From Phycicoccus sp. M110.8 (GTDB lineage: Bacteria > Actinomycetota > Actinomycetes > Actinomycetales > Dermatophilaceae), in the NCBI RefSeq assembly GCF_032464895.1, contig NZ_JAWDIC010000001.1, forward strand, positions 1,736,001 to 1,800,000: a stretch of DNA of 64,000 nt. Direction: 5' to 3'. Below the pieces are notes generated by a model. The model made no database searches. It was given only the letters and a program-made list of their open reading frames with translations, and was not told the DNA's origin. The position numbers were made by a program, and so were the translations under genes. Of this stretch, positions 1-64,000 are shown in pieces. How positions within the stretch are numbered: position 1 is the stretch's first letter; every line of letters starts with the position of its first letter.

Positions 1-425
1 TGCTCGCCGGCACCATCAACTTCCTCGCCGAGTCCGGGCGCCTGCAGATCACCGTCACCAACGACCTCACCGTTCCGGTGGAGAACGTGCGGCTGGCGGT
101 CGAGGCCTCCAACCCGCGCCTGCGCATCGACAGCCAGCCGCCGATCCTGCGCATCGGGCCCCGCAGCCGGGCGACCGTCAGCGTCGGCGTCACCGCCCTG
201 GCCGCAGGACCGGTCCCCCTGCGCACCACCCTGACGACGCCCGACGGCACCGTCATCGGGCAGGGGGCCGACGTGCAGGTCCGCGTCACCCCCACGGGAG
301 ACTGGGTCTACTGGGCCCTCGGCGGGCTCGCAGGGCTGATCCTGCTCGCCGGGCTCGTGCGCACCTTCCGCCGCCGTCCCCGCCGACGCCTGACCGCCCC
401 CACCACCCTCGAGGTTCCCCGATGA
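1..425 (+). CDS. C-terminal end of DUF6049-type membrane-anchored protein (partial)
   Basis: The frame is open from the left edge of the window, so only the last ~140 residues are seen. They form a beta-rich extracytoplasmic segment, then one transmembrane helix (about 20 hydrophobic residues starting WVYWALGGLAG), then a short Arg-rich cytoplasmic tail (RTFRRRPRRR). The stop overlaps the murJ start by 4 nt (ATGA), so the genes are translationally coupled. In actinobacteria the gene just before murJ usually encodes a large secreted DUF6049 protein with a C-terminal anchor (Rv3909 position); the assignment rests on that synteny and the topology, since most of the protein lies outside the window. 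The GTG at 78 is an internal codon, not a start. Confidence 0.75.
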   Translation, partial: LAGTINFLAESGRLQITVTNDLTVPVENVRLAVEASNPRLRIDSQPPILRIGPRSRATVSVGVTALAAGPVPLRTTLTTPDGTVIGQGADVQVRVTPTGDWVYWALGGLAGLILLAGLVRTFRRRPRRRLTAPTTLEVPR

Positions 426-2044
426 CCCAGTCCAGCCTGGCCCGCTCGTCCGCCGTGATGGCCGGCGGCACCGTGGTCTCGCGCGCGCTCGGCTTCGTCC
501 GGGCGTCCATGCTGGCCGCGGTGATCGGGGCGACCGGCCTGGCGGCCGACGCCTTCGACGTCGCCAACACCCTGCCGAACCTGTTCTACCTCCTGCTCGC
601 CGGTGGCGTGCTCAACGCCGTGCTGGTCCCGCAGATCACCAAGGCCGCCACCCACGACGACGGCGGCCACGAGTTCGTCAACCGCCTGCTCACGATCTCG
701 ATCGCGATCATCGCCGCCGGCACGGTCCTCGTCACTGCCGCTGCGCCGCTGCTCGTCCGGGCCTTCGCCGACTTCTCGGACCCGCGGGCGGTCGAGCTGG
801 CCACCGCGTTCGCGTTCCTGTGCCTGCCCCAGATGTTCTTCTACGGGCTCTACACGGTCCTCGGCCAGGTCCTCAACGCGCGAGCCCAGTTCGGCGCCTA
901 CATGTGGGCGCCCGCGCTGGCCAACGTCGTGATGATCGCCGGTCTGCTCGTCCTGCTGACCGGCTTCCCGACGCAGGTCGGACCGGGGTCGTGGACGCCT
1001 GCGATGGTCTGGATCCTCAGCGGGACGACGACCCTGGGCATCGTCGCCCAGGCCCTCGTCCTCATCGTCCCGCTGCGCCGCGGGGGCTTCCGGTTCACCC
1101 CCGTCTGGGGCTTCCGCGGCACCGGGCTGGGATCGGCCTCGCGGGTGGCGCTGTGGACGTTCGCGGCGCTCGCGGTCAGCCAGCTCGGGTTCGTCGTCAC
1201 CTCGCGGGTGCTGACCCGCGCGACCCAGGTCCTCGCCCACGACAACCAGGTCGGGGCCGGCAAGGCGGCCTACAGCAACGCCTTCCTGCTCTTCATGCTC
1301 CCGCACTCCCTGATCACCCTGTCGCTGGTGACCGCGCTCTTCACCCGGATGTCCACGGCAGCGAGTGCCGGACGGACCGCGGAGGTCGTGGCCGACCTCG
1401 GTCGAGGGGTGCGGATGCCGGCGGTGCTGCTGCTGCCGGGCATGGTCTTCGCGGTGCTCTTCGGGCAACCTGCCGTCCGGGTCCTGTTCCCCGGCAACTC
1501 CGTGGCCGAGACCCAGGCCATCGCCCACGTCATGATCGCGATGATCGTGGGGATCCTGCCCTTCGGCTGGCTCTACCTCGTCCAGCGGGTCTACTACGCC
1601 TACGAGGACGCGCGGACGCCGTTCCTGCTGCAGCTCGTCGTCACGGCGATCGCCACCGCGGTCAACCTCTTCGCCTTCACCGTCGACGCGCGCCAGGCCG
1701 GCGTGGTCGTCGGCGTCGGCCAGACCCTGAGCAACCTGGTCGCGGCGGGGCTCGGGTTCGCCCTCCTGCGCCGCCGCCTGGGGCCCCTCGCCCTGCGGTC
1801 GGCGGTGCGGCTGTACGCCCGCCTGGCCGTCGCCGCCCTCGTCGCCGGCGCGGTCGCCTGGCCGCTCGACCGCCTCCTCGCCACCCGGCTCCCCGACACG
1901 CACCTCGCCGCGCTGGTCGAGGTCGTGGTCGGCGGTGGTGTCTTCCTCGCCGTCGCCCTGGGCCTGGCCCACGTCATGCGGGTCGAGGAGGTCGGGCAGC
2001 TGCTCGAACCGGTGCTCCGGCGCCTGCGCCGGCGGCCGTCCTGA
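422..2044 (+). CDS. murJ: MurJ/MviN lipid II flippase
   Basis: This 540-aa polytopic protein has about 14 hydrophobic helices and the family's N-terminal signature SRALGFVRASMLA, followed by the DAFDVANTLPN region. MurJ proteins of the MOP superfamily move lipid II across the cytoplasmic membrane for peptidoglycan synthesis. The length matches a stand-alone MurJ. In mycobacteria the same polypeptide continues into a pseudokinase and an extracellular domain; here those domains lie in the separate gene that follows. The ATG start overlaps the upstream stop, and a basic tail (LRRLRRRPS) ends the protein. The neighbours (pseudokinase, SigM, CwlM) fit a cell-wall locus. Confidence 0.95.
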   Translation: MTQSSLARSSAVMAGGTVVSRALGFVRASMLAAVIGATGLAADAFDVANTLPNLFYLLLAGGVLNAVLVPQITKAATHDDGGHEFVNRLLTISIAIIAAGTVLVTAAAPLLVRAFADFSDPRAVELATAFAFLCLPQMFFYGLYTVLGQVLNARAQFGAYMWAPALANVVMIAGLLVLLTGFPTQVGPGSWTPAMVWILSGTTTLGIVAQALVLIVPLRRGGFRFTPVWGFRGTGLGSASRVALWTFAALAVSQLGFVVTSRVLTRATQVLAHDNQVGAGKAAYSNAFLLFMLPHSLITLSLVTALFTRMSTAASAGRTAEVVADLGRGVRMPAVLLLPGMVFAVLFGQPAVRVLFPGNSVAETQAIAHVMIAMIVGILPFGWLYLVQRVYYAYEDARTPFLLQLVVTAIATAVNLFAFTVDARQAGVVVGVGQTLSNLVAAGLGFALLRRRLGPLALRSAVRLYARLAVAALVAGAVAWPLDRLLATRLPDTHLAALVEVVVGGGVFLAVALGLAHVMRVEEVGQLLEPVLRRLRRRPS

Positions 2045-2098
2045 CCTGCGCGCCCTTAGGATGAGGGACCACCGCACGAGGAGACCGAGGGAGGCAGC

Positions 2099-4132
2099 GT
2101 GCACGGGGTAGGCCCATCGACGGTGCTCGGCGGCCGGTACGCCGTGCAGCGGCGCCTGGAGCAGACGGCCCGCGGCGAGCGCTGGTCGGCCCACGACACC
2201 ACCCTCGACCGCGACGTCGTCGTGGTCTGCTTCGCCGAGTACGAGTCGCACGCCGACGCGACCCTCGATGCCGCCCGCCGTGCTGCCGGCATCGACAACG
2301 CGCGCCTCGTCCGCGTGCTCGACGTGGGCCGCTCCGACGGGATCGCCTTCTTCGTCGAGGAGCTGCTCCGCGACGCGCACACCCTCACCCAGCTGCTCGA
2401 GCAGGGCGGCCTGCCCGCCGAGGAGGCGCGCCGGATCGCCGGCGAGGCCGCGACCGGGCTCGAGGCGGCCCGCGGCAGGGGCCTGCACCACCTCCGGCTC
2501 ACGCCGAACGCCGTGCTCCGTGGACCCGACGGCACCGTCAAGGTGCGCGGGCTGGCCACCGCGGCCGCCATGGCCGAGGTCGAGGACGTCGAGCCCGACA
2601 CCGCCGCCCGGACCGATGCCGTGGGCATCGTGGCCATCACGTATGCCGCGCTGACCAGCCGCTGGCCGCTGCCGGGCACGGTGGCGGGGCTGGAGGCCGC
2701 GCCGCACGTGATCAGCGGGGTGCCGGCACCGTCGGAGATCGCGGCCGGCGTCCCCGGGGACCTCGACGCCCTGTGCCGGCTCACCCTGAACGAGGACCAG
2801 GGACCGCTCACGCCGGGAGACTTCGCCAGCCAGATCGCCCCGTGGGCCACGTCCCAGGTGGCCGGGATCGCGGCGTCGGCCCGGGACGACGACTCGAGCC
2901 CGACCGTCGCCCTGCCGCTGGCCGACCTGCCCTGGGCGACCGAGGCCTCGGGACAGCAGTCCGCTGCTGCGACGGCGGGCGCCGCCGGCGCCGACCCGCA
3001 TGCGACCCAGGTCCTGCCGGCACCGGCCGGCGCTGGGCTCCCGTCCGTCCCCTCGGCTACCGACATGCACCCCGCCACGCCGGTCGACCACGCGGCCACC
3101 CCCACGGCGCCGCTGCGCTTCGAGCCGGCCCCGACCGCACCGGGCACGACAGAAGCCGGCACCACGTCGGGCGACACCGCCGAGGGTGCCCCGGCGCGCG
3201 CGGCCGCTGCGGCGGCGGGAGCGGCGGCAGCCGCCGGAGCCGTCGGGTCCGCGTTGGGGACGGCCGGCCAGGCAGCCGGACACGCGGCGACCGACGCCGC
3301 CCACAAGGTCGGCAGCTTCGCTCGTGCCGCGGCCGACAAGGCTGCGGAGCGCCGGGCCCAGCGCCAGGCCGCGCAGGAACGGGCCGAGCAGCGCCGGATC
3401 AGCCTCGACGACGCCCTGGTCGAGACCGGCGAGCCCCTGGACCCGCCCCTGCCACTCCTGCCGCAGGAGCTGTCCGCGCCGCCCACCCGCGACCAGTCCA
3501 AGCTGGTGCTCGCCATCATCGCCGGCTTCCTCGTCGTGGTCACCGCCCTGGCCGTCTGGGGCGTCACCCGGATCGGCGACAACACCGACCTCGGTCTGGG
3601 CAGCGGACCGACACCGCGGGGCACCGTGACCGTGACCGCCCCCACGACCACGGTCACCCCCGGCCAGAGCCCGAGCAGCGGCGACACGCAGGCCGGCGGC
3701 GCGGCATACCCGATCCTCGGCGCCACCGGCTACGACCCGGAGGGCGACAACGCCGAGCGCAACGGCGAGGCGCCGCGCGTCTACGACGGGAAGACGAACA
3801 CCTTCTGGAGCTCTGAGGGCTACGCCAGCGCCAACCTCGGCGGGCTCAAGAAGGGGGTCGGCGTGCGCCTCGACCTCGGACAGGTGCGCTCGGTGCACTC
3901 CGTGCGGATCGTGCTCCCCGACGCCGCCGACGTCACGGTCTCCGTCGGGCCGGACCGCAACCGCGACACCGCCACCGAGATCGGGAGCACGTCGGGCAAG
4001 TCCGGCACGATCACCCTCACCAAGGACGGCGCCCCCGCCAAGGGCCAGTACGTCTTCGTGTGGTTCACCAAGCTCTCGCAGGTCTCCGACGGCCGGTACC
4101 GGGCGACGCTCGCCGAGGTCACCGTCCGCTGA
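2099..4132 (+). CDS. Membrane pseudokinase with C-terminal extracellular discoidin-like domain (MviN-C homologue)
   Basis: This 677-aa protein starts with a kinase fold (about residues 8-250) that lacks catalytic residues. The region matching HRDLKPAN reads HLRLTPNA, the DFG position reads RGLATA, and no VAIK lysine is present. An Ala/Pro/Thr-rich stretch with an Arg-rich segment follows (about 255-455), then one transmembrane helix (LVLAIIAGFLVVVTALAVWG), a Thr-rich linker and a C-terminal beta domain of about 140 residues. In mycobacterial MviN this pseudokinase is phosphorylated by PknB and binds FhaA to restrain lipid II flipping. The same role here is inferred from architecture, from position directly after murJ, and from pknB and fhaA in this window. 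GTG start with a GAGG-rich leader. Confidence 0.85.
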   Translation: MHGVGPSTVLGGRYAVQRRLEQTARGERWSAHDTTLDRDVVVVCFAEYESHADATLDAARRAAGIDNARLVRVLDVGRSDGIAFFVEELLRDAHTLTQLLEQGGLPAEEARRIAGEAATGLEAARGRGLHHLRLTPNAVLRGPDGTVKVRGLATAAAMAEVEDVEPDTAARTDAVGIVAITYAALTSRWPLPGTVAGLEAAPHVISGVPAPSEIAAGVPGDLDALCRLTLNEDQGPLTPGDFASQIAPWATSQVAGIAASARDDDSSPTVALPLADLPWATEASGQQSAAATAGAAGADPHATQVLPAPAGAGLPSVPSATDMHPATPVDHAATPTAPLRFEPAPTAPGTTEAGTTSGDTAEGAPARAAAAAAGAAAAAGAVGSALGTAGQAAGHAATDAAHKVGSFARAAADKAAERRAQRQAAQERAEQRRISLDDALVETGEPLDPPLPLLPQELSAPPTRDQSKLVLAIIAGFLVVVTALAVWGVTRIGDNTDLGLGSGPTPRGTVTVTAPTTTVTPGQSPSSGDTQAGGAAYPILGATGYDPEGDNAERNGEAPRVYDGKTNTFWSSEGYASANLGGLKKGVGVRLDLGQVRSVHSVRIVLPDAADVTVSVGPDRNRDTATEIGSTSGKSGTITLTKDGAPAKGQYVFVWFTKLSQVSDGRYRATLAEVTVR

Positions 4133-4153
4133 CGCGGGCGGCACGGCACGCGC

Positions 4154-4702
4154 ATGGGGGACACCTCGCTGCGGGAGCGTGACGACCGGGAGCTGATGCG
4201 CGCCCACGTCGACGGCGACCCCGACGCGTTCGGGGAGCTGTTCCGGCGCCACCGCGACCGCATGTGGGCGGTGGCCCTGCGCACCACGGGCAACCGCGAG
4301 CTGGCCGCCGACTGCGTGCAGGACGCCTTCATCTCGGCCTTCCGGCGGGCCGACTCCTACCGCGGCGACGCGGCCGTCACGACCTGGCTGCACCGCATCG
4401 TCGTCAACGCGTGCCTGGACCGCCTTCGGCGGGACAAGCCCACCAGCGAGCTGCCCGAGCGTGAGCTCGCCGACCGGCACGACGGCCACGCCTCCGTCGA
4501 GACCCGGCTCGACGTGCGCGAGGCGCTCGACCAACTGCCCGAGGGGCAGCGGCTCGCGCTCGTGCTCGTCGACATGCACGGGCTGTCGGTGGTGGAGGCC
4601 GCCGCGGTCCTCGGCGTCGCGGAGGGCACGGTCAAGTCGCGCTGCAGCCGTGGCCGGGAGGCGATGGCCCGGTTGCTGCGGGAACCTTCGGGGCAGTCGT
4701 GA
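4154..4702 (+). CDS. sigM: ECF RNA polymerase sigma factor SigM
   Basis: This 182-aa protein has ECF sigma region 2 (about residues 18-85, DAFGELFRRHRDRMW and DCVQDAFISAFRRADSYRG) and region 4 (about 110-170, QLPEGQRLALVLVDMHGLSV and the helix-turn-helix GVAEGTVKSRCSRGREA). Its position between the MurJ module and trxB-trxA matches mycobacterial SigM, which responds to envelope and oxidative stress. The gene begins 21 nt after the pseudokinase gene, so it is probably transcribed with it. No strong Shine-Dalgarno precedes the ATG. A putative membrane anti-sigma factor follows. Confidence 0.92.
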   Translation: MGDTSLRERDDRELMRAHVDGDPDAFGELFRRHRDRMWAVALRTTGNRELAADCVQDAFISAFRRADSYRGDAAVTTWLHRIVVNACLDRLRRDKPTSELPERELADRHDGHASVETRLDVREALDQLPEGQRLALVLVDMHGLSVVEAAAVLGVAEGTVKSRCSRGREAMARLLREPSGQS

Positions 4703-4826
4703 CGTCCTACCCATGTCGCCACCGCAGCGCGGTCGCCCCTGGCCCGGGTGGTCCCCCGGCTCCCGCGCCGGCATCGTGCGGCGACACCCGCAGCCCGTAC
4801 CCGTTCCCGATCCGGAGGTCGTCGTG

Positions 4827-5621
4827 GTGAGCACCCCGCCCGTGCCCCCGGACCCCGACGACGTCGACGAGGACCCCACGGGCATCCGTGCCCTGCTCGG
4901 TTCGCTCCCCGACCCCGGCCCCATGCCCGACGACCTCGTCGCCCGGATCCAGGCCTCGCTGACGGCCGAGCAGGCGGCCCGCGGGCCGCACGGCAGTGGC
5001 GGCACCGGTGGCGCGACCGTGGTCCCCCTCGCCCCCCGGCGCCGCTGGGGTTGGAAGCAGCTGGGCGTGGCCGCGGCCGCCGTGGCAGCGGTGGCCGTCG
5101 GCATCCCCGCGCTGGCGGGTGGGGGCCTCGGCGGCGTGACTGCCCTGCTGGCCGGCGAGTCCTCCTCGGGCGCGGCTGCGAGCAGCGCAGAGGCCCCGGC
5201 CACGGCGTCCCCGGTGCTGACGCCACCGTCCGACGGGGCGACGAGCCCGGGCATCGCCGTCGGTGAGCGTGCGCCCGGCGCGACCGGCCCGGTGACTCTC
5301 GTGGGCACGGGCACGGCATACACCGCGGCCGCGCTGGTCCAGCAGGTTCGCGCCAGCCGCGAGAACGGCACGTCGCCGGGCAAGGGCGCCCCGACCCGCA
5401 CTGCGGGCCCCGCGGAGAGCCAGGAGGGTCTGCGTGCCTGCCTGACCACCCTCGGCGTGGAGGCGTGGATGCCGGTGTGGGCCGACGTCGCGACCTACGA
5501 GGGACGCGACGCCGTCGTCGCCGTGGTGAGCAGCGACACCGGCCAGCAGGTGTATGCCGTGGGGCCGGAGTGCGACCGCACCCATCCGGCGCGCCTGACG
5601 GGCCCCCTGCCGCTCCCCTGA
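4827..5621 (+). CDS. Putative membrane anti-sigma factor of SigM (RsmA position)
   Basis: The chosen GTG at 4827 (alternative GTG 4824) follows a GGAGG at 4814-4818 and gives 264 aa. The N-terminal ~75 cytoplasmic residues include an acidic, Asp-rich start and a helix (PDDLVARIQASLTAEQAA). One transmembrane helix follows (about 87-105, LGVAAAAVAAVAVGIPALAGG), then a Ser/Ala/Thr-rich extracytoplasmic domain with two cysteines. No classical zinc anti-sigma HxxxCxxC motif is visible. The function is inferred from one-TM topology and position directly after sigM, where mycobacteria encode RsmA. An ATG at 4713 would extend the protein but has no ribosome-binding site. Confidence 0.7.
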   Translation: MSTPPVPPDPDDVDEDPTGIRALLGSLPDPGPMPDDLVARIQASLTAEQAARGPHGSGGTGGATVVPLAPRRRWGWKQLGVAAAAVAAVAVGIPALAGGGLGGVTALLAGESSSGAAASSAEAPATASPVLTPPSDGATSPGIAVGERAPGATGPVTLVGTGTAYTAAALVQQVRASRENGTSPGKGAPTRTAGPAESQEGLRACLTTLGVEAWMPVWADVATYEGRDAVVAVVSSDTGQQVYAVGPECDRTHPARLTGPLPLP

Positions 5622-5692
5622 GCACCGAGGCGCGCCACCGGCCGACCGGCTCCCGCGCACCCGGCGCGCCGCAGGCCTCCGGGGCGGTTCGT

Positions 5693-5744
5693 GGAACACA
5701 AAGGCCCTACGATCGGTTGACGTACTCGACACCGCATGTAGCGG
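5693..5744 (+). promoter_or_regulatory. Candidate trxB promoters: SigR/ECF-type GGAAC-N18-GTT overlapping TTGACG-N16-TAGCGG
   Basis: GGAAC at 5693-5697 and GTT at 5716-5718 are separated by exactly 18 nt, matching the thiol-stress sigma-R consensus (GGAAT-N18-GTT) that drives trxBA in Streptomyces. A housekeeping-like pair overlaps it, TTGACG at 5717-5722 and TAGCGG at 5739-5744. The trxB start lies 36 nt further on. The match is by eye; promoter use is inferred. Confidence 0.45.
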
Positions 5745-5780
5745 TGCTCCCACTTCTCGACCACAAGGGGCTGTAGCCGC

Positions 5781-6818
5781 GTGAGCACCACCGCACCTGC
5801 CGACGTTCGTAGTCTGATCATCATCGGGTCCGGCCCGGCGGGGTACACGGCAGCCGTCTACGCCGCGCGGGCGAACCTGCGCCCCGTGCTCTTCGAGGGC
5901 GCGGTCACCGCCGGCGGCGCGCTCATGAACACGACCGAGGTGGAGAACTTCCCCGGTTTCCGCGACGGCATCATGGGCCCGGAGCTCATGGAGAACATGC
6001 GGGCCCAGGCCGAGCGGTTCGGCGCCGAGATCATCACCGACGACGTCGAGTCCGTCTCGCTCGAGGGCGACGTCAAGGTCGTCACCGACGCCGAGGGCAC
6101 CACCTGGCGGGCGCACGCGGTGATCCTCGCGATGGGTTCGGCCTACCGCGAGCTCGGGCTGCCCGACGAGAAGCGGCTCTCCGGCCACGGCGTCTCGTGG
6201 TGTGCCACCTGTGACGGGTTCTTCTTCCGCGACCAGGACATCGCGGTCGTCGGCGGCGGCGACTCGGCCGTCGAGGAGGCGACCTTCCTGACCAAGTTCG
6301 CCCGGTCGGTGACGATCGTGCACCGTCGCGACGAGCTGCGGGCCAGCAAGATCATGGCCCAGCGCGCCCTGGACAACCCGAAGATCAGGTTCGCCTGGAA
6401 CTCCGAGGTGGCCGAGATCCACGGTGACGCCAAGCTCACCGGCGTCACCCTGCGCGACACCGTCACCGGCGAGACCCGGGAGCTCCCGGTCACGGGTCTG
6501 TTCGTGGCGATCGGGCACGACCCCCGCAACGAGCTGCTCACCGGCACCAGCGACACCGAGAAGGTCGGCCTGGACGACGAGGGGTACGTGCTCGTCGAGG
6601 GCCGCACGACCCGCACGAACCTCACCGGCGTCTTCGCCGCCGGCGACCTGGTCGACCACACCTACCGCCAGGCGATCACCGCGGCGGGCTCGGGCTGCGC
6701 GGCGGCACTGGACGCCGAGAAGTTCCTCGCCGAGCACCACGAGGCGGGCGCCCCGTCGCAGTCCGAGGCGCTCATCGAGCAGGAGAACCCCGAGCACAGC
6801 CCCGTCGGCGTCCGCTGA
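5781..6818 (+). CDS. trxB: Thioredoxin-disulfide reductase
   Basis: This 345-aa flavoprotein has the N-terminal FAD motif ([18 protein letters not shown], about 13-30), the redox-active CATC (C141/C144, in [11 protein letters not shown]), the NADPH motif ([12 protein letters not shown], about 157-168) and the C-terminal FAD motif ([10 protein letters not shown]). It uses NADPH to reduce the thioredoxin encoded next to it. The GTG start lies behind an AAGGGG-containing leader. The acidic tail of about 30 residues after the core is variable in actinobacterial homologues. A possible sigma-R-type promoter precedes the gene. Confidence 0.97.
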
Positions 6819-6900
6819 CCCCACGCTGTCACCGCGGCCTGCGACGCTGGCCGTGATCCTTCCCGAACCCCCTAGAAGCACCACCGAAAGGAGCCCCCGA

Positions 6901-7227
6901 GTGGGAGCCATCAAGGACACCACGGACGCCACCTTCGAGGCGGACGTCCTCAAGAACGACAAGCCGGTCCTGGTGGACTTCTGGGCGCCCTGGTGCGGTC
7001 CGTGCCGCGCCGTCGCCCCGATCCTCGAGGAGCTGGCCGAGCAGCACAAGGACAAGATCGAGGTCGTCAAGCTCAACACCGACGAGAACGTCCAGGTGAG
7101 CAGCCGCTACGGCATCACCGGCATCCCGACGCTCAACGTCTACGTGGGTGGCGAGGTCGTCAAGACCCTCGTCGGCGCCCTCCCCAAGCCCAAGCTGGTC
7201 CGCGAGCTCGCCGACTACCTGGGCTGA
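6901..7227 (+). CDS. trxA: Thioredoxin
   Basis: This 108-aa cytosolic thioredoxin has the WCGPC active site (C32/C35) and the cis-proline loop GITGIPTLNVY. The GTG start follows AAAGGAGCC at a good distance; the open frame upstream overlaps trxB and is not used. With trxB it forms the thiol-disulfide reducing couple. The 82-nt trxB-trxA gap holds no convincing terminator, so the two are probably co-transcribed. A long hairpin follows 40 nt after the stop. Confidence 0.97.
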   Translation: MGAIKDTTDATFEADVLKNDKPVLVDFWAPWCGPCRAVAPILEELAEQHKDKIEVVKLNTDENVQVSSRYGITGIPTLNVYVGGEVVKTLVGALPKPKLVRELADYLG

Positions 7228-7269
7228 CCCCCGTCGCGGCACCTCCGGGTGCCGCCGGCGCCGGTGCAC

Positions 7270-7319
7270 GACGACGTATGCCGGCCGCGTCCCTCCCGGG
7301 ACCGGCCGGCATCGTCGTC
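7270..7319 (+). terminator. Hairpin terminator candidate after trxA
   Basis: Arms at about 7270-7286 and 7304-7319 pair over 16 bp with a single bulged T; the loop is 17 nt. There is no clear U-run, as is usual in high-GC actinobacteria. It sits between trxA and the cwlM promoter. One arm contains the overused heptamer GTATGCC. Confidence 0.6.
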
Positions 7320-7360
7320 CCCGGGGCGTCGTCGCCCGTGGGTCCGGGCCGCGGTTGAGG

Positions 7361-7390
7361 TTGGTGCGCGGCGCCCACCTGACCTAGGCT
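7361..7390 (+). promoter_or_regulatory. Candidate housekeeping promoter of cwlM
   Basis: TTGGTG (7361-7366) and TAGGCT (7385-7390) are spaced 18 nt apart. Transcription would begin near 7397, leaving a leader of about 135 nt before the GTG at 7534. The 306-nt trxA-cwlM gap therefore holds a terminator, this promoter and an untranslated leader. Confidence 0.5.
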
Positions 7391-7533
7391 CGGACGTCAC
7401 CACCATCCCGGTGGTCCGTCGCCATGCGCCCCTGACCTGCACAGACGCGGTCGAGGCACTCCGCCGGGTCCTCGCCACCACAGCGTGGGAACCCGCCCCA
7501 TCCACCCGTCCCGACCCGCCGCACGGAGGTCTC

Positions 7534-8709
7534 GTGTCCGACAGCAAGCAGGGCCTGCTGGGCCTCGGCAGCTCCGGCCCCGCCGTCGCCGACGTCCGGG
7601 CCCGGCTCTCCGCCCTCTCCCCCGCCCACCTGCCCGAGGGCGTGGCACCTGCCGGCCCCGGCGGCGACGAGGTGTTCGACGAGGGCCTGCAGCGCGCGGT
7701 CCGCGCCTTCCAGCAGCACAAGGGGCTCATCGTCGACGGCGTCGTGGGCGTCGAGACCTTCTCGGCGCTCGACGGCGCGCGGTGGAACCTCGGTGACCGC
7801 CTCCTCGTGCACACCCCCGGCCACCTGATGCGTGGCGACGACGTCACCGCCCTGCAGGAGCGGCTCAACACCCTCGGCTTCTCCGCCGGCCGGGTGGACG
7901 GTCGCTTCGGTCCCGACACCGAGCGTGCCGTGCGGGCGTTCCAGCGCGCCTACGGGCTGCCCGACGACGGGTCCGTCGGTCCCGCGACCCTGCGCGCGTT
8001 CCAGGACCTGCGCCGTTCGGTGTCGGGTGGCTCGGCCACCGTGCTGCGCGAGCGCGAGCGGGTCCGCCGGTCGGGCCACAACCTCAGCGGGCGCACGGTC
8101 GTCCTCGACCCGGGCCACGGCGGCCCGAGCACGGGTGCCACCGGCAACGGCCTGGTCGAGTCCGAGATCGTCATGGACCTCGCCCGGCGCATCGAGGGTC
8201 GACTCACCGCCATCGGTGTCTCCGTGGTCTTCACCCGCACCGAGCACACCGACCCGAGCGAGGAGGAGCGCGCCGCGATCGCCAACGCGGCCGGCGCCGA
8301 CGTGGTGCTGTCGCTGCACTGCGACTCCCACGAGGCGCGGGACGCCAGCGGCGTGGCCACGTTCTTCTTCGGCCGCGACCGCAAGACCGCCTGGTCGGCC
8401 GTCGGCGAGCAGCTGGCCGACCTCGTCCTGCGCGAGGTCGTCGCGCGCACCGGGCTGCCCAACTGCCGCTCGCACGGTCGCTCGTGGACCCTTTTGACCC
8501 ACACGACGATGCCGGCGGTCCGCGTGGAGGCGGGCTACCTCTCGCACCCAGACGACGCCCGACGGCTGGCGGACACGGCCTTCCGCGACGTGCTCGCCGA
8601 GGCGGTCCTGGTCAGCCTGCAGCGCCTGTACCTCGGTGACGACGACACCGCGACCACCGGCGTCCTGCGCCTCGGCGACCTGCGCGCCTACCTGGCCGCC
8701 CACGGCTGA
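7534..8709 (+). CDS. cwlM: CwlM-type N-acetylmuramoyl-L-alanine amidase-like protein
   Basis: The GTG at 7534 follows GGAGG (7525-7529), giving 391 aa. Two peptidoglycan-binding domains come first (about 12-85 and 95-165; RAVRAFQQHKGL and RAVRAFQRAYGLPDDG repeat the same core). An amidase_3 domain follows (about 188-370) with the zinc-ligand positions visible: DPGHGG, GLVESE, SLHCDSH and VEAGYLSH. There is no signal peptide. In mycobacteria CwlM is a cytoplasmic PknB substrate that activates MurA rather than cutting the wall. The lack of a secretion signal and the conserved position support that regulatory role, although the ligand set looks intact here. It converges on parB. Confidence 0.92.
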   Translation: MSDSKQGLLGLGSSGPAVADVRARLSALSPAHLPEGVAPAGPGGDEVFDEGLQRAVRAFQQHKGLIVDGVVGVETFSALDGARWNLGDRLLVHTPGHLMRGDDVTALQERLNTLGFSAGRVDGRFGPDTERAVRAFQRAYGLPDDGSVGPATLRAFQDLRRSVSGGSATVLRERERVRRSGHNLSGRTVVLDPGHGGPSTGATGNGLVESEIVMDLARRIEGRLTAIGVSVVFTRTEHTDPSEEERAAIANAAGADVVLSLHCDSHEARDASGVATFFFGRDRKTAWSAVGEQLADLVLREVVARTGLPNCRSHGRSWTLLTHTTMPAVRVEAGYLSHPDDARRLADTAFRDVLAEAVLVSLQRLYLGDDDTATTGVLRLGDLRAYLAAHG

Positions 8710-8745
8710 CCGGTCTCCCGCGAACAGCGATCCCCGTCGCACGAC

Positions 8746-8788
8746 TAAGCCCGAATTCCCTTGCCTGACAAGGGGATTCGGGCTTTGT
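8746..8788. terminator. Bidirectional terminator between cwlM and parB
   Basis: A 16-bp inverted repeat (8748-8763 and 8769-8784, one G-T mismatch) closes a 5-nt loop, CCTGA. It is flanked by TAA on one side and TTT on the other. It is the least GC-rich and most symmetrical hairpin in the gap between the two convergent genes, so it probably ends both transcripts. Confidence 0.85.
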
Positions 8789-8912
8789 CGTAGTGCTGCT
8801 GGGGGCTGAGCCTCCGTGCGGACGAGCGCCGAGCGGCGGTCAACCCAGGGAGTTGGACCGGGGTCGGCTCCGGGGGTGGACCGGGTGGTCGGCCCCCGGT
8901 TCAGCCGCGGGG

Positions 8913-10067
8913 TCAGCCGCGGGGGTCCACGCCGAGCAGGTCGACGATCCGGTTGAGGTCCTCCACCGACGCGAACTCCACGGTCAGCTTGCCCTTGCGC
9001 TGACCGAGGGCGATGGCGACACGGGTGTCGAACCGGTCGGAGAGCCGGGCGGCCAGGTCGTCCAGCTGGGGGTGGCGGCTGCCGGCGCGGGGTCGCCGCG
9101 GCTTGGCCTTCTCGCCCAGGTCCGCGCCGAGCGCGACGATCTCCTCGACGCTGCGCACGCTCAGGCCCTCGGCCACGATCCGCTGGGCCAGGCGCTCCAT
9201 CGCGCCGCCGTCCTCGAGGGACAGCAGTGCCCGGGCGTGACCTGCGGACAGGACGCCGGCCGCGACCCGGCGGGCCACCATCGGCGGCAGCTTCAGCAGG
9301 CGCAGGGTGTTGGAGATCTGCGGGCGCGACCGGCCGATCCGGCCGGCGAGCTCGTCGTGGGTGCAGCCGAAGTCCTCGAGCAGCTGGCTGTAGGCGGCCG
9401 CCTCCTCCAGCGGGTTGAGCTGGCTGCGGTGCAGGTTCTCCAGCAACGCGTCGCGCAGGAGGTCGTCGTCCTCGGTCTCCTTGACGATCGCGGGGACCGT
9501 CTCCTTGCCGGCCTCGCGGGAGGCACGCCAGCGACGCTCACCCATGATGAGCTCGTACCGCACGCCCTCGGGGACGTCACCGTCCCGGCCGGCCGAAACG
9601 GGCCGGACGACCACGGGCTGGAGCACGCCGATCTCGCGGATCGAGTGGACGAGCTCGGCCATGTCGTCCTCGTCGAAGACCGAGCGCGGCTGGCGAGGGT
9701 TGGGCCGGATCTCGTCGAGCGGGATCTCGCCGTAGGAGGCCCCCGGCACCGGCGCCAGGCCTGTGTCCGCGGGTTCCTGCGCTTCCATCGGCACGCCGTC
9801 CTGCTGCTCGGCAGCCTCCGCCTGCGCGGAGCTGGGCGTGGCCCCACCGACGGGGCCGGAGGTGCCGTCCTGCTGCCCCCCGGAGGTCGCGGCGGCTCCG
9901 TCCGTGGTGGCGTCCGCCGCACCCAGCTCGGCGGCCGCGTCACCGTCGGTGGTGGCGGGCCGCTGGTCGGGGAAGAACACGTCGACCGGACGGCTGGTCG
10001 CGTTCGCGGGAGCGTTGGGGATCAGGGCACCCAGGCCTCGGCCGAGCGCACGGCGCTTCTCACTCAT
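8913..10067 (-). CDS. parB: Chromosome-partitioning protein ParB
   Basis: This 384-aa ParB starts [19 protein letters not shown], the conserved N-terminal segment that contacts ParA. An Ala/Gly-rich linker follows, then the CTPase/ParB box ([29 protein letters not shown]), the parS-binding helix-turn-helix (about 240-275, [18 protein letters not shown]) and the C-terminal dimerisation domain. It binds the parS sites listed here (11031, 11196, 12356, 36042), spreads on DNA and loads condensin. It lies 14 nt after parA on the same strand, so they form the parAB operon. Confidence 0.97.
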
Positions 10068-10081
10068 CGGCTGGTTCTCTC

Positions 10082-11341
10082 TCAGTTCTGCGCGCGAGCG
10101 CTGGTGGTCGGGGTGGCGCCACGGTCGGCGAGCTCGGCTGCCGCCCCGAGGTAGGACAGGGCGCCGCTGGAGTTGGGGTCGTACGTCATGACGGTCTGCC
10201 CGTGGCTCGGCGCCTCGGAGATCCGGACGCTGCGCGGGACGGTGTTGCGCAGCACCTGGTCCGGGAAGTGAGCCCGCACCTCCTCGGCGACCTGCGCCGA
10301 CAGCCGGGTCCGGCCGTCGTACATCGTCAGGAGGATCGTCGACACGTGCAGGGTCGGATTGAGGTGGCTGCGGATCAGCTCGATGTTCTTGAGGAGCTGG
10401 GACAGGCCCTCGAGCGCGTAGTACTCGCACTGGATGGGGATGAAGACCTCATGGGCTGCGACGAACGCGTTGACCGTGAGGAGCCCGAGGCTCGGCGGGC
10501 AGTCGATGAGCACGTAGTCCGGCACCGCCTCCCCTGCGGCGGTCGTGTGATCCAGGTAGGCGGTGATCGCCTTCTGCAGACGGGTCTCCCGAGCGACCAG
10601 CGAGACGAGCTCGATCTCCGCGCCTGCCAGGTCGATGGTGGCCGGTGCGCACCACAGCCCCGGGATGTCCGGGCACTCCTGCACCACCTCGGCGATGGGG
10701 GTTCCCTCCACCAGCACGTCGTAGATGCTGATGACCTCGGAGTGGTGCTCGATCCCCAGCGCGGTGCTTGCGTTGCCCTGCGGGTCGATGTCGATGACGA
10801 GCACCGTCAGGCCGGCCTGGGCGAGGGCGGCCGCGATGTTCACGGTGGTCGTGGTCTTGCCCACGCCGCCCTTCTGGTTCGCGACGGTGAGCACGCGGGT
10901 CGCGGCCGGCTTGGGAAAGACGCGCCCGGTCAGCGCGATGCGCTTGCGCGCATCCTCGGCGACAGCGAGGGCGAGAGGGGTGTCCGCGTCAACGCGGGGC
11001 AGGGACGACGCCAACTCGTCACGCTCGTCTGTTTCACGTGAAACGGACACCGCTGCCAGCGCGTGCGCGGCCGCCTCGGCGTCGCCGACGACAGGGGTGG
11101 CGGGGACCATGGTTCCTGCGGCGACCTCACCGCCTGCGTTGTCGGCTTCGGAGAGTGTGTCCGCGGGAGGGGTTGGGGCGGGAGCGGAAGCGTCCGTTTC
11201 ACGTGAAACAGAGTCCTCGCCCGGCGCGCCCTCTGCGCCGGCCGCGCCGTCCAGCCCGGGCCACCCCAAGGCACCCGTCGGGTGGCCCGCCAGCGAGGGC
11301 CAGCCCAACCCACGGTCGAGGTGTCGTACCGCCGTGCTCAC
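10082..11341 (-). CDS. parA: ParA-family chromosome-partitioning ATPase with long N-terminal extension
   Basis: The GTG start at 11341 has GGAG 5 nt upstream, giving 419 aa. The ATPase domain starts near residue 148 with the deviant Walker [12 protein letters not shown] (K162), then [11 protein letters not shown] and [14 protein letters not shown]. The first ~145 residues are a low-complexity extension in which VSRET occurs twice (45-49 and 100-104). Each copy is the translation of an embedded parS site. Similar VSRET segments occur in Streptomyces and mycobacterial ParA (recalled, not searched). ParA moves ParB-parS complexes apart after replication. Confidence 0.96.
11031..11044. other. parS site, perfect, inside parA
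   Basis: Perfect 14-bp palindrome GTTTCACGTGAAAC, the universal ParB-binding core, with a T on its left side. It encodes VSRET in the parA frame (residues 100-104). Confidence 0.95.
11196..11209. other. parS site, perfect, inside parA
   Basis: Second perfect GTTTCACGTGAAAC, 165 bp from the first. It encodes VSRET at ParA residues 45-49. The right flank is A, matching the 16-bp parS consensus on that side. Confidence 0.95.
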
Positions 11342-11373
11342 TCTGTCTCCTTGCTGGCCATGGACATCATCCA

Positions 11374-11379
11374 ACCCTA
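11374..11379 (-). promoter_or_regulatory. Possible -10 box of the parAB promoter
   Basis: TAGGGT on the minus strand lies about 33 nt before the parA GTG, in the 149-nt rsmG-parA gap. No good -35 box is seen at the right distance, so this is weak. The rest of the gap holds only the parA ribosome-binding site. Confidence 0.3.
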
Positions 11380-11490
11380 TGGGGCCGACGCCGGTCCGCG
11401 CGGGAGGCAGGTCCGTCCGCCACCCTCCCGCCGCCTGGTGTCGGGTGCAGCCCGTCATCACGTCGCGTCCCTCCGGTGCGCTGTTCACGC

Positions 11491-12348
11491 TCACCCGGAT
11501 CGGCGCCGGGACCGTCGTCGTTCCTTCGCCGCCCCGGAGGAGGCGCGTGGGGTCACCGTGACCCGGACCACGAGCGTGGGCGGGTCGACCAGCCCCGAGC
11601 CGTAGGTCTCGATGCACGCCTCGGTCATGCCGAGCCGTCGAAGGACCGGCTCCTGGGCCGCGAGCTCGTCAGCGGCCGACGACCCCTTGAGGGCGACGAG
11701 CTGACCACCCGGGACGAGGAGGGGGAAGGTCCACCGCGCGAGCTTGTCGATCCGGGCCACGGCCCGGGCGGTGGCATACGGCACCTGCAGCTGGCCGTGG
11801 AGCTCCTCGGCCCGCGCGCGGAGGACGGTGACGTCGTCGAGTGCGAGCTCCTCGACAGTGTGCTCGAGCCATGTCGTGCGCCGCAGGAGTGGCTCGACGA
11901 GGTGCAGCGTGAGGTCCGGACGGGCGATGGCCAGTGCCAGACCGGGCAGCCCCGCGCCCGAGCCGACGTCGGCGATGGCGGCTCCCTGAGGGAACGCGTC
12001 GTGCACGACGGCGCAGTTGAGGATGTGGCGCTCCCAGAGGATAGGGACTTCACGCGGACCGATGAGTCCGTGCGAGACCCCGGTGTCCGCGAGGATCTCG
12101 GCGAACCTGGTTGCCACTCCGAGACGCTCGCCGAACACGGCCGCGGCGGCCGGGGGTGGTTCGGGGGCGGGCTGGGACTCGGCAGCCGGCTGGGACTCGG
12201 TAGCCGGCTGGGATCCGGTTGCCGGCTGGGATCCGGGTTCAGCGAGGGCTCCGGTGGAGCGGGTGGGGTCGGGGTCAGACGCGACGGGCGCGGCACCGGG
12301 GGTTCCGGTACCGCGCCCGTCGTCGGCGCCGTCGTGGCGAGTCGTCAT
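11491..12348 (-). CDS. rsmG: 16S rRNA (guanine527-N7)-methyltransferase RsmG
   Basis: This 285-aa protein has the RsmG SAM-binding core: motif I IADVGSGAGLPGLALA (about 125-140), the preceding PREVPILWERHILNC, and LVEPLLRRTTWLE. It methylates N7 of G527 in 16S rRNA. The catalytic domain starts near residue 72. The ~70 residues before it are low-complexity and contain tandem Ser-Gln-Pro-Ala repeats encoded by an 18-bp DNA repeat, so translation could begin later than the ATG at 12348. It lies between parA and jag, as in most actinobacteria. Confidence 0.95.
   Translation of the reverse strand: MTTRHDGADDGRGTGTPGAAPVASDPDPTRSTGALAEPGSQPATGSQPATESQPAAESQPAPEPPPAAAAVFGERLGVATRFAEILADTGVSHGLIGPREVPILWERHILNCAVVHDAFPQGAAIADVGSGAGLPGLALAIARPDLTLHLVEPLLRRTTWLEHTVEELALDDVTVLRARAEELHGQLQVPYATARAVARIDKLARWTFPLLVPGGQLVALKGSSAADELAAQEPVLRRLGMTEACIETYGSGLVDPPTLVVRVTVTPRASSGAAKERRRSRRRSG
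12167..12238. repeat. 18-bp tandem repeat, four units, in rsmG 5' region
   Basis: Four 18-bp units of the type GCCGGCTGGGACTCGGTA run head to tail at 12167, 12185, 12203 and 12221, with a few substitutions. They encode the Ser-Gln-Pro-Ala repeats in the N-terminal extension of RsmG. Copy number may vary between strains. Confidence 0.85.
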
Positions 12349-12355
12349 GCGCGCT

Positions 12356-12369
12356 GTTTCACGTGAAAC
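12356..12369. other. parS site, perfect, in rsmG-jag gap
   Basis: Third perfect GTTTCACGTGAAAC, filling most of the 24-nt gap between the jag stop and the rsmG start. It is non-coding, unlike the two copies in parA. Confidence 0.95.
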
Positions 12370-12372
12370 GGA

Positions 12373-13014
12373 TCAGGACGCGGCCGGGCGCACCACGACG
12401 TGACGCCGCGGCTCCACCCCGTCGGACTCCGAGACCAGACCGGCGGCCAGGACCTCGTCGTGGACGACCTTGCGCTCGAACGCGCTCATGGGGTCGAGGG
12501 CCACCGAGGCGTTGCTGCGCTTCACCTCGGCGATGGCCTCCTGCGCGACCGCGACCAGGGCGGCGCGGCGCTCGGCCCGGTGGCCGGCCACGTCGAGCAT
12601 GAGGCGGCTGCGCTCACCGGTGGCCGACTGGACGGCGAGCCGGGTGAGCTCCTGCAGGGCGTCGAGCACCTTGCCGTCCTGGCCGACGAGGCGGCGCGGC
12701 ACCCGACCGTCCTCGGAGTCGACGATGGAGACCGACGCACGGTCCCCGTCGATGTCGACGTCGATGTCCCCGTCGAGGTCGGCGATGTCGAGCAGGGTCT
12801 CGAGGAAGTCGGCAGCGACCTCCCCCTCGCGCTCGAGGTCGGCGCGCCCGCGCGAGCGCGCCGGGGCGACGGCCCCCTCGGCATCCACAGCGGACTCCTC
12901 GGCAGCGGCCTCCGGTGCAGTCGCCTCGGTGTCCGCCTGCGGCGTGGTGGGGGCGTCGTCAGGGGAACCGGCGACGGTCGTCGTCGCCTCGGTCACGGTG
13001 TCGTGCTCGCTCAT
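12373..13014 (-). CDS. jag: Jag/KhpB-type KH-R3H RNA-binding protein
   Basis: The ATG at 13014 gives 213 aa. An acidic Glu/Asp/Ala-rich N-terminal ~60 residues leads into a KH-like region with the nucleic-acid loop (RRLVGQDGKVLDALQ). A C-terminal R3H domain follows (about 150-210, RSRLMLDVAGHRAERR and PMSAFERKVVHDEV). This Jag/SpoIIIJ-associated family binds RNA and affects cell elongation; the gene almost always sits beside yidC. It lies 10 nt downstream of yidC in the same transcript. Confidence 0.93.
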   Translation of the reverse strand: MSEHDTVTEATTTVAGSPDDAPTTPQADTEATAPEAAAEESAVDAEGAVAPARSRGRADLEREGEVAADFLETLLDIADLDGDIDVDIDGDRASVSIVDSEDGRVPRRLVGQDGKVLDALQELTRLAVQSATGERSRLMLDVAGHRAERRAALVAVAQEAIAEVKRSNASVALDPMSAFERKVVHDEVLAAGLVSESDGVEPRRHVVVRPAAS

Positions 13015-13024
13015 GGTGTCGCTC

Positions 13025-14083
13025 TCAGTTGTCGGTGTGGGGCTTGTTCTCGGCGACCGCCGAGCTGCTCGCGCCCGAGGACGGGGTCTTGGCCGGGCTC
13101 TTGCCCTGCGCGCCGTTGGGGCCCTTGGCCGCCGGCGCCTTCTTCTTCTTCTTACGGCTGGGCTGCTGGCGCTGGCCGGAGACCGGCTTGGCCTCCTCGG
13201 CCGAGCCCTGGTCCAGGCCCTTGACGGTGAACTCCTCGTGCACCTTCCCGCGCTTGGCCTTGCGCTCACGCAGCGCCTGCTCCGCGGGGGAGCCGGGGGC
13301 CGGCATGCGACGGATCACGTAGAACTGCTGGCACATCGACCACACGTTGGTGGTGAGCCAGTAGAGCAGGACACCGATGGGGAAGTTGACGCCGGAGATC
13401 GCGAAGAACAGCGGCATCACGTAGAGCAGGACCTTCTGCTGCCGCGCGAACGGGTTGTCCAGCGCGGACGCCGGCATGTTCTTGCGCATGAGCTGGTGCT
13501 GCGTGGTGAACGTCGACAGCGACATCAGCACGATGAGGACGACGGTCACGACCTTGACGGTCACCGTGTCCGAGCCCATGAACTTGTCGGAGAGCTGGGC
13601 GCCGAAGAGGGTCGACTGCTCGGCCTGGCGGGCGAGGTCGCGCGTGATCGGGCCGATGGTGTCCTTGGTGCCGGCGGCCATGCCCTGCAGGCCGTTGAGC
13701 ACCCGGAAGAGGCCGAAGAAGAATGGCGACTGCAGCAGGATCGGCAGGCACGAGCTGAACGGGTTGGTCCCGGTCCGCTTGTACAGGTCCATGGTCTCCT
13801 GCGTCATGGCCTGACGGGAGTCCGGGTCGTTCTTGCCCTTGTACTTGGCCTGGATCTTCTGCATCTCGGGCTGGATGAGCTGCATCCGCCGCGAGGCGTG
13901 GATCTGCTTGACGAACAGCGGGATCATCGCCGCCCGCATCACGACCACGAGGCCGATGATCGACATGACCCAGGCGAAGCCGGATGCCGGCGGGATCCCG
14001 ATGGCGGTGAACAGGCTGTGCCAGCCGTACAGGATCCAGGCGACGATCCACTCGAACGGGTAGACCAGGGAGCTGAAACTCAT
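13025..14083 (-). CDS. yidC: Membrane protein insertase YidC
   Basis: The ATG at 14083 has GAGG 5 nt upstream; 352 aa. About five membrane helices are visible (FEWIVAWILYGWHSLF, FAWVMSIIGLVVVMRAA, SCLPILLQSPFFFGLFRV, VVTVVLIVLMSLSTF, LLYVMPLFFAISGVNFP). The hydrophilic groove and coiled cytoplasmic loop (QIHASRRMQLIQPEMQKIQ) are typical of Oxa1/YidC. The C-terminal tail is highly basic (PSRKKKKKAPAAKG), a ribosome-contacting feature in many Gram-positive YidC proteins. It inserts proteins into the cytoplasmic membrane with SecYEG or alone. Confidence 0.96.
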   Translation of the reverse strand: MSFSSLVYPFEWIVAWILYGWHSLFTAIGIPPASGFAWVMSIIGLVVVMRAAMIPLFVKQIHASRRMQLIQPEMQKIQAKYKGKNDPDSRQAMTQETMDLYKRTGTNPFSSCLPILLQSPFFFGLFRVLNGLQGMAAGTKDTIGPITRDLARQAEQSTLFGAQLSDKFMGSDTVTVKVVTVVLIVLMSLSTFTTQHQLMRKNMPASALDNPFARQQKVLLYVMPLFFAISGVNFPIGVLLYWLTTNVWSMCQQFYVIRRMPAPGSPAEQALRERKAKRGKVHEEFTVKGLDQGSAEEAKPVSGQRQQPSRKKKKKAPAAKGPNGAQGKSPAKTPSSGASSSAVAENKPHTDN

Positions 14084-14179
14084 CGTGTCCTCAATCTGGT
14101 GATGGTCCCGTTGGGGTCCCACCGGTGGTCCGGTCCCCGGCGGTGCGCCGCAGGACCGGCAGGTCTGGTGTCTTCGGCC

Positions 14180-14455
14180 CTAGTGGGCGTGGGACGGGGT
14201 GGCCGGCCGCTTCTCCGGCACGTGGTCCACCCCGCCGGGGGTCCACGGATGGCACCTGAGCAACCTCTTCAGCGCCAGCCAGGTTCCCGTGAACGGGCCG
14301 AACCGCCGGATCGCGGTGAGGGCGTATGCCGAGCAGGAGGGGTAGTAGCGGCAGGTCGGGGGCCGCATCGGGGAGATGACCTGCTGGTACACCACGATGA
14401 GGCCGATGAGCGGGGCCGCGGCCACCTTCTGCAGGGTCCTGCCGACGTCGCTCAT
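14180..14455 (-). CDS. yidD: Membrane protein insertion efficiency factor YidD
   Basis: This 91-aa protein shows the YidD signature [13 protein letters not shown] followed by [16 protein letters not shown], with an amphipathic N-terminal helix ([16 protein letters not shown]). Its ATG overlaps the rnpA stop by 4 nt (ATGA), so the two are translationally coupled. It assists YidC-dependent insertion. The next gene, yidC, begins 96 nt downstream of its stop. Confidence 0.95.
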
Positions 14456-14820
14456 GCCCGTGCACCACCCAACCGACCGAGGACACGTCCCAGCAGACGG
14501 TCCAGCTCTGCACCCAGGGCAGACGAATCCGCCTGTGCCGCAACAGGATTCGCGCGGACGACCACGTCGGTACCCGCGGGGACGTCCCGGATCCGGGCCG
14601 CCATCAGTGCCCGCAGCCGGCGCTTGGTCCGGTTGCGGACGACGGCCGTGCCCACGGCCTTGGAGACAACAAAACCGACCCGCGGCGGTTGTCCCGCACG
14701 CGCGTCGGTCTGGTTGGCGTGGACCACGATCAGCGTGGAGCCGGCCCGGGCTCCCCTGGGGCCCCGGAGCGCTGCGGCGAAGTCCGAGCTCGCACGGAGC
14801 CGGTGCCCCGCCGGCAGCAT
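14452..14820 (-). CDS. rnpA: Ribonuclease P protein component
   Basis: The ATG at 14820 gives 122 aa. The family's conserved basic motif is present ([14 protein letters not shown]) after the N-terminal [19 protein letters not shown]. It is the protein cofactor of RNase P, which matures tRNA 5' ends. It starts 11 nt after rpmH, the usual rpmH-rnpA operon. Confidence 0.96.
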
Positions 14821-14831
14821 CGGGGTCTGCC

Positions 14832-14969
14832 TCAGGCGGAGAGCTCGGAGCGACCCTTGCGACGACGGGCCGACAGGATGGCGCGGCCCGCACGGGTGCG
14901 CATCCGCAGGCGGAAGCCGTGGGTCTTGGCCCGGCGGCGGTTGTTCGGCTGGAAAGTACGCTTGCTCAC
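14832..14969 (-). CDS. rpmH: 50S ribosomal protein L34
   Basis: This 45-aa, very basic protein reads [19 protein letters not shown] at the start and ends [11 protein letters not shown], the whole L34 family. The start is a GTG (14969) with GAGAACC upstream. The first gene of the rpmH-rnpA-yidD-yidC-jag-rsmG-parAB series, it diverges from dnaA. A good promoter lies at 15123-15152. Confidence 0.98.
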
Positions 14970-15122
14970 GAGGTTCTCCGTTGCTGGTCAGGCCCGGCGG
15001 GCCTGATGAGTCGGGGTGGGCGCCTGGCCGGCCGCAATCGGAAACCCGCCACGACGGACCGGCGGTACGACCACCGGGAACGGGCGTCACGGGCATGCGA
15101 AAACGGCCGACAGGCCTGCTCC

Positions 15123-15152
15123 ACGGTACGCGAGCGCGCCGCACAGGGTCAA
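15123..15152 (-). promoter_or_regulatory. rpmH promoter, TTGACC-N18-TACCGT
   Basis: On the minus strand, TTGACC (15147-15152) and TACCGT (15123-15128) are 18 nt apart, the best sigma-A-type promoter in the rpmH-dnaA gap. The start point would be near 15116, about 145 nt before the rpmH GTG. Confidence 0.6.
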
Positions 15153-15273
15153 ACCAGCACGGCTCCGCCTGACAGGGCTGCCCATTACCAGCACGAATCG
15201 TCCCTTTCCGGCCCGACACGCCGGACAGCGGGGCACGAGGCCGTGCTCAGGACGCCCATTTTCGCGGATCCGG

Positions 15274-15302
15274 TTGCTCCGCGGTCTCGCGACTTGTTAC
15301 GG
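15274..15302 (+). promoter_or_regulatory. Weak candidate dnaA promoter
   Basis: TTGCTC (15274-15279) and TTACGG (15297-15302) are 17 nt apart. The -10 is a poor match, so the call is tentative. The two DnaA boxes lie just downstream, where bound DnaA could repress its own gene. Confidence 0.3.
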
Positions 15303-15331
15303 TCCCCCCTTGTCCCGCGTTCCCCACAGGT

Positions 15332-15352
15332 TGTGGACAAACATGTGGACAA
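15332..15352. promoter_or_regulatory. Two perfect DnaA boxes upstream of dnaA
   Basis: TGTGGACAA occurs at 15332-15340 and 15344-15352, the reverse complement of the actinobacterial consensus TTGTCCACA, 12 bp apart from start to start. Tandem same-orientation boxes at this spot fit dnaA autoregulation. Confidence 0.85.
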
Positions 15353-15412
15353 GGCACCATGACCCTGCGACAAGGGCAGCACCGCACAGACGTCGAAAGG
15401 GATGTGGACCTC

Positions 15413-16882
15413 GTGAGCCAAGCCGATCTGGACTATGCACAGATCTGGCAGAACACGATCACGACCCTGGACGCCGACGGGCTCCCCGTCCGTGAGCGCG
15501 CGTTCCTGAGCCTCGGCCGCCTCGCCGGCCTGCTCGACGGCACCGCCGTGGTCAAGGTCCCCAACGACTACACCAAGGACGTCCTCGAGCAGCGCATCCG
15601 CGAGGCCGTCACCCGGGCCCTGTCCGACCAGCTCGGCGCCCCCGTCCACCTGGCCGTGACCGTGGACCCCGCGCTGGACACGGTCACCGAGGACACCGTC
15701 GGCACCGGTCCGGGTCCCGCCGCGGCATACGACGGCCACTCCAACCAGCCGCAGCCGGCGCCGCCCCTCACCCCGCCGGTGAGCGTGCCGATCCCGGCGG
15801 CGGAGCCCCAACGCCTACCCCGCGCCGAGGTGGTGGCCACGGACGAGTCCGCGACGCGGCTCAACCCGAAGTACACCTTCGACACCTTCGTCATCGGGGC
15901 GAGCAACCGGTTCGCCCACGCGGCGGCGGTCGCGGTCGCGGAGGCGCCGGCCAAGGCGTACAACCCGCTGTTCGTCTACGGCGAGTCCGGGCTGGGCAAG
16001 ACCCACCTGCTGCACGCGATCGGCCACTACGCGCGCAACCTCTACCCGCACGTCAAGGTGCGCTACGTGAACTCCGAGGAGTTCACCAACGACTTCATCA
16101 ACAGCATCCGCGACGACAAGGCCGCCAACTTCCAGAAGCGGTACCGCGACGTCGACGTCCTGCTCATCGACGACATCCAGTTCCTGCAGGGCAAGGTGCA
16201 GACGCAGGAGGAGTTCTTCCACACCTTCAACACGCTGCACAACGCGAACAAGCAGGTGGTCATCACCAGCGACCTGCCGCCGAAGCTGCTCAGCGGCTTC
16301 GAGGAGCGGATGCGCAGCCGGTTCGAGTGGGGGCTGCTCACCGACGTCCAGCCGCCCGACCTCGAGACCCGCATCGCGATCCTGCGCAAGAAGGCCATCC
16401 AGGAGCGGATGAGCGCACCCGACGAGGTGCTCGAGTTCATCGCGAGCCGCATCTCGACGAACATCCGCGAGCTCGAGGGTGCCCTCATCCGGGTGACGGC
16501 GTTCGCCAGCCTGAACCGGCAGAGCGTCGACATGGGCCTGGCCGAGATCGTGCTGCGCGACCTCATCCCCACCGAGCAGGGCAGCCAGATCACGAGCGCG
16601 ACGATCATGGCCCAGACCGCGGCCTACTTCGGGCTCACCATCGAGGACCTGTGCGGCACGTCCCGCTCCCGGGTCCTGGTGACGGCCAGGCAGATCGCGA
16701 TGTACCTGTGCCGCGAGCTCACCGACCTGTCCCTGCCGAAGATTGGCCAGCAGTTCGGCGGCCGCGACCACACCACCGTCATGCACGCGGACAAGAAGAT
16801 CCGCCAGCTCATGGCCGAGCGCCGGGCGATCTACAACCAGGTCACCGAGCTCACCAACCGGATCAAGCAGCAGTCCCGCTGA
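15413..16882 (+). CDS. dnaA: Chromosomal replication initiator DnaA
   Basis: The chosen GTG gives 489 aa. Domain I (about 1-85, ADLDYAQIWQNTITTL), a Pro-rich domain II, the AAA+ domain III (Walker A GESGLGKTHLLHAIG near 190, Walker B VLLIDDIQFL near 250) and domain IV with the DnaA-box helix-turn-helix signature (GGRDHTTVMHADKKI) are all present. Alternative starts are GTG 15404, with GAAAGG just upstream, and ATG 15359, right after the second DnaA box. It opens the origin located at 18.3-19.05 kb. In most actinobacteria dnaN follows directly after oriC; here two extra genes intervene. Confidence 0.97.
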   Translation: MSQADLDYAQIWQNTITTLDADGLPVRERAFLSLGRLAGLLDGTAVVKVPNDYTKDVLEQRIREAVTRALSDQLGAPVHLAVTVDPALDTVTEDTVGTGPGPAAAYDGHSNQPQPAPPLTPPVSVPIPAAEPQRLPRAEVVATDESATRLNPKYTFDTFVIGASNRFAHAAAVAVAEAPAKAYNPLFVYGESGLGKTHLLHAIGHYARNLYPHVKVRYVNSEEFTNDFINSIRDDKAANFQKRYRDVDVLLIDDIQFLQGKVQTQEEFFHTFNTLHNANKQVVITSDLPPKLLSGFEERMRSRFEWGLLTDVQPPDLETRIAILRKKAIQERMSAPDEVLEFIASRISTNIRELEGALIRVTAFASLNRQSVDMGLAEIVLRDLIPTEQGSQITSATIMAQTAAYFGLTIEDLCGTSRSRVLVTARQIAMYLCRELTDLSLPKIGQQFGGRDHTTVMHADKKIRQLMAERRAIYNQVTELTNRIKQQSR

Positions 16883-16904
16883 CCGTCGCCGCCCGGCGCG
16901 GCCG

Positions 16905-16935
16905 GTCGGGCGACGCCGGGTCGGGCGACGCCGGG
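16905..16935. repeat. 15-bp direct repeat in dnaA 3' gap
   Basis: TCGGGCGACGCCGGG occurs twice back to back (from 16906 and 16921) in the 69-nt gap between the convergent dnaA and nitroreductase genes. A slippage product is likely; no hairpin terminator with a T-run is seen here. Confidence 0.6.
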
Positions 16936-16951
16936 AGCCGGTGGGGCCGGG

Positions 16952-17458
16952 TCAGGCGACCGCGGTGTGCCGGGGGGCCGGCTCGATCTCGAAGACGGGG
17001 AAGCCGGGCGCCGCCGCGAGCAGCTGCTCGTCACTGGAGTCCTTGTCGAGGTCCTCGAAGAACTGGCCGACCTCCCACGCCCACCGGCGCAGGTACTCCC
17101 GCATCACCGGCAGCTTCTCGTGGTCCGGCACCTCGGTGGCGGTGAAGGCCTCGGCCCGCCGGCCCAGCCGCAGCTCGCCCGCCCCCACCACGCGCAGGTT
17201 GCGCACCCACTGGGTGTGCCCGCGCGGGGCCAGCAGGTAGCGCCGGCCGTCGACGACCAAGGGGTTCACCGGGGTCGTGCGCCACTGCCCGCTCGTGCGA
17301 CCGCAGACGGCCAGGATCCGCGAGCCGGCGAGGGAGACGCCGCGGGCGGTGAGCCAGGCGACGGTCCCGTTCGTCAGGCGCAGCGTCCGCCGGGCGCCTG
17401 CGGTCGTGGGCATGACGTACCGCTCGCTGGTGCGGGGTTGGGGAGTCTTGCCGGTCAT
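16952..17458 (-). CDS. Nitroreductase-family deazaflavin (F420)-dependent oxidoreductase
   Basis: This 168-aa protein matches the Ddn/Rv3547-like split beta-barrel family: CGRTSGQWRTTPVNPLVVDG, then YLLAPRGHTQWVRNLRVVG, where the family has the pattern GR-G-R-PL-DG followed by W-NL. Members use F420H2 to reduce quinones, nitro compounds or other substrates. It is divergent from a TetR regulator, and one of three GAGCA-N-TGCTC palindromes lies 16 nt before its start, so that regulator very probably controls it. The pair interrupts the usual dnaA-oriC spacing. Confidence 0.85.
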   Translation of the reverse strand: MTGKTPQPRTSERYVMPTTAGARRTLRLTNGTVAWLTARGVSLAGSRILAVCGRTSGQWRTTPVNPLVVDGRRYLLAPRGHTQWVRNLRVVGAGELRLGRRAEAFTATEVPDHEKLPVMREYLRRWAWEVGQFFEDLDKDSSDEQLLAAAPGFPVFEIEPAPRHTAVA

Positions 17459-17474
17459 GGTTTAAGCCTTCCGT

Positions 17475-17558
17475 GAGCACTGCTCTCTGTTTGGTCCCAT
17501 GGAACTCCCGACCGCCCCGCCATGTCAAGAGCACTGCTCACAAAAGTGAGCAGTGCTC
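17475..17558. promoter_or_regulatory. Triple GAGCA(C/G)TGCTC operator between the nitroreductase and TetR genes
   Basis: Three 11-bp palindromes occur in 124 nt: 17475-17485, 17529-17539 and 17548-17558. The last two also form a larger inverted repeat (arms 17529-17541 and 17546-17558, AAAA between). One lies by the nitroreductase start and two before the TetR gene, the standard layout of an autoregulated TetR pair. Confidence 0.8.
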
Positions 17559-17582
17559 CCAAGACTGTGGCAGGATCGCCGT

Positions 17583-18299
17583 ATGCCGACCGGTGGAGGA
17601 GTGCGCGCGCGGCACCGCGCGGCGGTGGAGGCGGACATCGTCGAGATCGGGCGTCGGCACCTCGCCCGCGACGGGGCCGCCGCCCTGTCCCTGCGCGCCA
17701 TCGCCCGCGACCTCGGCATGGTGTCCTCGGCGCTGTACCGGTACGTCGCCAACCGCGACGACCTGCTCACCCTGCTCATCGTCGCCTCCTACACCTCGCT
17801 CGCCGACGAGGTCGAGCGGGCGCACGACGCGGTCGACGCCGACGACCTCGCGGGCAGGTGGCGGGCGATCGCAGGCGCGATGCGGCACTGGGCGCTCGCC
17901 AGGCCGCACGAGTACGCGCTCCTGTACGGGTCGCCGGTGCCGGACTACGCCGCGCCCGCGGAGCGCACCACGGAGCCGGGCACCCGCGTGCTGGCCCTCG
18001 TGCTCCACCTGCTCGACGACGCCGTCCGGTCCGGCCGGCTGGCGACCACCCGCGCGGACCTGTCCACGGCAGCAGGTGCGCGCGCCAGCGCCGAGCGGAT
18101 GCTGACCGACTCCTTCTTCGCGGGCAGCAGCATCGACGCACAGGCGCTCCTGGCCGCCATGGCCGCGTGGTCGATGGTCATGGGGACACTCAGCGCCGAG
18201 GTCTTCGAGCAGCTCGGGCCGCAGACCGTGGCCGATCCGCAGTCCTGGTTCGACCACATGGTGGGCGTCGCGGGACGTCTCGTTCTCGCCGACGACTGA
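17583..18299 (+). CDS. TetR/AcrR-family transcriptional regulator
   Basis: This 238-aa regulator has an N-terminal TetR helix-turn-helix (about 15-62: IVEIGRRHLARDGAAALSLR, then LGMVSSALYRYVANRDDLL) and a C-terminal all-helical ligand domain of the WHG type. It probably represses itself and the divergent nitroreductase through the GAGCA-N-TGCTC sites; the ligand is unknown. The ATG at 17583 is preferred because an in-frame start upstream would lie inside the operator region. The gene ends at the edge of oriC. Confidence 0.9.
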   Translation: MPTGGGVRARHRAAVEADIVEIGRRHLARDGAAALSLRAIARDLGMVSSALYRYVANRDDLLTLLIVASYTSLADEVERAHDAVDADDLAGRWRAIAGAMRHWALARPHEYALLYGSPVPDYAAPAERTTEPGTRVLALVLHLLDDAVRSGRLATTRADLSTAAGARASAERMLTDSFFAGSSIDAQALLAAMAAWSMVMGTLSAEVFEQLGPQTVADPQSWFDHMVGVAGRLVLADD

Positions 18300-19051
18300 C
18301 CGTGCACGGCTGGGGTCCCGGTGGCGCAGACACGGTCCACGGGCCGGGACCGGGCACCGTCCACGGGCTGTCCACCGTTCTCCACAACGTTGTCCACACC
18401 TGTGTCCACTCGTTCACCCCACGGCAACCTGCGCCGCGGCGTCGCCCGAACGGTGCTCAGCGCCGTCCCGGCATCCTCGTCCCGCAGCACGAAGGCCGAC
18501 AGAACCGGACGAACCACCCGTGGTCCACACCTGTGGACAACTCTGTGGGTATGTGGGTGGGCCCACGGCCATCGTCCGAACGGACAGCCTTTCCCCCAGA
18601 CCTGTGGACAACCGGTGGACAACCCGTGCACGGCACGCGGTGCGCTGGGGACCGGAGGCATGCGGGGTGTGGAGGCCCTGTGGGCGGCGATCGGTCGTCC
18701 ACACCCGGGGCCAGCTCGTCCGCGGACCGGTCCACGCGGCATACACAGGGACAACGGGCCGCTGACCTGCGACGACGCGATTCGTCCACAGTTCCCACAC
18801 CCCCTACAACGATGATGAGATCCCTCAACTCAGCAATCCCGCCCCGAGTACCAACCCGGCCCGACCCGCTCCGCCAACCGAACGACGAATGACAAGAACT
18901 GCGTGACAGCCGATTCCACCGATCCGGGTTGGCCGCACCGCGAGCGCCCACTAGGGTCGGTGCGAATTCCATCGGTGGCACCCCTGCTCGTCGATGGGCA
19001 CATCCGAGCAGTGGGTCCGTGCGGTGGCCGGGCGTGAAGGGCGGTACAGCG
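18300..19051. other. oriC, chromosomal replication origin
   Basis: This 752-nt non-coding stretch before dnaN is packed with DnaA boxes. Perfect TTGTCCACA/TGTGGACAA occur at 18390-18398, 18532-18540 and 18603-18611. Single-mismatch boxes occur at 18378-18386, 18521-18529, 18614-18622, 18695-18703 and 18782-18790, and weaker ones are scattered between. Boxes occur in both orientations. The less GC-rich stretch at about 18800-18910 (ACAACGATGATGAGAT) beside the box cluster is a candidate unwinding element. Gene context (dnaA on one side, dnaN on the other) agrees. Confidence 0.93.
18929..18957 (+). promoter_or_regulatory. dnaN promoter, TTGGCC-N17-TAGGGT
   Basis: TTGGCC (18929-18934) and TAGGGT (18952-18957) are 17 nt apart, about 95 nt before the dnaN GTG and at the dnaN-proximal end of oriC. 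Confidence 0.55.
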
Positions 19052-20185
19052 GTGAAGTTCCGGGTCGAACGTGAGGTCCTCGCCGACGCCGTGACCTGGG
19101 TGGCCCGCGGCCTGCCGGCCCGACCTCCTGTCCCGGTGCTGGCCGGTGTCCTCATCGAGGCGAACGACGAGGGGTCGCTGACCCTGTCCGCGTTCGACTA
19201 CGAGGTCTCCGCGAAGGTCACCGTCCCCGCCGACGTCAGCGAGGCCGGCACCGTCCTCGTGCTCGGCCGCCTGCTGGCCGACATCTCCCGCAACCTGCCG
19301 GCCAAGCCGGTCGACGTCACCACCGACGGCAGCAAGGTGTCGGTGACCTGCGGGTCCAGCCGGTTCAGCCTCATGCAGATGCCGGCCGACGACTACCCGA
19401 CGCTGCCGACCGCCCCCGAGGCCAGCGGCACCATCGCCGGCGACGTCTTCACCAAGGCGGTCGCCCAGGTCTCGGTCGCGGCCGACCGCGGTGACACCCT
19501 CCCGATCCTCACCGGCGTGCGGGTCGAGATCGACGGCTCCAAGGTCACACTGCTCGCCACCGACCGGTACCGGCTGGCCATGCGCGAGCTCACCTGGAAC
19601 CCCAACAGCACCGATGCGACGCACCTCGCGCTCGTCCCGGCCCGCACCCTCTCCGAGACCGCCAAGGCCCTCGGTGCCTCCGGCTCGATCGAGATCGCGC
19701 TCGGCTCCTCGGCAGGCGGCGACGGGCTCGTCGGGTTCGAGGCCGGCCAGCGCCGCACCACGACCCGCCTGCTCGACGGCGAGTACCCCAAGGTCACCTC
19801 GATCTTCCCGACCAGCGTCGACAGCGAGGCCGTGGTCTCGACCGGCGAGCTCGTCGAGGCGGTCAAGCGCGTCGCGCTCGTCGCCGAGCGCAACACTCCC
19901 GTGCGGCTGCGGTTCACCGACGGCCAGGTCGCCATCGAGGCCGGCACGGGTGACGACGCCCAGGCGTCCGAGGCGGTCGAGGCGACCCTCACCGGCCCCG
20001 AGCTCGAGATCGCGTTCAACCCCCAGTTCCTCCTCGACGGCCTGGGCGCCGTGGGGACGCCGTTCACGCGGCTGTCGTTCACCCAGCCCTCGCGCCCGGC
20101 CGTGCTGTCCGGCCAGGAGGAGCAGGACGGCGAGGCCGACACCTCCTACCGGTACGTCCTCATGCCGGTCCGCTTCGCCAGCTGA
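19052..20185 (+). CDS. dnaN: DNA polymerase III beta sliding clamp
   Basis: The GTG at 19052 begins MKFRVEREVLADAVTWVARG, the conserved clamp N-terminus; 377 aa, as expected for a three-domain clamp. LTGVRVEIDGSKVTLLATDR (domain 2) and the C-terminal YVLMPVR typical of DnaN are visible. It forms the ring that tethers the replicase. It is followed by gnd, then recF, a common actinobacterial order. Confidence 0.97.
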   Translation: MKFRVEREVLADAVTWVARGLPARPPVPVLAGVLIEANDEGSLTLSAFDYEVSAKVTVPADVSEAGTVLVLGRLLADISRNLPAKPVDVTTDGSKVSVTCGSSRFSLMQMPADDYPTLPTAPEASGTIAGDVFTKAVAQVSVAADRGDTLPILTGVRVEIDGSKVTLLATDRYRLAMRELTWNPNSTDATHLALVPARTLSETAKALGASGSIEIALGSSAGGDGLVGFEAGQRRTTTRLLDGEYPKVTSIFPTSVDSEAVVSTGELVEAVKRVALVAERNTPVRLRFTDGQVAIEAGTGDDAQASEAVEATLTGPELEIAFNPQFLLDGLGAVGTPFTRLSFTQPSRPAVLSGQEEQDGEADTSYRYVLMPVRFAS

Positions 20186-20339
20186 CCCGTCGCGCTCCGG
20201 GCTCAGGACCCTCCTCGCTTCGCGGGGCGAGCACCCCCGGGCGTAGCCTGAGCCACGCCCCACCGGGCCTGCGGGTGTGCCTGGTGGCCGGCTCCGCGGC
20301 GTACCCGCTCCCCCTGCACAGCACGGAAAGGCTCCTCAC

Positions 20340-21434
20340 ATGCAGCTCGGTCTGATCGGTCTCGGCAAGATGGGCGGCAACATGCGCGAGCGGCTGCGCC
20401 GCGCAGGGCACGAGGTGATCGGGTTCGACTTCAACCCCGACATCTCCGACGTGAAGTCGCTCGCCGCGCTGGTCAAGGCCCTCGACGCCCCGCGCGTGGT
20501 CTGGGTGATGGTGCCGTCGGGCGACCCCACCCGCCAGACCGTGGCCAAGCTCGGCGACCTGCTCGAGAAGGGCGACCTGGTCATCGACGGCGGCAACAGC
20601 CGGTTCACCGACGACTTCGAGAACGAGAAGCTGCTCAAGGCCAAGGGCATCGGCTACGTGGACTGCGGCGTCTCCGGAGGCATCTGGGGCCTGGAGAACG
20701 GCTACGGCCTCATGGTCGGCGGCTCCGCGGCCAACGTGAAGAAGGCCATGCCGCTGTTCGACGCGCTGCGGCCCGAGGGCCCCCGCGAGGAGGGCTTCGT
20801 CCACGCGGGCAAGGTCGGTGCCGGGCACTACACGAAGATGGTCCACAACGGGATCGAGTACGGCCTGATGGCCGCCTACGCCGAGGGCTACGAGCTGCTC
20901 GAGGCCAAGGACATCGTCACCGACGTCCCGGGTGCCTTCAAGGCGTGGACCCGTGGCACGGTCGTCCGGTCCTGGCTGCTCGACCTGCTCGTCGACGCCC
21001 TCGAGAAGAACCCGCACCTGGAGGACGTCTCGGGCTACACCGTCGACTCCGGCGAGGGCCGCTGGACCGTCGAGGAGGCGATCGCCAACTCGGTGCCCAT
21101 GCCGGTCATCTCGGCGTCGCTGTTCTCGCGGTTCGCCTCCCGCCAGCAGGAGTCCCCGACGATGCAGGCCGTCGCGGCGCTGCGCGGTGGGTTCGGTGGC
21201 CACCAGGTCATGACCGTCGCCGAGGGCGAGAAGCTGCGCGCCGAGGGTGCCCCCAAGCACGAGAAGGAGGCCCAGGCCAAGGTCGCGCCGAAGGAGAAGC
21301 CGACCAGGAGCGCCGCGAAGGCCGCCGCCAAGGGTCGCAAGGCCGCCTCGGCGGGACCCTCCTCGGGCACCGGGTCCACCGGTGGGTCGGGCGCGACCTC
21401 GGGCTCGGGGTCGACCCGCAAGCGCGGGCAGTGA
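20340..21434 (+). CDS. gnd: 6-phosphogluconate dehydrogenase (decarboxylating, short form) with basic C-terminal tail
   Basis: The ATG at 20340 follows GGAAAGG; 364 aa. N-terminal Rossmann motif (LGLIGLGKMGGNM), substrate motif VDCGVSGGIWGLENGYGLM, and catalytic GAGHYTKMVHNGIEYG. It converts 6-phosphogluconate to ribulose 5-phosphate with release of CO2. The enzyme core ends near residue 300. The last ~60 residues are an unusual Lys/Ala/Ser/Gly tail (KVAPKEKPTRSAAKAAAKGR) resembling the basic tails of actinobacterial HU proteins; its function is unknown. Confidence 0.95.
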   Translation: MQLGLIGLGKMGGNMRERLRRAGHEVIGFDFNPDISDVKSLAALVKALDAPRVVWVMVPSGDPTRQTVAKLGDLLEKGDLVIDGGNSRFTDDFENEKLLKAKGIGYVDCGVSGGIWGLENGYGLMVGGSAANVKKAMPLFDALRPEGPREEGFVHAGKVGAGHYTKMVHNGIEYGLMAAYAEGYELLEAKDIVTDVPGAFKAWTRGTVVRSWLLDLLVDALEKNPHLEDVSGYTVDSGEGRWTVEEAIANSVPMPVISASLFSRFASRQQESPTMQAVAALRGGFGGHQVMTVAEGEKLRAEGAPKHEKEAQAKVAPKEKPTRSAAKAAAKGRKAASAGPSSGTGSTGGSGATSGSGSTRKRGQ

Positions 21435-21469
21435 CCGCCGAACCCGCTGCGGGCTGATCGGCGGGGTCC

Positions 21470-22669
21470 GTGCACGTCCGTCACCTGTCCGTCGCCGACT
21501 TCCGCAGCTACGCGACGGCCGAGCTGCCGCTCGAGCCCGGGGTCACGACCCTCGTCGGCCTCAACGGCCAGGGCAAGACCAACCTCGTCGAGGCGATCGG
21601 CTACCTCGCGACCCTGTCCAGCCACCGGGTAGCGACCGACCAGCCCCTCGTCCGGTTCGGCGCGCAGCAGGCGGTGGTCCGCGGGGCGATCGTGCGCGAG
21701 GGCCGCGAGACCCTGCTCGAGCTCGAGCTCAACCCGGGTCGGGCGAACCGCGCCCGGCTCGGCCGGTCCCCGGTCTCGCGGCCGCGTGAGGTGCTCGGCA
21801 CGCTGCGCACGGTGCTCTTCGCCCCCGAGGACCTGGCGCTCGTCAAGGGCGACCCCTCGGAGCGCCGCCGGTTCCTCGACGACCTGCTCGTGGCGCGGCA
21901 GCCGCGGTGGGCGGGCGTGCGCGGCGACTACGACAAGATCCTCAAGCAGCGCGGCGCCCTGCTGCGCTCGGCCCAGCCGGTGCTGCGCCGGGGTGGTCGG
22001 CGCCGGCCGCCGCGCCCCGGTGAGGAGTCCGAGGCGGACGCGCGAGCGTCGGCGCTGCACACCCTCGACGTGTGGAACGACCACCTCGCGACCGTCGGCT
22101 CCCAGCTGCTGTACGCCCGGCTGCGGCTCGTCCGCGACCTCGGCCCGTACCTGGGCAAGGCCTACGACGAGGTGAGCGCCGGCCAGTCCGACGCCCGCAT
22201 CGCCTACAAGAGCTCGCTGCGCGAGGAGACGGCCGCCCGCATCGCCGCCGGCGAGGTGCCCGAGGTCGACGAGCTGCGGCGCGAGCTGCTGGCCACGCTG
22301 GAGGAGGTGCGCGACCGCGAGGTCGAGCGCGGCGTCTCCCTGGTCGGCCCGCACCGCGACGACCTGGTGCTCACCCTCGGCGAGCTGCCGGCGAAGGGGT
22401 ACGCCAGCCACGGCGAGTCCTGGTCCTTCGCGCTGGGGCTCAAGCTCGCGGCATACCAGCTGCTGCGCCACGACCTCGGCGAGGACCCGGTCCTCATCCT
22501 CGACGACGTCTTCGCCGAGCTCGACTCGGGCCGGCGCGAGCGGCTCGCCGCGATGGTGGCCGACTGCGAGCAGGTGCTCATCACCGCGGCCGTCGAGGCG
22601 GACGTGCCGGCCGGTCTGGCCGGCCGGTCGTATGCCGTGACGCTGGGCGAGGTGGTCGAGCGTGCCTGA
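21470..22669 (+). CDS. recF: DNA replication and repair protein RecF
   Basis: This 399-aa SMC-like ATPase has Walker A ([18 protein letters not shown]), the signature region ([20 protein letters not shown]) and Walker B ([13 protein letters not shown]). It acts with RecOR to load RecA at gaps. It starts with GTG; the last 8 nt overlap the start of the following gene. Confidence 0.97.
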
Positions 22670-23300
22670 GCGGCGGGAACCCGGGGACGAGGCGCCGCGC
22701 GGGCTATCCACCGCGCTGCCGGCAGGCCCGGCCACCGGGCTCCCGGACGACGGGCCGGTCGACGACCCGGCGGGCGATGCGGACGGGGGGCCGGGAGCCG
22801 CGTCGGACCAGGAGGCGGAGGACGCCGCGGCCGCGGCCCTGCAGCGCGCTCGTGCGGCCGCCCGGGAGAAGGGGCTGCGTCCGGGCCTGAAGCCGATGCG
22901 CCGCCGCCGGCCGGGTGTCGACGGCAGTCGCGCCAACCGCGACGGCCGCGACCCGCTGCTGCTCGGCGACCAGATGGACCGGCTGCTCGTCGACCGCGGC
23001 TGGCAGGTCGACGTCGCGGTGGGGTCGGTGATGGGACGGTGGCCGCAGATCGTCGGGGACCAGGTGGCCCAGCACTGCACTCCGGTGACGTTCGAGGGCG
23101 GCGTGCTCACCGTGCGGGCCGACTCGACCGCCTGGACGGTGCAGCTCACCCTGCTCGAGTCGAGCATCATGGAGCGGATCGAGGCCGAGAGCGGCAAGGG
23201 CACGGTCAGCGCGCTCAAGATCGTCGGCCCGAGCGCACCGTCGTGGTCCCGTGGTCCCCGGCGCTCCCAGGGCCCGGGACCCCGCGACACCTACGGCTGA
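22662..23300 (+). CDS. DciA-family (DUF721) helicase-loader-like protein
   Basis: This 212-aa protein has an Asp/Ala-rich N-terminal ~60 residues, a basic middle ([14 protein letters not shown]) and a C-terminal DUF721/KH-like domain (about 105-190, [20 protein letters not shown] and [14 protein letters not shown]). DciA proteins promote DnaB helicase loading in bacteria without DnaC. The GTG start overlaps the recF stop. In relatives gyrB comes next; here ~10.6 kb of other genes follow. Confidence 0.92.
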
Positions 23301-23334
23301 GCGACCAGCGCCCTCAGCCGGGGCATGCGCAGGG

Positions 23335-24012
23335 TCAGACCTCGGTCCGCAGCCGGGCCAGTGCCTCGTGATCGATGACCTCGATCCGACCGCGGTGCAG
23401 GCGAAGGATCCGGTCGGCCTCGAGGGCGCGCAGCACCCGGTTCGTCGTCGGTCGGGCGGCGCCCGCCAACTGGGCCAGGTCGGTCTGGGTGAGCGGGATG
23501 ACCACCGTCCCTGCGGCGCCGTCGGCGTACTGGTCGCACAGGTCGAGCAGCCGGTGCACGACACGCCTGTCGCTGGACAGGTAGAGCGCCTCGACGAGCT
23601 GCTCGGAGAGCCGGCGGACCCGAGCGGACAACAGCGCAGCCAGGCGGTCGCCGATCACGGGGTACTGCGCCATGAGCCGCCGGAACTCCGCGAAGGTCAT
23701 GACCAGGGTCACGGTCGGCTCCAGCGCGACGACGGTCGAGGAGCGACGCGCGTGCGCCGCGGGGAGGCTGACGTCCCCGAGCGCGCGACCGGGACCGATC
23801 ACGCGGAACGCGGCCGAGTCGCCGAGCGGCGTGGTACGGCGCGCCAGTACCCGGCCCTGCGCCAGGAGGTGCAGCGTGTCGGCAGGGTCGCCCTCGTGGA
23901 AGAGCACGTCGCCGCGGGCGAAGGTGCGCCGCTGCATCCGCGCCAGCACCTGCCGGCGGACGTCGTCGGGCAGGTCGTCGAGCAGCTGCCACTGCATGGC
24001 CCAGTGCAGCAC
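23335..24012 (-). CDS. Crp/Fnr-family transcriptional regulator
   Basis: The GTG at 24012, 6 nt after AGGAAGG, is preferred over the ATG at 23997; 225 aa. N-terminal cyclic-nucleotide-binding jelly roll (about 15-125, FARGDVLFHEGDPADTLHLL, GPGRALGDVSLP, then an ARRSSTV segment at the phosphate-cassette position) and a C-terminal winged helix (TQTDLAQLAGAARPTTNRVL). No Fnr-type cysteine cluster is visible. It is divergent from a 60-aa cysteine protein and 315 bp from an operon that encodes a nucleotide cyclase, so cAMP or cGMP responsiveness is plausible but unproven. Confidence 0.9.
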   Translation of the reverse strand: MLHWAMQWQLLDDLPDDVRRQVLARMQRRTFARGDVLFHEGDPADTLHLLAQGRVLARRTTPLGDSAAFRVIGPGRALGDVSLPAAHARRSSTVVALEPTVTLVMTFAEFRRLMAQYPVIGDRLAALLSARVRRLSEQLVEALYLSSDRRVVHRLLDLCDQYADGAAGTVVIPLTQTDLAQLAGAARPTTNRVLRALEADRILRLHRGRIEVIDHEALARLRTEV

Positions 24013-24031
24013 GCGACGCCTTCCTGTGTCA

Positions 24032-24060
24032 CGACCGGCACACGTGCTCGGTGCCGGTCG
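24032..24060. promoter_or_regulatory. 10-bp inverted repeat in the crp/small-protein divergent region
   Basis: CGACCGGCAC (24032-24041) and GTGCCGGTCG (24051-24060) are perfect inverted copies with a 9-nt spacer, between two divergent starts. It may be an operator for the Crp-like protein or another factor, though it differs from the canonical TGTGA-N6-TCACA. Confidence 0.5.
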
Positions 24061-24117
24061 GCACAGACGCCGCAGCGGCGCCTCGCGACGCTGGTCGTGC
24101 ACGAGGAGGCGAGGACG

Positions 24118-24300
24118 ATGAGCGGCACGACACCACGGCACGACCGGCACCACCACCACCCCGAGGTCCACAAGGTCAGCGGTCGCTGGGCCTGGTTCTG
24201 CGGGTGTGGCAGCGCATCGTGCCGCACGCGGCTCGACCCGGTGCCGTGGCACCAGGTGGTCGTCGAGGCGCTGGGGCACGCCACCACGATCGCCGCGTGA
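24118..24300 (+). CDS. Small cysteine-containing hypothetical protein
   Basis: This 60-aa protein starts at an ATG behind GAGGAGGCGAGGACG. It contains a His run near the N-terminus (HDRHHHHPEVHK) and a FCGCGSASCRTR segment (CxCxxxxC), which could bind a metal. No family was recognised. It diverges from the Crp-like regulator gene and converges on the ATP-grasp gene. Confidence 0.6.
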   Translation: MSGTTPRHDRHHHHPEVHKVSGRWAWFCGCGSASCRTRLDPVPWHQVVVEALGHATTIAA

Positions 24301-24327
24301 GCGGGTGGGTCCAGGGGTGTCCCCCGC

Positions 24328-25884
24328 TCACGCGTGCACCGGCCGGGGGGTGAGGGCCGAGCGGGCCTCCGACAGGAGGACCCGTTCGGCCCGGTCGTAG
24401 GCCTCCCGGGCACCGGCGGCGGTGTCGGCCACGGCAGTCAGGCCCAATCGCCCTGCTTCCGTCACGGAGCTGAGCATGTGGAAGACCACCCCGGTCTGGG
24501 TCGACGGGTCGAAGTGGAGTGACCGGCTGGCGACGATGTCGAACAGGTCCTCGACCAGCAGGCCGCGCAGGGACTCGTCCTCGAGGTGGTCGGTCGCGAC
24601 GAGGTACTTCTCGCGGCCCAGTGGCGTCGTGAACAACCCGGTGTCTGCGTCGTACTGTCCGCCGGTGAGGAACTGCATCGTGAGGAAGGGGTGCGTCGTG
24701 CCGCCCTTGCGCAGGTTGACCTCGATGGCGTAGCTCGACCACTCCTCGCTGCGGCGCACCACGACGAAGTCCACGGCGAACCGCCCGAGCACCCCCAGCT
24801 CGGCCAGCCGCCCACCGATGGCTCGAGCCTGGCGGGTGATGAGTCCGGCATACTCCGGCGCAGCAGGGAACGAGCAGCCGAGGTAGGACTGACCGGTCGG
24901 GCCGCCGAGGATCTGGTCGTGGGTCGAGAGGACCTCCACCTCGCCGAGGGGTGTCACGCGCAGCTGGCAGCTGGGGCTGAGCACTGTCGAGCCCGTGATC
25001 CGCTCCTCGACGATGCCACCGCGCTCGTCGAACTTGGCCCAGTAGGCGTCGGCCGTGACGGTGTCGCCCTCGAGCTGCATCGCCCGGACCCGGTCGTGCA
25101 GCTGCGCTTCCTCCCCCGGGTCACCCGGCTCGGGCAGCCCGGCCAGGTCGACGAGCGCGTTGCCCGCGCCGGCGACCCCTTCGTTGAGCTTGACCATCGC
25201 GCTGTCTGCGCTGGGCCGACGAGCCCGCAGCAGCCCCAGGGCCCGGACGACGTCGTCCGGCGTGTGGAGGTCCTCGTAGCCCGCCGGGTGCTCGACACCA
25301 GCCTCCTCGAAGAGCCGGCGGCACCCCGTCTTCGTCCCGAGCGGGAAGTGCCGGGGGTCGGCGCCGTACATCGGGATGTCCAGCTCGAGGGCGAGGTCGC
25401 GCTCCAGCCGGGTGGTCGTGTACGGGATGAGGTGGCACCGGGTGGGGTCGGGCACGAGGGCGGCGATCCGGCCGAGCAGCCTGGGCCGCTCCAGCAGCTT
25501 CTCGGTGAGCGGTCGCGGCGAGGCGTCGCCCACGCTCACCATCGACAACCGCGCCCGGGCGTGGCTCGGGATGACGCCCGGGAGCAGGGCGAGGTAGTAC
25601 TCGACGATCGCGGGGTCGACCGGGCCGGAGGTGACGTAGACCATCCGCAGGCGGGGCTGTCGCAGCAGGAGCAGCAGGAACAGGTAGCGCTCTTCCATGG
25701 CCTGGTTGAGCGCTCCCGCCCGCGGGGTGATGCGGTCGAGCGACACCGACGGGACCACGACCACGGACTCCCCCGGCTCATTGAGGCGCATGGCGCGCCA
25801 GACGTCGGGGAGCCTCGCCTGGAGCCGGTCGTATGCCGCGTTTCGGGCCGCCTCGTCCAGGTCGCCGAGCGTCCGCCCGGTCAC
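24328..25884 (-). CDS. PGM1-like ATP-grasp peptide ligase
   Basis: This 518-aa protein resembles the pheganomycin PGM1-type peptide ligase family. An N-terminal domain (about 1-180) leads into an ATP-grasp domain: the lysine/glycine loop MVKLNEGVAGAGNALVD (230-246), STHDQILGGPTGQ (320-332) and the metal-binding end YAIEVNLRKGGTTHPF (E388, N390). The C-terminal ~110 residues match the PGM1_C region. Such enzymes join a carboxylate to an amine using ATP; the substrate here is unknown, and no precursor peptide or NRPS is nearby. The GTG start overlaps the cyclase stop by 4 nt (GTGA), so it is the last gene of a coupled four-gene signalling operon. Confidence 0.85.
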   Translation of the reverse strand: MTGRTLGDLDEAARNAAYDRLQARLPDVWRAMRLNEPGESVVVVPSVSLDRITPRAGALNQAMEERYLFLLLLLRQPRLRMVYVTSGPVDPAIVEYYLALLPGVIPSHARARLSMVSVGDASPRPLTEKLLERPRLLGRIAALVPDPTRCHLIPYTTTRLERDLALELDIPMYGADPRHFPLGTKTGCRRLFEEAGVEHPAGYEDLHTPDDVVRALGLLRARRPSADSAMVKLNEGVAGAGNALVDLAGLPEPGDPGEEAQLHDRVRAMQLEGDTVTADAYWAKFDERGGIVEERITGSTVLSPSCQLRVTPLGEVEVLSTHDQILGGPTGQSYLGCSFPAAPEYAGLITRQARAIGGRLAELGVLGRFAVDFVVVRRSEEWSSYAIEVNLRKGGTTHPFLTMQFLTGGQYDADTGLFTTPLGREKYLVATDHLEDESLRGLLVEDLFDIVASRSLHFDPSTQTGVVFHMLSSVTEAGRLGLTAVADTAAGAREAYDRAERVLLSEARSALTPRPVHA

Positions 25885-27008
25885 GTGCCCACCGCCGCGG
25901 CGTTGAGCCCTACTACCTCGAAGACCGCCACCGGGCGCGTGATCCCACGGAGCTCGACGGGCCCGAGCGGCCGGGTCACGGCAACGTCGTCCAGCTCCGT
26001 CTCGACCCGCTGCGTGATCAGGACCTGGCCGGCCGCGGCTCGCGACGACAGCCGGGCACTGACGTTCGTGACGGTCCCGATGGCGGCGTAGTCGTACCGC
26101 CCCTCGAACCCCACCCGGCCGAGCGTGGCATACCCCTGGGCGATCCCCACCCCGAAGCCGAGGTCGTGCCCACGCCGACGCCACCCCTCGGCGAGCTCGG
26201 CCACCCGGGACCGCATCGCCACCGCCATCCGGACCGCCCGTCTGGGGGCGTCGGGGCAGGGGATCGGGTCGTTGAAGAAGACGAGCAGGCCGTCCCCGGC
26301 GAAGTGCTCGAGTGTGCCCTCGAACCGGAACACCAGGTCGCCGAGGGCCTGGTGGTAGCTGCGCAGCACGGACATGATCTCCTCCGGCTCGGAGGTCTCG
26401 GCGAAGGAGGTGAAGCCGCGCAGGTCGCAGTAGACGGCCGTGATCTCGCCCCGGTGGCTCTCCAGGAACGACTCCTCGCCGCTCGCGGTCACGAGCCCGG
26501 CCACCTGCGGTGAGAGGAACCTGCGGAGCCGGCCGACCCGCTCGATCTCCTGCACCTGCTCGGCCACCTTGGTCTCGAGCTGGGTGTTCCACCGCGCCAG
26601 CTCGTCGGCCTGGCGGACGATGGTGTCGTGGTAGCGCTTGACCCGCACCAGCGACCGCACGCGGGCCAGCAGCTCGGCCTGCTCGAACGGCTTGGTCACG
26701 AAGTCGTCGGCACCGGCCTCGATCGCGGCCACCTTCTGCTGGTCGCCGCTGGCCGTCACCATCACCACCGGCAGGTACTCCGTGCTCGGGTTGGCACGGA
26801 TGCGTCGGCACGTCTCGTACCCGTCGATGCCCGGCATGACCACGTCGAGCAGCACCAGGTCGGGCACCTCCCGCTGCAGGCACCGCAGGGCCTCCTCCCC
26901 CGTCGCCGCGGTCCGGACCCTGAAGCCACGGGGCGCAAGGACGGCGTCCAGCAGCTTGAGGTTCGCGGGCAGGTCGTCGACCACGAGGATCGTCGCGTCG
27001 TCGGTCAC
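25881..27008 (-). CDS. Response regulator with class III nucleotide cyclase output
   Basis: This 375-aa protein joins a receiver domain (about 5-120, phosphoacceptor D55 in LVLLDVVMPG, K107), a helical linker (130-165) and a class III adenylate/guanylate cyclase domain (about 185-365). Metal-binding D195 (YCDLRGFT) and D239 (HFAGDGLLVFF) and the transition-state pair N315/R319 (TVTNVSARL) are present. The purine-recognising Lys and Asp positions are changed (EHFAGDG; IGTVTN in place of IGDxVN), so whether it makes cAMP, cGMP or something else is open. Start and stop each overlap neighbours by 4 nt. Confidence 0.9.
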   Translation of the reverse strand: MTDDATILVVDDLPANLKLLDAVLAPRGFRVRTAATGEEALRCLQREVPDLVLLDVVMPGIDGYETCRRIRANPSTEYLPVVMVTASGDQQKVAAIEAGADDFVTKPFEQAELLARVRSLVRVKRYHDTIVRQADELARWNTQLETKVAEQVQEIERVGRLRRFLSPQVAGLVTASGEESFLESHRGEITAVYCDLRGFTSFAETSEPEEIMSVLRSYHQALGDLVFRFEGTLEHFAGDGLLVFFNDPIPCPDAPRRAVRMAVAMRSRVAELAEGWRRRGHDLGFGVGIAQGYATLGRVGFEGRYDYAAIGTVTNVSARLSSRAAAGQVLITQRVETELDDVAVTRPLGPVELRGITRPVAVFEVVGLNAAAVGT

Positions 27009-27388
27009 TGGTTCCCCCCTCGGAGGTGCTCGCGCACCTGGTCCGGGAACCGGCGCACGTCGATGGGCTTGTGCAGGTAGCCGTCGAACCCGGCGGCGAG
27101 CGCCCGCTCCCGGTCCTCGCGCATGGCGAACGCCGTCAGGGCGACGACGGGGATGTCGGACGTGCGCTCGTCGCGCCGCAGCCGGCTGAGGGCCTCGTGC
27201 CCGTCGATGCCGGGCAGCTGCAGGTCCATGAGCACCAGGTCGGGGCGGGCCGAGGTGGCCCGCGCGACCGCGTCCTCACCACTGACGGCGACGAGGACGG
27301 TGAACCCGGCGAACTCGAGCACGTCGCGCGCCAGCTTGAGGTTCCGGTCGTTGTCCTCGACGAGCAGGACGACGGGGCCCGTGGTCAC
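27005..27388 (-). CDS. Single-domain response regulator (DivK/CheY-like)
   Basis: This 127-aa receiver domain has the acidic pocket (LVEDNDRN), phosphoacceptor D55 (LVLMDLQLPGIDG), the Thr in ALTAFAM and Lys107 (LHKPID). No output domain. It probably shuttles phosphate between the hybrid kinase upstream and the REC-cyclase downstream. It overlaps both neighbours by 4 nt (GTGA). Confidence 0.93.
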   Translation of the reverse strand: MTTGPVVLLVEDNDRNLKLARDVLEFAGFTVLVAVSGEDAVARATSARPDLVLMDLQLPGIDGHEALSRLRRDERTSDIPVVALTAFAMREDRERALAAGFDGYLHKPIDVRRFPDQVREHLRGGNQ

Positions 27389-30081
27389 GAGTGCCCCTCC
27401 TGCCGGGCGCCCGGCGCTGCCTCGTCCGGTGCTGCCTCGGCGGGGGTCGTCGCGGCCGACGCTCCCTGGGCCTGTGCGCCGCCCGCGGTCGGGATCCCCG
27501 CGAGCCGCAGCGCCAGCTGGTGCAGGTCGACGGCACTCTTGGACGCCACGAACTCGATCCGCCCCTCGAGCAGCCGGCGCTCACCCGGCGTGAGTGTCTT
27601 GGTGGTCAGGACCACGACCGGCACCGCGGCCGTCACCGGGTCGGAGCGCAGCAGGTCGACCATGGCGAAACCGTCCGTCTCGGGCATGAGCAGGTCCACG
27701 AGCACGACCGTGGGCTGATTGGCCCGCACCAGGGTGAGGGCGTCGTCGACCCGCTGGCAGGCGTGCACGGTCCAGCCGGCCGGCTGCAGGGCCTGCCGGA
27801 CGAGCTCGAGTGCGGTCGGGTCGTCGTCGACGTGGACCGCGACCCGCCCCGGACCGGCGGCCTCGTGCCGGGGGTGGAGCAGCCGGCCGAGGGTGGCGAT
27901 GAGGTCCTCGCGGGCCACCGGTTTCACGAGGTAGTCGGAGGCGCCGAGTGCGATGCCTCGGCCCCGGTCGGCCAGTACGGAGACCACGACGACCGGCGTC
28001 CCTGCAACGGCGGGATCGCCCTTGATCGCGGTGAGGACTTCCCAGCCGTCCATGCCGGGCAGTCGGATGTCGAGGACCACCACGTCCGGCCGCAGCGTAC
28101 GAACTGCGTCCAGGCCCTCCGGACCGGTGCCCCTGGTGACGGTCTGCAGGCCGGCGGTGCCCAGGTGCAGGGCCAGCAGCTCGGCCGAGCTCGGGTCGTC
28201 CTCGATCACGACTGCCAGGGGGCTGCCGTTGCCCTGCGCTCCGGTGGTCGAGGCCGCAGTCGTGTCGCCGAGCGCAGCCTCGTGCAGCGGCAGGGAGAAG
28301 CCGAAGGTGCTGCCGTGTCCGAGCTCGCTGGTCAGCCAGATACGACCGCCGTGCAACTCGACGATCCGCTTGGTGAGCGTCAGGCCCAGCCCGGTTCCCT
28401 CCACCTTCCTGGCCGCCCGCGTGCCCTGCTGGAAGGAGTCGAAGATGCGGTGCTGGTCCTCGACGGCGATGCCGATCCCGGTGTCGGCGACCGTCACTTC
28501 CAGCTCCCCGCTCACCACCCTCGCCGTCACGGTGACCCGACCGCCGTCGGGGGTGAACTTGATGGCGTTGCTCAGCAGGTTCAGCAGGACCTGCTTGAAC
28601 CGCAGCTCGTCCGCGCGCACCGACCCCACCTGTTCGGACACCTCGGTGCGCACGGTGATCCGGTGGTCCGCCGCGCGCTCGCGCACCATCGCCAGGACGT
28701 ACCCGACCGCCGGCTCGACGGGGAAGTCGGCCAGGTCGAGCTCCATCTGGCCGGCCTCGACCTTGCTGAGGTCGAGCACGTCGTTGAGCAGGGCGAGCAG
28801 GTGGCGGCCGGAGCCGAGGATGTCGCGCAGGTAGTCCTCCTGGCGCTCGTTGAGGTCGCCGAACATCCGCTCCAGGAGCACCTCCGAGAAGCCGATGACC
28901 GCGTTGAGGGGGGTGCGCAGCTCGTGCGACATGCTCGCGAGGAACTCCGACTTGTGCCTGCTCGCCTCGGCCAGCGCGACGCTCTGCTGCTCGAGCTCTT
29001 GGTACAGCCGGGCGTTCGTGAGCGCGATGGCCGACTGGCTGGCGAAGGCCTCGAGCACCGCCCGCGTCTCCGGACCGAAACCTCCGACCCGGCGCCGCCG
29101 CACGACCAGGGCTCCGACCACGCGGTCGGAGCGCAGGAGCGGGATGGCGAGCAGCGAGCACCACCCGGCGTCGCGGAGCACCGAGAGGTGCGGGTCCCGG
29201 TCGGTGTCGTTGAGGTCGGTGACTTCCACCGCCGTGCGGTCCAGGCAGGCGCGTCCGACGAGCGTCTCGTCGATGTGGATGCGGGCCTCGCGCAGAGCGT
29301 CGACGACTTCCGGCGGGGTACCGATCGCCGTCCGCACCCGGAACAGCCGCGAGTCCTCGTCGAACTCCATGAGGGAGCCGCCGTCGGTCCCGGACAGCTG
29401 GACCGCTGCGGTCACGATGGTGCGCAGGACCTCGTCGACGTCCAGGCTGGAGCTCAGGGCCTCAGCGACCTCGGCGAGCGCCTCCAGCTGGTCGACCCTG
29501 GTGGCCAGCTCGGTCGACCTCGCCTCCAAGGACCGCAGCAGCTCGACGGTCCGGATCGCCATGGCGCCCTGGGTGGCGAACGTGGACAGCAGGGCTGCGG
29601 CGCGGTCGTCGAACGGGTCCACTCGGGTGCGCCAGACCGAGAGCACCCCGACCACTTGGTCGTGGACCACCATCGGCGCGCCCATGATGGTGCGGATCCC
29701 CCCGAGTCGCTGGAACACCGGACGGTCGTAGTCCGGGTCGGCGAGCACGTCGTTGATCTGGAGTGTGGTGCGGTCGAGGCTGACCCGGCCGATGAGGGAG
29801 GTCCGGTCCCTGGGTACCGGTCGGCGGGCCGCGTAGTCCCGGTACTCGGGGGACGCGCCGAACGAGCGGGTCAGGACGTACTGGCTGTCGTGGACCAGGT
29901 GGATCTGGCCGACGTCGGCCCGGCACAGCGCTCTGGCGCGTTCGACGATGGCCCCGAAGACGTCCTCGGGAGCGGTGCCGGTGTCGGCGAGCATGGTCAG
30001 GATCTCGCTCGTGGCGGCGAGCTGCTCGCGCGTCTCGCGAAGTTCCTCGGCCAGGTGGGACTGGCTGGCAGGTGTCGTCAC
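27385..30081 (-). CDS. Cytosolic hybrid histidine kinase, GAF-GAF-HisKA-HATPase-REC-REC
   Basis: The GTG at 30081 follows GGGAGG by 6 nt, giving 898 aa. A short coiled coil (about 8-30) is followed by GAF1 (35-180), GAF2 (205-355), HisKA with the phosphoacceptor His386 (SMSHELRTPLNAVIGFSEVL), a HATPase domain (about 485-605, N-box NLLSNAIKFTPDGG, G-boxes DTGIGIAVED and GTGLGLTLTKRIV) and two receiver domains (Asp671 in VVLDIRLPGMDG, Asp796 in LVDLLMPETDG). No membrane segment, so an intracellular signal is sensed by the GAF domains; no haem or iron-sulfur residues stand out. It leads the coupled operon. The 138-nt gap before it holds no convincing promoter. Confidence 0.93.
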   Translation of the reverse strand: MTTPASQSHLAEELRETREQLAATSEILTMLADTGTAPEDVFGAIVERARALCRADVGQIHLVHDSQYVLTRSFGASPEYRDYAARRPVPRDRTSLIGRVSLDRTTLQINDVLADPDYDRPVFQRLGGIRTIMGAPMVVHDQVVGVLSVWRTRVDPFDDRAAALLSTFATQGAMAIRTVELLRSLEARSTELATRVDQLEALAEVAEALSSSLDVDEVLRTIVTAAVQLSGTDGGSLMEFDEDSRLFRVRTAIGTPPEVVDALREARIHIDETLVGRACLDRTAVEVTDLNDTDRDPHLSVLRDAGWCSLLAIPLLRSDRVVGALVVRRRRVGGFGPETRAVLEAFASQSAIALTNARLYQELEQQSVALAEASRHKSEFLASMSHELRTPLNAVIGFSEVLLERMFGDLNERQEDYLRDILGSGRHLLALLNDVLDLSKVEAGQMELDLADFPVEPAVGYVLAMVRERAADHRITVRTEVSEQVGSVRADELRFKQVLLNLLSNAIKFTPDGGRVTVTARVVSGELEVTVADTGIGIAVEDQHRIFDSFQQGTRAARKVEGTGLGLTLTKRIVELHGGRIWLTSELGHGSTFGFSLPLHEAALGDTTAASTTGAQGNGSPLAVVIEDDPSSAELLALHLGTAGLQTVTRGTGPEGLDAVRTLRPDVVVLDIRLPGMDGWEVLTAIKGDPAVAGTPVVVVSVLADRGRGIALGASDYLVKPVAREDLIATLGRLLHPRHEAAGPGRVAVHVDDDPTALELVRQALQPAGWTVHACQRVDDALTLVRANQPTVVLVDLLMPETDGFAMVDLLRSDPVTAAVPVVVLTTKTLTPGERRLLEGRIEFVASKSAVDLHQLALRLAGIPTAGGAQAQGASAATTPAEAAPDEAAPGARQEGHS

Positions 30082-30219
30082 GGCGGCCTCCCTCGACGAG
30101 TCGGCACCTCTGCGCGTGGACCCCTGCACCGTTGTCCGATTGCGAGTGTCCACCCTCGGTTGCCTCCGCGTCTCCCCCCTTTTGACGCAGCCGCCGGGCC
30201 GTCGCCGCCGCCCACCCAC

Positions 30220-30978
30220 TCAGCTCGGGAGGAGGCGTCCGTCGCGGGGTGCGAACACGGGCAGGGCGTCGGCGTCGGAGTAGCGACCCCGCAGGTACTC
30301 GTCCACCCAGGCGAGGCGGTCGTCGTACCCCGACTCGGCCACCACCCGGTCGCACACGGCGTCGAGGTCGACCTCGGTGTGCCGCAACGACACCTGGCCG
30401 CCGCGCAGCAGCGCCCACGAGCCGCCGGGGCGCCCGTACGGCATACCGATGCTCCCGGGGTTGACCACCCACCGACGGTCCACGAGGCGTGCGAACGGCA
30501 TGTGGGTGTGGCCGCACAGCACGGTGCGCACGTCGGCCGGCAGCCCCGAGAACGCCTCCGCCCAGCGCTCGAGCCGGGTGTCGACGAGCACGACCTCGTC
30601 GTCGTCCCGCGGGGAGCCGTGGCACGCCAGCACCGGCCCGAACCCGTCGACGTCGACGGTCGCCGGGTGTGGCAGCCCGGCGAGCAGCTCGACCTGGTCG
30701 GGCCGCAGCTGGGACCCGGCCCACTGCGACTCCAGGTGCTCGCTCGTGCCGCCGCGGGCGACCTCGACCAGCTCGCGGTCGGCGTTGCCACGCACCAGCA
30801 CGCCGCGCTCCCCCAGGGCGGCGAGCGCGTCGAGGGTCTCGACCGGCATCGGCCCGGCGGCGTGGTCACCGCAGACGACGACGAGGTCGGCGTGCGCGAC
30901 GTCGGGCTCGGCGAGCACCGCCTCGAGGACGGGCAGCACCCCGTGGACGTCGGACAGGACCGCGACGGACTCGACCAT
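30220..30978 (-). CDS. Metallophosphoesterase (calcineurin-like)
   Basis: This 252-aa protein has the metal-site motifs of the family: VLSDVHGVLPVLEAVL (8-23), VVCGDHAAGP, VRGNADRE, CHGSPRD and LCGHTHMPF. The closest style is the YfcE/MJ0936-type bacterial phosphodiesterases. It could hydrolyse phosphodiesters, including cyclic nucleotides, which would be notable beside a cyclase operon; that is inference. It lies 138 nt upstream of the hybrid kinase on the same strand and diverges from the M4 protease. Confidence 0.88.
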   Translation of the reverse strand: MVESVAVLSDVHGVLPVLEAVLAEPDVAHADLVVVCGDHAAGPMPVETLDALAALGERGVLVRGNADRELVEVARGGTSEHLESQWAGSQLRPDQVELLAGLPHPATVDVDGFGPVLACHGSPRDDDEVVLVDTRLERWAEAFSGLPADVRTVLCGHTHMPFARLVDRRWVVNPGSIGMPYGRPGGSWALLRGGQVSLRHTEVDLDAVCDRVVAESGYDDRLAWVDEYLRGRYSDADALPVFAPRDGRLLPS

Positions 30979-31163
30979 GCTGCGACCGTATGCCGCGCGT
31001 GGTGCGGGTGGGCCCGTGTTCGCCGCGGGCGGACCGCGGTTGCCCCCCGCGGACCGCGTCGACTCGGGGCACCGGCGGCGGGTCGACCGGGCGGTCGCGC
31101 CGGCCGGGCGTCGCGCCGGCCGGTCGGGTCGCCGCTGTCGGTGCCCGGGCGCACCATGGGGGC

Positions 31164-32669
31164 ATGCCCGAGATGTCCGAGTCGCCCCGATGCACGATCG
31201 TCCCGCCCTACCTGCTCGAGGCGCTGTCCAGCCAGGGGTCGGGCGAGGTGGCGCACTGCGCCTCCCGGACGCTCAGCCACGACGGGGAGTGGCGCTCGCG
31301 CCGGGGTGCCGGCGGTGCGCGGCATGGGGCCACCGGTGGCGCGACCGCCCGGGCGGCCGGGGGTGGCGCGGCCGCCCCGGACGACGGCACCGCCCCGCAG
31401 CGGGTGGTCAGCGACGCCGGCGGCACCCAGACCCTGCCCGGGCGCCGCGTGCGCGGCGAGGGCGAGCCCGCGTCGGGGGACGCCGCGGCCGACGAGGCCT
31501 ACGACGGGCTCGGCGCGACCTGGCAGCTCTACCGCGAGCAGTACGGCCGCGACTCCCTCGACGACAAGGGGCTGCCGCTGCTCGCGTCGGTCCACTACGG
31601 CACGGACTACGACAACGCGTTCTGGGACGGCACGCAGATGGTGTTCGGCGACGGCGACGGCCGGGTCTTCACTCGGTTCACCGTCGCGGTCGACGTCATC
31701 GGGCACGAGCTCACCCACGGGGTCACCGAGCTCACGGCCGGGCTCACCTACCAGGGCCAGTCGGGGGCCCTCAACGAGAGCATCTCCGACGTGTTCGGGT
31801 CCCTGGTGCGCCAGCGCGCCGCGGGTGAGACCGCGGACCAGGCGGACTGGCTCATCGGCAAGGGCCTGTTCACCCCGTCGGTGAAGGGCGTGGCCCTGCG
31901 GTCGATGAAGGCGCCGGGCACGGCCTACGACGACCCGCAGCTCGGCAAGGACCCGCAGCCGGCCGACATGTCGGGCTACGTTCAGACCACCGACGACAAC
32001 GGCGGCGTGCACCTCAACTCCGGCATCCCCAACCGCGCCTTCTACCTCGCCGCGACGGCCATCGGCGGCAACACCTGGGAGGGCGCCGGCCAGGTCTGGT
32101 ACGACGTGCTCACCGGCGGCACCATCACCGCCGACTGCGACTTCGCCACGTTCGCCGGGCTCACGGTGGCCGCCGCCGAGGCCCGGTATGCCGCGGGCTC
32201 ACCCCAGGCGCGGGCCGTGCGCGACGCCTGGGTGCAGGTGGGCGTGCTGTCCGGGGCGTCCGCAGCGGACGGTGCATCCGCGACCAGCACTGCGTCGACC
32301 AGCACTGCCTCGACCAGCGCCGGGTCGACGGGTGCCGGGTCGACGGGTGCCGGGTCGACGGGTGCCGGGCCGTCCGGCGCCACTCCCGCCGGGGCCGCGG
32401 TCAGGGTGCGCCGGACGGGCGGCATCGCCGGCCAGCACCGCCGGCGTACCGTCGCCCTGGCCGAGCTGTCGGATGACGACGCGCACGCGTGGCGCGGGCT
32501 GCTGGCCGACGACGGGCTCCGCGCGCTGGCCGCCCGGCGGGGGCGGGTGATCCCAGACGCCTTCACGTACCACGTGGCCTGTCCCCCGGAGTCCGACGAG
32601 GTGGAGCTGCCCGAGCTGGACCTGCCCGAGGACGTTCGCGACCTGCTCCGCCGGACGCTCGACGCCTGA
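31164..32669 (+). CDS. Protealysin-like M4 metalloprotease fused to a C-terminal emfourin-like inhibitor domain
   Basis: This 501-aa protein has no signal peptide. Its N-terminus carries the short Pro-Pro motif of protealysin-type propeptides (CTIVPPYLLEAL, 10-21). The thermolysin domain (about 110-375) shows the zinc site HELTH (H181, E182, H185), the third ligand in NESISD (E205) and DNGGVHLNSGIPNRAF. After a Thr/Ser/Gly/Ala linker made of DNA repeats, the last ~95 residues (from VRVRRTGGIAG to the end, including DAFTYHVA) look like emfourin, the protealysin inhibitor normally encoded as a separate gene. A built-in inhibitor is inferred. Start chosen at ATG 31164; ATG 31173 is possible. Confidence 0.85.
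   Translation: MPEMSESPRCTIVPPYLLEALSSQGSGEVAHCASRTLSHDGEWRSRRGAGGARHGATGGATARAAGGGAAAPDDGTAPQRVVSDAGGTQTLPGRRVRGEGEPASGDAAADEAYDGLGATWQLYREQYGRDSLDDKGLPLLASVHYGTDYDNAFWDGTQMVFGDGDGRVFTRFTVAVDVIGHELTHGVTELTAGLTYQGQSGALNESISDVFGSLVRQRAAGETADQADWLIGKGLFTPSVKGVALRSMKAPGTAYDDPQLGKDPQPADMSGYVQTTDDNGGVHLNSGIPNRAFYLAATAIGGNTWEGAGQVWYDVLTGGTITADCDFATFAGLTVAAAEARYAAGSPQARAVRDAWVQVGVLSGASAADGASATSTASTSTASTSAGSTGAGSTGAGSTGAGPSGATPAGAAVRVRRTGGIAGQHRRRTVALAELSDDDAHAWRGLLADDGLRALAARRGRVIPDAFTYHVACPPESDEVELPELDLPEDVRDLLRRTLDA
32322..32366. repeat. 15-bp tandem repeat in the M4-emfourin linker
   Basis: GGGTCGACGGGTGCC is repeated three times without interruption, preceded by related GACCAGCACTGC units. It encodes the Gly-Ser-Thr-Gly-Ala linker between protease and inhibitor domains and could change length by slippage. 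Confidence 0.85.
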
Positions 32670-32678
32670 GGCCGGTGG

Positions 32679-32697
32679 GCCGGCACCGTGTGCCGGC
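32679..32697. terminator. Hairpin between convergent protease and lipoprotein genes
   Basis: GCCGGCAC (32679-32686), loop CGT, GTGCCGGC (32690-32697): a perfect 8-bp stem with further G-C pairs possible outside. It is in the 85-nt convergent gap, so it may serve both genes. Confidence 0.65.
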
Positions 32698-32754
32698 GGG
32701 CCACGACGGCGGCCGTCGTTGGCTCGAGTCGTTCGGTGCCCTGAGGGCGAGCGG

Positions 32755-36015
<3,261 letters not shown>

Positions 36016-36041
36016 GGCCGGTATGCCGCGCGGCCCGGCGG

Positions 36042-36055
36042 GTTTCACGTGGAAC
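36042..36055. other. parS-like site in the gyrB-gyrA gap
   Basis: GTTTCACGTGGAAC differs from the parS core by one base (A to G). It lies in the 98-nt gyrB-gyrA gap, ~25 kb from the parAB cluster and on the other side of oriC. This variant still carries the central CACGTG and may bind ParB more weakly. Confidence 0.7.
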
Positions 36056-36113
36056 CAGCCGCCCGGCATACCGACGAAGCTTCCTCGAATGGCATTGAAG
36101 GACAAGGGAATCC

Positions 36114-38786
36114 ATGACTGAGCAGCCGCCCACCATCACCCCGGGCGATCGGACCGAGCCGATCGACCTCAACACGGAGATGCAGCGCAGCTACATCGAG
36201 TACGCGATGAGCGTCATCGTCAGCCGCGCGCTGCCCGACGTGCGGGACGGGCTCAAGCCGGTGCACCGGCGCGTGCTGTACGCCATGTACGACGGGGGCT
36301 ACCGGCCCGACCGCGGCTACAACAAGTGCAGCCGCGTCGTCGGTGACGTCATGGGCCAGTACCACCCGCACGGCGACAGCGCGATCTACGACGCCCTCGT
36401 CCGGCTCGTGCAGGACTGGTCGCTGCGGTACCCGCTCGTCGACGGCCAGGGCAACTTCGGCAGCCGCGGCAACGACGGTGCCGCGGCCCCGCGGTACACC
36501 GAGTGCCGGATGGCGCAGATCGCCATGGAGATGGTCCGCGACATCCACGAGGAGACCGTCGACTTCCAGCCGAACTACGACGGCAAGACCCAGGAGCCGA
36601 CGGTCCTGCCGAGCCGGTTCCCCAACCTGCTCGTCAACGGCTCGGCCGGCATCGCCGTCGGCATGGCCACCCAGATCCCGCCGCACAACCTGCGCGAGGT
36701 CGCGGCCGGTGCGCAGGTCTACCTCGACAACCCGGACATGCCGCGCGAGGAGCTGCTCGAGCGGCTGCTGACGATCATCCAGGGCCCGGACTTCCCGACC
36801 GGGGCGCTCATCATGGGCCGCCGTGGCATCGAGGACGCGTACCGCACGGGCCGCGGCTCGATCATCATGCGCTCGGTCGTCGAGGTCGAGGAGATCCAGG
36901 GCCGGCAGTGCCTCGTCGTCACCGAGCTGCCGTACCAGGTCAACCCCGACACCCTCGCGCAGAAGATCGCCGAGCTGATCAAGGACGGCAAGCTCGCCGG
37001 CATCGCCGACCTGCGCGACGAGACCTCGGGCCGCACCGGCCAGCGCCTCGTCATCGTGCTCAAGCGCGACGCGGTCGCCAAGGTCGTGCTCAACAACCTG
37101 TACAAGCACACCCAGCTGCAGACCAACTTCGGCGCCAACATGCTGGCGCTCGTCGACGGGGTGCCGCGCACCCTGCCGCTCGACGCGTTCATCCGGCACT
37201 GGGTCGACCACCAGATCGAGGTCATCCAGCGGCGCACGACCTTCCGCCTGCGCAAGGCAGAGGCCGAGATCCACATCTTGCGCGGCCTGCTCAAGGCGCT
37301 CGACGCGCTCGACGAGGTCATCGCCCTCATCCGCCGCTCCCCCACCGTGGAGGAGGCACGCGACGGGCTCATCGAGCTGCTGGAGATCGACGAGATCCAG
37401 GCGCGCGCGATCCTCGACATGCAGCTGCGCCGCCTGGCTGCCCTCGAGCGCCAGAAGATCATCGACCAGCACGACGAGCTCGAGGCGATGATCCTGGACT
37501 ACCAGGACATCCTCGCGACGCCCGCCCGCCAGCGGAGCATCGTCTCCGAGGAGCTCGGCGCGATCGTCGACAAGTACGGCGACGACCGCCGCACGACGAT
37601 CGACCTCTTCGACGGCGACATGTCGATGGAGGACCTCATTCCCGAGGAGGACGTGGTCGTCACCATCACCCGTGGTGGGTACGCCAAGCGCACCCGGGTC
37701 GACGCGTACCGCTCCCAGGGCCGTGGCGGGCGCGGTGTCCGCGGTGCGGCGCTGCGCGGCGATGACATGGTGGAGCACTTCTTCACCACGTCCTCGCACC
37801 ACTGGCTGCTCTTCTTCACCAACCTCGGCCGGGTCTACCGGGTCAAGGCGTACGAGCTGCCCGACGCCGGCCGCGACGCCAAGGGCCAGCACGTCGCGAA
37901 CCTGTTGGCGCTGCAGCCCGACGAGCAGATCGCCCAGGTGCTCGACCTGCGCGACTACGCCCAGGCGCCGTACCTCGTGCTCGCGACGAAGAAAGGCCTG
38001 GTCAAGAAGACCCGGCTCGCCGACTACGACTCCCCCCGCTCGGGCGGCCTCATCGCGGTGAACCTGCGCGACGGCGACGAGCTGATCGGCGTGGACCTGC
38101 TCAGCGCCGACGACGACCTGCTGCTCGTGTCCCGGAAGGCGCAGTCCGTGCGCTTCCACGCGACCGACGAGCAGCTGCGCCCCATGGGCCGGGCGACCAG
38201 CGGCGTGACCGGCATGCGGTTCCGCGGCGACGACTCGCTGCTGTCGATGAGCGTGGTCCGCGCCGGTGAGGACCCGGACGTGTTCGTCGTCTTCGAGAAC
38301 GGCATGGCCAAGCGCTCGCCCTCCTCGGAGTGGAACGTCAAGGGCCGCGGCGGCCTCGGTGTCGCCGTCGCCAAGATCACCGAGCGCAACGGCGACCTCG
38401 TGGGTGCGCTCACCGTGTCCGAGTCCGACGACGTCATGGTGGTCTTCGCCAAGGGCAACGTCGTGCGTATGCCGGTCGCCCCGGTGGCCCGCCGTGGGCG
38501 CAACACCCAGGGCGTCATCTTCGCCCGCCCGGGCAAGGGCGATGCGGTGGTGGCCGTGACCGACGCACCGGAGACGGCGCCCGAGGACGTGGTGACCGAG
38601 GCGGAGGCGGCAGCCGAGGGTGGGATCGCCACCGTCGCGGCCGACATGGCGGCTGTCCAGCCCGTGAGTGGCGAAGGCGACTCGCAGGCCATCGATGCCG
38701 TACCGTCGGAAACGAACGATCAGGTCACGCCCGAGGCTCCTGCCGCGGACGGGTCCGATGACGAGGGCACCGGAGGTAACGCGTGA
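36114..38786 (+). CDS. gyrA: DNA gyrase subunit A
   Basis: This 890-aa protein has the catalytic Tyr128 (APRYTECRM), the quinolone-determining segment [12 protein letters not shown] with Ser89 and Asp93 at the two main resistance positions (drug-sensitive type residues), and a C-terminal DNA-wrapping beta-pinwheel with the GyrA box QGRGGRG. The last ~100 residues form an acidic Ala/Glu tail. There is no intein, unlike some mycobacterial GyrA. Its stop overlaps the next start by 4 nt (GTGA). Confidence 0.98.
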
Positions 38787-39316
38787 GCACGGCAGGCCAG
38801 ACGAGCAGGTCGGCCCTGGGCCAGGGCGGTTCGACGACCGGCCAGGGCGCGGCCAGCACCGCCGGCCCCGGCGCGACGACCGCCACGCGGCCCGGTGCGC
38901 AGCCTGGCGCCACGGCGTCCCGACCCGTGGGCGGCGGCGCCCCCAGCGTCCGTCAGCGGCGGGTCAAGCTCACCGTCAGCCGGGTCGACCCGTGGTCGGC
39001 GATGAAGATGTCGTTCCTGATCTCCGTGGCGCTCGGCATCGCCGGCGTCGTCATGGTTGCCGTGCTGTGGATGATCCTGTCCGGCATGGGCGTGTTCTCC
39101 GAGATCAACCGCCTGGTCGGGACGATCTTCTCCGACAGCCAGAACCCGTTCGACATCATGGACTTCCTCGGCTTCGGCCGGGTGCTGTCGCTGTCGATCG
39201 TGATCGGGGTCATCGACGTCATCCTGCTGACCGCTCTGTCCACGCTCGGGGCGTTCCTCTACAACGTCTGCTCCTCGCTGGTCGGCGGCATCCAGCTGAC
39301 CCTCACCGACGACTGA
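38783..39316 (+). CDS. DUF3566 membrane protein
   Basis: This 177-aa protein has a Gly/Ala/Thr-rich N-terminal ~55 residues, then a DUF3566 core with two transmembrane helices ([19 protein letters not shown] and [20 protein letters not shown]) around a loop [13 protein letters not shown]. It occupies the same place in mycobacteria (Rv0007), just before tRNA-Ile and tRNA-Ala. Its function is unknown. GTG start coupled to gyrA. Confidence 0.92.
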
Positions 39317-39343
39317 GCCCCGACTCCCCCCACGTTCTCCACA

Positions 39344-39406
39344 AAACGGCGGTTGCTCGACATCCCGCGGGATATCAACCCGAGGTATGCCGAGCAACCG
39401 CCGTTT
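39344..39406. repeat. Long inverted repeat with nested palindrome after DUF3566
   Basis: AAACGGCGGTTGCTCG (39344-39359) and its exact complement (39391-39406) form a 16-bp stem; allowing one mismatch it extends to 20 bp. The loop region contains the perfect 12-bp palindrome ATCCCGCGGGAT (39362-39373). It may terminate the gyrBA-DUF3566 transcript, though the size and nesting are unusual. Confidence 0.75.
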
Positions 39407-39479
39407 CGTGCGGGGAGGCGCTGGCCGGGGTGGCCTGGCCGCGGGTCCTGAGGCGCTCCGACGGCCGGGCGGGGCCGTT

Positions 39480-39509
39480 TTGGAAGTGGCCGCGGGCGTG
39501 GGGTAACCT
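39480..39509 (+). promoter_or_regulatory. Promoter of tRNA-Ile, TTGGAA-N18-TAACCT
   Basis: TTGGAA (39480-39485) and TAACCT (39504-39509) are 18 nt apart, 45 nt before the tRNA. It is the only good sigma-A-like pair in the 238-nt gap. Confidence 0.55.
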
Positions 39510-39554
39510 CATGCCTCGCGCCACCTCCCGTGGCGCAGCGGAGATTGGGCTCAC

Positions 39555-39631
39555 GGGCCTATAGCTCAGACGGTTAGAGCGCTTCCCTGATAAGGAAGAG
39601 GCCACAGGTTCAAGTCCTGTTAGGCCCACCA
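39555..39631 (+). tRNA. tRNA-Ile (anticodon GAT), CCA encoded
   Basis: Acceptor GGGCCTA pairs with TAGGCCC (39621-39627). The D-arm (TAGCTCAGACGGTTAGAGC), anticodon stem-loop CTTCCCTGATAAGGAAG and T-arm (CAGGTTCAAGTCCTG) are all present. The 3' CCA is at 39629-39631. Confidence 0.98.
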
Positions 39632-39670
39632 ATCCCGATCCCCGCGGTTCCGGTGAGGAAGGCGGAGGCC

Positions 39671-39790
39671 GTGAAGAAGCTCCTGCTCCTGGTCGCGACC
39701 GCCATCGGCGCCGCGGCGATCCAGAAGAAGCTCAAGGACCAGCAGGCCGAGAAGGACCTCTGGGCCGAGGCGACCGACTCCCCGCGCTAG
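39671..39790 (+). CDS. DLW-39 family small protein
   Basis: A GTG start after GGCGGAGGCC gives 39 aa: hydrophobic/basic N-terminus MKKLLLLVATAIGAAAIQKK, then a charged half with the DLW motif (EKDLWAEATD). This matches the actinobacterial DLW-39 family, named for its length and motif and typically found between tRNA-Ile and tRNA-Ala. The N-terminal half could form one membrane helix. Function unknown. Confidence 0.92.
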   Translation: MKKLLLLVATAIGAAAIQKKLKDQQAEKDLWAEATDSPR

Positions 39791-39825
39791 GCGGACCGCG
39801 GCCGACAGGCCGCCAGACCCGCTCG

Positions 39826-39901
39826 GGGGCCATGGCGCAATTGGTAGCGCACCTGCTTTGCAAGCAGGGGGTTAGGGGTTCGAGTCCCCTTGGCTCCACC
39901 A
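39826..39901 (+). tRNA. tRNA-Ala (anticodon TGC), CCA encoded
   Basis: Acceptor GGGGCCA pairs with TGGCTCC (39891-39897, one G-U). Anticodon stem-loop CCTGCTTTGCAAGCAGG has TGC; T-arm GGGTTCGAGTCCC. CCA lies at 39899-39901. A long hairpin terminator follows immediately. Confidence 0.98.
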
Positions 39902-39903
39902 CG

Positions 39904-39944
39904 ACGACGAAGCCCCTCCCGGATGCCGGGAGGGGCTTCGTCGT
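39904..39944 (+). terminator. Terminator of tRNA-Ala
   Basis: A perfect 19-bp stem (39904-39922 with 39926-39944) and 3-nt loop ATG start 3 nt after the tRNA. No U-run follows. Confidence 0.88.
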
Positions 39945-40027
39945 GTCCCGGCCTCCATCGGCGGGCCGGACCGTTCCTGCAGCGTCGGACGGGGCCCCGG
40001 GCCCCCGGGCCCCAGTCCCCGGGCCAC

Positions 40028-40471
40028 TCAGCCCCCGACGCGGACCACGGTGATCGGACCCACGACCGAGAAGGTGTCAGGCGCACCCTGCGCGCCCCAC
40101 CGGGACACGACGTCGCACGTCATCGACGGCCCCAGCCCCTGCTTGACGCCGCGCACCCGGGTCACGCCCTCGAGCCCCGCGTAGGACGGCGGAGGTGAGG
40201 TGAGGTACCCGGGCACCCGGTAGTGCGTGTCGGTCAGGATCACGTAGTGCCCGGCGAGCGGGCCCGCGGTGATCCACAGCGTGTCGGACGGGGGCAGCGC
40301 GACCCACTGGTCCGCGCCCACGGTGACGTCTCCGCAGAAGAGGAGCGCGTCGGGGAGCCAGGTCGTCGGCTCCGCCGCTGCCCCACCGGCGCCGGCGAGG
40401 CCCAGCAGGCCGACCGCGAGTGCCGCGGCGCCCGAGCGTGCTGCCGTCCATGCTGCTGTCCGCGTTTTCAT
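40028..40471 (-). CDS. Secreted hypothetical protein
   Basis: The ATG at 40471 follows GAGAGGAG; 147 aa. A Sec signal peptide is clear (RSGAAALAVGLLGLAGAGGAAAE, cleavage likely after AAA near 33). The mature domain of ~110 residues has two cysteines (FCGDVTVG and MTCDVVSR) that may form a disulfide, and no recognised family. A DosR-like box lies about 80 nt upstream. Confidence 0.75.
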   Translation of the reverse strand: MKTRTAAWTAARSGAAALAVGLLGLAGAGGAAAEPTTWLPDALLFCGDVTVGADQWVALPPSDTLWITAGPLAGHYVILTDTHYRVPGYLTSPPPSYAGLEGVTRVRGVKQGLGPSMTCDVVSRWGAQGAPDTFSVVGPITVVRVGG

Positions 40472-40550
40472 GGGAATCTCCTCTCGGCCCGTTCCCCCGG
40501 CCGGTGCCAGCAGGCCACGTCCAGCGTGACGACGGACCACGACGCCCCCA

Positions 40551-40564
40551 AGGCCGTAGGTCCC
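40551..40564 (-). promoter_or_regulatory. DosR/DevR-like box upstream of the secreted protein gene
   Basis: Read on the minus strand, GGGACCTACGGCCT fits GGGAC-N4-GGCCC-type dormancy boxes. It is centred about 86 nt before the ATG at 40471. Confidence 0.4.
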
Positions 40565-40584
40565 GTGATCCGGAGGCGGAAGGA

Positions 40585-40965
40585 TCAGCGCAGGTGGAGC
40601 AGGCGGTCCAGCAGCGGCGCGCCCACGACGACGACCAGCAGCACTCCGTTCACGCTCAGACCGACGCGGGCCAGCCACTGCCCGGGCATCAGCCGGAGGG
40701 AGTGCCACGCGAAGGCCACGCCGGCGATCAGGGGCGCAGCCCAGAGCAGGGTGACGGCGCCCCAGCCGAACCAGTTCTCGATGTACGGCACCTCGCCGCC
40801 CGGGGTCTCGACCCCGAACAGGCGGGCGACGGGAGCACTGAGCGCGATGAAGGCGCCCGTCCAGACGGCGAAGACCGCGAGCATCCACACGGAGGTCAGT
40901 GCCTGGATCCGGGGGCGGTGGATCGAAGCGGGGTCGTGCGTGCGACCGGGGTGGTGGGTGGTCAT
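40585..40965 (-). CDS. Small membrane protein
   Basis: The ATG at 40965 has AAGGAGGT upstream; 126 aa. Three hydrophobic helices are visible (ALTSVWMLAVFAVWTGAFIA, WGAVTLLWAAPLIAGVAFAW and VGLSVNGVLLVVVVGAPLLD). The N-terminus is His/Arg-rich. Size and topology resemble the 118-aa protein at 62040-62396; both have a DosR-like box upstream. Function unknown. Confidence 0.75.
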   Translation of the reverse strand: MTTHHPGRTHDPASIHRPRIQALTSVWMLAVFAVWTGAFIALSAPVARLFGVETPGGEVPYIENWFGWGAVTLLWAAPLIAGVAFAWHSLRLMPGQWLARVGLSVNGVLLVVVVGAPLLDRLLHLR

Positions 40966-41018
40966 GGTCTCCACCTCCTTGCCCCACGAGAGTGCTCCCA
41001 CCCACGGCAGGGCAGGCA

Positions 41019-41032
41019 GGGGCGAAGGTCCC
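41019..41032 (-). promoter_or_regulatory. DosR/DevR-like box upstream of the 126-aa membrane protein
   Basis: On the minus strand GGGACCTTCGCCCC, an imperfect inverted repeat GGGAC-N4-GYCCC, lies 54-67 nt before the ATG at 40965. Confidence 0.45.
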
Positions 41033-41074
41033 ACCGACGTCAGGGCACGCCGGGAGAGCGGTGGGGGGCTGGGG

Positions 41075-41257
41075 TCAGCCGTCGACCTCGACGACGCTGG
41101 CACCAGGTGCGTTCTTCTGCACCGACTCGATGCCGTTCTGCGCGGCGGCCTTGGACTCGTATGCCTCGCCGACGGCGATCACCTGTCCGTTGCCGGCCTT
41201 GAGGCGGAAGCGCCAGTTCCCCGACTTGTCCTGGTACAGCTCGAACTTCCCTGCCAT
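41075..41257 (-). CDS. YegP/DUF1508 family protein
   Basis: This 60-aa protein is a single DUF1508 unit: MAGKFELYQDKSGNWRFRLK, then AVGEAYESKAAAQNGIESV. Many bacteria carry one or two such units (YegP in E. coli); the precise role is unknown. Monocistronic by spacing. Confidence 0.92.
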   Translation of the reverse strand: MAGKFELYQDKSGNWRFRLKAGNGQVIAVGEAYESKAAAQNGIESVQKNAPGASVVEVDG

Positions 41258-41389
41258 GGCACACCTCGTCGTGTCGAGACCACAGTGGACGGAACGCTCG
41301 CAGCCTAGGGCCGCACGCGGTCACGAGCCAGCCCGGCGAGCGCCGACCGTCGTGCCGGTCCGGGGGACGCAGGTGCGGTCCCGCGCGGT

Positions 41390-41695
41390 TCAGGGGCGCT
41401 GCGGCACCGGGGGCTCGGCCTCACGGGAGAGCCCGGGCGGCGTGGGCAGGGGGCGGCGCGGCTCGCGCACACCCGCGGACCCGTCGTCGCCACGGCCGCC
41501 CGCGGCATACGTCCCGACGAGGGCACGGCCACGCAGCCGGCGGTGCCGGAACACCGTGACCAGCCCGTGCCACGCGGGCTCGGGGATGGCCCGGCGCGCC
41601 GCCTGGACCGCCTCGGACGGGCTCGCCGCGGTGATGTGCGCCCGGAAGTCCCGGACCACCCGACCGTCACCCACGTGCACGTCGTACGTCGCCAT
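41390..41695 (-). CDS. Hypothetical protein with Arg/Pro-rich tail
   Basis: The ATG at 41695 (or GTG at 41701) gives ~101 aa. The first ~60 residues look like a compact alpha/beta domain (TYDVHVGDGRVVRDFRAHIT, SPSEAVQAARRAIP); the rest is disordered and rich in Arg, Pro and Gly. No family recognised and no ribosome-binding site is clear. It diverges from selA. Confidence 0.5.
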   Translation of the reverse strand: MATYDVHVGDGRVVRDFRAHITAASPSEAVQAARRAIPEPAWHGLVTVFRHRRLRGRALVGTYAAGGRGDDGSAGVREPRRPLPTPPGLSREAEPPVPQRP

Positions 41696-41767
41696 GGGCA
41701 CCAGCGTGCGCCGGAACGGCCCTGCTCACAAGGGCTTTGCCCGAACTGCTGCGCTAGCCTCGCAGGC

Positions 41768-43087
41768 ATGTCGCAGCCCGGACCCGTGGACGCACGCCGC
41801 CGGGTCCCCCGCACCGACGCCGTGCTCGCCGAGCCCGACCTGGCCGGGGCCGTCGCCCGCCTCGGCCGCGACCGCGTCAAGGAAGCCGTCCGCTCGGCCC
41901 AGCAGCTCGCGCGCGACGGAGCCATCGACCCGTCCGAGGTGGCCGCGGTGGCGCTCGCGTCCCTGCCGAGGCGGTCGACCTCGCTCACGCCCGTCGTCAA
42001 CGCCACGGGCGTCGTCGTCCACACCAACATCGGGCGGGCGCCCCTGTCCCCGGCAGCGGTCGAGGCCATGACGGCAGCGGCGGGGTACGTCGACGTCGAG
42101 CTCGACCTCGCGACCGCCCAGCGCTCACGGCGTGGCAGGGGCACCCTCGAGGCGCTGGTGGCGGCCGTCCCGGGCGCGGAGGCGGCGCTGGTCGTCAACA
42201 ACGGCGCGGCTGCGCTCGTCCTCGCCACCACCGCCCTGGCCGGGGACGGTCGCGAGGTCCTGGTGAGCCGGGGCGAGATGGTGGAGATCGGTGACGGGTT
42301 CCGGCTTCCCGACCTCATCGCGAGCACCGGTGCACGGCTGCGCGAGGTGGGGACGACGAACCGGACGACGCTGCAGGACTACGCCGCCGCGACGGGCCCC
42401 GCCACCGGCTGCGTCCTGAAGGTGCACCCCAGCAACTTCCGTGTCGAGGGGTTCACCTCGGCGGTCTCCGTCCGCGAGCTCGCGACGCTGGGGATCCCGG
42501 TCGTCCACGACATCGGCAGCGGCCTGCTGGCACCGCACCCGCTCCTGCCGGACGAGCCGGACGCGGCCACGGCCATCCGCGACGGAGCCTCCGTCGTCAC
42601 CTGCTCCGGCGACAAGCTGCTCGGCGGTCCCCAGGCGGGCATCGTCCTCGGCCGCGCCGACGTCGTCGAACGGCTGCGCCGGCACCCCCTCGCCCGGGCC
42701 GTGCGCTGCGACAAGACGACCCTGGCCGCGCTCGAGGCCACCCTGCGCGGGCCGCAGCCCCCGGTGTGGGAGTTCCTCGAGGCCGACGCCGACAACCTGC
42801 ACCAGCGGTGCGCTGCGCTCGCAGCCGGCCTGCCGGACGAGCTCGAGGCGTCCGTCGTCCCCAGTGCGGGCGTCGTCGGGGGCGGGGGCGCCCCGGGGCA
42901 GGTGCTTCCGGGATGGGCGGTGTCGCTGCCCGAGTGGGCCGCTGCCGACCTGCGCGCCCAGGACCCGCCCGTGCTGGCGCGGGTGGAGCGCGGGCGCTGC
43001 CTCGTCGACCTGCGGTGCGTCCCGCAGCAGGACGACCCCACGGTCGCCACGGCCCTGGCCCGGCTCGGGCACGGCCCGGCGCACTGA
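41768..43087 (+). CDS. selA: L-seryl-tRNA(Sec) selenium transferase
   Basis: This 439-aa PLP enzyme begins with the SelA N-terminal domain (VPRTDAVLAEPDL), then INV-type motifs NATGVVVHTNIGRAPLS and AALVVNNGAAALVLATTAL. The PLP lysine lies in TCSGDKLLGGPQAG. It converts Ser-tRNA(Sec) to Sec-tRNA(Sec) for selenoprotein synthesis. No selB, selD, selC (tRNA-Sec) or recognisable selenoprotein is in the window, so partners must be elsewhere. Confidence 0.95.
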   Translation: MSQPGPVDARRRVPRTDAVLAEPDLAGAVARLGRDRVKEAVRSAQQLARDGAIDPSEVAAVALASLPRRSTSLTPVVNATGVVVHTNIGRAPLSPAAVEAMTAAAGYVDVELDLATAQRSRRGRGTLEALVAAVPGAEAALVVNNGAAALVLATTALAGDGREVLVSRGEMVEIGDGFRLPDLIASTGARLREVGTTNRTTLQDYAAATGPATGCVLKVHPSNFRVEGFTSAVSVRELATLGIPVVHDIGSGLLAPHPLLPDEPDAATAIRDGASVVTCSGDKLLGGPQAGIVLGRADVVERLRRHPLARAVRCDKTTLAALEATLRGPQPPVWEFLEADADNLHQRCAALAAGLPDELEASVVPSAGVVGGGGAPGQVLPGWAVSLPEWAAADLRAQDPPVLARVERGRCLVDLRCVPQQDDPTVATALARLGHGPAH

Positions 43088-43093
43088 CGTCCG

Positions 43094-44503
43094 TCAGGCC
43101 GTGATGGTCCCGCCCTCGAACGTGCAGGTCAGCCGGCCGTCCCCGGTGGCCACGGTGTCGGTGACCGGGTAGCCGTAGCTGCCCGTCGCGCCCCCAGCGG
43201 CCTTCCACTGGGTGAGCACCGCCCCGTACACGCGGCGGGCCGCCCCGGAGCCGAGCGCCCACAGCTCACCCTTGGTGAACGTCTGCGAGGCCCCCCGACT
43301 GGTGGTGACTCGAGGACCGGAGGGGTAGGCGAGAACACCGGTCTCGCGACCGGCAGCCCTCCATGCAGCCCACATGACGCCAGTCACGACCTGCGTCGTC
43401 GTCTCGCGGGAGTCCGTGATGGCACCCCCCTGAAACGTCTGGATCCAGTAGTACTGGTCCGGCCCATACACCAACCCACTCGTGGGATACCCCAGCTCGC
43501 CGCGCTCCCGACCGCTGTCCCGCCACACGCGCCACCTCGTCGAGGTCACTGTCTGCTTGGTTGTCGACAGGCTGTCTGTGACCGCCCCGTTCTGAAACAG
43601 CTGGATCCAGCCGCTGTCCTTGAGGCCGAAGGTCAGATCGCTGGTCGGGTAACCGAGAATTCCGCGGAAAGCACCTTCCGCGACCCAGCTCGAGTGCGTC
43701 CAGTTGTTCATCGCCCGAGCACCGGTCGCGCTCGACCACACGATCCAGCCGCCTTGGTACGCGACAAAACGCCCTTTGCCGTCGCCGATCGCCTTTTCGG
43801 GGCCCGTGGATGCCCTGAGGAATGACCCCTGCTCCCCCAACGCCTTGTACTTGGCGGCGATCCCACCCCACTGCGGCAGCAGCGGCGAGCTGTGCTCGGC
43901 GGTGCGGTTGTCGCTGAGCGAGGTCGTCGTGCAGGCAGCCCACTTGTAGGGGGCGACGCAGCTCACGACGCGGCAGTGCACGCCGCCGGAGCACTTCACC
44001 TGGGTGTTGCACTGGCCGTACCGGAAGGCGTTGCAGCACACGCGACGCTGGTCGCAGGTCGCGGTCGAGCCGGTGCCGCACGAGCAGGACCAGCACTTGC
44101 TGTCACAGATGCCGTCGGTGCACCCGGTGCTGCACTTGGAGCACGACGCGTTGCAGTCGACGATGTACCGGTACCCGCCGCCGCACCACGACGAGTCGGC
44201 CGCCTTCCACCAGCCGGCCGCGAAGCTGCCGGGCGGGCAGGTGTTGACCCCCTTGTTCACCGTGGCGCAGAAGACGGTCCAGCCGCTCGACGCGGTGTTG
44301 CCGGGTCCGCAGATCGTGGCGTATGCCGCGACCGGCCGCAGGGCGTACTCCTTCGGCTTGGTGGCCAGGGCCGTCGCGGCCACGGTCGCCCCGAGCAGCA
44401 CGCCCCGGCGCGAGACGGGCCGCAGCCGCTGGGCCAGCCGGCTGACGACGCCGGCCATGCCGCCTGGGCCGGCTCCGGTGGTGAGGTCGTCGAGGGTGCT
44501 CAC
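43094..44503 (-). CDS. Tat-exported, cysteine-rich MADH-light-chain-like protein with LGFP repeats
   Basis: The GTG at 44503 gives 469 aa. A Tat signal (SRRGVLLGATVAATALA, 31-47) precedes a region with 20 cysteines (65-191). Its start recalls methylamine dehydrogenase light chain: FCATVNKGVNTCPPG, then WW at 98-99 and YRYIVDCNASC. The position matching the second TTQ tryptophan is not clearly conserved (VVSCVAPYKW), so a tryptophan tryptophylquinone cofactor cannot be assumed. About five LGFP repeats follow (205-469; for example ILGYPTSDLTFG, ELGYPTSGLVYG), a wall-binding repeat. The GTG overlaps the upstream gene's stop. The MauE- and MauD-like genes upstream suggest dedicated disulfide formation. 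Confidence 0.75.
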   Translation of the reverse strand: MSTLDDLTTGAGPGGMAGVVSRLAQRLRPVSRRGVLLGATVAATALATKPKEYALRPVAAYATICGPGNTASSGWTVFCATVNKGVNTCPPGSFAAGWWKAADSSWCGGGYRYIVDCNASCSKCSTGCTDGICDSKCWSCSCGTGSTATCDQRRVCCNAFRYGQCNTQVKCSGGVHCRVVSCVAPYKWAACTTTSLSDNRTAEHSSPLLPQWGGIAAKYKALGEQGSFLRASTGPEKAIGDGKGRFVAYQGGWIVWSSATGARAMNNWTHSSWVAEGAFRGILGYPTSDLTFGLKDSGWIQLFQNGAVTDSLSTTKQTVTSTRWRVWRDSGRERGELGYPTSGLVYGPDQYYWIQTFQGGAITDSRETTTQVVTGVMWAAWRAAGRETGVLAYPSGPRVTTSRGASQTFTKGELWALGSGAARRVYGAVLTQWKAAGGATGSYGYPVTDTVATGDGRLTCTFEGGTITA

Positions 44504-45015
44504 GGGCGGCCTCCCTGCCGGCGAAGGGTCTCGCGGTCGGTGATGTGCAGGGTCGAGACGAGCATCGCCGCCCGCCGGACGCTCGCCATCCGCCGCGCAT
44601 GGCTGCCGATCACGGTGAACAGGCAGAAGCCGCGACCGCCGGAGCTGAAGAAGTGCTGCGAGGCGCTCATCCCGGGCAGCGGCCGCTGCATCCGGTTGGG
44701 CGCGAACTGCGACGGCGCCAGCCGCGGCAGTCCCTGCCTCTCGAACAGCCCCTGGTCGGCGACCTCGGTGCCGTAGTCGACGAGCGCGACGAACACGTCG
44801 TCCGGCCCGAGCAGGTCGACGACGCCGGTGCCGAAGTCCTCGCGCACGGCGGGCAGCGGACGCGTGCAGGCGTGCAGCACCGGGCGGGTGACGTCCTGCT
44901 CGGCGTCCGGTGCGAGACGGGCCCCGGGCGCCGGCGGCTCGGCGCCCGGCTGGCGGGTCACCTCGACGTGCCACCCCCGTGGCGCGTCGGCCCGCAGGCC
45001 GTAGCGGTCAGCCAT
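44500..45015 (-). CDS. Hypothetical protein of the MADH-like cluster
   Basis: This 171-aa protein has no signal peptide or membrane helix. Visible segments are a VFVALVDYG strand-like stretch near 90 and a C-terminal basic region with LFTVIGSHARRMASVRRAAM. No family recognised. It lies 3 nt after the membrane protein gene and overlaps the LGFP gene by 4 nt, so it is part of the same operon and may be a cytosolic partner. Confidence 0.75.
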   Translation of the reverse strand: MADRYGLRADAPRGWHVEVTRQPGAEPPAPGARLAPDAEQDVTRPVLHACTRPLPAVREDFGTGVVDLLGPDDVFVALVDYGTEVADQGLFERQGLPRLAPSQFAPNRMQRPLPGMSASQHFFSSGGRGFCLFTVIGSHARRMASVRRAAMLVSTLHITDRETLRRQGGRP

Positions 45016-45018
45016 GCC

Positions 45019-45618
45019 TCACCCACTCCCGATCGAGGTGGCCAGCAGCACCGCCGCCGCACCGCCCAACGCCACTGTAGCCACGATGCGTGCCGGTTTT
45101 GCCCACCGTTCGACCCTTTCGAAGACGCGGTGCAGAGCCACGGGGTCGTCCACCCCTGCCATGAGCAGCGACGGCAGCGCCCGGACGAGGCCGAAGACCC
45201 CGCCGACGAGCAGACCCACGCGCACGTCGCCGGCGAGCGCCGCGAGCAGCACCACGGCATACGTCGTGGCGCTCGTGACGATCGTGACGAGGCCGAACCC
45301 GAGCTGGGCACCGAACCCCAGCCCCATCACCCAGCCGCGGTACTCGTCGAGCCAGGCGACGTCGACCTGGCGGCGCCACGACGGCAGCGCGGCGGCTCCG
45401 CGCAGGTCGAGGGCCAGCCCCACCAGCAGCAGGACGGCGACCAGGCCGACGGCCCAGGAGGAGGACCGGGCGGCATCGGGCACGAGCGCGCCGAGCAGGG
45501 AGGCGAGGGCGCCGAGGGCCAGGCCGCCGGCCAGCGATCCGGCGAGGTATGCCGTGGTGGTCAGCCACCAGCGGGAGTTGCGTGCCCGCTCCCCGAGCGG
45601 GCTGATGCTCGAGAGCAT
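45019..45618 (-). CDS. Polytopic membrane protein, possibly MauF/CcdA-like
   Basis: This 199-aa protein has about five to six hydrophobic helices (LAGSLAGGLALGALASLLGA, WAVGLVAVLLLVGLALDL, GLGFGAQLGFGLVTIVTSAT, VRVGLLVGGVFGLVRALPSL, IVATVALGGAAAVLLATSI). Layout and cluster position suggest the DsbD/CcdA-like electron carrier that MauF represents in methylamine operons, but no helix cysteine pair is seen, so that role is uncertain. Start ATG 45618. Confidence 0.65.
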   Translation of the reverse strand: MLSSISPLGERARNSRWWLTTTAYLAGSLAGGLALGALASLLGALVPDAARSSSWAVGLVAVLLLVGLALDLRGAAALPSWRRQVDVAWLDEYRGWVMGLGFGAQLGFGLVTIVTSATTYAVVLLAALAGDVRVGLLVGGVFGLVRALPSLLMAGVDDPVALHRVFERVERWAKPARIVATVALGGAAAVLLATSIGSG

Positions 45619-45627
45619 CGACTCGCC

Positions 45628-45708
45628 TCAAGGGGACCACGTGGCCCGGACGGCGGCGACGACCGCCATCGGGACCCCGAGGACGAGGGAGAGGGTGGTC
45701 GCGTCCAT
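45628..45708 (-). CDS. Possible 26-aa transmembrane peptide
   Basis: An ATG at 45708 opens 26 codons, MDATTLSLVLGVPMAVVAAV then RATWSP, in the 97-nt gap between the MauD-like and polytopic membrane genes. One helix is predicted. No good ribosome-binding site is seen, but the gap is otherwise unexplained. Confidence 0.35.
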   Translation of the reverse strand: MDATTLSLVLGVPMAVVAAVRATWSP

Positions 45709-45715
45709 CCGCAGG

Positions 45716-46672
45716 TCAGGAGTCGCGACCGGCGGGGTGGGGGTCGTGCGGCTGGTCCTGGTGGCCGTGGTGGTCGTGCCCGTGGCCGGCGTGGTCGTGC
45801 CCCGCGTGGTCATGGGCCGCGTGGTCGTGGTCGTGGTGGCGCGCGGACCCGTCGGCTGCCACGGGCTCGGGGTCCGGCGGCACGAACAGGCTGGGGTGGC
45901 CGGGCGTGATGCCCGACGCCCGCAGCTCGGCGTCGATCCGCGTCAGGCTGTCGCGGCCCCCGTCGTCACCGGGCGTGACGGGGCCCACGGCGCCAGGCCC
46001 TACCGCACCCGGACCCGAGCGGCCGGCGGCCACCCGCGCCTCGTCGGCGTCGGCCACGCCCTGCGCCATGAGGTCGCGGACCTGGGCCCAGGTCGTCGCG
46101 GATCCCTCGCCGGTGACGGTGCCGGCCTCGACGTAGACGAAGTAGGGCGAGCCGGGGATGTCGTAGTCCACCCACGCCCGGCTCGACTGCACGACCTCGA
46201 GCCGACCGGCGAGCGCCTTCAGCGCGCTCGGCGACTCCTCCTCCGGACCCTTGGCGACGACCACGAGACGGCCGTTTCCGGGCACGTCGACGTCGTGCTG
46301 GAACTCCTCCCAGAACGTCTGGCAGACACTGCAGCCGCTGGTGAGGAACGCGAGCAGGGTCCGGCTGCCCGGGGCCGTGACGTCGTGCCGGCGCTCGGTG
46401 CGGTCCAGGGCGGTGCCGACGACGTCGTGCCCCCGCGCGGAGTCGTGCCGGGTGGCAGGGACGACACCGCTCTCGAGCTCGACGGGCACCGGTCCCGGTG
46501 CCCCACCGCTGGTGGCACGGGTGACGCCGGTGTCGGCCTCCTTCTCGAGCTCGAGCCCGGCCCCGAGCTCGTGCAGTGCCCGGAGGATGAGCGCGTGGCT
46601 GCGCAGGAGGCCCAGCACCAGCAGGCCGAGCAGGACGATGGCGACGCCTTCGGCGACGACGGCGGCGAGCAT
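45716..46672 (-). CDS. MauD-like thioredoxin-fold protein with His-rich C-terminus
   Basis: The ATG at 46672 gives 318 aa. An N-terminal membrane anchor (AIVLLGLLVLGLLRSHALIL) precedes a TlpA/MauD-type thioredoxin domain (about 85-235) with a CSVC redox motif (C114, C117) and the cis-Pro segment GSPYFVYVEAG. The last ~45 residues are strikingly His-rich (HHDHDHAAHDHAGHDHAGHG) and probably bind metal ions. It begins 5 nt after the MauE-like gene. Inferred role: forming or shuffling disulfides in the 20-Cys LGFP protein. Confidence 0.82.
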   Translation of the reverse strand: MLAAVVAEGVAIVLLGLLVLGLLRSHALILRALHELGAGLELEKEADTGVTRATSGGAPGPVPVELESGVVPATRHDSARGHDVVGTALDRTERRHDVTAPGSRTLLAFLTSGCSVCQTFWEEFQHDVDVPGNGRLVVVAKGPEEESPSALKALAGRLEVVQSSRAWVDYDIPGSPYFVYVEAGTVTGEGSATTWAQVRDLMAQGVADADEARVAAGRSGPGAVGPGAVGPVTPGDDGGRDSLTRIDAELRASGITPGHPSLFVPPDPEPVAADGSARHHDHDHAAHDHAGHDHAGHGHDHHGHQDQPHDPHPAGRDS

Positions 46673-46677
46673 GCGGA

Positions 46678-47205
46678 TCAGCCCTTCGTGGTGCTGCGGA
46701 CGGCGGCGGGAGTGGTCGCGGGGAGCACGGCCATCACCTGCCAGGCGAGGAAGGCCACGACGACCGCGAGGCCCACCGTCGCCAGGGTGGCGCCGTCGAC
46801 CGCGCGCCAGACGCCGGCCGGGGGCGACACGGCGACGAGGGCGGCGACGAGGGCGGCGGCGCCGGTGAGCGCCGCGTGCGTGCGGGTCGCGGGGGTGTCC
46901 GGCTTGCCGAAGCAGCCGCACGAGCCCAGGACACCGCCGCGGGCCAGCACCCGCACGACGAACGCCGTGAAGAGCAGGTATGCCGCGGCCACGAGCCCGG
47001 CGGCATACCGGCCCGGGGCGAGCACCGCCCACAGGCCGACGAGCACCTCGCCGACGGCGAAGGCACGCACGAGCTGCCGGTGGAGCGGGAGCCCGGCGGT
47101 GCGCAGCGCGCGGACCAGCGGCAGCGGGTCGAGCACCTTGGGGACGCCGGCCACGACGAGCAGCCCCGCCGAGGCGAGGAACGGTCCGGCCACGACGTCC
47201 CACAT
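46678..47205 (-). CDS. MauE/DoxX-family redox membrane protein
   Basis: The ATG at 47205 gives 175 aa with four helices and the conserved first-helix VVAGVPKVLDPLPLVRAL. The MauE-type loop GSCGCFGKPD carries a CxC. MauE is needed with MauD for light-chain maturation in methylamine utilisation. First gene of the minus-strand operon running to the LGFP gene. The 115-nt gap before it must carry the promoter, but no clear boxes are seen. Confidence 0.85.
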   Translation of the reverse strand: MWDVVAGPFLASAGLLVVAGVPKVLDPLPLVRALRTAGLPLHRQLVRAFAVGEVLVGLWAVLAPGRYAAGLVAAAYLLFTAFVVRVLARGGVLGSCGCFGKPDTPATRTHAALTGAAALVAALVAVSPPAGVWRAVDGATLATVGLAVVVAFLAWQVMAVLPATTPAAVRSTTKG

Positions 47206-47320
47206 GGCGCCCCACGCTACGTCACAGCGGGGGCCGCGGGACGAAACCGGGACGGGCGTCCCGCGATGTCGTCCTGCGACCCCCGCTGCGGGTGGTCGAG
47301 GTGGCCCTGGGGCCGCTGGG

Positions 47321-48163
47321 TCAGGTCGAGGTGCCGTCGCCCTTGGCGTCGTCGGCGGCGTCCTTGGCGCTCTCGGCCGCACCCTGGGCTGCGCCCTTGG
47401 CGCGGTTGGCGGTCTCGGACGACTCGTCCTTGGCGCTGGAGGCGGCATCGGACGCCTTGTCCTTGGCCTCGGACGCCTTGTCCTTCACGGCGCTCGCGGC
47501 GGAGGCGGCCTTGTCCTTGGCGGCGTCGGCGAGGCTGGAGACCTTCTCCGAGGCCGAGGTGCCGACCGAGGAGCTGCGGCCGCTCGGGGGTGCGGTGTAC
47601 GGGTCGTCGAGCGGGGTGGCCCACGGGTCCTCGCGGGGAGCCGACTTGCGGAACGCCGCGAACGCGGCGGCCGCGGCGGCGATGACACCGAGGGCGATGA
47701 GCAGCTTGCCCTTGCGCCGGCGCGGCTTGGCGACCGCGTCGCCCTTGAGCACCGAGTACGCGGCGGTGGAGCGGTCGGCGGCGTCGCCGGCGGCGTCACG
47801 GGCCGACTCCTTGGCGGCGGCGGAGGCTGCGGCCACGGCCGCGATCGCCTCGGCCACCTTGGGCAGCAGCGAGTCGACGATCGTGTCGCGCGCGCTGTCG
47901 ACCTTGGGTGCCAGGCCCTCCACCGCACCCTGGAGCTTGGGCGCGGCGACCTCGATCCCGTGGTCGACCTTCGGCTTGGCCCAGTCGCGGGCCGCCTCCA
48001 CGTGCGGGCCGGCCCAGTCCTTCGCCGAGGTCGCAGCGTCTCGCGCGGCCTCCGCGGCCGGGACCACGCGCTCCTTGAGGGCGCCCGCGTAGTCCGCTGC
48101 GTCGTGGGCCGTCTGCTGGACGGCCTCCGTGGCCTTCTCAGTCGTGGTCTTGGTGCGGAACAC
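47321..48163 (-). CDS. Ala/Lys/Asp-rich helical repeat protein with one membrane segment
   Basis: The GTG at 48163 follows AGGAGG; 280 aa. The N-terminal ~140 residues are an Ala-rich amphipathic helical region. A single membrane helix (KGKLLIALGVIAAAAAAFAA) is followed by LEA-like 11-residue-type repeats (AAKDKAASAASAVKDKASEA). Such repeats form amphipathic helices and often bind membranes or protect under desiccation; that is inference. It is 115 nt upstream of mauE on the same strand. Confidence 0.75.
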   Translation of the reverse strand: MFRTKTTTEKATEAVQQTAHDAADYAGALKERVVPAAEAARDAATSAKDWAGPHVEAARDWAKPKVDHGIEVAAPKLQGAVEGLAPKVDSARDTIVDSLLPKVAEAIAAVAAASAAAKESARDAAGDAADRSTAAYSVLKGDAVAKPRRRKGKLLIALGVIAAAAAAFAAFRKSAPREDPWATPLDDPYTAPPSGRSSSVGTSASEKVSSLADAAKDKAASAASAVKDKASEAKDKASDAASSAKDESSETANRAKGAAQGAAESAKDAADDAKGDGTST

Positions 48164-48329
48164 CGTGCCTCCTGTGGGCTGTCGCGGACATCGTCTTCGT
48201 GTCCATCCTGCCGTGTTTCGGCTGGTCGGCAAGCCCGTGTCCCCGGTCCGGCCGGGTGGTGGACGCCGTGGCGGGGGCGTCGGCGGGCTCGGTCGGCCGT
48301 GCGTGGCGCGGCGTGACAGGATGACCGCC

Positions 48330-48848
48330 ATGGACGTCACCCTCAAGACCAACCACGGCGACATCAAGGTCACCCTGTTCCCCGACCACGCGCCGAAGAC
48401 GGTGCAGAACTTCGTCGGCCTGGCCAAGGGCGAGCAGGAGTACCGCGACGACGCCGGCCGCTCCAACCCGACCCCGTTCTACGACGGCCTGGTCTTCCAC
48501 CGCATCATCCCCGGCTTCATGATCCAGGGCGGCTGCCCGCTCGGTCAGGGGTTCGGCGGCCCGGGGTACACCTTCGACGACGAGATCAGCCCCGACAAGG
48601 ACTTCACCAAGCCCTACATGCTCGCCATGGCCAACGCCGGCAAGCGCATGGGCAAGGGCACCAACGGCTCGCAGTTCTTCATCACGGTCGGCCCGACCAC
48701 CTGGCTGCAGGGCAAGCACACCATCTTCGGCGAGGTGGCCGACGGCCCGAGCCGTGAGGTCGTCGACAAGATCGCGAACGTGCGCACCGGTGCGAACGAC
48801 AAGCCGGTCGAGGACGTTGTCATCGAACAGGTCGTCGTCAACGACTGA
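48330..48848 (+). CDS. Peptidyl-prolyl cis-trans isomerase, cyclophilin type
   Basis: The ATG at 48330 gives 172 aa (ATG 48321 would add MTA). Cyclophilin active-site blocks VFHRIIPGFMIQGG, MANAGKRMGKGTNGSQFFIT and WLQGKHTIFGEV are complete. There is no signal peptide, so it is cytosolic, like mycobacterial PpiA at the same syntenic place. It accelerates proline isomerisation in folding proteins. Confidence 0.95.
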   Translation: MDVTLKTNHGDIKVTLFPDHAPKTVQNFVGLAKGEQEYRDDAGRSNPTPFYDGLVFHRIIPGFMIQGGCPLGQGFGGPGYTFDDEISPDKDFTKPYMLAMANAGKRMGKGTNGSQFFITVGPTTWLQGKHTIFGEVADGPSREVVDKIANVRTGANDKPVEDVVIEQVVVND

Positions 48849-48917
48849 GCCGACCCGACCGGTCCCGGTGTCCCCGACCCAGAGCCGGCCGGAGCGCCCC
48901 GACCCGGAAGGTCCCGC

Positions 48918-49835
48918 ATGACCGAGCCACCGACCCCCGGCGCCTCCTCGCAGCAGGAGGCGCCGCCGGTCTGTCCGCGCCACCCCGACCGCGTGTCGTA
49001 CGTGCGCTGCCAGCGCTGCCAGCGCCCGGTGTGCCCGGAGTGCCAGCGCCCGGCGGCGGTCGGGGTGCAGTGCGTCGACTGTGTCCGCGAGCAGGCCCGC
49101 ACGGTCCGCTCGACCCGGACCGTCCTCGGCGGCCGCCCCAACGCCGCCCCGGTCGTGTCCTACGCGATCGTCGGCCTGTGCGTGCTCGTCTACGTGCTCC
49201 AGCTCGCCGTCCCCGGGCTGACCCGCGACATCGGGTTCGTGCCGGCGCTCGGGCGCACGGAACCGTGGCGGTTCCTCACCTCGGCCTTCGCCCACAGCCC
49301 CAGCCAGATCACTCACATCCTGTTCAACATGCTCGCGCTGTGGGTGGTGGGCGCGCAGTACCTCGAGCGGCTGCTCGGTGGGGTCCGGTATGCCGCCGTG
49401 TACCTCGTGTCGGCCATCGGCGGCGGCGTCTGCTACCTGCTGCTGAGCACCCCGCCGCAGGTCGTCGGCGGCCAGCTGGTCGGCGGCACCAACTGGTTCA
49501 CGGCCGCGGTCGGGGCGTCGGGTGCCGTCTTCGGCCTGTTCGGCGCCCTCGTCGTCGTCAACCGCAAGCTCGGCCTGTCCAACGGCGGGATCTGGGCGAC
49601 CATCGGCATCAACGCCGTGATCGGGTTCGTCGTGCCGGGCATCGCCTGGCAGGCGCACCTCGGCGGCCTGCTCACGGGGGCCGCGTGCGCCGCCGTGCTG
49701 GTGGGCCTCAACGGCCGCGAGAGCCGCCGCTACCAGTGGCCGGCGCTCGCGGGCGTGCTGGTCGTGCTCGTCGTGCTGGCCGTGGGCAAGTACGCACTCA
49801 CCCCGGATCCCACCCAGGTCTTCCTCGGCGGCTGA
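48918..49835 (+). CDS. Rhomboid family intramembrane serine protease with N-terminal zinc-finger-like domain
   Basis: This 305-aa protein has an N-terminal cysteine/histidine cluster (CPRHPDRVSYVRCQRCQRPV, then CPECQRP and CVDC) that probably binds zinc. Six to seven membrane helices carry the rhomboid catalytic Ser201 (GASGAVFG) and His248 (WQAHLGG), with the HILFNM region before them. It cleaves membrane proteins within the bilayer; substrates unknown. Synteny with Rv0110-type rhomboids is common near ppiA. Confidence 0.93.
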   Translation: MTEPPTPGASSQQEAPPVCPRHPDRVSYVRCQRCQRPVCPECQRPAAVGVQCVDCVREQARTVRSTRTVLGGRPNAAPVVSYAIVGLCVLVYVLQLAVPGLTRDIGFVPALGRTEPWRFLTSAFAHSPSQITHILFNMLALWVVGAQYLERLLGGVRYAAVYLVSAIGGGVCYLLLSTPPQVVGGQLVGGTNWFTAAVGASGAVFGLFGALVVVNRKLGLSNGGIWATIGINAVIGFVVPGIAWQAHLGGLLTGAACAAVLVGLNGRESRRYQWPALAGVLVVLVVLAVGKYALTPDPTQVFLGG

Positions 49836-50141
49836 CGCGGACGCCTGGCCCGGCCCGCCCGCCGGCACGGCATACCCCCGCGTTCGTCCCTTCTCACCGC
49901 GCGTCTGTGCACACACGTCCGTCCCTGTGCGCAGAGAGCGGATCCGAGCGCAGTGGTACGGAGGTCTGTGCGCAGACCTGCGTGTGGGGCGCGGCATACG
50001 CCCGGGTTGGGGACCTTCGTCCTCGGCCGCGTGGTGGAGCCGCGGCTCCTACCCCGGACGTATTACACGCCTGTCATTCTGTCCCCAGCTGTGAACAACC
50101 CTGTGGACAACTGCGTGTCTGTGGACAACGCCGTGGACGGC
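49836..50141. other. Convergent intergenic region with DnaA boxes
   Basis: No gene fits in this 306-nt stretch between the rhomboid and crgA stops. It contains repeated CTGTGCGCAGA segments (near 49928 and 49969; GTCTGTGCGCAGAC is a short inverted repeat), three copies of the GCATAC-type motif, and the DnaA boxes listed next. Confidence 0.7.
50090..50128. promoter_or_regulatory. Cluster of three DnaA boxes outside oriC
   Basis: TGTGAACAA (50090-50098, one mismatch), TGTGGACAA (50102-50110, perfect) and TGTGGACAA (50120-50128, perfect), all in one orientation, 31 kb from oriC and between two convergent genes, where no promoter is needed. Confidence 0.85.
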
Positions 50142-50390
50142 TCAGCGCCAGCGGGTGGTCATCCCGAAGCCGACGAGCATGAGGCCGAAACCGATGCCGA
50201 GGTTCCACCGGCCGAGCGACTCGATCGGGAAGCGCTGGGAGGTGATGTAGAAGACGACGATCCACAGCAGACCGACGACCATGAGGGTGAGCATCACGGG
50301 GACGAACCACGCCGGGTTGCCGACCTTCGGCTTCGCGGGCTTGCTGGGCGGGGTGTAGGCGCGCTTCTCGCGGCCCTTGGACTCCGGCAC
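50142..50390 (-). CDS. crgA: Cell division protein CrgA
   Basis: The GTG at 50390 follows AAGGAG; 82 aa. A basic cytoplasmic N-terminus (SKGREKRAYTPPSKPAKPK), two membrane helices (WFVPVMLTLMVVGLLWIVVF and LGIGFGLMLVGFGMTTRW) and the intervening YITSQRFPIESLGRWN match CrgA. It helps assemble FtsZ-ring and peptidoglycan enzymes at the septum. Confidence 0.95.
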   Translation of the reverse strand: MPESKGREKRAYTPPSKPAKPKVGNPAWFVPVMLTLMVVGLLWIVVFYITSQRFPIESLGRWNLGIGFGLMLVGFGMTTRWR

Positions 50391-50455
50391 GGGTTCACTC
50401 CTTGCGAGTTCGAGCGGCGTTCGGGCCGCCGTGACGTGTGGCATAGCGTAGTGCC

Positions 50456-51208
50456 ATGCCGGACCAGAAGCTGACGTGGCTGACCCGCCGCCCGACGCCC
50501 TGGTCCGCGCTCGTCCCGCTGGTGGCGCTGGGTGCCGGCATCCTCTTCGCGACCAGCGCCGCGACCGCCAAGGGCACCGACCTGCGGTCCTCGACCTCGG
50601 ACCTGCCCGGCCTCATCCGCGAGCACACCCGCACCAACGCCCTCGCCGCCCAGCAGGTTGGCACGCTGCGCACGCAGGTCGACCAGCTCTCGGCGAAGCA
50701 GGCGCCCGGCGACCTGCGCGTCACCCAGCTGACCCGGCAGGCGGACAAGCTGCAGCTGGAGGCCGGCACCGAGGCGGTCACCGGCCCGACCGTGAAGGTC
50801 ACGCTCACCGACGCCAAGAACGTGCCCGACCCGCTGCCCGACGGGTTCACCGTGGACGACTACGTCGTGCACCAGCAGGACGTGCAGGCCGTGGTCAACG
50901 CCCTGTGGCAGGGCGGCGCCGAGGCCATGATGCTCATGGACCAGCGGGTCATCTCCACCAGCGCGGTGCGGTGCGTGGGCAACACCCTGATCCTGCAGGG
51001 CCGGGTCTACTCCCCGCCGTACGTCATCACCGCGATGGGTGACCCGATGGCGCTGCGCGCTGCGCTCAACACCAGCCCCGCGGTCCAGATCTACCGCCAG
51101 TACGTCGACGCCGTGGGGCTCGGCTACGACCTGCAGACCAGGCCGCAGCAGACCTTCCCCGCCTACGCCGGCTCGATCAACCTGCAGTTCGCCAGGACCG
51201 GCTCGTGA
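50456..51208 (+). CDS. DUF881 family membrane-anchored protein
   Basis: This 250-aa protein has an N-terminal membrane helix (WSALVPLVALGAGILFATSA), a coiled-coil segment (about 65-105) and a DUF881 domain (about 105-245, TGPTVKVTLTDAK, HQQDVQAVVNALWQGGAEAM, ISTSAVRCVGNTL). DUF881 proteins occur beside crgA or the ftsZ cluster in actinobacteria and are thought to act in division; the function is unproven. The stop overlaps the sortase start (GTGA). Confidence 0.92.
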   Translation: MPDQKLTWLTRRPTPWSALVPLVALGAGILFATSAATAKGTDLRSSTSDLPGLIREHTRTNALAAQQVGTLRTQVDQLSAKQAPGDLRVTQLTRQADKLQLEAGTEAVTGPTVKVTLTDAKNVPDPLPDGFTVDDYVVHQQDVQAVVNALWQGGAEAMMLMDQRVISTSAVRCVGNTLILQGRVYSPPYVITAMGDPMALRAALNTSPAVQIYRQYVDAVGLGYDLQTRPQQTFPAYAGSINLQFARTGS

Positions 51209-51891
51209 AGGCCCTGCGCTGGTCGCTCGGCATCGTCGGCGACCTGCTCGTGACGGCCGGCGCCCTGCTGCTCCTCTTCGTGGCCTGGCAGCTGTGGTGG
51301 ACCGACGTCACCGCGAACCGGGTGCAGGGCGACACGGTGCACGCGCTGACCCGCGACTTCGGTACCGGGCGCTCGGCCGCACCGGCGAGCGAGACCCCCA
51401 GGGCGGTCCCGTTCGGCAAGGCCTTCGCGATCCTGCGCATCCCGCGGCTCGGCGCCGACTACGCCCGCCCGGTGCTCGAGGGCACCAGCCTGGACATCCT
51501 GCAGGAGGGGGTCGGGCACTACACGGGGACCGCGGCCCCCGGCGCCGTGGGCAACTTCGCCGTCGCCGGCCACCGCACCACCTACGGGCGCCCGTTCCAC
51601 GACATCGACCGCCTGCGCCCGGGCGACAAGATCGTCGTCGAGACGGCGCAGGCCTACAGCGTCTACGTCGTGCGGCGGCACGAGATCGTCGACCCCACCG
51701 CCGTGCGGGTCATCGCCCCCGTGCCCGACAAGCCCGGCGCGAAGCCGACCGGCCGCTGGATGACGATGACCGCCTGCCACCCCAAGTACAGCGCGGCGCA
51801 GCGGTACGTCGTCTTCGCCGAGCTGGACCACACCTACCCGCGCGCGAAGGGCCTGCCCGTGGGCACCCTCGCCGCCCCGAAGGGGGACTGA
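51205..51891 (+). CDS. Class E sortase
   Basis: This 228-aa protein has one N-terminal membrane helix (LLVTAGALLLLFVAWQLWW) and a sortase domain with catalytic His123 (AVAGHRTTYG), Cys191 (MTMTACHPKYSAAQRY) and Arg200. Class E sortases attach surface proteins to peptidoglycan and prefer LAXTG signals in actinobacteria. No obvious substrate gene adjoins it. Confidence 0.93.
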   Translation: MKALRWSLGIVGDLLVTAGALLLLFVAWQLWWTDVTANRVQGDTVHALTRDFGTGRSAAPASETPRAVPFGKAFAILRIPRLGADYARPVLEGTSLDILQEGVGHYTGTAAPGAVGNFAVAGHRTTYGRPFHDIDRLRPGDKIVVETAQAYSVYVVRRHEIVDPTAVRVIAPVPDKPGAKPTGRWMTMTACHPKYSAAQRYVVFAELDHTYPRAKGLPVGTLAAPKGD

Positions 51892-51894
51892 CCG

Positions 51895-52101
51895 ATGTTG
51901 TATGCCGCGATCTGGCGCGCCCTGCCCGGCCCCCTCGTCGTGCGGGTGCTGCTGGCGCTCGTGCTGCTCGCCGCCGTGGTCGCGTTCTGCTTCCTGTGGC
52001 TCTTCCCCCGCATCGCACCGTCGATGCCGTTCAACGACAACACCGTGGACGGCGCGTCCGGGCCCGCCCACGTCATCGTCTCGGAGGTGGCGGCAGCATG
52101 A
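51895..52101 (+). CDS. Small membrane protein between sortase and pabA/trpG
   Basis: This 68-aa protein has one long hydrophobic helix (LVVRVLLALVLLAAVVAFCF) and a short extracytoplasmic tail (MPFNDNTVDGA). It sits 3 nt after the sortase and overlaps the next gene by 4 nt (ATGA). Similar small proteins occupy this place in relatives; function unknown. Confidence 0.8.
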   Translation: MLYAAIWRALPGPLVVRVLLALVLLAAVVAFCFLWLFPRIAPSMPFNDNTVDGASGPAHVIVSEVAAA

Positions 52102-52757
52102 CCCGCGTCCTGGTCGTCGACAACTACGACTCGTTCGTCTTCACCATCGTCGGCTACCTCCAGCAGCTCGGCGCGCAGTGCGAGGTGGTGCGCAACGACG
52201 CCATCAGCCCGGCCGCCGCGCAGGAGTTCGACGGCGTCCTCGTCTCCCCCGGCCCCGGGACGCCCGAGGAGGCCGGGGTGTCGATGGCCATGATCGAGGC
52301 CTGCGGTGAGCGCGCCCAGCCCATGCTCGGCGTCTGCCTCGGCCACCAGGCGCTCGGCGTCGTGCTCGGCGCCACGGTGGGCCGCGCGCCCGAGCTGCTG
52401 CACGGCAAGACCTCGCGGGTCCTGCACGACGGCACCGGCGTGCTCGAGGGGCTGCCGTCGCCGTTCACGGCGACGCGGTACCACTCGCTCACCATCGACC
52501 CGGCCACGGTGCCGGACCAGCTGGTGCCGAACGGCCACACGGAGTCGGGGATCATCATGGCCGCCCGCCACCGGGACCTGCCCCTGCACGGCGTGCAGTT
52601 CCACCCCGAGAGCGTCCTCACCGAGGGCGGCCACCGGATCCTGGCGAACTGGCTGGCCCTGTGCGGGCTGGCCGACGCCGTGGAGCGTTCGGCCGGGCTC
52701 AGCCCGCTCGTGCGCGACGCCGAGGGTGTCGCGCGGGTCGTCGCCGCCGGCGACTGA
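52098..52757 (+). CDS. Glutamine amidotransferase, anthranilate/aminodeoxychorismate synthase component II
   Basis: This 219-aa class I amidotransferase has the start TRVLVVDNYDSFVF, oxyanion region SPGPGTPEEAG, nucleophile Cys80 (GVCLGHQALG) and His169/Glu171 (FHPESVLTEGG). It supplies ammonia to a chorismate-using synthase for folate (PabA) or tryptophan (TrpG). The partner subunit is not adjacent, so the two roles cannot be separated; in mycobacteria the homologue here is called TrpG. Confidence 0.93.
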   Translation: MTRVLVVDNYDSFVFTIVGYLQQLGAQCEVVRNDAISPAAAQEFDGVLVSPGPGTPEEAGVSMAMIEACGERAQPMLGVCLGHQALGVVLGATVGRAPELLHGKTSRVLHDGTGVLEGLPSPFTATRYHSLTIDPATVPDQLVPNGHTESGIIMAARHRDLPLHGVQFHPESVLTEGGHRILANWLALCGLADAVERSAGLSPLVRDAEGVARVVAAGD

Positions 52758-52796
52758 CGACGCAGCGCCCGCCCCGCCTGGCCTGTCCGGCCGGCC

Positions 52797-54649
<1,853 letters not shown>

Positions 54650-54653
<4 letters not shown>

Positions 54654-55915
54654 TTCTTCTTCTCTCCCTTGCCCTTGCCCTTGCCCGGGTGGTGCGCGGG
54701 CGGCGGCTGGGGTCGGCTGGCTGCGGGTCGTGCGGTCGTCGGCGTGGTGGTCGTGGGGGCGGCGGTCGTCGTGGGTGACGAGGTCGCCCCTGTGGTGACG
54801 CCGCTGCCCGGCGTGGGGTTGGTCGGTCCCGAGGTGGAGCCCCCGGCTCGGCCGCCGAGCGCCAGCACGACGACCAGGACGAGCAGGACGGCGGCGAGCC
54901 CGGCCACGGGGAGCAGCCACGCGGGTCGCCGTCGCCGGGTGTCGTGCTCCACCGTGCTCTCGGTGAGGCGCAGGGCGGCCTGGGCGGGGGTGGTGACGAG
55001 CACGGAGGTGGGCAGCGCCTCGTCCGGTGCCAGGCCCGGCGCACCGGCCACGACCGGGGAGACGGCCGAGCGGGCCCCCGGGAGGAGCTCCTCGGGCACC
55101 TCGCCGTCCGGGAGGGAGAGGGCGGCGGCGAACTCGGCCGCGCTCGGGGGACGCTTGGCGGGGTCCTTGGCGAGCGCCGCCATGACGGTGGTGCGCAGCG
55201 GCTCGCGGATCTCGTCCGACAGCTGCGGGGCCGGCTGGCTGACGTGCGCGAGGGCGGTGGTCACCATGGTGTCGCCGGAGAACGGACGCCGTCCGGTGAG
55301 CATCTCGTACCCGACCACCGCCAGGGCGTAGACGTCGCTCAGCGGGCCGGCGGGCTCGCCCTGCGCCTGCTCGGGCGACAGGTAGTGCGGGGTGCCCAGG
55401 ACCTCCCCGGTCTGGGTCATCGGCGCCTCGTTGAGCGCCCGGGCGATGCCGAAGTCCGTGAGCTTGGCGTACCCGTCGGCGTTGACGACGATGTTGGCGG
55501 GCTTGACGTCGCGGTGCACGACCCCGGCCTCGTGCGCGGCCTGGAGCGCCCGGGCGGTCTGGACGAGGATGTCGCGCACCTCGTCCTGCGGCAGGGGTGC
55601 GCGCTCGCGGATGATCGTCGACAGCGGCTCGCCCTCGAGCAGCTCCATGACGAGGTATGCCGTGCCGGAGTCGTCGCCGAAGTCGTGCACGGTGCCGATG
55701 TTGGGGTGGCTGAGGCCACCGCTGTGCCGTGCCTCGGCGTGGAACCGCTCGACGAAGGCCTCGTCGTCCGAGCCGTCCGGGCGCAGCACCTTGACGGCGA
55801 CGTCGCGGTCGAGGGTGGCATCGTGGGCGCGCCAGACCTCCCCCATGCCGCCGGCCGCGATGCGCTCGGTGAGGTGGTAGCGCGACGCCAGGACCTGCCC
55901 GGTCTCGAAGCTCAC
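54650..55915 (-). CDS. pknA: Ser/Thr protein kinase PknA
   Basis: The GTG at 55915 overlaps the pbpA stop. 421 aa: kinase domain (about 13-275) with RIAAGGMGEVWRA, Lys42, HRDVKPAN (D136) and DFGIARA. A proline/alanine juxtamembrane region leads to one membrane helix (LLPVAGLAAVLLVLVVVLAL) and a Thr/Pro-rich outer tail ending in Lys/Gly. No PASTA repeats. It phosphorylates division and wall proteins together with PknB. Confidence 0.95.
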
Positions 55916-57369
55916 TTGCCCAGCACCGCTTCCATGACGGCCTTGGCGATGGGGGCGGCGACGCGTCCGCCGAAGGCCTCGCTGCCGGCGTTGCCGCCGT
56001 CCTCGACGACGACCGCGACCGCGACCTTGGGGTCCTCGGCGGGCGCGAAGGAGATGAACCACGCGTGCGGGGCCGCGCCGGTGGCGTGCTGGGCGGTGCC
56101 GGTCTTGCCGGCGACGTCCACCCCGCTGATCTGCGCGGCGGTGCCGGTGCCCGACTTCACGACCGTCTGCATCATCCGCGTGAGGGCCGCGGCGGTGTTC
56201 GCGGAGACGGCCTGGGACAGCTGCTCGGGCTGGGCCTCGTCGATGGTCTCGAGGTCGGAGGAGGTCACCTTGGAGACGAGGTAGGGCTTCATGACGATGC
56301 CCTTGTTGGCGATGGCCGCGGCGACCATGGCCATCTGCAGCGGGGTGACCCGCACGTCGTACTGGCCGATGGCGGACTGCGCCAGCTGCGGCTCGTTGAG
56401 CTGGGCCGGGACGCTGCTCGGCGTCACGGACATGGGGATCGAGAGCCGGTCGCCGATGCCGAACTTGGCCGCCTGCGCGCGGAACGCGTCGGCCCCGACC
56501 TGCATGCCGAGCCAGCCGTATGCCGTGTTGCACGAGATCTCGAGGGCGTGCGTCAGGGAGGTCTTGTTGTTCGGTCCGCAGGGCCGGCGGTCGTCGTTGG
56601 GCAGGTTCACCGTCGTCTGCGGCAGGTCGAGCGTGGCCGGGCCGGGGATCTGGCTCTCCTCGGTGAACTTCCCCGACTCCAGCGCGGCCGCGGTCGTGAC
56701 GACCTTGAAGGTCGAGCCCGGCGGGTACAGGTTGCCGGCGATGGCGCGGTCGACCATGGGCCGGTCGGGGTCGCCGTTCAGCTGCTTCCAGGCGGCGACG
56801 ACCTTGGCGGTGTCGTGGCTGCTGAGGACGGAGGGGTCGTACGACGGGTGGCTGACGAGCGCGAGCACCTCACCGGTCTTGGGGTTGAGCGCGACGACGG
56901 CACCGCGCTGCTTCCCCAGGGCCTTGTCGGCCGCGGCCTGGGCCTTGGCGTCGAGGGTCAGCTCGAGGCTGGCGCCGGTCTGCTCCTTGCCGGTGAGGAT
57001 GTCGGAGACCCGGCGGTAGAAGAGCTTGTCGGAGGCCCCGGACAGCAGCGAGTCCTCGGCGCCCTCGATGCCGCCGCCCGCGCCGTACGTGAACGAGTAG
57101 TAGCCCGTGACGTGGGCGTACAGGTCCTTCCTCGGGTACGTGCGCAGCCACTTGAGCTCGTCCTTCGAGGGGACGGACTTGGCGATGGGGGCCCCGCCCA
57201 CGAGGATCTGGCCGCGCTCGCGCGCATACGTCGCGAGCAGGGTGCGGCGGTTGTCGGGGCGCTCGTTGAGCGACTTGGCCTGGACGAACTGGATGAGGGT
57301 CGTCGACACCAGCAGCGCGCTGAACAGCAGCGCGACGACGGTCGACAGGCGGCGGATGGGGGCGTTCAC
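55912..57369 (-). CDS. pbpA: Penicillin-binding protein PbpA (class B transpeptidase)
   Basis: The GTG at 57369 gives 485 aa. N-terminal membrane anchor (LSTVVALLFSALLVSTTLIQ), a pedestal domain, then the transpeptidase: S219-T-F-K (PPGSTFKVV), SxN in EISCNTAYG, and KTG (VAGKTGTAQ). It cross-links peptidoglycan and pairs with the SEDS glycosyltransferase encoded just upstream. The start and stop overlap its neighbours by 4 nt. Confidence 0.96.
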   Translation of the reverse strand: MNAPIRRLSTVVALLFSALLVSTTLIQFVQAKSLNERPDNRRTLLATYARERGQILVGGAPIAKSVPSKDELKWLRTYPRKDLYAHVTGYYSFTYGAGGGIEGAEDSLLSGASDKLFYRRVSDILTGKEQTGASLELTLDAKAQAAADKALGKQRGAVVALNPKTGEVLALVSHPSYDPSVLSSHDTAKVVAAWKQLNGDPDRPMVDRAIAGNLYPPGSTFKVVTTAAALESGKFTEESQIPGPATLDLPQTTVNLPNDDRRPCGPNNKTSLTHALEISCNTAYGWLGMQVGADAFRAQAAKFGIGDRLSIPMSVTPSSVPAQLNEPQLAQSAIGQYDVRVTPLQMAMVAAAIANKGIVMKPYLVSKVTSSDLETIDEAQPEQLSQAVSANTAAALTRMMQTVVKSGTGTAAQISGVDVAGKTGTAQHATGAAPHAWFISFAPAEDPKVAVAVVVEDGGNAGSEAFGGRVAAPIAKAVMEAVLGK

Positions 57370-58742
57370 CGGACCGGCACCACTTCCGTGCGGGCCTCCG
57401 CCGCGGCGCTGGGCCCCTCCGGCACCTCGGCCACCGGGCGACGGGCGCGGTCGCTGATCCGCAGCAGCAGCGCGACGAGCGACCAGTTGGCCAGCAGGGA
57501 CGACCCTCCGTAGGACAGGAACGGCATGGTCAGGCCGGTCAGCGGGATGACCCGCGTGACACCGCCGACGACGACGAAGCACTGCAGGGCCACGGAGAAC
57601 GCCAGGCCCGCGGCGAGCAGCTTGCCGAAGCCGTCGCGCACGCCGATCGCCGTGCGCATGCCGCGCTCGACGATGAGGACGTAGCAGATCAGCAGGGCGA
57701 AGACGCCGATCAGCCCGATCTCCTCGCCGAAGCTCGGCACGATGAAGTCGGACTCGGCGAAGTACGTGAGGTCGGGACGTCCGCGACCCAGCCCGGTGCC
57801 GAGGAGGCCTCCCGCGGCCATCCCCATGAGGCCCTTGGCGACCTGGTCGGACTGGCCGGGCGCGAACGGGTCGAGCCACAGCTGCACCCGCTCCTGCACG
57901 TGGCCGAAGATCAGGTACGCGACGTAGGCGCCGGCGCAGAACAGCGTCATGCCGATCGCGATCCACGAGACCCGCTCGGTCGCGACGTAGAGCATGGCGA
58001 CGAACAGGCCGAACAGCAGCAGCGAGGAGCCGAGGTCCGTCTCGAAGACGAGCACGCCGAGCGACAGCACCCACGCCACGAGGATCGGGCCGAGGTCGCG
58101 CCCGCGCGGCAGGGTCAGGCCGAGGACCTTGCGCCCCGCCAGCGACAGGGCGTCACGGGTCTGCACGAGGTAGCCGGCGAAGAAGATCGCCAGCAGGATC
58201 TTGGCGACCTCGCCGGGCTGGAAGGTGAACGGCCCCAGGCCGATCCAGATGCGCGAGCCGTAGACCGACCGCCCGATGCCCGGCACCAGCGGCATGACCA
58301 GCAGGACGAACGCGGCCACTGCCGCCGTGAAGGTGTAGCGGCGCAGGACCCGGTGGTCGCGCAGGAACCAGATGACCCCGGCGGCGATCGCGACCGACAG
58401 CGCGCTCCAGGTGAGCTGCTTGAGCGCCAGCCCCTCGCCGAGGGTGCGCCCGTGCGCGAGGTCGAGCCGGTGGATCATGACGAGGCCGAGGCCGTTGAGC
58501 AGGGTCACGATCGGCAGCAGCAGCGGGTCGGCGTACGCGGCCTTCCAGCGCAGCAGCAGGTGGAAGCCGACGGCGAGCACCAGCAGCCCGGCCACCTGGG
58601 TGGTCAGGCCGGGTGGGACGCTGCCGCTGACGGCGAGCGAGACGTTGACGTAGGCCAGCACGACGATGCCCACGGCCAGCAGCAAGAGCACCAGCTCGAC
58701 GTTGCGGCGGGTGCGCGGGGGGTGGCTCGAGACGGTCGTCAT
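57366..58742 (-). CDS. rodA: SEDS-family peptidoglycan glycosyltransferase (RodA/FtsW)
   Basis: This 458-aa protein has ten or more membrane helices and SEDS signatures: GSRIWIGLGPFTFQPGEVAK, FVFETDLGSSLL-type segment LVFETDLGSSLLLFGLFVA, SDFIVPSFGEEIGLIG and TMPFLSYGGSSLLANW. It polymerises glycan strands from lipid II. Pairing with pbpA and distance from a division cluster favour RodA. ATG start overlaps the pstP stop. Confidence 0.94.
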   Translation of the reverse strand: MTTVSSHPPRTRRNVELVLLLLAVGIVVLAYVNVSLAVSGSVPPGLTTQVAGLLVLAVGFHLLLRWKAAYADPLLLPIVTLLNGLGLVMIHRLDLAHGRTLGEGLALKQLTWSALSVAIAAGVIWFLRDHRVLRRYTFTAAVAAFVLLVMPLVPGIGRSVYGSRIWIGLGPFTFQPGEVAKILLAIFFAGYLVQTRDALSLAGRKVLGLTLPRGRDLGPILVAWVLSLGVLVFETDLGSSLLLFGLFVAMLYVATERVSWIAIGMTLFCAGAYVAYLIFGHVQERVQLWLDPFAPGQSDQVAKGLMGMAAGGLLGTGLGRGRPDLTYFAESDFIVPSFGEEIGLIGVFALLICYVLIVERGMRTAIGVRDGFGKLLAAGLAFSVALQCFVVVGGVTRVIPLTGLTMPFLSYGGSSLLANWSLVALLLRISDRARRPVAEVPEGPSAAAEARTEVVPVR

Positions 58743-60097
58743 GGTGTGGCGGTGGTCGACGGGCTGCTGGTGGGGCTGCCCGACGTGCTCGGAGTTGTCG
58801 TGGTGCTGGTCGACGGCGTCGGGGTGGTCGAGCCGGACCCGTCGCACTCGCCACCGGTCGCGCGCGCCACAGCGCAGCGGGAGGCCTCCATCCGCAGCTG
58901 CTCCACCAGCGTCTCGGCGGCCTTGCGGGTGTCGGTCGAGACGGTCGACTGGACCTTGTTGCGGTAGAAGTCCGGCAGGTCCGCGACCTGCACGTCGGTC
59001 TGCTGGTCGACGTGCGACAACGTCACCGGGCCGATGTTCTGCGACACGCCCTGGAAGACTGCGACCTGCCCGCCGTGCGCCCCGACGAACCACTGGCGCT
59101 GGGTCCAGGCGTATGCCGCGTACGCGCCGCCGCCGATCACCACGAGGACGACGAGCAGAAGGGCGAGCCTGCGCACCCACCGTCCCGGTCCCGCCGGTCC
59201 CTCCTCGGCCAGGGGGACACCGTCGTCGTCCTCCTCCTCACCCGCTGCCTCGCGGGCGAGGGCGGCCGCCTTGCCGGCGGGGGTGAGCGGGATCGGGCGC
59301 GTGCCGCTGCGTCCGCTGCGGGAGGCTGCCGCCCCGACGATCTGCGGCTGCGTCGGGGCGTCCTGCGCGCGCGTGGCGTCGAGGACGTCACCGATGACGA
59401 TCGTGACGTTGTCCGGGGCACCGGCCTTGAGGGCGAGCTCGACGAGCCGGTCGGCGGTGCGGCCCGGGGACTCGCCGGCGGTGAGCACCTCGGCGACGGT
59501 GTCGGCCGCCACGTAGTCGGTGAGGCCGTCGGAGGCGATGAGGTAGCGGTCGCCGACCCGGGCCTCGCGGACGGCGATGTCGGGCTCGTCGTCGGGTGCA
59601 CCGGTGAGGACCCGGGTGACCAGGGACCGCTGCGGGTGGCCGATCGCCTCGTCCGCCGTGATCCGGCCCTCGTCGACCAGGCTCTGGACGAACGAGTGGT
59701 CCTTGGTGATCTGGGTGACCTCGCCGTCGCGGACGAGGAAGGCGCGGGAGTCGCCGATGTGCGCGAGGACCAGCTTGTTGCGCGAGCGCAGGATCGCGAT
59801 GAGCGTCGTGCCCATGCCGTGCAGGCTGGGGTCGCTGCGGACCATGTCGGCGAGCTCGGCGTTCGCCCGCTCGATCCGCTCGAGCAGCGCCTTGCTCGCC
59901 TCGGCGGACCCGTGCGCCTCGTCGTCGAGGTCGACGAGCGCGCCGATGACCACGGAGGAGGCGATGTCGCCCCCGGCGTGCCCGCCCATCCCGTCGGCCA
60001 TGGCGAGCAGCCGGGACCCGGCATACCCGGAGTCCTGGTTCTCCGACCGCACCATCCCGACATCGGAGCGGGCGGCGTAGTTGAACGCGAAGGGCAT
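58739..60097 (-). CDS. pstP: PP2C Ser/Thr phosphatase PstP
   Basis: This 452-aa protein has a PP2C domain (about 5-240) with metal-site motifs RSENQDS, MADGMGGHAGGD, HIGDSRAFLV and ASDGLTDYV, then an acidic linker (GEEEDDDG). One membrane helix (LALLLVVLVVIGGGAYAAYA) and an outer domain (about 330-425) with two cysteines and a Ser/Thr-rich tail follow. It dephosphorylates PknA/PknB and their substrates. The next gene upstream, fhaB, ends 12 nt before it. Confidence 0.95.
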   Translation of the reverse strand: MPFAFNYAARSDVGMVRSENQDSGYAGSRLLAMADGMGGHAGGDIASSVVIGALVDLDDEAHGSAEASKALLERIERANAELADMVRSDPSLHGMGTTLIAILRSRNKLVLAHIGDSRAFLVRDGEVTQITKDHSFVQSLVDEGRITADEAIGHPQRSLVTRVLTGAPDDEPDIAVREARVGDRYLIASDGLTDYVAADTVAEVLTAGESPGRTADRLVELALKAGAPDNVTIVIGDVLDATRAQDAPTQPQIVGAAASRSGRSGTRPIPLTPAGKAAALAREAAGEEEDDDGVPLAEEGPAGPGRWVRRLALLLVVLVVIGGGAYAAYAWTQRQWFVGAHGGQVAVFQGVSQNIGPVTLSHVDQQTDVQVADLPDFYRNKVQSTVSTDTRKAAETLVEQLRMEASRCAVARATGGECDGSGSTTPTPSTSTTTTPSTSGSPTSSPSTTATP

Positions 60098-60109
60098 CGT
60101 GGTCGCTGC

Positions 60110-60613
60110 CTATCGCCGCAGCTCGAGGACGGTCTTGCCGATGCGCAGGCTGGTGCCGGCCTCGACGCGGACGGGCTCGGTGAGCCGCTGGGTGCCGAGC
60201 CAGGTGCCGTTCGTCGAGCCGAGGTCCTCGACGAACCAGGCGCCGTCGCGGTGGAACACCCGGGCGTGCCGCCCGCTGGCGAAGTCGTCGTCGAGGACGA
60301 GGGCACACTCAGGGTTGCGCCCGATCACCGTGCCGGCCTCGCGCAGCGGCAACGAGGTGCCGGTGAGCGAACCCTGGGTGACGACGAGGGTGCGGGGGGC
60401 GGTGGAGTGCGGCTGCCGCTTGGCCGGGCGGGGCTGCTCGCGGGCAGGCGGCGTAGCAGGCCCGCGCGCGGGACGCGCCGGCTTGCGGGGGGTGCGGCTC
60501 ATGACGCGGGTGCCGTAGAGGTCACCGCGCAGCACGCCGACGACGCTGAACACGAAGACCCACAGGAGGACGAGCAGGCCGAGGCGGATGATCGTCAGGG
60601 TGAGCTCACTCAT
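60110..60613 (-). CDS. fhaB: FHA-domain membrane protein FhaB
   Basis: This 167-aa protein has an N-terminal membrane helix (LTIIRLGLLVLLWVFVFSVV), a basic linker and a C-terminal FHA domain (about 75-165) with GTVIGRNPECALVLDD, SGRHARVF and EDLGSTNGTWL. The FHA domain binds phosphothreonine and links kinase signalling to division or wall proteins (FipA in mycobacteria). Confidence 0.95.
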   Translation of the reverse strand: MSELTLTIIRLGLLVLLWVFVFSVVGVLRGDLYGTRVMSRTPRKPARPARGPATPPAREQPRPAKRQPHSTAPRTLVVTQGSLTGTSLPLREAGTVIGRNPECALVLDDDFASGRHARVFHRDGAWFVEDLGSTNGTWLGTQRLTEPVRVEAGTSLRIGKTVLELRR

Positions 60614-60622
60614 GCGGGGACA

Positions 60623-61459
60623 TCACCGCCGACCGGCGCGGTAGACGACAGAGGTGCGGCCCACCGTGATCCGGTCCCCGTCGGACAGGCGCTGGCTGCT
60701 GATCCTCTCGCTGTTGACGAACGTGCCGTTGGTCGAGCCGAGGTCGCGGATGCTCACGACCAGGTGCGGACCGTCGTGGGTGACCCTGATCTCGCTGTGG
60801 CGCCGGGAGATGCCGGGGTCGTCGAGGATGATGTCGGCGCTGTCGTCGCGGCCGAGCACGGTGATGGCACCCATGAGGGGGTAGCGCTCGCCGTCGACGT
60901 CGAGCCACGGCCGGTCGGCCGGGTTGGTGCGGCGGGGCGGTGCCGGCTGGACCGGCGCCTGGCGCTGGGTGGCCTCGAGGCCGTCGGCGTCCGGGGCCGA
61001 GATCGGCGGGGGCACGGGTGCCGGTGCCGAGGGTGCCGGCGCGGAGGGCGCGGGCGTGGAGGCGGCGCGGCTGGGGGCGGCGCCGGGTCGGCGTGCGGTG
61101 GAGGTCCGCAGCCGGAAGACACCGGTCTCGAGGTCGTTGGCGCTGGAGAAGGAGACCTGGATCGGGCCGCCGGGCTGGTAGCGCTGGGACTCGGCGTGCT
61201 CCTGGGCGGCGGCGATGAGCTCGTTCTCGAGCTCCTCGTCGTAGCCGCCGAGACGGTCGTAGTCGGTGTCGGAGAGCTCGACGGTGTACAGGTTGGGGAC
61301 GATGGTGCGCCCGGGGCCGAGGATGGCGGCCCGGTCGTCCATGGCGCGGCGGATCGCGCTCGCGATCTCGACCGGCTGCACCTCGGACTTGAAGGCGCGT
61401 GCGAAGGCACCGTTGACGGCGCGCTCGAGGCGTCGCTCGACGCGGTCGAACAGTCCCAC
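60623..61459 (-). CDS. fhaA: DUF3662-FHA protein FhaA
   Basis: The GTG at 61459 follows GGAAGGAG; 278 aa. An N-terminal DUF3662 domain (about 1-115, MGLFDRVERRLERAVNGAF, RRAMDDRAAILGPGRTIVPN), an Ala/Pro-rich linker and a C-terminal FHA domain (about 195-275, VLGRDDSADIILDD, SRRHSEIRV, RDLGSTNGTFV). In mycobacteria FhaA binds the phosphorylated MviN pseudokinase domain, which is encoded at 2099-4132 here. First gene of the kinase operon. Confidence 0.95.
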   Translation of the reverse strand: MGLFDRVERRLERAVNGAFARAFKSEVQPVEIASAIRRAMDDRAAILGPGRTIVPNLYTVELSDTDYDRLGGYDEELENELIAAAQEHAESQRYQPGGPIQVSFSSANDLETGVFRLRTSTARRPGAAPSRAASTPAPSAPAPSAPAPVPPPISAPDADGLEATQRQAPVQPAPPRRTNPADRPWLDVDGERYPLMGAITVLGRDDSADIILDDPGISRRHSEIRVTHDGPHLVVSIRDLGSTNGTFVNSERISSQRLSDGDRITVGRTSVVYRAGRR

Positions 61460-61571
61460 CGCTCGCACTCCTTCCGTGTGTCCGGCACACGATCGTAACC
61501 GGGTCGGCCGGGTGGAGCCGTGCCGCCGTGCGGAGGGTCGTCCGCAGATGTGCGCCCGCTGGCCACCCGGT

Positions 61572-61601
61572 TTGGCGAACGGTGGGGACGTACCCCACAA
61601 T
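61572..61601 (+). promoter_or_regulatory. tRNA-Leu promoter, TTGGCG-N18-CACAAT
   Basis: TTGGCG (61572-61577) and CACAAT (61596-61601) are 18 nt apart, 13 nt before the mature tRNA. The fhaA promoter must lie in the same 155-nt divergent gap on the other strand; only a lone TACGAT (61492-61497) was seen. Confidence 0.55.
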
Positions 61602-61614
61602 GGGGGCCGTCCAC

Positions 61615-61697
61615 GCGCAAGTGGCGGAACGGCAGACGCGCTGTCTTCAGGTGGCAGTGTCCTTACGGGCGTGGGGGTTCAAATCCCCCCTTGCGCA
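61615..61697 (+). tRNA. tRNA-Leu (anticodon CAG)
   Basis: Acceptor GCGCAAG pairs with CTTGCGC (61690-61696). The D-arm (TGGCGGAACGGCAGACGC), anticodon loop with CAG (GTCTTCAGGTGGC), a long variable arm (GTGTCCTTACGGGCGT) and T-arm (GGGGGTTCAAATCCCCC) fit a class II leucine tRNA. CCA is not encoded. Confidence 0.96.
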
Positions 61698-61699
61698 CT

Positions 61700-61748
61700 G
61701 AACGAAGAAGGACCCCGACACGCTTTTCGTCGGGGTCCTTCTTCGTTC
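61700..61748 (+). terminator. Terminator of tRNA-Leu
   Basis: A perfect 20-bp stem (61700-61719 with 61729-61748) closes a 9-nt loop containing CTTTTC, 2 nt after the tRNA. Confidence 0.88.
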
Positions 61749-61761
61749 ACTTGGTGACACT

Positions 61762-61961
61762 GCGGGATTTGGGAGGAGCGGCGAGGAACGAGCCGCGACG
61801 GCTCCCCCCTTGCGCACGCGAGAACGATGGGCCCCGACCTTCACGGTCGGGGCCCATCGTCGTTTCCGAGGGGCCCATCGTTCTCGCGTCCGGACGGCAC
61901 GGCGGGATTTGGGAGGAGGAAGGTCGCTCTGCGACCGACCGACGGCTCCCCCCTTGCGCAC
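61762..61961. repeat. Repeated tRNA-Leu 3' ends with hairpins
   Basis: The 15-mer TCCCCCCTTGCGCAC that ends the tRNA (61684-61698) recurs at 61803-61817 and 61947-61961, each time as the end of the identical 21-mer starting GACGGC (61797-61817, 61941-61961). Each copy is preceded by GCGGGATTTGGGAGGAG (61762-61778, 61902-61918). Between them lies a double hairpin (16-bp stem 61824-61839/61845-61860; alternative 17-bp pairing 61818-61834/61871-61887). No gene is supported in the 342-nt region 61698-62039. Confidence 0.9.
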
Positions 61962-62039
61962 CCGGGCCCGCCGGTTCGCCGGCGTGGAGACGCGGATCCA
62001 CATGCTGGTGACTGACGACCTGAGCCCCGAAGCGTGGGC

Positions 62040-62396
62040 TCAGACGCTGATCACGATCCACGAGACGGCGCCGATGGTCAGCAGGACGTCGACCAGCAGG
62101 GGCGCCCACGCGGCCGTCCGGCCGGCGAACAGCGCACGTCGGGCCAGGACACCCGAGACCCCGACCGGGACCCAGGTGACGCCGATGCCCAGCACGGCCA
62201 CCAGCAGGGCGAACCACAGGGGTGTCGGGTCGGTCTCCTGCCAGTCGGTGAACGCGTAGGGCAGGTACGCCGCGACGAACCCGGCGGCGAAGGACAGCGG
62301 CAGGGCCAGGAGCACCAGCCAGGACCAGGTGACCAGGTGCCGGTCCGGCTCGCCGTGGCGGCGCTGCGGGCGGACCCTTCGCTCGACCGTGCTCAT
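62040..62396 (-). CDS. Small membrane protein
   Basis: The ATG at 62396 follows GGAGGAG; 118 aa. Three hydrophobic helices (WSWLVLLALPLSFAAGFVAA, LWFALLVAVLGIGVTWVPVG and WAPLLVDVLLTIGAVSWIVI) after a basic, Arg-rich N-terminus. Size, layout and a DosR-like box upstream resemble the protein at 40585-40965. Function unknown. It diverges from the F420/NADP oxidoreductase. Confidence 0.75.
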   Translation of the reverse strand: MSTVERRVRPQRRHGEPDRHLVTWSWLVLLALPLSFAAGFVAAYLPYAFTDWQETDPTPLWFALLVAVLGIGVTWVPVGVSGVLARRALFAGRTAAWAPLLVDVLLTIGAVSWIVISV

Positions 62397-62445
62397 CTGC
62401 CGACTCCTCCCGGGTCCGTCCTGCTGGGTCCAGCCTCGGGGCGTG

Positions 62446-62474
62446 GTGCCGCGGCACGAAGGGCCTTTGGTCAC
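62446..62474. promoter_or_regulatory. Perfect palindrome and DosR-like box in the divergent region
   Basis: GTGCCGCGGCAC (62446-62457) is a 12-bp palindrome. GGGCCTTTGGTCAC (62461-62474; on the minus strand GTGACCAAAGGCCC) resembles the other two DosR-like boxes and lies 65-78 nt before the membrane-protein ATG and 63 nt before the oxidoreductase ATG. Confidence 0.45.
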
Positions 62475-62536
62475 CCGAGGTGCTGCCGACGGTGCTCGCC
62501 CGGAATGCCGGCACGGGGACCGCAGTTGCACCGCTC

Positions 62537-63226
62537 ATGACGACGTGGGGCTTCATCGGCAGTGGTCACATCGGCGGCACCGTCGCCCGGCTCGCGCTGG
62601 CGGCCGGTCACCAGGTGGTGATGAGCAACAGCCGCGGCCCGCAGACCCTGGCGGACCTGGTCGCCGAGCTGGGCCCCGGAGCCCGGGCGGGCACGACGCA
62701 GGAGGCCGCAGAGGCGGGTGACGTCGTCGTGGTGACGATCCCCCTGCGTGCCCTGCGGGACGTCCCCGTCGAGCCACTGCGCGGCAAGGTCGTCATCGAC
62801 ACGATGAACTACTACCCGCAGCGGGACGGCTCGTTCCCCGAGCTCGACGACGAGTCCACGACCTCCTCCGAGCTCCTCCAGCAGCACCTGCCGGAGTCGA
62901 GCGTCGTCAAGGTGTTCAACAACATCTACTTCGAGCACCTCGCGACCTTGGGCCGGCCGTCGGGGGCACCCGACCGCAGTGCGCTGGCGATCGCCGGCGA
63001 CGACCGCGCCGCCAAGGGCACCGTCACCCGGCTGCTCGACGAGGTCGGCTACGACACGGTCGACCTCGGCGCGCTGGCCGAGGGGTGGCGCACCCAGCCG
63101 GACACGGCGGCATACGGGCTCATGTATGCCGCGGACCCCGAGGACTGGTCGGCCGGCGGCCGCCCGGTGCCGGCGTCCGACGTCGCCGACCGCGCGGCGC
63201 AGTCGCGCCGGCGCCACCAGGCCTGA
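62537..63226 (+). CDS. NADPH/F420-dependent oxidoreductase-like protein
   Basis: The ATG at 62537 gives 229 aa. The N-terminal Rossmann motif GFIGSGHIGGTVARLA and the SNSRGPQTL segment match the NADP/F420-dependent oxidoreductase (Fno-like) family; VVIDTMNYYPQRDG and VKVFNNIYFEHL are typical of the group that acts as dinucleotide-binding enzymes. Substrate unknown. F420 use here would fit with the Ddn-like protein at 16952. Confidence 0.88.
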   Translation: MTTWGFIGSGHIGGTVARLALAAGHQVVMSNSRGPQTLADLVAELGPGARAGTTQEAAEAGDVVVVTIPLRALRDVPVEPLRGKVVIDTMNYYPQRDGSFPELDDESTTSSELLQQHLPESSVVKVFNNIYFEHLATLGRPSGAPDRSALAIAGDDRAAKGTVTRLLDEVGYDTVDLGALAEGWRTQPDTAAYGLMYAADPEDWSAGGRPVPASDVADRAAQSRRRHQA

Positions 63227-63271
63227 CCGCGGCGTCGACCCGGCGGAACGGGCGCCGGCAACCGGTCCGGC

Positions 63272-64000
63272 TCAGGCGGTGCTGCCCGTGTTGACGCACA
63301 GCCGCACGACGAGCCCGCCGTGGGGCGTGCCGGGCTCGCAGCGGAACCGCGGGTCGATCGAGGGCAGCGGCCGGCCGGCGTAGGAGACGACCCACACGCG
63401 CCGGTAGCGGTCCTCGGTGCGCGTGGCCGCAGCACCGGTGGCCTGCGGCACCCGGAACCCGACGGTGTGCCCGCGGGGCAGGGCGAGGACGTCGGTGGGG
63501 ACGGGCAGCCGGTCGCCGGTGGCTGCCTCCTCGCGCCGCAGGTAGTACGACATGCCCAGCCGCACCGAGGTGTCGGCCCACACCGCCCCGTCGCCCGGAC
63601 GGGCCCGGGACAGCAGCTCGGAGCTGGCGAGCCGGTAGTCCTCGTGCTGGTAGGACGCCGTCACGACCGAGAGGGTCCCGACGGCGAGGACGGCTGCGGT
63701 GGCACCGGCAGCCACCAGCCGGGCCGCCCGGTGGCGCAGGGTGACGACGGCGCCGGCGAGGACCAGGGACTGGAAGGGCACGACGGGTTCGAGGTAGCGC
63801 GGGACGAACGTCGGCGCCACGACGCTGGCGGCGGCGAGCGCGGCGATCGGCACGACGAGGACCCCGAGCAGCAGCAGGGTGGTGCGCCGCTCGAACACCT
63901 GGGACCGGACCAGCACCAGTGCGGCCACGACGGTCGCCGCGAGCACGAGCGGCCCGCCGGCGAGCAGTGACGCCCCGCCGACGAGTGAGGACGGGGTGAT
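63272..64000 (-). CDS. C-terminal part of a glycosyltransferase-like polytopic membrane protein (partial)
   Basis: The frame is open to the right edge of the window, so the N-terminus is missing; 242 residues are visible. They include at least three hydrophobic helices (LVLAATVVAALVLVRSQ, LLLLGVLVVPIAALAAASVV, LVAAGATAAVLAVGTLSV) and the PRYLEPVVPF segment typical of dolichyl-phosphate-mannose/ArnT-like (GT39/PMT_2) enzymes before the last helices. An extracytoplasmic C-terminal domain with a CEPGTPHGG motif follows. Donor and acceptor cannot be told from this fragment. Confidence 0.7.
   Translation of the reverse strand: MTPSSLVGGASLLAGGPLVLAATVVAALVLVRSQVFERRTTLLLLGVLVVPIAALAAASVVAPTFVPRYLEPVVPFQSLVLAGAVVTLRHRAARLVAAGATAAVLAVGTLSVVTASYQHEDYRLASSELLSRARPGDGAVWADTSVRLGMSYYLRREEAATGDRLPVPTDVLALPRGHTVGFRVPQATGAAATRTEDRYRRVWVVSYAGRPLPSIDPRFRCEPGTPHGGLVVRLCVNTGSTA

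Follow-up and report, generated by a model that had tools for sequence, protein, structure and literature searches.

A run of five minus-strand genes in Phycicoccus sp. M110.8 probably encodes a maturation cassette for an exported Cys-rich module, in which a MauF-MauE-MauD relay would act on the module and MauF would itself be a selenoprotein; this reading is drawn from sequence comparison. The host is a soil actinobacterium, the cassette is widely conserved, and its helper proteins are apparently borrowed from methylamine dehydrogenase (MADH) assembly. The genes lie within a 64,000-nucleotide stretch of DNA, here called the window, which holds the following features.

46678..47205, minus strand: MauE/DoxX-like redox membrane protein, 175 aa, SCGCFG motif (PF07291, hhalign)
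45716..46672, minus strand: MauD-like thioredoxin-like protein, membrane-anchored, 318 aa, GCSVC, His-rich tail (hhalign)
45019..45708, minus strand: MauF-like membrane protein, 229 aa, predicted selenocysteine 27 (TWSPUGESM) (read-through translation, hhalign, UGA/TGC pattern)
45628..45630, minus strand: in-frame TGA, putative selenocysteine codon (aligned with MauF cysteine; SelA distribution)
45584..45619, minus strand: putative bacterial SECIS of two adjacent hairpins, the first at 45604-45619 and the second at about 45584-45602, immediately 3' of the UGA (covariation, bSECIS model)
44500..45015, minus strand: conserved 171-aa protein, no export signal seen, family without name (co-occurrence, AlphaFold)
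43094..44503, minus strand: Tat-exported Cys-rich wall protein, 469 aa, C-terminal LGFP repeats (RR signal, PF08310)
43931..44311, minus strand: Cys-rich module, residues 65-191 of the wall protein (59-sequence alignment)
43094..43888, minus strand: LGFP repeat region, predicted to bind the cell wall (PF08310, phmmer)
41543..43087, plus strand: selA, L-seryl-tRNA(Sec) selenium transferase, convergent neighbour (TIGR00474)

Reading from 47205 down to 43094, the run encodes the MauE-like, MauD-like and MauF-like proteins, the 171-aa protein and the Tat-exported, Cys-rich LGFP protein. A preliminary description of this DNA had recognized the cluster and counted six genes. The cluster exists, and the number is five because 45628-45708 and 45019-45618 are halves of one reading frame. 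The first half, listed there as a possible 26-aa peptide, is no separate product: it is in frame with the downstream protein and interrupted by the TGA at 45628-45630 alone. The second half does encode a polytopic membrane protein as described, as the C-terminal part of a 229-aa MauF homologue and not a protein of its own. Standard gene calling cuts MauF off at the UGA and splits the frame into a 26-aa peptide and a 199-aa protein; the read-through product is MDATTLSLVLGVPMAVVAAVRATWSP-U-GESMLSSISPLGER... The other members hold as described, including the 171-aa unknown at 44500-45015 and the exported protein, which has 20 cysteines before residue 205 and one later. PADLOC returns no match at the locus.

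The MauE-like protein matches PF07291 (48.3 bits, E 1.5e-12) and aligns with Paracoccus denitrificans MauE at an hhalign probability of 89%. The MauD-like protein, with its CxxC (CSVC) and His-rich tail, aligns with MauD of the same organism at 96% (E 3.8e-9), with NC_008688 as the source of the P. denitrificans mau operon. Among 24 relatives, the CGC of the MauE-like protein and the CxxC of the MauD-like protein are invariant; the His tail varies and is not conserved. A second MauE in the genome was considered as a rival partner and rejected; it sits in a TrpA/DsbA-like neighbourhood.

Profile comparison identifies the membrane protein as a MauF homologue. Its downstream part, represented by a 25-member alignment, matches P. 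denitrificans MauF over 150 columns (hhalign 97.8%, E 7e-13). P. denitrificans MauF reads STWSPCGYSSIS at this point, with the cysteine of WSPCG, and the window reads ATWSP[TGA]GESMLSSIS; the TGA coincides exactly with that cysteine. The window MauF has no cysteine, leaving the predicted Sec as its sole redox residue, which must therefore exchange with a partner protein. Full-length window MauF has no match in NCBIfam or Pfam; the weak match to the CcdA/DsbD membrane thiol relays (PF13386, 23.4 bits) is slightly below cut-off. As in those relays, the redox residue follows a Pro where the first helix ends; unlike them, the window MauF carries a single redox residue, Sec, with no partner Cys.

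Comparative evidence for selenocysteine at the MauF UGA is strong. The codon at this position is TGA in all but eight of about 80 distinct readable homologues, Thermomicrobium roseum MauF included, and TGC in those eight, which are P. denitrificans and seven actinobacterial genomes (G197, G219, G252, G482, G491, G499, G133). TAA, TAG or any codon besides TGA and TGC occurs in none of the roughly 80 homologues. SelA, called as TIGR00474 above cut-off, is present in 40/40 UGA genomes, of which three have the codon truncated or masked in their assemblies and a few more were not individually read, all of these being counted as UGA by family placement, versus 1/7 TGC genomes (Fisher p 6.5e-7). The match is one-directional, because the TGC genome G219 has SelA and several SelA-positive genomes lack MauF. 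The 60 nt upstream of the TGA contain zero in-frame stops in 71/71 distinct sequences, and their variation falls mostly in third codon positions (504:161:83). The genome itself appears equipped to decode the codon. The window selA scores 420 bits against TIGR00474 (cut-off 268), with the family match beginning near 41798, and the genome also has selB, selD and tRNA-Sec (anticodon TCA), together with a formate dehydrogenase whose frame contains a TGA (ARI[TGA]HSSTV), read as the Sec-FDH sequence ARI-U-HSSTV. The locus and its genome combine several marks of a bacterial selenoprotein: a UGA aligned with a redox Cys, selA/selB/selD/tRNA-Sec, and a putative SECIS hairpin.

The putative SECIS comprises two hairpins 3' of the UGA, in which 89.6% of cells in the alignment are paired and the pairs co-vary. 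Covariation is 0.196 versus 0.059 in shuffles (0/500), and slid controls reach at most 0.095; one stem, for example, changes from GATGCU/AGCAUC to GATGGU/ACCAUC in a second substrate family described below. The published bacterial SECIS model (PMC13188914) places a hairpin 16-37 nt past the UGA with G at the first two loop positions. The second hairpin fits this model, having a 3-nt loop, GGN or GUC, at a distance of 33 nt; in the window, the loop is GGG at 33 nt and the hairpin folds at -14.9 kcal/mol. The model is matched by 64/71 UGA genes, with 7/71 missing the strict thresholds, versus 1/8 TGC genes, and by 31% of synonymous nulls, in which family codons are used to rewrite the gene without changing the protein. 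The TGC genome G252 retains SMLSSITP, yet its Ser codon TCG disrupts the first stem. Taken by itself, the window sequence does not fold with significant stability (z -0.54), so the SECIS claim rests on comparison. Rfam gives chance-level matches only in the UGA region.

This evidence can be weighed against a conventional reading, in which the TGA is a real stop behind a 26-aa leader-like membrane peptide and re-initiation at an ATG yields a separate 199-aa protein. Most MauF members carry an ATG four codons past the TGA, and standard gene calling produces exactly this version. Two members (L089, L125) have no downstream ATG, however, and P. denitrificans MauF spans this point as one chain. Protein-coding constraint is likewise unbroken across the TGA junction, TGC replaces TGA in homologues that mostly lack Sec machinery, SelA presence tracks the TGA, and the covariation of the SECIS stems also counts against a stop. 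A genuine stop codon is therefore very hard to credit here.

The MauF gene belongs to a set of genes that recurs as a group. Clustering is far beyond chance: all five genes sit side by side at most of the 37 independent loci, and at most of those uncut by a contig end, with the order shuffled and the set kept. This answers the question, raised in the preliminary description, of whether MauE and MauD homologues accompany the Cys-rich protein elsewhere. The 37 named relatives of the Cys module come from Intrasporangiaceae and neighbours (Phycicoccus, Pedococcus, Knoellia, Janibacter, Nostocoides), Frankiales MAGs and Acidimicrobiia MAGs. In one exception (L036), no MauFED lies within 7 kb of the Cys module, and G491 and G252 are among the few TGC genomes in which MauF lies far from the remaining genes. 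Among 396 Actinomycetota genomes, 31 (about 8%) carry the Cys module, and exactly those 31 also carry the 171-aa protein. MauF occurs in all 31 and, at clearly weaker scores, in 32 others. In 14/16 loci fetched from these 32 further genomes, a different Tat-exported 10-Cys protein lies beside MauD and MauF, mostly between them. This second family, marked by the motif CGHxYTTGSCPHP...GGGWSRCC...DCC, is unrelated to the Cys module. Because most of the further MauF loci hold such a protein, MauFED with a Tat-exported Cys-rich protein is a general arrangement. The link to Mau maturation is thus supported and extended. Recognizing the membrane protein as MauF-like completes the trio of MauF, MauE and MauD, and this, together with conservation of the set across Actinomycetota, makes the link stronger than originally proposed.

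The 171-aa protein accompanies only the Cys-module family found here. Its AlphaFold model is confident (pLDDT 90.6) and has no confident match among PDB folds; the best candidates, MucB, Tsi3 and LpqN, were rejected as fold relatives at E 0.03 or worse. It may serve the Cys-rich protein as a dedicated chaperone or partner.

The exported protein begins at a GTG at 44503 and runs for 469 aa. Its LGFP repeats match PF08310 at 104.5 bits (110 bits, E 6.7e-32, for the C-terminal part alone), and phmmer matches the region to the C-terminal domain of mycoloyltransferase PS1 (6swz/6sx4). Across 59 sequences, the Cys module keeps 12 Cys, W98-W99, R112-Y113, D116 and FRYG invariant, with the motifs RY..DCN and FRYGQCN; both W98 and W99 are present in 59/59, and other Trp vary. 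The C-terminal part is swapped among relatives, being LGFP, LGFP with CWB2, a ricin-type lectin, unnamed repeats or nothing, a pattern suggesting that one unvarying functional module is combined with exchangeable surface anchors.

The preliminary description noted a resemblance to the Cys-rich core of the MADH light chain, but the comparisons do not support a light-chain identity; of its picture of a wall-anchored protein on borrowed Mau maturation, the Mau link and the LGFP anchor stand. The MADH light chain has six disulfides. Like light chains of MADH and aromatic amine dehydrogenase (PF02975), the exported protein has a Tat signal, about 12 Cys, CPPG-W-C-Y spacing and a Trp at the first cofactor position (aligned W in 59/59, in an uncertain alignment). 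Unlike them, it lacks the second cofactor Trp, as do all 59 members, again in an uncertain alignment, which bears out the earlier remark that this residue was not obvious. HMM and PDB searches with the Cys module, solved light chains included, give no match. The hhalign probability against real light chains is 29.7% with the Tat leader and 2.3% without it. Profiles of the mature parts score 22.5 (probability 2-7%) versus 9-12 for reversed controls, which is suggestive of common descent. An AlphaFold model of the Cys module with 29 relatives reached a pLDDT of only 37, too low to serve the fold comparison proposed earlier. Light-chain homology is accordingly possible, and tryptophan tryptophylquinone (TTQ) unlikely, because the profile probability is 2-7% and the second TTQ Trp is absent in all 59.

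Two enzymatic readings of the module compete with a structural one. The locus might encode a divergent methylamine or amine dehydrogenase, with a TTQ-bearing light chain and fused repeats replacing the heavy chain. The Tat signal, the C-P-P-G...W...C...Y pattern, the 12 conserved Cys, the presence of MauFED and the excess of the light-chain score over reversed controls all favour this, and some relatives' C-termini appear propeller-like. Against it stand the missing second Trp, the replacement of C-termini by lectin, CWB2 or nothing, and the searches for the partner proteins. Consistent with the earlier remark that heavy chain and MauG are missing, the genome has no match to PF06433 (heavy chain, searched without a positive control; none lies in the cassette) or to PF03150 (MauG, positive controls worked). 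It likewise has none to PF02975 in a search without a working positive control, and PF02975 is above cut-off in 0/396 Actinomycetota genomes. Such a dehydrogenase is very improbable. A single-Trp cofactor, such as cysteine tryptophylquinone, or another W98-W99 crosslink would also make the cassette product an enzyme and not a structural protein. W98 and W99 are the only Trp invariant in 59/59, and the 171-aa protein occurs only alongside the Cys-module family. Known quinone-forming enzymes include MauG and the radical SAM enzyme QhpD; no cassette gene resembles one, in loci surveyed for the five cassette genes alone. This reading is unlikely, if less so than the dehydrogenase.

The maturation cassette remains the favoured explanation. 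Sequence comparison shows the conservation of the cassette, the MauF homology, the Sec position and the Sec machinery; we infer the direction of electron flow, the order of steps, the role of the 171-aa protein and the final job of the surface module. The Cys module would be made with a Tat signal, and the 171-aa protein probably keeps its precursor in the cytosol until Tat exports it. Outside, the homologous MauF-MauE-MauD membrane redox relay would set the six or so conserved disulfides, with electrons passing across the membrane between MauD, MauE and the MauF Sec. The mauF UGA would be decoded as selenocysteine through the SECIS hairpin directly downstream. The C-terminal domain, LGFP here, would fasten the module to the envelope, giving a surface product without an MADH-type quinone cofactor. 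The simplest reading of that product is a stable surface binding or electron-transfer role; the boldest is a new Trp-derived cofactor.

The nearest known system, the P. denitrificans Mau operon (mauF-mauB-mauE-mauD-mauA), likewise places MauF, MauE and MauD beside a small, Tat-exported, disulfide-rich protein. The window differs in having no heavy chain, amicyanin or MauG, in the Sec that takes the place of Cys in MauF, in the extra 171-aa gene, and in fusion of the cassette's exported protein to wall or lectin domains. With known bacterial selenoproteins it shares the in-frame UGA, Sec/Cys homologue pairs, a bSECIS and Sec machinery. Among the 119 prokaryotic selenoprotein families catalogued in 2026 there is no MauF, CcdA or methylamine-related family; the nearest is TsoB, a rhodanese/DsbD fusion (PMC13188914). 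Literature searches pairing MauF or MauE with selenoproteins, with most subscription journals outside their coverage, returned only unrelated papers. In Streptomyces, decRiPPter detected MauE/MauD, in the absence of any further mau gene, adjoining precursors that contain 8 or more Cys and were suggested to be RiPPs (PMC7794033). The accessible part of that account shares with the window MauE/MauD beside a Cys-rich product and describes neither MauF nor selenocysteine, and neither an LGFP protein nor a cassette.

The Mau maturation genes thus appear to belong to a broader system that seemingly folds exported Cys-rich proteins beyond methylamine metabolism. More tentatively, Sec-MauF might define a general selenium-dependent membrane pathway that oxidatively matures exported Cys-rich proteins of several unrelated substrate families in Actinomycetota, with the MADH system as one Cys-based branch and a Trp-derived cofactor perhaps carried by the WW pair of the substrate module. 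Sec/Cys MauF pairs offer a natural comparison inside a thiol-disulfide membrane relay and make the role of MauF directly testable. The MauF family is found in about one in six sampled Actinomycetota genomes, with predicted Sec in most members examined.

In 14 of the 16 loci fetched from the 32 further MauF genomes without the window's Cys-rich module (among 396 Actinomycetota), MauD and MauF are adjoined by a second family of Tat-exported proteins with 10 cysteines (L110-L124). Sequence comparison of this family with the window's module gave no demonstrable kinship.

L115:6262-6870, example of the second Tat-exported, 10-cysteine family

A third type of Tat-exported Cys-rich protein (L125:4846-6243), with 12 cysteines and a long C-terminus, is placed between MauD and a MauF that has UGA. 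The window's type of module is also found fused to a ricin-type lectin domain (L036:6887-8010), and none of MauE, MauD, MauF and the 171-aa gene lies within 7 kb of that fusion gene.

L054:2717-11349, Thermomicrobium roseum megaplasmid, possible amine dehydrogenase locus

This locus combines two light-chain-like genes, with each cofactor Trp position present, four mutually similar hypothetical proteins of repeat- or propeller-like appearance, and MauE fused to one such protein. Also present are a MauF-like gene, which contains TGA in frame, and a gene for a MauD-like protein. Together, these genes might encode an uncharacterised amine dehydrogenase system.

Elsewhere in the window's genome, another MauE/DoxX gene is flanked by trpA and a DsbA-like protein, and selB, tRNA-Sec, and selD cluster with a selenocysteine formate dehydrogenase.

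G000:C5:125380 (L014), other MauE/DoxX gene
G000:C2, about 107-117 kb (L151), selB/tRNA-Sec/selD/Sec formate dehydrogenase cluster
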